Source: a virus. Taken from it: 21,355 bases of DNA. Position 1 is the stretch's first letter. The number at the start of each line of letters is the position of its first letter. This document shows positions 1-21,355 of this stretch, in pieces. Below the pieces are notes generated by a model. It worked only from the letters and a program-made list of their open reading frames with translations. It was not told the DNA's origin and searched no databases. The translations under genes and the position numbers were made by a program. The stretch is taken from positions 1 through 21,355 of IMG/VR virus record IMGVR_UViG_3300005096_000099. One strand, 5' to 3'.

Positions 1-1
1 G

Positions 2-61
2 GGGCTTGCCGGTGATGTCGCGTCAATTGAATTAGCCATTAGAACTATGGAGGGAAAATAA
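2..61 (+). CDS. 3' end of an upstream gene (partial)
   Basis: The second forward frame is open from the left edge and ends at TAA 59-61, giving a 19-residue tail GLAGDVASIELAIRTMEGK. The other frames close early. The stop lies one base before the next ATG at 63, and the SD of that next gene (GGAGGG, 49-54) is inside this tail, as expected for a tightly packed operon. The piece is too short to assign a function. It is called a real gene end because of its position and spacing only. Confidence 0.5.
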   Translation, partial: GLAGDVASIELAIRTMEGK

Positions 62-62
62 G

Positions 63-374
63 ATGAGCAATAAAGGCGAAACAATGAATAAGCAGGCATT
101 CAATGAGCTATGCGCCAGCATCATGGGGTATGAAGTTACTATTAGCATGGCGATGGCATCTGTGGTTTTTCCTGATGAGCCTATGCCGCGTGAATATGAT
201 CCGTATGAAGATTTAAACCAGATGGCAGAAGTGGTTGAGAGGTTAGCAGATGATTGCGAGGAAGATTATTATCCTGTTGAGTTGGAAAAGTGTCTTCGTC
301 AAATATCAGAGCGAATACCAATCAAACAAGCCTTCCGCGCCTTCATCGAATCAACAGCAGGAGATAAGCAATGA
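63..374 (+). CDS. Small acidic phage protein, unknown function
   Basis: A 103-residue acidic protein. ATG 63 follows a GGAGGG stretch at about 8 nt, which favours this start; an in-frame ATG at 84 (beginning MNKQAF) preceded by AAAGGCG is a credible alternative and would give 96 residues. The central motif YDPYEDLNQMAEVVERL followed by a C-terminal AFRAFIES helix loosely resembles small phage ABA-sandwich-type proteins, where a 'YdP..D..a.wevve.l' block precedes a short C-terminal helix; this similarity is from memory and weak. Its stop overlaps the next ATG (ATGA at 371-374), so it belongs to a coupled chain of small early genes. No enzyme motif or membrane segment is visible. Confidence 0.7.
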   Translation: MSNKGETMNKQAFNELCASIMGYEVTISMAMASVVFPDEPMPREYDPYEDLNQMAEVVERLADDCEEDYYPVELEKCLRQISERIPIKQAFRAFIESTAGDKQ

Positions 375-589
375 TACAAGCAAGCCCACCACAGCTAAGA
401 TGGGATGAACGTGATGTTAACAGCATAATTACTGCCCCGTTTGTTATTGCTGGCGAAGGTAAGGCTCACGTCTTACAGCAGCTTCACTACGACTTCGAGA
501 TGATCTTTGAGAAAGGCGGTCCGCCAATGGAGCGTCGCACAGAGACATGGGTCGATGTACCTGTAAATAAATTGGATGATAAGCAATGA
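371..589 (+). CDS. Small phage protein, unknown function
   Basis: A 72-residue protein starting at the ATG inside the ATGA overlap with the preceding gene and ending in another ATGA overlap at 586-589. It contains GGPPMERRTETWVDVP near the C-terminus and ends in DDKQ, nearly the same last residues as its upstream neighbour (GDKQ), because the 12-bp junction sequence GATAAGCAATGA is repeated at both gene ends. No domain recognised. Translation most likely relies on coupling to the upstream gene because no independent strong SD precedes it. Confidence 0.65.
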   Translation: MIQASPPQLRWDERDVNSIITAPFVIAGEGKAHVLQQLHYDFEMIFEKGGPPMERRTETWVDVPVNKLDDKQ

Positions 590-759
590 GTGAATTTAAC
601 ATAGACGACAGAGCTGAGAAAATGGCTGAATATTTAGATGTAAGCGACAATAAGTCCATTGAATACATTAAGGATAACTTAACATTAGCGTTTGCTAGTG
701 GCGAGATAAGCGCGCTCAAAGGCAGTATTAATAGGATGGCAGGGGATAGCAATGAGTGA
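586..759 (+). CDS. Small phage protein of 57 aa, unknown function
   Basis: A 57-residue ORF beginning MSEFNIDDRAEK and ending RMAGDSNE. It fills exactly the gap between two neighbours: its ATG overlaps the upstream stop (ATGA 586-589) and its last codons overlap the next ATG at 752. It is acidic and probably helical (AEKMAEYLDV, SIEYIKDNL). No SD of its own is evident, which fits translational coupling. Function unknown. A minus-strand reading frame across the same bases is a shadow without an SD and against the operon direction. Confidence 0.65.
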   Translation: MSEFNIDDRAEKMAEYLDVSDNKSIEYIKDNLTLAFASGEISALKGSINRMAGDSNE

Positions 760-994
760 AGAAGAGCTGATAAAAGAAGTCGGCGAACTGGTTAAATCCC
801 CAGCTGAGACTTTCTATGATGATGAGATTAAGCCTATTTCAGTCGAAATCATCGCCATGGTACGCAGATCAGACCGCCAGAGGTTGAGGGTGGCAATAGA
901 AAACACAAAGCCGGAAGTTATTTTAGGTGGTGAGGGTTACATTTCACGCACAAGAATTTATAAAGCCGTTGATAGCGTACTAGGAGGTGAGTGA
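752..994 (+). CDS. Small phage protein of 80 aa, unknown function
   Basis: An 80-residue protein beginning MSEEELIKEVGEL. Its ATG lies 8 bases inside the preceding gene, with AGGGG (731-735 region) upstream as a possible SD. The N-terminus is an acidic helix. The middle has EIIAMVRRSDRQRL, and the C-terminus GGEGYISRTRIYKAVDSVLGGE looks like a compact alpha/beta end. The AGGAGG SD of the next gene lies inside its last codons and the stop TGA overlaps the next ATG, so the two are expressed together. No family recognised. Confidence 0.65.
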   Translation: MSEEELIKEVGELVKSPAETFYDDEIKPISVEIIAMVRRSDRQRLRVAIENTKPEVILGGEGYISRTRIYKAVDSVLGGE

Positions 995-1191
995 TGAGTG
1001 AAATAATACTAAAAGTTCAAGGTGGTAATAAGTGTGAGGGCTGCATGTTTCTTGATATTGACTTATTTGAAACTTATGTTGAGTGCTTATTATTTAATGC
1101 AAGGCTTGAATATACGAAGAAATATGGGGATATTGACATATCTACTATACAAAAGCATTCATCTTGCCCTACTGGTGGCGCTGATGAATAA
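994..1191 (+). CDS. Small four-cysteine protein, possible metal binder
   Basis: A 65-residue protein. ATG 994 is preferred over GTG 991 because the AGGAGG SD at 982-987 is 6 nt from the ATG but only 3 from the GTG. Cysteines at about residues 14, 17, 31 and 58 include one CxxC pair (KCEGC) and a late CP, so metal binding is possible, but spacing matches no zinc-finger class I can name. The stop TAA overlaps the following ATG region (1184), and the next gene is also Cys-rich, so the two may act together. Function unknown. Confidence 0.6.
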   Translation: MSEIILKVQGGNKCEGCMFLDIDLFETYVECLLFNARLEYTKKYGDIDISTIQKHSSCPTGGADE

Positions 1192-1390
1192 ATGCAACTG
1201 CGACATGAGAACAAAGCTAGTTGGCGATGGATGTTCTGCATGTAATCCTGAGTTAGCCAGAGACATCGCCGTAGACAATGCCTTTGACGAGTGGTTCGAT
1301 AAAAATGGATTCAGCGAAGAACATCGGGAAATGTTTGATACTGTCTGGGTTAATGCTGTAGCGTGGAGTGATCGGCAGGAGAAATCATAA
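1184..1390 (+). CDS. Small N-terminal zinc-knuckle-like protein
   Basis: A 68-residue protein starting MNKCNCDMRTKLVGDGCSAC. Four cysteines (about residues 4, 6, 17, 20) make a CxC...CxxC cluster suggesting a small metal-binding knuckle. The rest (AVDNAFDEWFDKNGF, then a Trp-rich helix VWVNAVAW) resembles short C-terminal repeats often seen in enterobacterial phage hypothetical proteins that contain 'W....G'. The longer upstream part of this frame (from 1022) overlaps the preceding gene and lacks an SD, so ATG 1184 was chosen; it overlaps the upstream stop by 8 bases. The stop TAA shares its last A with the next ATG (TAATG). Confidence 0.6.
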   Translation: MNKCNCDMRTKLVGDGCSACNPELARDIAVDNAFDEWFDKNGFSEEHREMFDTVWVNAVAWSDRQEKS

Positions 1391-1464
1391 TGGGCGCACT
1401 AATCTTACTCGGCCCCGTTGTTGGCTTGCTTGCGATAATAGCTCTAGCCGTTATCTTTGATTAA
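1390..1464 (+). CDS. 24-aa single-span membrane micropeptide
   Basis: A 24-codon ORF, MGALILLGPVVGLLAIIALA plus VIFD, that is almost wholly hydrophobic and would form one transmembrane helix with an acidic C-terminal end. The TAATG overlap with the upstream gene gives it a built-in route of translation by reinitiation; SD-like AGGAGAAA lies at 1378-1385. Such micro-membrane proteins are common in phage early operons, where some modify host membrane enzymes, but no role can be inferred here. Its small size means chance cannot be excluded, though the overlap and composition argue for a real gene. Confidence 0.45.
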   Translation: MGALILLGPVVGLLAIIALAVIFD

Positions 1465-1940
1465 TTTGCAGGTTGTGGATAATCAGTATAAACTAGCAGG
1501 CAACAAAAAGGCCAACACGCGATGTGCTGACCAATTTGTACCGGTAGAATCTGTTTTGAAGGCGGAGGGTACCGATAAGCGAATTGTAACACTCCTTATC
1601 GTAAATTCCAACACCATCAGTAAATACTTATCTATCGCGTTGTCATACGACACCTGCGGGGCTTGCTGTGCCTTCTAAAATGATTAGCATGGAATAATAA
1701 TAATTATGTGTGCGCTTGATGACCGGCGCAATAAGCTGAAAGATAAAATCTGCGTTAATGTTGGAGCCAAGGGTGAGTTGACCGCTCAATAGGATATTGA
1801 AAGGTGCAGAATAATTTACATGATTTAGATATATGGATGTAGTAAGAAAGACCATAGCTTATAGATTTGTAGCGTAGCCTGAATGCAGGGTATCCAACAA
1901 ACGGTCTAATGATACCTATTATTAAAATAAAGGTGAAAAC
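1465..1940. other. 476-base stretch with no convincing gene
   Basis: No reading frame here has both an SD and a sensible start. A 73-codon frame (1457-1678) would need a TTG start inside the upstream micropeptide and gives an unpatterned protein. A 28-codon frame from ATG near 1706 has no SD. The stretch contains an inverted repeat CGATAAG (1573-1579) / CTTATCG (1595-1601) with a 15-nt loop. AT-rich sequence and an AAAGGTG SD just before 1941 suggest that the end of the region carries the leader of the next gene. It may hold a promoter, an untranslated RNA or decayed genes; none can be shown. Confidence 0.4.
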
Positions 1941-2201
1941 ATGAATAATTTAACAATCGATCAATGGTGTTCTTTAAGATCGGGTCTTGATGAATCGTTT
2001 AATATGAATGCTTTTGATATAGAAGACGCGGGATTTAGAGAGATGTTTAGGCAGGAAAACGGGCTGCATACTTATGAAAATTTAGGGAAAAAAGGACGCT
2101 GGGTATGCGCAAAAGACAGTTTTAGAGGCCATGGAGAAACAATACGTGTTGCTGAAATAGGTTTAATAACCAAACTTTATGAAGTAGAAACTAATTTATG
2201 A
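1941..2201 (+). CDS. Small phage protein of 86 aa, unknown function
   Basis: An 86-residue protein beginning MNNLTIDQWCSLRSGL. The start is well supported: AAAGGTG sits 6 nt before ATG 1941. The protein is mixed in charge, has a single central GKKGRWVCAKDSF segment that looks like a beta hairpin, and no recognisable domain. It is the first gene after a 476-base gene-free stretch, so it probably opens a new transcription unit. Its TGA overlaps the start of the replication-like gene (ATGA 2198-2201), which links the two in expression. Confidence 0.7.
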   Translation: MNNLTIDQWCSLRSGLDESFNMNAFDIEDAGFREMFRQENGLHTYENLGKKGRWVCAKDSFRGHGETIRVAEIGLITKLYEVETNL

Positions 2202-2698
2202 AACCAACTAAAGCAGAAGAAGAGCAGGTACAAAATTGGTTCAAGTCAGAATTCTGGCCGCTGTATCCTTCATCATTTTGCAGGTCAGGCAAAGGCTCAA
2301 GGGCTAAAGCTATGATTTCAATGGTGAAGTACAACCCTGATAAGGATGAGCAGACGCGGATTATGGGTAATCTGAAAGCGCAGATTAAGTCAGACAGGTC
2401 GAATCCAGACAGGCTGTATTGGTCGATAGGCTTAACTTATGTGAATAATCGCATGTGGGACGATGAAATAGAATCAGCCACAGAGATTAAAGAGCGCCAG
2501 ATAGCTAAGAAATGCAACGTTGATGGATGTCATAACGATGTCCACGGCGATATGTACACTCAATGCAGCCAGCACATGCCGAATAACTTTGATGGAAAAC
2601 TTCGTGCAGCATGGAAGAAAACAGGGCTGAACCGGAAAAGCCCTAATTTAGCAGAAGAGTGCAGAACCTATTGTAAGAACCGTGGTTATTTAATTTAA
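2198..2698 (+). CDS. Replication-associated-like protein with Cys/His cluster
   Basis: A 166-residue protein. The N-terminal part (residues 12-90) has FKSEFWPLYPSS, then GKGSRAKA, an evenly spaced helical stretch, and WDDE at about 87-90. This order ('FW..YP...GKg.A..A...' followed some 50 residues later by 'W.DE') is seen in C-terminal modules of phage replication-initiation or primosome-loader-like proteins. The second half has C106-x4-C111, C123-x2-H126, a likely zinc-binding cluster, then a basic tail. It starts in an ATGA overlap with the upstream gene. A DNA-replication role is inferred from motif order and early position, not from a clear catalytic motif; a general DNA-binding accessory protein is equally possible. 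Confidence 0.5.
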   Translation: MKPTKAEEEQVQNWFKSEFWPLYPSSFCRSGKGSRAKAMISMVKYNPDKDEQTRIMGNLKAQIKSDRSNPDRLYWSIGLTYVNNRMWDDEIESATEIKERQIAKKCNVDGCHNDVHGDMYTQCSQHMPNNFDGKLRAAWKKTGLNRKSPNLAEECRTYCKNRGYLI

Positions 2699-2709
2699 GA
2701 GAGGTTGAT

Positions 2710-2979
2710 ATGATGAGTGGCAAGGAAATTAAAAAAGATGAGTTTCTTAAAAAGTATGGCGAGGTAGAGGTTACATTTAGTGAATATTATAAATTCTCAT
2801 TCTCATATAGAGGTAAAATAGGTGATATTGATCTGTATGTGTCATTTGGCGGGAGCGCGGAAGATATTTACCGTGATACTGTTAAAAACAATGAGTCGAT
2901 GAAAATATCACAGCTTGATATAAATTACGGGACGGCAAGCAAAGACGGCAGAATTATGGAAACGTTTTACGGGTTTTAA
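2710..2979 (+). CDS. Small beta-rich protein, unknown function
   Basis: An 89-residue protein beginning MMSGKEIKKDEF. ATG 2710 and ATG 2713 are adjacent; GAGAGG at 2699-2704 serves either. The sequence alternates short beta-like runs (VEVTFSEYYKFSFSYR, DIDLYVSFGG) and ends ETFYGF, suggesting a compact beta protein. No family recognised and no cysteines. It lies 11 bases after the replication-like gene and 11 before the next gene, so it is probably in the same operon. Confidence 0.65.
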   Translation: MMSGKEIKKDEFLKKYGEVEVTFSEYYKFSFSYRGKIGDIDLYVSFGGSAEDIYRDTVKNNESMKISQLDINYGTASKDGRIMETFYGF

Positions 2980-2990
2980 TAGGAAAAGAA

Positions 2991-3272
2991 ATGAGCAGAA
3001 GCAGCCCAATATCCATCACCACCAAAGACGACAACGGCGAATTAACAACCCACGGAGTCACAGGATGGTCGAAGATCACCGGAAAGTCAGACTATGCGAT
3101 AAGGCGTGATTATAAGCTAAAGCAGTGCGGCGCAAGGATAACGATGCGACAAGTAGTTGGTTTGGATAGCTGTGACATATCAGAATCAGCAAAGGCGATA
3201 AAGGTATTGACGGTGAAGGATAAGATTATCATGGCGCATTTGGCGCGGTGTTTGGTATGTCCCCGCCAATAA
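2991..3272 (+). CDS. Putative small DNA-binding (HTH-like) protein
   Basis: A 93-residue protein with AGGAAAAG about 6 nt upstream of ATG 2991. After an N-terminal strand-like segment (PISITTKDDNGELTTHG), VTGWSKITGKSDYAIRRDY reads as a helix-turn-helix: a Trp-led helix, a G turn, and a basic recognition helix, followed by ITMRQVVGLD. Small phage proteins with 'G...WA...G.s...I..R...' patterns commonly contain this type of HTH. The end RCLVCPRQ holds a CxxC pair. A regulator or DNA-binding accessory role is inferred; no partner or operator is visible. Confidence 0.5.
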   Translation: MSRSSPISITTKDDNGELTTHGVTGWSKITGKSDYAIRRDYKLKQCGARITMRQVVGLDSCDISESAKAIKVLTVKDKIIMAHLARCLVCPRQ

Positions 3273-3276
3273 TAAG

Positions 3277-3303
3277 CTGACGCGCGGCTTAATGCGTGGT
3301 CAG
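3277..3303 (+). terminator. Imperfect hairpin after the 2991-3272 gene
   Basis: CTGAC (3277-3281) pairs with GTCAG (3299-3303), and CGC/GCG pair inside after a small internal mismatch, around a loop of about 8 nt. It starts 4 bases after a stop codon. There is no U-tract, so it would be at best a weak or factor-dependent terminator or a processing site. Confidence 0.25.
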
Positions 3304-3345
3304 ACTTAATTTACTTGTTATGTGTTAGCAATTAAGGGGAATAAT

Positions 3346-3660
3346 ATGACAAAAGATGAAATAAAAAAATGGATAGAAGGGTACAAACATGAGCAGAAAG
3401 TATTATTAAGATTGATAAGAAAGCTAAATGGCCTGACTGCTAGTAAGTTTGACCAGCTTTATGAAGGAAGGGAATACAGAAAAAGAATGAAGATTAGTTC
3501 ACGTGGTATTTCTGGTGATTCTTTTTTATTAGGTCTTGGGTCAAACGGAATGAATATGTGGGCTGAAAACCTTGATTTATTACAGCACATGGTAGCCATT
3601 GATTTAGTCGATACTAAAAGGAAGGGTGGCGGTGAGATTGTCTATATTTTAAACACATAA
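3346..3660 (+). CDS. Small basic phage protein, unknown function
   Basis: A 104-residue protein beginning MTKDEIKKWIEGYKHEQKVL. AAGGGGA sits 5 nt before ATG 3346, so this start is preferred to a GTG 24 bases upstream. The N-terminal 40 residues form a charged amphipathic helix with possible coiled-coil character. The central SSRGISGDSFLLGLGSNGMN is glycine/serine-rich, and the tail KRKGGGEIVYILNT is basic then hydrophobic. No catalytic motif recognised. A putative promoter follows its stop by 32 bases, so it may be the last gene of its unit. Confidence 0.65.
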   Translation: MTKDEIKKWIEGYKHEQKVLLRLIRKLNGLTASKFDQLYEGREYRKRMKISSRGISGDSFLLGLGSNGMNMWAENLDLLQHMVAIDLVDTKRKGGGEIVYILNT

Positions 3661-3692
3661 ACCACGTTTACATACCTAATAAATCGCAATAA

Positions 3693-3701
3693 TGCTATAA
3701 T
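3693..3701 (+). promoter_or_regulatory. Extended -10 promoter element TGCTATAAT
   Basis: A perfect sigma70-type extended -10 (TGnTATAAT) at 3693-3701. Transcription would begin near 3707-3708, leaving about five bases before ATG 3713 and excluding the GGAGG at 3703-3707 from the message. Either the true start codon is ATG 3728 (with AAAGG upstream, 3717-3720) or the mRNA is nearly leaderless. No good -35 is visible, which extended -10 promoters do not need. Confidence 0.5.
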
Positions 3702-3712
3702 TGGAGGTAGAG

Positions 3713-3886
3713 ATGAAAGGTATTATCATGGCAGCAATAGATTACGAATTATCAGAAAACGCAACTGATTTACTTCTTGACGACTATATTGATTATGAGA
3801 TAGTCGATTGCAAACCGCCGATAGACGATGGTGAAGATAGACCAAGACGCGGCAAGAAAGGAAAGTATATAAAGGACTGGCAATAG
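3713..3886 (+). CDS. Small protein with RRGKKGKY tail, paralogue A
   Basis: A 57-residue protein from ATG 3713 (SD GGAGG 5 nt upstream); ATG 3728, with AAAGG before it, would give 52 residues and fits the putative promoter better. The N-terminal two-thirds is strongly acidic (LLLDDYIDYEIVD). The C-terminus CKPPIDDGEDRPRRGKKGKY followed by IKDWQ is basic and matches the end of the gene at 4202-4387 almost position by position. The acidic body with a short basic tail suggests a nucleic-acid- or protein-binding adaptor, but no function is known to me. The pair probably arose by duplication. Confidence 0.6.
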   Translation: MKGIIMAAIDYELSENATDLLLDDYIDYEIVDCKPPIDDGEDRPRRGKKGKYIKDWQ

Positions 3887-3918
3887 CCACAGACCACCAT
3901 AAAACCCTGTTATAAGCC

Positions 3919-3938
3919 CCGCTAAGCGATTTAAGCGG
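3919..3938 (+). other. Small hairpin downstream of paralogue A
   Basis: CCGCT (3919-3923) and AGCGG (3934-3938) form a 5-bp stem with a 10-nt loop, 33 bases after the stop of the preceding gene. It is followed by CAAATAGG rather than a T-run, so a terminator function is doubtful. It lies in the 113-base gap between two genes, which is otherwise unremarkable apart from a GGCTAGGCAGGCAGG run. Confidence 0.25.
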
Positions 3939-3974
3939 CAAATAGGCGCATCAGGCTAGGCAGGCAGGTAAAAC

Positions 3975-3985
3975 GCGCAGAGAGG
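3975..3985 (+). repeat. Direct repeat GCGCAGAGAGG, copy 1 (gene leader)
   Basis: The 11-mer GCGCAGAGAGG occurs here and again at 4183-4193. Both copies are followed after two bases by TATA and then by a start codon (ATG 4000 and ATG 4202). It contains a usable SD (AGAGG). The duplication of a leader, together with the duplicated gene tails at 3713-3886 and 4202-4387, points to local duplication of small gene cassettes. Confidence 0.5.
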
Positions 3986-3999
3986 ACTATATAAACACA

Positions 4000-4182
4000 A
4001 TGTTTTCAGTTATTTTATTACTAATTTCTTTATTATTTTTTAAGATTGGTTGGGATATATTCTGTTGTAGTCGCGGTTATCATAAATTAAATCGTGAGCA
4101 GCAGAAGCTAAATTACCCATTAGAAGAATTGCATGATATTGGGAATCCTTTTTGCAGGTATAAGGGTAGGTGTAATTTTTAG
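4000..4182 (+). CDS. Small single-span membrane protein
   Basis: A 60-residue protein whose first 20 residues, MFSVILLLISLLFFKIGWDI, form one transmembrane segment or uncleaved signal anchor. The remainder is polar and cytoplasmic or periplasmic (FCCSRGYHKLNREQQKLN...) with four cysteines, two adjacent (FCC) and two near the end (FCRYKGRC). The AGAGG in the leader repeat is about 14 nt from ATG 4000, longer than ideal, so expression may be low. No family recognised. Lies between the two RRGKKGKY paralogues. Confidence 0.5.
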   Translation: MFSVILLLISLLFFKIGWDIFCCSRGYHKLNREQQKLNYPLEELHDIGNPFCRYKGRCNF

Positions 4183-4193
4183 GCGCAGAGAGG
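4183..4193 (+). repeat. Direct repeat GCGCAGAGAGG, copy 2 (gene leader)
   Basis: Second copy of the 11-mer at 3975-3985, immediately after the stop codon of the membrane protein and 8 bases before ATG 4202, where its AGAGG is a well-placed SD. Confidence 0.5.
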
Positions 4194-4201
4194 CGTATAG
4201 A

Positions 4202-4387
4202 ATGAAACGTATAAATGAGCTAACAGAAGAGCAAGTTAAGCCACATGGTACAGAAAGCGATACCTACATCCTCTATATGGAGGAGAGGGAGGCTGATGAA
4301 TATGAATCATGTCAGCCATCAGTAAACGATGGTGACGACAGGGGTAGGCGCGGAAAGAAAGGTAAATACCTGAAGGATTGGGAATAA
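4202..4387 (+). CDS. Small protein with RRGKKGKY tail, paralogue B
   Basis: A 61-residue protein beginning MKRINELTEEQVK; AGAGG at 4189-4193 is 8 nt from ATG 4202, so the longer upstream extension of this frame, which overlaps the membrane gene, was rejected. It has an acidic middle (YMEEREADEYE) and the C-terminus CQPSVNDGDDRGRRGKKGKY then LKDWE. This matches paralogue A at the Cys, Pro, DG, DR, RRGKKGKY, K, D and W positions, while the N-terminal halves differ. This suggests the tail is the functional, conserved part. It is the last plus-strand gene before the convergent minus-strand operon; no clear terminator separates them. Confidence 0.6.
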   Translation: MKRINELTEEQVKPHGTESDTYILYMEEREADEYESCQPSVNDGDDRGRRGKKGKYLKDWE

Positions 4388-4427
4388 TAGAAAGCCCATA
4401 GGCAGCAAAGCCACCTACAGGCATAGA

Positions 4428-4625
4428 CTACTTCTTCTTTCTACCACGCAAAGCCAGCTTAAGATGCCTAAGTCTCCCATCATTCATGTTTCGATGTGAT
4501 TCTGATTCAGGATTGCGTAGCCAGGATATAACCGTGAACTCCTCACAGCAAAGAATATCCGCAACATCTTTCGAGGTTAGCTTGTAATCACGCTTGATCT
4601 GGCGTAATTTGTCGGCGTTGTTCAT
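4428..4625 (-). CDS. Small HTH transcriptional regulator
   Basis: A 65-residue protein beginning MNNADKLRQIKRDYKLTSKD. The start at 4625 is chosen because it forms an ATGA overlap with the upstream gene (4622-4625); a 16-codon N-terminal extension would overlap that gene further. KLTSKDVADILCCEEFTVISWL reads as a Cro/CI-type helix-turn-helix (helix, VADIL turn, recognition helix TVISWL). It continues with RNPES.SHR.M.D.RL..LK, a pattern typical of small phage HTH proteins of this class, and ends in a basic RGRKKK tail. It is the last gene of the minus operon and may regulate the divergent promoters near 6400-6500. Confidence 0.6.
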   Translation of the reverse strand: MNNADKLRQIKRDYKLTSKDVADILCCEEFTVISWLRNPESESHRNMNDGRLRHLKLALRGRKKK

Positions 4626-4843
4626 TTCTTGGCCTGCTTGACGTAGTCGAAACAGTTTAGATTGCTGCTCCATACGAAATTGTGTAAATTCCGAGGATGA
4701 TTATTTGGCAGAATGTACTTAATCGTATCAACAAGGGTTTTATATTTATCAATAGACTTAACTGCTATAATGGTTCCCTCTGATAAGTGTTGAGTAATAT
4801 CATAATCTTCATCAACCTGATTATTCCGTCTAAGTAATATCAT
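4622..4843 (-). CDS. Small phage protein of 73 aa, unknown function
   Basis: A 73-residue protein beginning MILLRRNNQVDEDYDI. Its ATG (4843) is one base from the upstream stop at 4845 and no strong SD is present, so it is probably translated by coupling. It ends in an ATGA overlap with the HTH gene. Mixed composition, with TIIAVKSIDKYKTLVDTIKY in the middle suggesting beta-alpha structure and a C-terminal ProAsnHis-rich segment. No family recognised. Position next to the HTH suggests a partner or cargo of the same operon. Confidence 0.55.
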   Translation of the reverse strand: MILLRRNNQVDEDYDITQHLSEGTIIAVKSIDKYKTLVDTIKYILPNNHPRNLHNFVWSSNLNCFDYVKQAKK

Positions 4844-4844
4844 A

Positions 4845-5021
4845 TTAAAGCCCCGATTGCTTCTGTAGCATAGCCGGTAAATTCCCCGTAGTCACATCGA
4901 CCACCGACTGATTGATCGATCTAAGGAGCTGGCGTTTCTGCTTGTGCAGATGACGGAGTTTGGTTTTATCGGTGTACGGATTTAATTTAGCTATTGCTTC
5001 GTTCAATTCGCTCATATTCAT
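4845..5021 (-). CDS. Small basic helical protein of 58 aa
   Basis: A 58-residue protein reading MNMSELNEAIAKLNPYTDKT then KLRHLHKQKRQLLRSI and ending in MLQKQSGL. Its ATG (5021) lies in an ATGA overlap with the upstream gene (5018-5021), and its stop is one base from the next start, so it is embedded in a coupled gene chain. The middle is a strongly basic amphipathic helix suitable for nucleic-acid or protein contact. An internal ATG two codons in (5015) is an alternative start. No known family. Confidence 0.6.
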   Translation of the reverse strand: MNMSELNEAIAKLNPYTDKTKLRHLHKQKRQLLRSINQSVVDVTTGNLPAMLQKQSGL

Positions 5022-5248
5022 AAATCACCTTTTTTGTTTTCGTCAAGAAATTTGTATAGTTCATTAGTACAGTCTTTTATCATAAATCCTTTTAGCCTCT
5101 CCGCCACTTCATCCTGCATCTGGTGCGCTAAGTATGATATTTGCGTATCAACTTCTGAGCGCATTACTTCTTCTTCCGTGTTTTCAGGCGGCATAAGCCA
5201 TGATACGTGTGCGCTTATATCCACGATAAGCTTTCCTTTGTTGTTCAT
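5018..5248 (-). CDS. Small phage protein of 76 aa, unknown function
   Basis: A 76-residue acidic protein beginning MNNKGKLIVDISAHVSWLMP. AAAGGTGA is 4-5 nt upstream of ATG 5248, so the start is well supported. The N-terminus is a beta-strand pair, then a long acidic helix (EEEVMRSEVDTQISYLAHQM) and a charged tail ending NKKGDL. No catalytic motif. The plus-strand reading frame over the same bases is a shadow. Its stop overlaps the next gene. Confidence 0.65.
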   Translation of the reverse strand: MNNKGKLIVDISAHVSWLMPPENTEEEVMRSEVDTQISYLAHQMQDEVAERLKGFMIKDCTNELYKFLDENKKGDL

Positions 5249-5304
5249 ATATCACCTTTAATGTGTTATAATTCAGTTAGTTAATCGCTATTTTACAGCT
5301 TGGT

Positions 5305-5496
5305 TTAAATTCTATATCTTGTCTTAAATTCATAGAAGCAGTGCCTGCATTTCCATTTTTGATTGTTTGTATCAATAATTTGTACTTGATGCGTTCCACA
5401 GAAAGGGCATGACGGTTGTTTTTTGCATAAAGATTCTCGCTTACCTGCTAGATTGTAAGCGTCTATCAGCATATCGTTAGTAAAAATCTTCGTCAT
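5305..5496 (-). CDS. Zinc-ribbon protein
   Basis: A 63-residue protein with C30-x2-C33 (SCPFCG) and C50-x2-C53 (KCRHC) separated by a beta-hairpin-like stretch, the standard layout of a small zinc ribbon. AGGGTGA precedes ATG 5496 by 3-4 nt. Such domains in phages bind DNA, RNA or a host polymerase component. The N-terminal helix (FTNDMLIDAYNLAGKRESL) could be a docking element. It is separated from the next gene by 56 bases, so there may be an additional regulatory site between them. Confidence 0.65.
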   Translation of the reverse strand: MTKIFTNDMLIDAYNLAGKRESLCKKQPSCPFCGTHQVQIIDTNNQKWKCRHCFYEFKTRYRI

Positions 5497-5531
5497 AAGT
5501 CACCCTATAAGGTTAAAGCCATCCGTGGCGG

Positions 5532-5660
5532 TTAGTTGATTTCTATGGTAATTCTTTTTAATTCGCATATCTTTCTTAGGCTGATTTCAAGTTTTAATAT
5601 ATTTATCTCAATATCATTGAATGTTTTTTCTATTTCATGGGTCGGGTTTCGGGTTATCAT
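5532..5660 (-). CDS. Possible 42-aa helical protein, overlapping its neighbour
   Basis: A 42-codon frame, MITRNPTHEIEKTFNDIEIN then ILKLEISLRKICELK, ending ITIEIN. It is predicted to be one long charged helix with heptad-like Ile/Leu spacing. Its first 26 bases overlap the end of the better-supported 5635-5730 gene in another frame. The only SD is TTGGAATTG, which is weak. It fills a gap that would otherwise be non-coding in this dense operon, which is the main argument for it. Confidence 0.4.
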   Translation of the reverse strand: MITRNPTHEIEKTFNDIEINILKLEISLRKICELKRITIEIN

Positions 5661-5730
5661 AATTCAATTCCAAGCTTCTTTTTAATCTAACGATTGTATT
5701 TAATGCTGTTTCTGTGCTAGTCATCACCAT
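5635..5730 (-). CDS. 31-aa small protein, unknown function
   Basis: A 31-codon ORF, MVMTSTETALNTIVRLKRSL followed by ELNYDNPKPDP. GAGAGGG lies 6-7 nt before ATG 5730, a strong SD, and the gene follows the preceding stop (5733) by two bases. It has one amphipathic basic helix and a Pro/Asp tail. It is too short for a family call, but SD strength and spacing support expression. Confidence 0.5.
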   Translation of the reverse strand: MVMTSTETALNTIVRLKRSLELNYDNPKPDP

Positions 5731-5732
5731 AA

Positions 5733-5897
5733 CTAAACCCTCTCTAATCTAAGCTGTTTATATTTAGCAACCTTACCAATAGGATAGCGATGACAAACCA
5801 CCCGATTACTACAGCTGATAAAGTTGTGTGAAAAGCCGACAATAACCGATAAGCGGCCGACAAACATCTGCCCCGCGTAAACATTAAATGTAAGCAT
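5733..5897 (-). CDS. 54-aa small protein, unknown function
   Basis: A 54-residue basic protein beginning MLTFNVYAGQMFVGRLSVIV. Its ATG shares the A of the upstream TAA (TAATG, 5895-5899) and AGGA is about 8 nt upstream. It has a hydrophobic N-terminal half (VGRLSVIVGFSHNFI), two cysteines and an HRYP motif, then a basic end KYKQLRLERV. The last codons supply the SD for the next gene, a further sign of a genuine operon gene. No family recognised. Confidence 0.5.
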   Translation of the reverse strand: MLTFNVYAGQMFVGRLSVIVGFSHNFISCSNRVVCHRYPIGKVAKYKQLRLERV

Positions 5898-6103
5898 TAG
5901 TCAATCCTCGCTGAAATCTTTCTGCTATTATTAGTTAGGCTGAAATCAGCGTTAAGGTTTTTATTATCTCCGTTTTTTGTAGCAGAATCATAACCTCTAT
6001 ACCAGTCCTTCCATGCACGAGATAATATTTTAAGATTTGGCGAAGCTCTAAACTTACCATTTATAGCCGCCTTTTCACCTTGTATAAAGTGCATCGTCTC
6101 CAT
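5897..6103 (-). CDS. 68-aa basic protein, RMF-like pattern
   Basis: A 68-residue basic protein beginning METMHFIQGEKAAINGKFRA. AGAGAGG lies about 9 nt before ATG 6103. The segment AWKDWYRGYDSATKNG has the 'W..GY..A..G' signature seen in small ribosome-modulation-factor-like proteins and phage proteins with that fold, which bind ribosomes or are annotated as such. The similarity is short and from memory, so the role is only a suggestion. It is second in the minus operon and couples to the next gene by TAATG. Confidence 0.5.
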   Translation of the reverse strand: METMHFIQGEKAAINGKFRASPNLKILSRAWKDWYRGYDSATKNGDNKNLNADFSLTNNSRKISARID

Positions 6104-6157
6104 CTTTCTAACCTCTCTTGATTAGCATGTGATAGTGGGCGTCCTTGCTCCCTACCA

Positions 6158-6376
6158 TTAATTTATTAGATTTACTGCAAATTCAGTTGCAGATTCAAAA
6201 TCATCCATGCTTAACACTTCGCGCCGATTCTCAATAATCTTCTTATATCCAACATGGTTGAATAATTGAGCGTCGAGGTATCTGCTTTCAGTTGTTCCTG
6301 AATCGTGCGGCAGTATGGCATCGCCAGTAACCTTTGCCAGAGTGATGCTAACGCCTTTCTGATAAATTGTTTTCAT
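6158..6376 (-). CDS. First gene of the minus operon, 72 aa, unknown
   Basis: A 72-residue protein beginning MKTIYQKGVSITLAKVTGDA. GAGGGTAA precedes ATG 6376 by 5 nt. It has an N-terminal beta region, a central RYLDAQLFNHVGYKKIIENR segment and an acidic C-terminal helix (MDDFESATEFAVNLIN). It is nearest to the putative promoter at 6409-6435 and so likely the first and most strongly expressed gene of the operon. No family recognised. Confidence 0.65.
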   Translation of the reverse strand: MKTIYQKGVSITLAKVTGDAILPHDSGTTESRYLDAQLFNHVGYKKIIENRREVLSMDDFESATEFAVNLIN

Positions 6377-6408
6377 TGTCTTACCCTCTTGTTAATGTCT
6401 GTATAAAC

Positions 6409-6435
6409 AATATAACAAACTGCACAAAGTATCAA
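6409..6435 (-). promoter_or_regulatory. Probable promoter of the minus-strand operon
   Basis: On the minus strand, TTGATA (6435-6430) is followed after 15 bases by TATATT (6414-6409) preceded by TG one base away, an extended -10. Predicted start is near 6402, about 25 bases before ATG 6376, leaving room for the GAGGG SD. It is back-to-back with the plus promoter at 6477-6504. The 15-bp spacer is short but acceptable with an extended -10. Confidence 0.5.
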
Positions 6436-6476
6436 GTAATAATGCCCAATATAACCAAACTAATTAACCGAATTGT

Positions 6477-6504
6477 TTGTAATCAATAACTTATGTGGTA
6501 AAAT
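6477..6504 (+). promoter_or_regulatory. Probable rightward promoter for the late-side genes
   Basis: TTGTAA (6477-6482), a 16-base spacer, then TAAAAT (6499-6504) with TG at 6496-6497 making an extended -10. Predicted start is near 6511, about 32 bases before ATG 6543. It lies in the only sizeable AT-rich divergent gap of the window, between the minus operon and the rightward genes. Confidence 0.45.
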
Positions 6505-6542
6505 AAATCACAGGTATTTAATAAAGCTGCAAAGGTTGCGTT

Positions 6543-6692
6543 ATGACTGAAGAAAGAGAGCGAATGTACACGGTTGAAGAGGCCATTGAATTTGCCGAAC
6601 TACGCGAAGCTGGCAAAATGATTCCTTTTGAAGAAGAAGAAGTTATATTCTCACTGCTTGATGAAATAAACAGATTGGTAAAGGAAAAATGA
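6543..6692 (+). CDS. 49-aa acidic protein, unknown function
   Basis: A 49-residue acidic protein, beginning MTEERERMYTVEEAIEFAEL and ending INRLVKEK. It contains a run of four Glu (FEEEE). The start has AAAGG at 6530-6534 about 8 nt upstream, and the stop overlaps the next ATG (ATGA 6689-6692). An internal ATG (6564) would give a shorter form. It is the first plus-strand gene after the divergent promoter region. No known family. Confidence 0.6.
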   Translation: MTEERERMYTVEEAIEFAELREAGKMIPFEEEEVIFSLLDEINRLVKEK

Positions 6693-7033
6693 AGAAATAT
6701 GTGATTCCCCAGAATAGAAAGATACAGCGCCGCAACCTGTTAGCGTTCAAAGGTGAAGGACAGAAGATACAGTATGACTTCGCCCCGTGGGAAGCAGAAA
6801 ACGGAACGGTGACAACGGTTACATGGTCAATAATCTCAGGACAAGCTAGCATATCAAGTGAAACACTGGCATCCAGCAAGGCAAGTGCAATAGTCACAAC
6901 CACAGAGCCAGGAAGATCAATCATTGAAATTAAAGCCCTAACAGACGAAGGACTTACTATGGTAACCAACCTCAGAGTAACATCACTTGATAACCATGAA
7001 TGCGAAACACCGCTGGATTATCGTTATCACTAA
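6689..7033 (+). CDS. Putative Ig-like-fold phage structural protein
   Basis: A 114-residue protein beginning MKKYVIPQNRKIQRRNLLAF. The segment from about residue 33 to 102 alternates strands and turns (TVTTVTWSIISGQASI, SASIVTTTEPGRSIIEI-like, LRVTSLD), typical of an immunoglobulin-like (Big/cadherin-type) sandwich; a conserved Trp at 'VTWSI' is the usual core residue. Similar small proteins lie near packaging or head genes in many phages and some decorate virions. It starts in an ATGA overlap. Virion decoration is inferred from fold and location, not shown. Confidence 0.5.
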   Translation: MKKYVIPQNRKIQRRNLLAFKGEGQKIQYDFAPWEAENGTVTTVTWSIISGQASISSETLASSKASAIVTTTEPGRSIIEIKALTDEGLTMVTNLRVTSLDNHECETPLDYRYH

Positions 7034-7084
7034 TGCGAATCATTACTATCCTCAATAGTATCAAATAACTACAAAAAATTAGAT

Positions 7085-7429
7085 ATGGCAGCAGCAATAG
7101 GCAACACGTATGCACTAGATAGCCCAAGGAAACGCGGCAAGTCTATTGTAAACCGCGCCAGAACGGCGATACTGGGATGCTTCGAGGTTGTTAATGATAG
7201 CGATAAGCCCATGAAGGAAGTGCTTGCAGAGGCGTTTACAGACGATCCTATCAAGTTCATGACCATGGCGGCTAAGTACATACCAAAGGACATAAACGTT
7301 GATATACAGCACTCTATGAACCCCTTACAGCTCACTGATGAGCAGCTACAGGAGATCATCGACAGCCGCAGAAAGGTGATAGATGGTGAGGTTATTGAGC
7401 AGGATTGTATTGAGGTTGATAGTAAATAG
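7085..7429 (+). CDS. Putative small terminase subunit
   Basis: A 114-residue protein. The N-terminal RKRGKSIVNRARTAIL is a basic helical DNA-contact segment, the middle DPIKFMTMAAKYIPKDINVD matches the 'P..F......k.lPk.v' pattern of small-terminase-like phage proteins, and LTDEQLQEIIDSRRK is a C-terminal helix. It lies upstream of the large terminase in the same direction, with four small ORFs in between. TerS recognises the packaging site and recruits the motor. The ATG 7085 has no SD (CTACAAAAAATTAGAT precedes it), so the start or its expression is uncertain. Alternative: an unrelated DNA-binding protein. Confidence 0.5.
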   Translation: MAAAIGNTYALDSPRKRGKSIVNRARTAILGCFEVVNDSDKPMKEVLAEAFTDDPIKFMTMAAKYIPKDINVDIQHSMNPLQLTDEQLQEIIDSRRKVIDGEVIEQDCIEVDSK

Positions 7430-7455
7430 CCTTGTTATACAGGTACTTAGTTAAC

Positions 7456-7539
7456 ATGTGTCACGTACGGGCAAAAAAGAAAGGTCAAAAGCATGTGCCG
7501 GTTGTTGGTCAACCTGGCAGTATCTATATAGTATTGTAA
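7456..7539 (+). CDS. Possible 27-aa microprotein
   Basis: A 27-codon frame, MCHVRAKKKGQKHVPVVGQP plus GSIYIVL. Basic N-terminal half, Pro/Gly turn, hydrophobic end. No good SD, only AGG 12-15 nt upstream. Listed because the composition is protein-like and the gap would otherwise be 246 bases of non-coding sequence. The hairpin at 7496-7519 lies inside it, so this could instead be a structured RNA element. Confidence 0.25.
   Translation: MCHVRAKKKGQKHVPVVGQPGSIYIVL
7496..7519. other. Hairpin with one bulge
   Basis: TGCCGGTTG (7496-7504) pairs with CAACC-T-GGCA (7510-7519) through nine base pairs with one bulged T and a 5-base loop (TTGGT). It is followed by TATCTATATAG with no T-run, so it is not a standard terminator. 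Its location downstream of the putative small terminase and upstream of TerL allows a packaging or regulatory role, but there is no direct evidence. Confidence 0.4.
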
Positions 7540-7578
7540 ACTTCTGTAAGCCCATGATTCTATAAGGGGTAGCTCAAA

Positions 7579-7607
7579 TGTATAGCTAACGATCAATAAG
7601 CTATACA
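7579..7607. promoter_or_regulatory. Perfect 9-bp inverted repeat, candidate operator
   Basis: TGTATAGCT (7579-7587) and AGCTATACA (7599-7607) are exact inverted copies separated by 11 bases. Centre-to-centre spacing of the half-sites is 20 bp, close to two helical turns, which suits a dimeric DNA-binding protein. It lies 57 bases upstream of the extended -10 that drives the RepL-like winged-helix gene, which could be its own regulator. It could also form an RNA hairpin. Confidence 0.45.
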
Positions 7608-7660
7608 GATGCGATTCTACATACAGGCTTATTATCTACAACATAACCAACCGTTACATT

Positions 7661-7669
7661 TGATATAAT
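7661..7669 (+). promoter_or_regulatory. Extended -10 promoter TGATATAAT, likely leaderless
   Basis: A perfect TGnTATAAT. The -10 hexamer ends at 7669 and ATG of the next gene starts at 7676, so the normal transcription start (6-7 bases after the hexamer) coincides with the first base of the start codon. No SD lies upstream of that ATG. No clear -35 at 7641-7647. Confidence 0.5.
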
Positions 7670-7675
7670 GGGCGT

Positions 7676-8110
7676 ATGAGTAGAAAACCATTTATGTGCT
7701 ATTACGAACATATAGCCAAGTTAAGCCAGATCGCCAATAAGCAAACTATGTTCCTTGCGCACTTGTTATCAATGATCGAGTACGACAGTGACACGAAGCA
7801 GACGCTAGTTATCCTTGCTCCGCACGACAAGATAATGATAATGAAGTCTATCGGGTGTGAGTCAAAGAACATGCTAAACCTAGCTAATCAATATTTACGC
7901 AGGATATGCGAATCAGGTCTTATTAAGTCAATAGGGCGTGGCGCATACCTTGTAGACCCGTCATCATATTCTTACGCAAAGTACATACCTCAGAAGCTAC
8001 GACAAGAGTCATCTCATATCTATGAGACCCGCGTATTCTCAAGCAATGACGAAGGTATAGACAGTGCGTATATAATCACTGAAGACGGTGAGCGAATAGA
8101 TTTAACATGA
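7676..8110 (+). CDS. RepL-like winged-helix protein
   Basis: A 144-residue protein. Residues about 15-35 (LSQIANKQTMFLAHLLSMIE) resemble the first helices of RepL-type plasmid/phage replication proteins. The later part MLNLANQYLRRICESGLIKS then GRGAYLVDP follows the same 'inL.ryl..L..sGli...gRG.Y.vnP' winged-helix pattern, ending in a wing (residues about 75-105). It could bind DNA as a replication, partition or regulatory factor. The extended -10 directly before the ATG gives it its own promoter. Position among packaging genes makes a regulator or late-gene activator at least as likely as a replication initiator. Confidence 0.5.
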   Translation: MSRKPFMCYYEHIAKLSQIANKQTMFLAHLLSMIEYDSDTKQTLVILAPHDKIMIMKSIGCESKNMLNLANQYLRRICESGLIKSIGRGAYLVDPSSYSYAKYIPQKLRQESSHIYETRVFSSNDEGIDSAYIITEDGERIDLT

Positions 8111-8136
8111 AACCCATCATTTAAGGAGTTACGCAC

Positions 8137-8292
8137 ATGAAAACCATAGCCGCACTAATCCTACTCATCCTATCAACAACTGCCATGGCTAACATGTCAT
8201 GCGGATTCAGGCCGTTCCCACCAATGAACTGTACTGGCGGTGTCTGCGTATGCGATAACACTGGATGCTACTGGGTATTCACCTGTAACTAG
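8137..8292 (+). CDS. Secreted small cysteine-rich protein
   Basis: A 51-residue protein with AAGGAG 8 nt before ATG 8137. The first 18 residues (MKTIAALILLILSTTAMA) form a classic signal peptide with an AMA cleavage motif. The mature part of about 33 residues contains six cysteines (about 22, 32, 37, 39, 44, 50), including VCVC, and probably folds by three disulfides in the periplasm. Small Cys-rich exported proteins with 'CGF.P.PP..C..G.C.C' patterns occur beside terminase genes in enterobacterial phages (from memory). The role is unknown; possibilities are superinfection exclusion or periplasmic interference with the host. Confidence 0.65.
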   Translation: MKTIAALILLILSTTAMANMSCGFRPFPPMNCTGGVCVCDNTGCYWVFTCN

Positions 8293-8304
8293 AGGAAAAT
8301 AACT

Positions 8305-8388
8305 ATGGCACACACAAAGAAGAAGACAACCAGGCTACCACCACCGAAGAAGGTACGACCAAAGAAGATCAAGGCGCGCGGCAAGTAA
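8305..8388 (+). CDS. 27-aa strongly basic peptide
   Basis: A 27-codon ORF, MAHTKKKTTRLPPPKKVRPK plus KIKARGK, with thirteen Lys/Arg residues and a PPP turn. AGAGGA lies 8-9 nt before ATG 8305, and the gene begins 12 bases after the secreted Cys-rich protein, so it is probably co-translated. The composition suggests binding to nucleic acid or to the ribosome. No similarity known to me. Basic peptides next to terminase genes could accompany DNA in the head, but that is only a guess. Confidence 0.5.
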   Translation: MAHTKKKTTRLPPPKKVRPKKIKARGK

Positions 8389-8392
8389 AGCC

Positions 8393-8491
8393 ATGAGCGG
8401 AGGCGGGGGTGTGGGCGGATTGCGTATTTCGATGGCCTATTGTGGATGTGGTCAGCCCCCAGATAAATTTTTACCAATTTTCCAAACCTAG
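8393..8491 (+). CDS. Possible 32-aa glycine-rich peptide
   Basis: A 32-codon frame beginning MSGGGGVGGLRISMAYCGCG and ending QPPDKFLPIFQT. It follows the basic peptide by 4 bases. There is only a weak TAAAG before the ATG, so expression is doubtful. It has a CGCG pair that might bind metal. The frame lies in the 119 bases between the basic peptide and the large terminase; if it is not a gene, that gap is leader sequence. Confidence 0.3.
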   Translation: MSGGGGVGGLRISMAYCGCGQPPDKFLPIFQT

Positions 8492-8507
8492 ACGATAATC
8501 ATTCTCA

Positions 8508-9779
8508 ATGTCATTAATTAACTACGATACCGAGAAGCGCAGGGCTACGCAGGCGAGGAAGCAGGCTGAGGCTGAGTTGCAAGCTGCTGAGATTCTGTTG
8601 TCGAGGAGTAAGGCTAGAAAAAATTTCGTAAAATTCTGTGAGTATTTGAATCCTGACGAGCCTCCTGCGTTTCATCATAAGGTTATTTGTGATGCTTTGG
8701 AGGATGTAATTGATGGTAGGTTGAGGCGACTGATGATTTTCTGTCCACCTGGCTCTGCTAAATCGACCTATGGTTCTGTAAATTGTCCTGCATATTTTTT
8801 AGGTAAATATCCTGAAAAGTCGATTATTTGTGCTTCGTATGGTGAGGGGCTGGCTGCTGGGTTTGGTCGTAAGGTGCGGAATATTGTTAAGGGTGGCGAA
8901 TATGGACATTTATTTGAAACACGGCTGAGTGAGGATTCTCAGGCGAAGGGTGAGTGGGAGACTGACAGGGGCGGTTCATATTTTGCTGCTGGTGTTGGCT
9001 CTGGTATTACGGGTCGTCGTGCTGATTTAGGATTGATAGATGATCCGGTTAAGGGTCAGAAGGATGCTGATTCGCCGACTGTTCGCGAGGACACATGGAA
9101 TTGGTACAAGAGTGATTTCTTTTCCCGTTTAAAGCCGAATGCTGCTCAGATTATAATACAGACACGATGGCACATGGATGACCTTTCTGGGCGGATATTG
9201 CCTGAAGGCTGGAATGGCGAGAGTGGTGATTTTGAGGGATTTGATGGTCAGATATGGAAGGTAATCTGTATGCCTGCTCAAGCACGTGAGCACGATATTT
9301 TAGGAAGGAAAGAAGGGGAGTGGCTATGGACTGATTTTTTCACGCCAAAGGTCTGGGAAGAAATCAAGTATGTACAGACAAACAAGGGGCGAGATTTTCG
9401 TGTTTGGGGTTCTTTGTACCAGCAGACGCCGCAACCAGATGGCGGCGTATTTTTCAAGCGTGAGTGGTTTGATCGGTATGAGATTGATGATGAGCCTGAA
9501 TTAAGTATGTATGCGGCATCTGATTATGCGGTTTCTGATGGCAAGGGAGATCATACTGAGCATGGTGTTGGTGGCTTTGATGCAGATGATGAGTTGTGGT
9601 TTACAGATTGGTGGTCTGGGCGTGAGACGGCAGATGTGTGGATTGATGAGCAGTTAAGATTGGCGAAGATGTGGAAACCGTATGTTTGGTTGGCAGAGGT
9701 TGGCATTATACGTCGAAGTGTCGAGCCATTTTTGAAGAAAGCGAAGAAGTCGAAAGGCGTTTATTTCAGGAATGAGTGA
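8508..9779 (+). CDS. Large terminase subunit, N-terminal part (frame broken)
   Basis: The packaging motor: an ATPase that translocates DNA and a nuclease that cuts it. Visible motifs in this 423-residue part are Walker A CPPGSAKST (79-87), Walker B DLGLIDD (173-179), QTRWHMDDLSGRI (218-230), and the nuclease aspartate D339 (AASDYAVS) with the second acidic residue E397 (WLAEVG). The chain stops after FRNE at TGA 9777-9779, whereas family members continue R-E-W-x-P...GDK. Adding one base (TG to TGG) gives RNEWMPHIGDK and an intact protein of about 519 residues. No SD precedes ATG 8508. Its N-terminus is highly charged and helical. Confidence 0.9.
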   Translation: MSLINYDTEKRRATQARKQAEAELQAAEILLSRSKARKNFVKFCEYLNPDEPPAFHHKVICDALEDVIDGRLRRLMIFCPPGSAKSTYGSVNCPAYFLGKYPEKSIICASYGEGLAAGFGRKVRNIVKGGEYGHLFETRLSEDSQAKGEWETDRGGSYFAAGVGSGITGRRADLGLIDDPVKGQKDADSPTVREDTWNWYKSDFFSRLKPNAAQIIIQTRWHMDDLSGRILPEGWNGESGDFEGFDGQIWKVICMPAQAREHDILGRKEGEWLWTDFFTPKVWEEIKYVQTNKGRDFRVWGSLYQQTPQPDGGVFFKREWFDRYEIDDEPELSMYAASDYAVSDGKGDHTEHGVGGFDADDELWFTDWWSGRETADVWIDEQLRLAKMWKPYVWLAEVGIIRRSVEPFLKKAKKSKGVYFRNE

Positions 9780-10066
9780 TGCCGCATATAGGAGATAAGG
9801 GCGCGAATGCAAAAGGATTTCAGGCATTAGCTGCGAGTGGCATGGTGCATATCCCGAAATGTGAATGGGGCGATGAACTTGTTGACCAACTTGTTAAATT
9901 TGTGCCTAATACAAATTATCGGGATGATAAAGTTGATGTTTGCGGATTATTTGGTCGGATACTTGATAAAGCATTTTCCCCAACGAGTATACAAGTTGTT
10001 GAAAAAGTGGTAAAAGACTCTTATGGTTTGGATGATGAACAGGAATCTAACTGGAAAACAATGTGA
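9779..10066 (+). CDS. Large terminase subunit, C-terminal part (separate frame)
   Basis: A 95-residue continuation of the nuclease domain: MPHIGDKGANAKGFQALAAS, GMVHIPKCEWGDELVDQL, and DDKVDVCGLFGR, whose D53 is the last catalytic aspartate. It matches the segment of large terminases that directly follows the break in the upstream part. The ATG overlaps the upstream stop as TGATG (9777-9781), so it could be made as a separate polypeptide by reinitiation; an upstream GTG (9776) is an alternative start. Frame analysis confines the shift to about 9776-9779, because a stop in this frame lies at 9773-9775. Either a missing base or a genuine two-part terminase explains it. Confidence 0.8.
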   Translation: MPHIGDKGANAKGFQALAASGMVHIPKCEWGDELVDQLVKFVPNTNYRDDKVDVCGLFGRILDKAFSPTSIQVVEKVVKDSYGLDDEQESNWKTM

Positions 10067-10572
10067 TAGTTAAAAATTTAACGCAGGATAGACTAAAAGA
10101 GATGCTTTGTTACAACGATGTAACTGGTGTGTTTACATGGAGAATATCAATCGGAAGGGTAAGCGCTGGAAGTGTAGCTGGAAGAATTGTTGCAAACAGA
10201 TACAGAATTATAAAGATAGACAAGAATAATTATTTAGCGCATAGACTGGCGTTTTTATATATAACGGGAAGCATGCCTAAAAATGAGGTTGATCACATTG
10301 ATCACATTGATCATGATAGAGATAATAATTGTTTCAAAAACCTTCGAGATGTAACTAGGTCAGAGAATGCAAAAAATATGTCAATTCCATCAAATAATGT
10401 CTCTGGAATTACTGGCGTTTCATGGCACAGGTTAAAGGAAATGTGGCGCTCACAAATAACAAGCGATAGAAAGATTATCCATTTGGGTTTATTTTTAGAT
10501 AAGTGGGATGTAATTTGTTCAAGAAAGTCAGCCGAATATAGGTACTGCTTCCATGAAAATCACGGCTCATAA
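10063..10572 (+). CDS. HNH homing endonuclease with AP2-like domain (HNH-1)
   Basis: A 169-residue free-standing endonuclease between terminase and portal. The GTG start (10063) overlaps the terminase stop. Residues 76-105 contain the HNH core, EVDHIDHIDHDRDNNC then FKNLRDVT...N, and residues about 116-150 (TGVSWHRLKEMWRSQI) form an AP2-like DNA-binding module; the end is YCFHENHGS. HNH proteins of this type nick or cut DNA lacking their own gene and so spread. The core carries an extra DHI triplet from a 9-bp tandem duplication (10291-10308), which may affect activity. It is the same family as HNH-2 at 19810-20334. Confidence 0.85.
   Translation: MIVKNLTQDRLKEMLCYNDVTGVFTWRISIGRVSAGSVAGRIVANRYRIIKIDKNNYLAHRLAFLYITGSMPKNEVDHIDHIDHDRDNNCFKNLRDVTRSENAKNMSIPSNNVSGITGVSWHRLKEMWRSQITSDRKIIHLGLFLDKWDVICSRKSAEYRYCFHENHGS
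10291..10308 (+). repeat. 9-bp tandem duplication in the HNH motif
   Basis: GATCACATT occurs twice in a row (10291-10299, 10300-10308) and is followed by GATCATGAT. It adds three residues, DHI, to the metal-binding part of HNH-1. Removing one copy makes HNH-1 align with HNH-2 over this region without a gap. Confidence 0.75.
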
Positions 10573-10575
10573 AAA

Positions 10576-12426
10576 ATGATTGAATTAGAAGATGTTGTTA
10601 GTGATGTAGAGGACTTTCTGGTAAACACAGAAGACCCAAGATTTTTATCTGAAAGAGATAGAGATTATGTTAATAACAACCAGTGGAGTGAAGAAGAGCG
10701 TTGTGAGATTGAATCACGCGGTCAGGCAGCTATCACGGTTAATCGCATTAAGCCAAAGGTTGAAGGACTTAAAGGGCTTTTAAACCAGAGAAAGACAGAC
10801 CCGAAAGCTTGGGCGCGTACTCAGAAGCACGAAAAAGCGGCAGAGGCGGTAACAGATGCGCTGCGTTTTGTCTCAGACAATAATGACCTTGACCAGATTA
10901 AGCTTGATGTTGCTGATAACGTGTTTGTTGAAGGTTATGGTGCTGCAATTACCCAGGTTGTTGAAAAAGGCAACGATGTTGAGATAGAAGTTACTTCGAT
11001 TCCGTGGGATAGATATTATTTTGATAATATACATTCTCGCCGGTTAGATTTCACTGATAAACGGTGGGATGGCATTATTATATGGATGGGCGAAGATCAG
11101 GTTGAAGACACTTTTGGCCTTTCTGATGATGAAATAGCTGAATTGTATATTGATAATTCTGGAAACGGGTTTGAGACGTTTGACGACAGGCCACAGTGGA
11201 TTGATAGAAAAGAAAAAAGAATTCGTATTTGCCAGCACTTCAAAATATACGATGGCAAGTGGCACATGATGTACTTCACATCATCAAGGTTCCTTATTGA
11301 ACCAATGATAAGCCCTTATGTTGATGAATATGGCGAACCTGTAAATCCAATTGAGGCGATTTCAGCAAATATCGACCGTGATAATAACCGTTTTGGTGAG
11401 GTTCGTTACTGGATTGATCTTCAGGACGAAATAAACCACCGTCGTTCTAAATACCTATACTTACTTTCTTCACGTCAGACATCTGGGCGTAAAGGTTCAA
11501 TCCCAGACATTCCTGCGATGAAGCGAGAGCTTTCAAAGCCTGATGGTCATGTTGAATATGAAGGAGAAAAGGGTGATTTTGATATTCTTCGTACAAATGA
11601 TATGGCGCAAGCCCAATTTACCCTATTGCAAGACTCAAAAGCTGAATTAGATGGTGTTGGCTTCAGCCCTGATGTGAATGGTCGGTCTTTATCAGGTACG
11701 GCGGTGAATAGTTTGGAGCAGGCCGCAACCAATGAGCTATCTTCACTATATGCTGGGCTTACAGGGTTCGAGAAACGATTATATCGACAATTCTGGATGC
11801 GTATTAAACAGTTCTGGAAGGAAGAGAAGTGGCTTCGCGTTCTTGATGATAAAACAAAACTACGATGGGTCGGCCTGAACCAGAAAATCACCTTAAAGAT
11901 GATGCTCGAGGAGTCTGCAAACGATGAATCTCTTGACATAGATCAAAGACAGCAGGTTGGACAGCAATTGCAGCAGATGGTGCAGGCACAAGACCCGCGA
12001 TTGAATCAGGTAATTGAGTCAAGAAATGATGTATCTGAATTAGATGTAGATATTATTCTTGAAACATCCTTCGATACCGTTAATGTTCAGCGTGAGCAGT
12101 TTGATTTATTGGCTAAAATCGCACAGACAAATACCAACGTACCATTCACCGAAGTATTGAAATTATCTGAATTACGTGGTAAAGATAAGATTATTAAGTC
12201 GATTGAGTCAACTGCTCAGGCAAATTCACAACAGCAACAACAGATTCAGCAGATGCAAGAACAGTTAGCGCAATTAAAAGCACAGTCTGATGCACAGTTA
12301 AATCAGGCCAAAACAGCGAAAGAGCAGATGAACGCGAAGAAAGCAAAAGCCGATGCAGAGCTAACTGAATTGCAAACTGAAATTTTGATAGACAGCCCGC
12401 CTGCTGATGCGAGCGTGGTATTATAG
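10576..12426 (+). CDS. P22-type portal protein
   Basis: A 616-residue protein forming the dodecameric vertex through which DNA is packaged and ejected. Features: N-terminal SERDRDYVNNNQWSEEER, then GQAAITVNRIKPKVEGLKGL, VFVEGYGAAIT, IPWDRYYFDNIHSRRLDFTD, and GVGFSPDVNGRSLSGTAVNS, all typical of the P22 gp1/Phage_P22_portal family; the last is the region before the long stem helix. The C-terminus (about 540-600) is a Gln/Lys-rich coiled coil resembling a shortened P22 barrel. It begins 3 bases after the HNH-1 stop with no SD (CGGCTCATAAAAA), so portal translation may depend on coupling. Length (family about 600-725) is normal. Confidence 0.9.
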   Translation: MIELEDVVSDVEDFLVNTEDPRFLSERDRDYVNNNQWSEEERCEIESRGQAAITVNRIKPKVEGLKGLLNQRKTDPKAWARTQKHEKAAEAVTDALRFVSDNNDLDQIKLDVADNVFVEGYGAAITQVVEKGNDVEIEVTSIPWDRYYFDNIHSRRLDFTDKRWDGIIIWMGEDQVEDTFGLSDDEIAELYIDNSGNGFETFDDRPQWIDRKEKRIRICQHFKIYDGKWHMMYFTSSRFLIEPMISPYVDEYGEPVNPIEAISANIDRDNNRFGEVRYWIDLQDEINHRRSKYLYLLSSRQTSGRKGSIPDIPAMKRELSKPDGHVEYEGEKGDFDILRTNDMAQAQFTLLQDSKAELDGVGFSPDVNGRSLSGTAVNSLEQAATNELSSLYAGLTGFEKRLYRQFWMRIKQFWKEEKWLRVLDDKTKLRWVGLNQKITLKMMLEESANDESLDIDQRQQVGQQLQQMVQAQDPRLNQVIESRNDVSELDVDIILETSFDTVNVQREQFDLLAKIAQTNTNVPFTEVLKLSELRGKDKIIKSIESTAQANSQQQQQIQQMQEQLAQLKAQSDAQLNQAKTAKEQMNAKKAKADAELTELQTEILIDSPPADASVVL

Positions 12427-12429
12427 ATC

Positions 12430-12445
12430 ATGGCTAGGGGGATAC
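12430..12445 (+). pseudogene. Possible 5' fragment of an interrupted basic peptide gene
   Basis: ATG GCT AGG GGG ATA C lies 3 bases after the portal stop and reads MARGI before the frame runs into TGA at 12448-12450. Joined at C12445/A12936 it continues in frame into the basic tail that overlaps the scaffold start. The call rests on that in-frame fit; a short sequence could match by chance. Confidence 0.3.
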
Positions 12446-12491
12446 CCTGAAAAGTTTGTTACCCGACAGACCTGCCAACTTTTAATTCGGG

Positions 12492-12507
12492 CTATCTTGG
12501 GAGATAG
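12492..12507 (+). promoter_or_regulatory. Hairpin covering the SD of the next gene
   Basis: CTATCT (12492-12497) and AGATAG (12502-12507) form a perfect 6-bp stem with loop TGGG. The SD GGGAGA of ATG 12512 occupies the loop and 3' arm, so ribosome access could be limited. Nearby self-complementary pairs (CCCGA about 12463-12467 with TCGGG about 12487-12491; AGGG/CCCT about 12437-12448) suggest that the whole 12437-12507 leader is structured. Confidence 0.4.
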
Positions 12508-12511
12508 AAAA

Positions 12512-12736
12512 ATGAATGATTTAATTATTCCAAAGAATACGGTATTTGAGTGTGATTTTTATGACTATGGGAATATGATTTATGTTTCGATGAACTACAG
12601 GTGCGGCGTATTGCGTCATGCTATCGGAAAGGATCACTATATAACACATAAGTCACAACTTGTTAATAAGAGAATAGCAAATGAATGCAAAGAGATTTTA
12701 TTAAAATGGTTCTGGCGTAGGCTTGGTGCATTATGA
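12512..12736 (+). CDS. 74-aa protein in inserted cassette, unknown function
   Basis: A 74-residue protein beginning MNDLIIPKNTVFECDFYDYG. A GGGAG SD is 8-9 nt upstream, inside a hairpin. It has an N-terminal beta-rich half (GNMIYVSMNYRCGVLRHA) and a basic C-terminal helix ending KEILLKWFWRRLGAL. It is AT-rich and lies between portal and scaffold, a place where this gene order normally has no such gene, so it looks like an acquired (moron-like) gene. Its stop overlaps the next start by ATGA. No family recognised. The longer frame upstream (from 12407) overlaps the portal and lacks a good SD. Confidence 0.6.
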   Translation: MNDLIIPKNTVFECDFYDYGNMIYVSMNYRCGVLRHAIGKDHYITHKSQLVNKRIANECKEILLKWFWRRLGAL

Positions 12737-12927
12737 GTATTAGTAAAAAAGAAATAAAAAAAATGACATTATTTATGAAAGATAATTGCGTTAAGCCTCG
12801 TAAAATAAAAACTAGAAAAGAAGCAGCGATTGCGACTAAAAATGATATTCTTGGCAAGAAGTGGGGTGTTGGGGAAGAATTCTACATTTTGCATACAAAT
12901 GAATATGAAGTAAAAGTTAGTTTATAG
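12733..12927 (+). CDS. 64-aa basic protein in inserted cassette
   Basis: A 64-residue Lys-rich protein beginning MSISKKEIKKMTLFMKDNCV. Its ATG is in an ATGA overlap with the preceding gene. The middle KTRKEAAIATKNDILGKKWG looks like a nucleic-acid-binding helix pair, and the end YILHTNEYEVKVSL like a beta hairpin. A/T content is higher than in the flanking head genes. With its neighbour it forms a two-gene cassette. Possible roles include regulation or host takeover; none is demonstrable from sequence. Confidence 0.6.
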   Translation: MSISKKEIKKMTLFMKDNCVKPRKIKTRKEAAIATKNDILGKKWGVGEEFYILHTNEYEVKVSL

Positions 12928-13012
12928 ATTTACACAAGTAAAGCCTGCCGCCGGGGTTCGGGCGATTATGCAAGCCGCCATTGCTAAAAGGGCGAGGAAG
13001 AGAAGAAGATGA
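12914..13012 (+). pseudogene. 3' remnant of a small basic protein gene
   Basis: An open frame with no start codon of its own, reading TQVKPAAGVRAIMQAAIAKR then ARKRRR and stopping at TGA 13010-13012, which overlaps the scaffold ATG at 13009 (ATGA). The coupling overlap, the distinctly higher G+C than the cassette just upstream, and the protein-like composition argue that this is the surviving end of a real gene. An internal ATG (12968) would give 14 residues. See the matching 5' fragment at 12430-12445. Confidence 0.45.
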
Positions 13013-13200
13013 CTGATGAAGCAGAAGTAACGCCTGAAGAGGCGTTGTTTGAAAACGAAGATCACGATGAAATTATTACTGAGGTAGTTGAAGAAACACC
13101 GAAGGAAGAAGTGGTTGAAACTGAGGTTGAATCTAGCGAACAGACGGAAAAAGAGCCGGAAACAGAACAGCAGATAAGCCTGAAAAAGAAGCGACATTAG
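13009..13200 (+). CDS. Scaffold protein, N-terminal part (frame broken)
   Basis: A 63-residue, extremely acidic segment starting MTDEAEVTPEEALFENEDHD, with GAGGAAGAGAAGAAG as SD. Such E-rich N-termini are typical of phage scaffolding proteins, which direct assembly of major capsid protein and then leave. The frame ends in LKKKRH*, but the overlapping frame from 13137 onward reads ADKPEKEATLVPMAALQDER, exactly the expected continuation. A single missing base between about 13137 and 13196, for example near 13170, would account for the break; corrected length would be about 239 residues. Confidence 0.8.
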   Translation: MTDEAEVTPEEALFENEDHDEIITEVVEETPKEEVVETEVESSEQTEKEPETEQQISLKKKRH

Positions 13201-13205
13201 TACCA

Positions 13206-13727
13206 ATGGCGGCATTGCAGGATGAAAGACATAAACGCCAGCAGTATGAGAAAGAAATTGAGCAGTTAAGGTCACAACTGCCGAAAAGTGATGAAGCGCC
13301 TGACCCGTATGAAGATATTGATGCCTACGATGCCTATAAACGGTCAAAATGGGAGCAAGAACAGAATACGAAGCAGGAGCAGCAACGGAATGCACGTATT
13401 AACGAATCTCGAAGTAAGATGCTTGAAACGCATGAAGATTACGATGAGATGGAGCAGATTTTCCAGTTAATGACTGTTAGCGATAAAACATTGGTTGAAA
13501 AGATGTTTGCTAGTGGGAATGAAGCTAAATTTGCTTATGATACAGCGAAAGAATATAAGGAATCACTGATTGGCGGAAAGCCTGAAATTGTTGAAGAAAC
13601 TCAAACTACTGACAAGTCTGCAATCGAAGTGCCAAATTTAGCAAAAGTAACTGCTCAGGCAAAGAATACCCAAGGTCTCGATAAAGAAGAAGATATTGAT
13701 GACGTATTTGCCGACATGCAGTATTAA
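13206..13727 (+). CDS. Scaffold protein, C-terminal part
   Basis: A 173-residue coiled-coil protein with MAALQDERHKRQQYEKEIEQ (residues 1-20), followed by LRSQLPKSDEAPDPYED and the acidic tail EEDIDDVFADMQY. 'PLAALQDERKKRQ...' plus 'PDP.ED..AYDAY' is the characteristic pattern of scaffolds upstream of N4-type major capsid genes. ATG 13206 has no SD, so on its own this part would be poorly translated; the coding frame is open from 13137. Interaction with capsid is expected through the C-terminal helix. The next gene is the major capsid protein. Confidence 0.8.
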   Translation: MAALQDERHKRQQYEKEIEQLRSQLPKSDEAPDPYEDIDAYDAYKRSKWEQEQNTKQEQQRNARINESRSKMLETHEDYDEMEQIFQLMTVSDKTLVEKMFASGNEAKFAYDTAKEYKESLIGGKPEIVEETQTTDKSAIEVPNLAKVTAQAKNTQGLDKEEDIDDVFADMQY

Positions 13728-13742
13728 TAAAGGTATAAGACG

Positions 13743-14897
13743 ATGACAGCAACAACAATTAGTACCGCAAACGTAGTAACGCGGTTTAAAAAGAAAGTTC
13801 TGCGAGAATATGTCCGTGGTGGTCGCTTTGGCAATGTGACCGGTACGGATGAAAACAAGGTAATCCAGATCACTCGTGAGTTGAAAACATGCTCACTTCC
13901 ACTGATTGCGAAATTAAGTGGTGCAGGTGTTCGTGGTTCAACACAACTGACAGGTTCAGAGGAAGCATTAAGCAACTATGCTTATACGCTGACACCAACT
14001 TACCATCGTAATGGTGTTTTGATTGATAACGAAGAACGTGAAAAGTCTGAGTTTGATCTGTTTCAGGAAGGTCGTCCAACACTGATGAACTGGATGATGG
14101 AAACAAAACGTGACCAGATGATTCAGGGCTTTGGTGCGATTGAAGCCGGTGGCACTTATCTTAACTATGGTGGTGTTGCCGCTTCTGGTGCAACGGGTTC
14201 AGCAGCGGCTACGGCAGCGCAGATGGATACATGGAATGCAGCAAATGTTGACCGTATCTTATATGGTGCAGAAAAAGCTAATCTAACTTCTGGCGACCAT
14301 ACAGCGTCTTTGGCAACGGTCGATACGACTAATGACAAGATGACCTCTAACATGGTTGAGCTGATGAAGCGTATGGCGCAAGACGCAAACCCGCTGATTC
14401 GTCCAATTATGGTTAAAGGCGATGAAGAGTGGTATGTTCTGTATCTTGGTAAGTACGCATTTAAAAACCTGCGAGAAGATGCAACACTCCTGGCGACAAT
14501 GCAAAATGCACTAGCTCGTAACAAGGATAATCCTTTGTTTGCTGGCGGAGACTTGCTTTGGAATGGCGTTGTCATTAAAGAAGTGCCTGATATGGACAAG
14601 TTTATTGACAGTGCTGCTGGCGGTCTTTGGGATGGCGTATGGGGCGCAGGCGCTACTGGTGATGACCTTTCTGTTGGTGGTGCCGCAGGTTCACGCGTAA
14701 GCATGGGCTTCTTCTGTGGCGCTCAGGCGCTTGGCTTTGGTATCGGTCGTACTGCGTCATTTAAACGCCGCAAAGAGGACGATTATGAGCATCTGAATGG
14801 TGTTGCTGTTTCAGCAAAGCACGACATCAAAAAGACGTTCTACAATGCAAAACAACACGGTATGTTAACTACATTCCACTCAGCAACCGCAGACTAA
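13743..14897 (+). CDS. Major capsid protein, N4-type (DUF4043-like)
   Basis: A 384-residue coat protein with AAAGGT 7 nt before ATG 13743. After MTATTISTANVVTRFKKKVL comes REYVRGGRFGNVTGTDENK, ITRELKTCSLPLIAKLSG, GVRGSTQLTGSEEAL and YHRNGVLIDNEEREKSEFDL, the sequence pattern of the N4 gp56/Phage_capsid_3 group of HK97-fold capsids. A long Ala/Gly-rich insertion (about 140-165) fits an E-loop or surface domain region. The C-terminal half has VPDMDKFIDSAAGG and QALGFGIGRTASFKRRKEDD. Length is normal for the family (about 370-430). The gene has fewer A-rich codons than the early region, as expected for a highly expressed virion protein. Confidence 0.85.
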   Translation: MTATTISTANVVTRFKKKVLREYVRGGRFGNVTGTDENKVIQITRELKTCSLPLIAKLSGAGVRGSTQLTGSEEALSNYAYTLTPTYHRNGVLIDNEEREKSEFDLFQEGRPTLMNWMMETKRDQMIQGFGAIEAGGTYLNYGGVAASGATGSAAATAAQMDTWNAANVDRILYGAEKANLTSGDHTASLATVDTTNDKMTSNMVELMKRMAQDANPLIRPIMVKGDEEWYVLYLGKYAFKNLREDATLLATMQNALARNKDNPLFAGGDLLWNGVVIKEVPDMDKFIDSAAGGLWDGVWGAGATGDDLSVGGAAGSRVSMGFFCGAQALGFGIGRTASFKRRKEDDYEHLNGVAVSAKHDIKKTFYNAKQHGMLTTFHSATAD

Positions 14898-14903
14898 CTG
14901 GTT

Positions 14904-14929
14904 GGGGCGCTCTAATGATGGGGTGCCCC
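14904..14929 (+). terminator. Hairpin after the major capsid gene
   Basis: GGGGCGC (14904-14910) pairs with GTGCCCC (14923-14929), including one G-T pair, around a 12-base loop; it starts 7 bases after the capsid stop. There is no T-run, so it may act as a partial terminator or as a 3' stabiliser that raises capsid expression over downstream genes. Its arm overlaps the alternative early ATGs of the next gene. Confidence 0.4.
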
Positions 14930-14947
14930 GCCTTAATAGAGGTAATG

Positions 14948-15361
14948 ATGGATATTAAGAAAATGCGTGAAGAGCTTGAATCAGTTGTTGATACGGTTCC
15001 ACGAAAGAATGATGATGTTGTGAAATTGTACAATGAAAAGTTCAGTGATGATGAAAAGGCAGAAAATGTCGTTAGTATCATCGAAAAAGATAATCAATAC
15101 ACCTATATCGGTGCCGGGGATACTCCGCCACACATGATATGTTTTATGGGTATTCAGAATTTTGTACGCGGTGAGTTAACAACTGTAACTGACCATGATG
15201 TCCTTGCGAAAATTGCTGGGAATCAATGTTTTGTAAAAGGGGTTTATGATATGGATGAAGCCTTTGAGGCAGATAAGGAAGCAAAGAAAAAAGTTGAATT
15301 ACAACAAGAAGAAGATGTGAAAACACAGATTTACATGGATAGAGAGAACCGTAAAGGCTAA
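14948..15361 (+). CDS. Small virion-associated protein, unknown role
   Basis: A 137-residue protein. ATG 14948 has AGAGG 5 nt upstream; ATG 14945 is adjacent, and a start at 14915 would overlap the hairpin. The N-terminal half is acidic and helical, then YTYIGAGDTPPHMICFMGIQ followed by FVRGELTTVTDHDVLAKIAG is a beta-rich module with the 'f.G...F.rG....V.D..v...l..N..F' pattern found in small phage head or neck proteins. The C-terminal tail is highly charged. It lies between major capsid and adaptor, so a head-completion or decoration role is inferred. Confidence 0.55.
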   Translation: MDIKKMREELESVVDTVPRKNDDVVKLYNEKFSDDEKAENVVSIIEKDNQYTYIGAGDTPPHMICFMGIQNFVRGELTTVTDHDVLAKIAGNQCFVKGVYDMDEAFEADKEAKKKVELQQEEDVKTQIYMDRENRKG

Positions 15362-15363
15362 TC

Positions 15364-15708
15364 ATGGCGACCGTTGACGAAGTAAAGTATTCCGCCCTTG
15401 AGCTACTAACAGTTGCTCAAAATGATACGATGTCAGCGGCACAATCAGCGCGCATGGATAAATCATACAACAAAGTTTACGACGAGTTAAACGAGACAGG
15501 CTTGGCAATTTGGGCTGTTGCAGGCGTTATTCCTGACAGAATTGCTTCACATGTCGAGACATTAATGGCATTTGAGGCTTCGAGCGCTTATTTCGTTCCG
15601 GACGCTGCTTATGCAAGGATTGTTGCAAAGGAGCGTATAGCAAGACGTGAAATACGTCGATTGACACAGCCAGACTATGAGTCAGTTGACCGTCCTAGAG
15701 ATTTCTGA
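15364..15708 (+). CDS. Putative neck adaptor / tail accessory factor (gp4-like)
   Basis: A 114-residue helical protein beginning MATVDEVKYSALELLTVAQN, with AAAGG upstream. Repeated helices, MDKSYNKVYDELNETGLAIW and IPDRIASHVETLMAFEASSA, and a basic C-terminal ARREIRRLTQPDYES match the architecture of P22 gp4-type accessory factors that seal the portal. P22 gp4 is longer (about 166), lacking here its extra C-terminal part. The TGATGA junction (15706-15711) couples it to the gp10-like gene. The location between capsid and gp10 supports the call. Confidence 0.6.
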   Translation: MATVDEVKYSALELLTVAQNDTMSAAQSARMDKSYNKVYDELNETGLAIWAVAGVIPDRIASHVETLMAFEASSAYFVPDAAYARIVAKERIARREIRRLTQPDYESVDRPRDF

Positions 15709-17246
15709 TGAAAATCCCCGTTATAACTCAGTTAGACATCCATAGTTTTTCTGGTAGCGGAGTTACTACTTACGAAGCTGGCATGACCAATGTTATGGCG
15801 CACGACAAGAACGGTCGTGTACGGGCAACACAGCGCCCCTCAATAGATATCTCAGAAGATTCGACAGCAATATCCGCGTTAAACGACAGGGGTCGTGGAA
15901 TTTACTATTGGGAACAGAACTCAAAGTTATATATTGTTCACGATAATGATGTATACGCTAATTCCCAAAATACGGTTGCAGTTGGTACGATTTCAGCAGG
16001 TTCAGCAAGAATTCAAATTGTTGAGACGATTGGCACACCAAGACTTGTTATTCTTGATGCAGAGAATGATGAGGGCTGGGTGATGAGCATTGGCGAGACA
16101 GTTACACAGATCGCCAGTAACTTCCCGACGACCTTAGTGCATGGCGGTCATGTTTTAGATGGTTACTTGATTGTTATGGATGAGGATGGAATTATCTATA
16201 ACTCAGCCGTTGATGATCCGACAAACTTCCCTGCAACTGGGTTTTTAGAGGCAGAACGAGATAATGACAAAGGTGTTTATCTTGGGAAACACCATGACAA
16301 TATTGTTGCCTTTGGTACTCGTACCATCGAATTTTTCTATGACGCATCAAATTCTGTGGGAAGTCCGCTAAATCGTCGTCAGGACATTTCTTATAACGTG
16401 GGCTGTGCGACAGGTACAGGCGTTTGGGAGAATGGCGACAAGACCTATTTTGTAGGCTCAAATCCACAGGGACAACTATCTATTTATAAATTAGAGGCGT
16501 TTCAGGTTACTCAAGCTTCTACCGACACTTTCAGCTCATATCTAACACAAGGTATTACGCAGAACTCATTAAAGATCGTATTAAACGGAATTTCTATGAT
16601 GGGTAATGATGTGCTGATAATGACGGTTTATACACTGACCGGAACGCCTGGCACTATTTTGCCGAAAATCTCGTTCTCATTTGATACTAAAAAAGGCATC
16701 TGGGGAATAATTAACACGAGTGTAAACGGACACACAACATTCCCATTAATGGCATGGACAAAGCGTACAGGCGGGCAGAACGCAACTATAGCAGCAAGGA
16801 CGGGTGAAGGAATATTATATAATGGCGATATCATCAGTATAAATGATAATTTAATCCCAGTTGATACACTGCTTGGTAATGATGGTGTATTCGTGACCGG
16901 TGTATTTGAGATTGATGTATTTGTTGGTCAAACAACTAATTCTGGCACAAACATTCCAATTAAGATTAGAACAGGGCTACAGGACGGTGGAACGATTAAT
17001 TACAAGTTCCAGTCAAAAGAAACTATCGTCATGGAGAGTACTGCCACTGTTCAGAGTTTAACTATTAAGCATTCAGATGAAGAGGCTGATAATTTTGATA
17101 CTGGGAATGTGGTTGATATTTCACTACAGAGAAAAGAGGTATATCAGGGCGGTCGATTTATCAAGCGAAACTACCAATTAGAGTTTTCAGGTGATGAGCA
17201 GATATTTATTGAGAATGTTGATGTTGCCTTGCAGGTTGGATTATGA
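15708..17246 (+). CDS. P22 gp10-like packaged-DNA stabilization protein
   Basis: A 512-residue protein; P22 gp10 is about 472. It forms the hexameric plug below the neck that keeps DNA in the head. It begins MKIPVITQLDIHSFSGSGVT, with a following YEAGMTNVMAHDKNGRVRAT segment. The central region (about 60-270) has repeats of the type RGIYYWEQNSKLYIVHDNDV and 'TLVHGGHVLDGYLIVMD', resembling beta-propeller blades, and FGTRTIEFFYDASNSVGSPL is a signature of this family. The C-terminal beta domain continues to FSGDEQIFIENVDVALQVGL. It starts and ends in tight overlaps (15708; ATGA 17243-17246). Confidence 0.8.
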   Translation: MKIPVITQLDIHSFSGSGVTTYEAGMTNVMAHDKNGRVRATQRPSIDISEDSTAISALNDRGRGIYYWEQNSKLYIVHDNDVYANSQNTVAVGTISAGSARIQIVETIGTPRLVILDAENDEGWVMSIGETVTQIASNFPTTLVHGGHVLDGYLIVMDEDGIIYNSAVDDPTNFPATGFLEAERDNDKGVYLGKHHDNIVAFGTRTIEFFYDASNSVGSPLNRRQDISYNVGCATGTGVWENGDKTYFVGSNPQGQLSIYKLEAFQVTQASTDTFSSYLTQGITQNSLKIVLNGISMMGNDVLIMTVYTLTGTPGTILPKISFSFDTKKGIWGIINTSVNGHTTFPLMAWTKRTGGQNATIAARTGEGILYNGDIISINDNLIPVDTLLGNDGVFVTGVFEIDVFVGQTTNSGTNIPIKIRTGLQDGGTINYKFQSKETIVMESTATVQSLTIKHSDEEADNFDTGNVVDISLQRKEVYQGGRFIKRNYQLEFSGDEQIFIENVDVALQVGL

Positions 17247-17734
17247 ATTTAGACCCGCCTCCATCAACTGTAAAACTTGTTACAAACGAGTATGACCCTA
17301 AAACAAAAATGGTCAGCGATAAATCTATGTCAAATTCTATTTGGACGCTGTGGATATATAACTTATTTTCATTTCTGTCAGTAGAAAACTGGCGAGAAAT
17401 AGATGCAACAGATGAGCCTGCTTTTGAGAATAACTGGGCTAACTACACAACAAGCTCTTCTTTTAACACAGCCGCTTTTTACAAAGACCCTTTTGGGCTA
17501 GTTCATTTAAAAGGGTTAGTTGAAGACACGGTTGGTACCGGTGTAGGAGCAACAATATTTACATTGCCAGTAGATTACCGCACAACAAAGTCTTTAATAT
17601 TTGCGGCTATTGCAACAGGTAATACCGTTGCGAGAATCGATGTAAATAGTAGCGGAACAGTGTCTCTTGTTGGTGGTGACGGATCAGACTTTTTAAGTTT
17701 AGATGGTATAAGTTTTAGGGCGGCACAAAGGTAA
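17243..17734 (+). CDS. Tail/fibre-related protein with C-terminal beta domain
   Basis: A 163-residue protein starting in the ATGA overlap with the gp10-like gene. Residues about 70-163 follow the pattern 'W.Ny......aaFYKDPfGlVHLkGLV...G.g..IFTLP.dYRt.....f...', seen at the tip of many phage fibre and spike proteins: FENNWANYTTSSSFNTAAFY, DPFGLVHLKGLVEDT, and LDGISFRAAQR. The N-terminal part includes SIWTLWIYNLFSF, a hydrophobic helix that may anchor it in the tail. Probably part of the tail tip or a short fibre; exact role unclear. Confidence 0.6.
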   Translation: MNLDPPPSTVKLVTNEYDPKTKMVSDKSMSNSIWTLWIYNLFSFLSVENWREIDATDEPAFENNWANYTTSSSFNTAAFYKDPFGLVHLKGLVEDTVGTGVGATIFTLPVDYRTTKSLIFAAIATGNTVARIDVNSSGTVSLVGGDGSDFLSLDGISFRAAQR

Positions 17735-17739
17735 AAATA

Positions 17740-18699
17740 ATGGCTAAAATAATAGATTCAGCAGGCAAAGGCGCAGCACTTGACGCTACTGATTATGACA
17801 GTAACGTAAGTACGCTTGCCGGAAAGAATCAGGCAATAACAGCAACAACGCATACGATTACAGTATCAGACCAGTCAGAGACGATTGAGTATTCAAATGC
17901 GTCTGCAATTGCTGTCACATTACCTACGATAGCCTCTGTATCAGGATCAAATATCCATACTGATGACTTTTCTGTAACGCTGAAGAATATCGGCGCTGGG
18001 GCTGTCACGGCAACAAGAGCCGGTACTGACACATTTGATGATGGCTCAACATCTATTACATTGAGTCAATATGATGTTGTTATATTGCAAACTGATAATT
18101 CGTTAACTAAGTGGAATCAATTATCAGATAAGATTTATGATGCCGCAACTAAATCAGGCACGGAGACGCTGAGTGATAAGACACTTCCGAGTCCGGCTAT
18201 TAGTGATGCCTCATTCTCAGGAACGCAAACAGGGTTCGTTGGAAATATAAGTGGTACGGCAAGTAATATAACCAGTCAAGGTGCACTAGCAACAAAAGAT
18301 ACAGTAAGCAATGCAGACCTTGATGCTTCATCAGTTGCAGCATCAAACATACAAACTGATGCAGTTGGCTTTACAGATGAGATTGCAGGGTCTACAACAA
18401 GTGATGATTTTACTTTCTCTGTCTCTTCTATTACCGCGACAATACAAAAAGGTATATTTATACCGGGTGCAATAACTACTCCTTCAAATACGCTTGTAGG
18501 CGATGTCAATTTACAGTATTTTATCAATGGCGCATGGACAACAGTAAAAACTATTCCTATTTCTAGCGGTCTTGAGACAACAGGAACTAAACTTATTGAT
18601 ATAGGCATTGTTGTAAGCGAAGGAATTAGCGCCAGGTGGCAATGGGTTATATCATTTGGGTCAGGTACAACAACTGTCAGGATGTTGAGGCTTTATTGA
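17740..18699 (+). CDS. Putative tail fibre protein
   Basis: A 319-residue Ser/Thr-rich beta protein. It opens MAKIIDSAGKGAALDATDYD, and ITATTHTITVSDQSETIEYS followed by SAIAVTLPTI at about 35-65 matches the 'n.a..ititLP' N-terminal beta module common in phage fibres. Then GTETLSDKTLPSPAISDASF starts a repeat-like region that recurs in fibre stems. The C-terminal part ends TTVRMLRLY. It follows the preceding gene by 5 bases, with a weak AAAGG SD. It likely contributes to receptor contact. No chaperone-like cleavage motif or enzymatic (depolymerase) signature is seen. Confidence 0.65.
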   Translation: MAKIIDSAGKGAALDATDYDSNVSTLAGKNQAITATTHTITVSDQSETIEYSNASAIAVTLPTIASVSGSNIHTDDFSVTLKNIGAGAVTATRAGTDTFDDGSTSITLSQYDVVILQTDNSLTKWNQLSDKIYDAATKSGTETLSDKTLPSPAISDASFSGTQTGFVGNISGTASNITSQGALATKDTVSNADLDASSVAASNIQTDAVGFTDEIAGSTTSDDFTFSVSSITATIQKGIFIPGAITTPSNTLVGDVNLQYFINGAWTTVKTIPISSGLETTGTKLIDIGIVVSEGISARWQWVISFGSGTTTVRMLRLY

Positions 18700-18754
18700 T
18701 ATGAAATACTGCATAACAGGTTTGTAGAGAATATAATGAAAAAAAGGTTTAATT

Positions 18755-19720
18755 ATGGGATTTCTTGATAAAGTTAAAAGCGCAGCCCCAATTATTGGTG
18801 CTGGAGCAGGATATGCTATTGGTGGCCCAATGGGAGGGTTGCTTGGTGCGAGTCTTGGTTCATCGTTTCTTGGCTCAGGAGCAGCAACTGACGCAGCCAA
18901 TATAAGCGCAGGCGCATCGCGCTACGATGCCAATTTAACAGACCAGCAATATCAGCAGAATCGTCAAGACTTATCACCTTATCGTGATGTTGCTACAGGT
19001 GAGCCGATATATGATACGCAAGGAAATATTACCGGATACACAGGCGGCGCATTAAATCAATTAGCTGATTATGGTCGTTCACAGGTTAATCAGGGAGATT
19101 ATATCCCTGCGTCGAATATCCCGAATTATGACCCTAATATCGACTTGTCAAAAGACCCTTCGTATCAATTCAGGCTGAATGAGCAGAACCGACAGATTAA
19201 TCGCAATATGGCTGGCATGGGTAAATTGACATCTGGAAACCGACTTGAGGAGATTATGGCTCGTAGTGGTCAGATGGCTTCTCAGGAATATGCCGCAGCA
19301 GATGCACGCAATGCTCGCGACTACGGAATTAACCGAGGTAATGAGACGACCATATATAACAGGGGCGTTGGTGATTATTCTAGGGCATACGGCGCTGAAG
19401 GTGATTATCTTAACAGGTTAGCATCTCTATCAAATATAGGGCAAACAGCTACTACAAATACTGGGAGATTTGGTGCTAATGCAGCGGCTTCTCAAGGTAA
19501 TTCGATTGTTGATGCAGCCAATGCTCAAGCAGCAGGAACTATAGGCGCAGCTAATGCGGTACAGAGCGGTATTGGAGATATAACGAGTTTAGCAACTCAA
19601 TACTATGGAAATCAATATAGCCCTTCATTTAATTTGAATGCCCCACAAGGAGGCTCGCTATCAACCACATCAGGTGGCTATGGCGGGACAGGAATGGGCG
19701 TTTGGGATGTTTACGGATGA
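18755..19720 (+). CDS. Glycine-rich DNA-ejection-type protein (DNA transfer)
   Basis: A 321-residue protein with AAAAAGG 6 nt before ATG 18755. The N-terminus MGFLDKVKSAAPIIGAGAGY followed by IGGPMGGLLGASLGSSFL is a glycine-zipper membrane-active segment, as in ejected pilot proteins (P22 gp7/gp20 group, 'DNA transfer protein'). After it come Gln/Asn-rich helices, YDANLTDQQYQQNRQDLSPY, then DPSYQFRLNEQNRQINRNMA and an Ala/Gln-rich C-terminal half ending in a GGYGG run. Such proteins leave the virion with DNA and build a conduit through the envelope. It precedes HNH-2. Confidence 0.65.
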   Translation: MGFLDKVKSAAPIIGAGAGYAIGGPMGGLLGASLGSSFLGSGAATDAANISAGASRYDANLTDQQYQQNRQDLSPYRDVATGEPIYDTQGNITGYTGGALNQLADYGRSQVNQGDYIPASNIPNYDPNIDLSKDPSYQFRLNEQNRQINRNMAGMGKLTSGNRLEEIMARSGQMASQEYAAADARNARDYGINRGNETTIYNRGVGDYSRAYGAEGDYLNRLASLSNIGQTATTNTGRFGANAAASQGNSIVDAANAQAAGTIGAANAVQSGIGDITSLATQYYGNQYSPSFNLNAPQGGSLSTTSGGYGGTGMGVWDVYG

Positions 19721-19740
19721 TAATTTTTTATGCAGTAAAA

Positions 19741-19749
19741 TGGTATAAT
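19741..19749 (+). promoter_or_regulatory. Extended -10 promoter TGGTATAAT for HNH-2
   Basis: A perfect TGnTATAAT 20 bases after the stop of the ejection protein gene. Transcription would begin near 19756. With SD AAGAGG at 19798-19803 this gives a leader of about 54 nt before ATG 19810. No matching -35 is evident. Confidence 0.5.
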
Positions 19750-19757
19750 TGGGTTCA

Positions 19758-19775
19758 AGGGTGCGTTAACACCCT
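19758..19775 (+). other. Hairpin at the 5' end of the HNH-2 leader
   Basis: AGGGTG (19758-19763) and CACCCT (19770-19775) form a perfect 6-bp stem with loop CGTTAA. It would begin about two bases after the predicted transcription start, so it may cap the leader against decay or weakly attenuate transcription. Confidence 0.4.
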
Positions 19776-19809
19776 ATTCCCCTATCACAACGATATAAGA
19801 GGTATCGCT

Positions 19810-20334
19810 ATGAACAAAGAAAGTTTAACACAATCACGCCTGAAAGAACTACTGCATTACAATCCAGATACTGGATACCTTACATGGTCATGTAAAATGT
19901 TTGGTATAAAAAAAGGAGATATTGCTGGATGTAAGAGTAAATACAGAACTGGAAAGCATTATGTCTCAGTGAGAATAGATGGAAAATTATACCTATCCCA
20001 TAGGATTATATGGCTATATATGACAGGGGCGTTTCCTGAAAATCACATAGACCATATAAATGGCAACGGGTGTGATAATAGATTCATAAATCTTAGAGAC
20101 GTGACTAAGATCGAGAATTGTAGAAACGTGAGAAAGTCTATATGTAACACAAGCGGAACAGTTGGCGTATTCTGGGAGGAAAATATTAGTAAGTGGAGAG
20201 CATGCATAGGGATTAAGAAGAAGAGTATACATATCGGTGTATTTAAAAATAAAGTTGATGCAATAATTGCTAGAAAGATGGCTGAGTATCAATATGGGTT
20301 CCATCAAAATCATGGCGCGGAGAGACCATTGTGA
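19810..20334 (+). CDS. HNH homing endonuclease with AP2-like domain (HNH-2)
   Basis: A 174-residue free-standing endonuclease. ATG 19810 is chosen because AAGAGG lies 6 nt upstream and the sequence then starts MNKESLTQSRLKELLHYNPD, as in relatives; a longer frame starts inside the previous gene. The HNH core is HIDHINGNGCDNRF then INLRDVT (residues about 79-99), the AP2-like part follows (about 115-150, VGVFWEENISKWRACIG), and the end is YGFHQNHGAERPL. It is close in sequence to HNH-1 over the whole length, but keeps the ordinary spacing in the core. It has its own promoter-like element and overlaps the next gene by 4 bases. Confidence 0.85.
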   Translation: MNKESLTQSRLKELLHYNPDTGYLTWSCKMFGIKKGDIAGCKSKYRTGKHYVSVRIDGKLYLSHRIIWLYMTGAFPENHIDHINGNGCDNRFINLRDVTKIENCRNVRKSICNTSGTVGVFWEENISKWRACIGIKKKSIHIGVFKNKVDAIIARKMAEYQYGFHQNHGAERPL

Positions 20335-21355
20335 GTGAACAGTTAAACCGTTTAATAAGTCTTGGTGGAACGCAGGTTAAGTCGCCCGTTGTCAGGTATC
20401 AGGAGGCAAAAGCGCAGAATCAAGCCGAACAGATGAATCGCTTGTCGATGATGAATACCCGTCAAACAATGGGAATAAACCAGAATACCGATGCAAGAGC
20501 GCAGCAAGCGGCAGATTTAAAGATTATCGCACCGATTGGTAAGCAGCTTGTTGAGATGAAAGCCACTCCTGAAGAGAAGCAGGCGGCATATCAGCAGTTA
20601 GTATCTCAGTTGCCTCCACATCTTGCTCAGTCTGCACCAAAGGTATATGACGACACGACGGGTAAGGTGATTGCTGAAAGGGGTGGATTGAAGATTGAGA
20701 AACCTAAAGGTTCGGCAGTAAATGTCATGTATCAAGGTAATCTTGTTAATGCTATTGAGAATGAGCAAGGCAACTATATTGATGAAAGAACAAGACAGCC
20801 TTTATATGGCGCGGTTAAGGCTCCGACACGTCAGGAACAGGGTGGTATGGGAATCGTTACAGCAGGCTCAGGATCAAACAGATTCAAGTTGAATGACAAG
20901 CGCCGTGGTATTGAAGAAATAACAATCAAGACGGTAAAGGGAAATAACGAACTAGCTAAACTGATTGATGACCCAAACTGGGTTGGCGGCACAGCAGGTG
21001 ATGTTGTTGGCATTGTAAACAGTCTTACGCAGCAACTAGCAAACTTCTCAGGCGTAAAACCTAAAAGTTATACTGAGATTACAGCGAAAGATGTTGATCC
21101 TAAGTTTCGCAAAGAGTTTAGCGCACTTCGTAAAAAAGCCTATGCTGGCGACCGTTATGCAGCAGCTAAGATTGAGATGACCTACATGAACGCCAAGCGT
21201 GTAGACCCAAGTTCAAAGATTACCGACAAAGATTATTACTTTGCCGATAAGATGATGGGGTCAGGCGGTGACAAAGAGATTATCAAACAGATTCTCAAGG
21301 ATAATAATGCGAGGGCGATCAGTTCATACAATGATGGCGAGAAATTAACCTATAC
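20331..21355 (+). CDS. Ejection-type virion protein, 5' part (partial)
   Basis: An open frame without a stop from GTG 20331 to the window end (341 codons plus two bases). GGAGAG at 20319-20324 is 6 nt before the GTG, and the start overlaps the HNH-2 stop. It begins VSEQLNRLISLGGTQVKSPV then RYQEAKAQNQAEQMNRLS: a Gln/Ala-rich helical protein. It later has PNWVGGTAGDVVGIVNSL (about residues 208-225) and many Lys/Gln helices, similar in character to large internal or ejected virion proteins (P22 gp20/gp16 class by location). The exact family is not recognised and the length is unknown. Confidence 0.7.
   Translation, partial: MSEQLNRLISLGGTQVKSPVVRYQEAKAQNQAEQMNRLSMMNTRQTMGINQNTDARAQQAADLKIIAPIGKQLVEMKATPEEKQAAYQQLVSQLPPHLAQSAPKVYDDTTGKVIAERGGLKIEKPKGSAVNVMYQGNLVNAIENEQGNYIDERTRQPLYGAVKAPTRQEQGGMGIVTAGSGSNRFKLNDKRRGIEEITIKTVKGNNELAKLIDDPNWVGGTAGDVVGIVNSLTQQLANFSGVKPKSYTEITAKDVDPKFRKEFSALRKKAYAGDRYAAAKIEMTYMNAKRVDPSSKITDKDYYFADKMMGSGGDKEIIKQILKDNNARAISSYNDGEKLTY

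Follow-up and report, generated by a model that had tools for sequence, protein, structure and literature searches.

The gene for the large terminase subunit (TerL) in the window analysed here, a 21,355-base stretch of viral DNA that represents one IMG/VR virus record, is broken into two reading frames by a single base that is missing relative to its relatives, and we attribute this loss, with a probability of roughly 0.7, to an indel introduced during sequencing or assembly. The attribution draws on sequence comparison: a second gene of the same contig carries a frameshift of the same kind, and the coding sequence is conserved on both sides of the TerL break, from which we infer that the phage itself did not lose the base and that the loss arose as the sequence was determined or assembled. 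We suggest annotating the apparent split as a probable frame error of the contig, not as evidence of a two-piece terminase, with the warning that at least one further gene in the record, encoding a scaffold-like protein, is mis-framed. The features concerned are:

4428–4673, minus strand: CI/Cro-like repressor (PHROG 7950)
8508–9779, plus strand: N-terminal part of TerL, 423 aa, ending FRNE-TGA (Pfam Terminase_6N, PHROG 38)
9776–9779, plus strand: stretch open in two frames, with one base fewer than relatives, TG versus TGG (stops, DNA alignments)
9779–10066, plus strand: C-terminal part of TerL in the −1 frame, 95 aa from ATG 9779 (PHROG 12171, TerL of relatives)
10063–10572: HNH_3 endonuclease ORF between TerL and portal
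10576–12426, plus strand: P22-like portal protein, intact (Pfam P22_portal, E 3.6e-80)
13009–13200, plus strand: N-terminal part of the scaffold-like protein (weak match to residues 1–61 of L089, E 4e-5; codon usage)
13206–13727, plus strand: C-terminal part of the scaffold-like protein, in the −1 frame relative to the N-terminal part (L089, L268, L269, L088)
19702–20334: HNH_3 endonuclease ORF, the second in the window

Positions 9761–9800 of the window read TTATTTCAGGAATGAGTGATGCCGCATATAGGAGATAAGG. In the frame that begins at 8508, the junction is AAT GAG TGA, giving ...VYFRNE and a stop at 9777–9779; the −1 frame has a TGA at 9773–9775 and is then open from 9776 to its stop at 10064–10066. 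These two stops therefore confine any switch of frame to 9776–9779, and the second ORF could restart at GTG 9776 or at ATG 9779, within a TGATG overlap. An earlier note on this DNA, made from the letters alone, had described a first frame ending FRNE-stop, a second beginning at a TGATG overlap, a switch limited to about four bases and catalytic residues divided between two polypeptides, and all of this agrees with the sequence. D339 and E397 lie in the first ORF and the third catalytic residue, D53 (numbered from ATG 9779), in the second; the numbering was checked. The first ORF matches the PHROG 38 terminase large subunit profile at E 5.6e-88 and carries Walker-type ATPase motifs (CPPGSAKST at residue 79 and LIDDP at residue 176). 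The elements of an RNase H-like nuclease (D339, E397 and an RDDKVD motif) are all present, spread over the two ORFs, the second of which matches the PHROG 12171 terminase profile weakly (E 1.8e-5). What the window does not encode is a single uninterrupted polypeptide, its frame being broken at 9776–9779, and we take this to be a flaw in the contig or copy and no reason to drop the gene from the TerL family. When the ORFs of relatives were compared with the window by tblastn, unbroken proteins matched the first piece to its end and continued in the second; as both ORFs match the same unbroken relatives at adjoining residues, their pairing is more than chance.

Relatives were sought in IMG/VR using the TerL pieces, the portal and a TerL alignment as queries, and the closest of them (L268, L269, L270, L088, L090, L109 and L110) share 55–77% identity with the window. 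The first TerL piece is 77% identical to L268 and L269 (residues 12–412 of L269), 66% to L270 and ~62–63% to L088, L090, L109 and L110, and the second is 60–65% identical to the single TerL ORF of L268, L269 and L270 and 55–61% to the other four. TerL forms one ORF of 508 aa in both L088 and L269, 513 aa in L090 and 511 aa in L270, and the frame of L268 is open through the junction site. DNA alignments show the window with GAGT-GATGCC where L268, L269 and L090 have GA(A/G)TGGATGCC (GAGTGGATGCC in L268, GAATGGATGCC in L269 and L090), and TGG (Trp) occurs at the junction of L088, L109, L110 and L270 as well. The missing base is one G of a TGG Trp codon present in all of these relatives, as the earlier note had proposed, and with it restored the product is probably an ordinary one-piece enzyme comprising an ATPase and an RNase H-like nuclease, with its frame interrupted in this contig. 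The R-N-E-W sequence that the note expected of large terminases is less widespread than it assumed: the Trp characterizes this clade, where 20 of 30 aligned relatives have it, rather than large terminases as a group.

Among the 254 loci that tblastn matched to the L088 TerL, 212 cross the junction site in one frame (138 viral contigs, 68 genome contigs and six phage records) and none is broken there. In a scan of 251 loci, likewise, no TerL had its matches divided between two frames, and the only short copies, in L238 and L266, are both broken away from the junction. When IMG/VR was searched for exact DNA matches to the junction carrying zero to two extra bases, there were none, and thus no near-identical independent copy came to light in a search that may withhold very close records. 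The one-base loss is, by these comparisons, private to the window contig among everything searched. Intact, overlap-free relatives support the single-base error or mutation that the earlier note had offered as one reading, and their recovery by tblastn is also the outcome by which, in its own terms, the split would lose its biological interest. Stops within single-frame matches were confined to L136 and L140, away from the junction. These two contigs, 89% identical, share the TerL position of an in-frame TAG (1224 in L136, 4298 in L140), adjoined by synonymous differences; read-through of TAG also lengthens the next ORF in both, which suggests TAG recoding in those phages.

The overlap itself invites a different explanation, namely a natural two-piece terminase in which translation ends at the TGA and resumes at the ATG that overlaps it, the two chains sharing the nuclease site. 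Such an enzyme would be in keeping with the TGATG, with conservation of both pieces and with an AGGA that precedes ATG 9779 by 7 bases, a type of core found before only 8 of the 216 out-of-frame internal ATGs in the window genes. However, the AGGA belongs to the coding sequence TTC AGG AAT (Phe-Arg-Asn), and the TGATG exists because one G was lost from TGG-ATG; as an automatic by-product of base loss, it adds no separate argument for coupled translation. In the TerL ORF, 145 of 1504 single-base deletions (about 10%) would yield an overlapping restart codon, making such a codon mildly suggestive at most. The split is also found in none of the 212 relatives that cover the site, the closest ones being intact, and the same kind of break occurs in a second, unrelated gene of the window.

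The position of the cut within the protein also argues against two chains. We modelled the L088 TerL with AlphaFold2 (mean pLDDT 86.8), from an alignment built of fetched loci only, with sequences from phage records left out. In the model an RNase H-like nuclease follows the ATPase, and a fold search with this model recovered the terminases of T4 (gp17), HK97, Sf6, D6E and P22; a sequence search of the PDB with the TerL profile gave no match. The junction residue, W413 of L088, falls inside a predicted beta strand (410–414) that connects a long helix to the helix after it, in a region of moderate local confidence (block mean pLDDT 68 for residues 401–410 and 86 for 411–420). A junction within a strand of the nuclease would be an unlikely site for a natural split. 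We therefore regard a natural two-piece terminase as very unlikely, reinitiation at the TGATG as unsupported, and a phage lineage with a two-chain packaging motor, made by TGATG-coupled reinitiation and sharing one nuclease site, as highly improbable. If true, the split would represent a rare natural two-chain TerL and would offer a test of how the TerL nuclease assembles, but nothing here supports it.

Programmed −1 frameshifting, the remaining route suggested by the earlier note, would fuse both ORFs into a full-length TerL. The offset between the two frames is indeed −1 and a fusion would have normal length, but there is no slippery heptamer (X-XXY-YYZ) at the overlap or elsewhere in 9740–9790, and a −1 slip of the Glu codon in the P site would place its tRNA on TGA. 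Nor is the overlap conserved as would be expected of a programmed event, all relatives being in frame and none using frameshifting. We consider this explanation exceedingly improbable.

A second gene of the window, between portal and capsid, shows a comparable break. Its product is termed scaffold-like for this position and its composition, a search against family models having given no match. It is encoded in two frames (13009–13200 and 13206–13727), whereas L088, L089, L268 and L269 have one ORF of 234–240 aa. The C-terminal part matches residues 59–234 of L089 at 60% identity; support for the N-terminal piece from L089 is modest because its acidic region is poorly conserved. The frame of 13206–13727 is open after 13134, and a scan of codon usage independently puts the shift somewhere from about 13141 to about 13186, with the N-terminal frame coding to about 13186. 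The overlap contains G AAA AAG, an imperfect slippery site, and the relatives are in frame. The TerL and scaffold-like breaks lie 3.4 kb apart and shift the frame in the same direction, as from one lost base, and the scaffold-like gene thus looks, like TerL, to be one base short. Frameshifted TerL is rare among comparable contigs, and two breaks in one contig therefore need a cause specific to it. The second break of the same kind favours an error of sequencing or assembly, with a damaged copy as the main rival, although that rarity, and the lack of a long homopolymer at either break, count against an error.

That rival holds that the deletion is genuine and the genome defective, such as a prophage in decay or a dead population variant, and we consider it unlikely, as we do its corollary that the TerL and scaffold-like genes are truly broken and no functional terminase is made. 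It would explain why two virion genes of a single contig are broken, neither of them at a long homopolymer, and the CI/Cro-like repressor implies that the phage, with its P22-type portal, is probably temperate. Against it, synonymous change greatly exceeds nonsynonymous change in each of the TerL pieces (pS about 0.74–0.85, pN 0.18–0.28), so that the loss, if real at all, must be very recent. The portal matches L268 and L269 in a single frame over its full length, and both portal and capsid genes are intact; with the conserved flanks of the break, this would require any damage to the genome to be very recent. No host flanks are visible within the window. An indel introduced by sequencing or assembly remains our preferred reading.

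The surroundings of TerL vary among these phages. No HNH ORF lies between TerL and portal in L088, L090, L268 or L269, and in L268 another gene occupies the interval where the window has its HNH_3 ORF. A small conserved gene of unknown function (6689–7033 in the window, 891–1238 in L268 and 2458–2796 in L269) is found well upstream of TerL, directly before it or directly after it in related phages. Elsewhere in the window, two small ORFs at 3701–3886 and 4133–4387 have a common C-terminal motif, GRRGKKGKY(I/L)KDW(Q/E), and resemble a tandem duplication.

The TerL proteins of phage CBW1004C-Prop1, Pseudanabaena phages Pan3 and Pam1 and Microcystis phage Mwe-JY13 belong to the same family, with ATPase and nuclease, and are 42–55% identical to the N-terminal part of the window TerL, and those of CBW1004C-Prop1 and Pan3 match its C-terminal part as well; all four are single ORFs, whereas the window copy is interrupted. 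Uncultivated phages L088, L268 and L269 have the order of portal, scaffold-like and capsid genes in common with the window, but encode the scaffold-like protein in one ORF where the window has two, and TerL in L268, L269, L270, L088 and L090 occupies one frame with TGG where the window has two frames. The structures of T4 gp17, HK97, Sf6 gp2, D6E and P22 match the fold of the L088 model in both ATPase and nuclease domains at only 10–14% sequence identity, and none is listed as a two-chain enzyme. Literature searches for a split or frameshifted TerL gave no evident precedent among the titles and abstracts they listed. Homing endonucleases do split some genes into working pieces, such as nrdA of phage Aeh1. 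The window resembles splits of this type in having one gene as two ORFs with an HNH ORF nearby (10063–10572), but differs from them in that the HNH ORF follows the end of TerL and the break is a missing base without an insertion.
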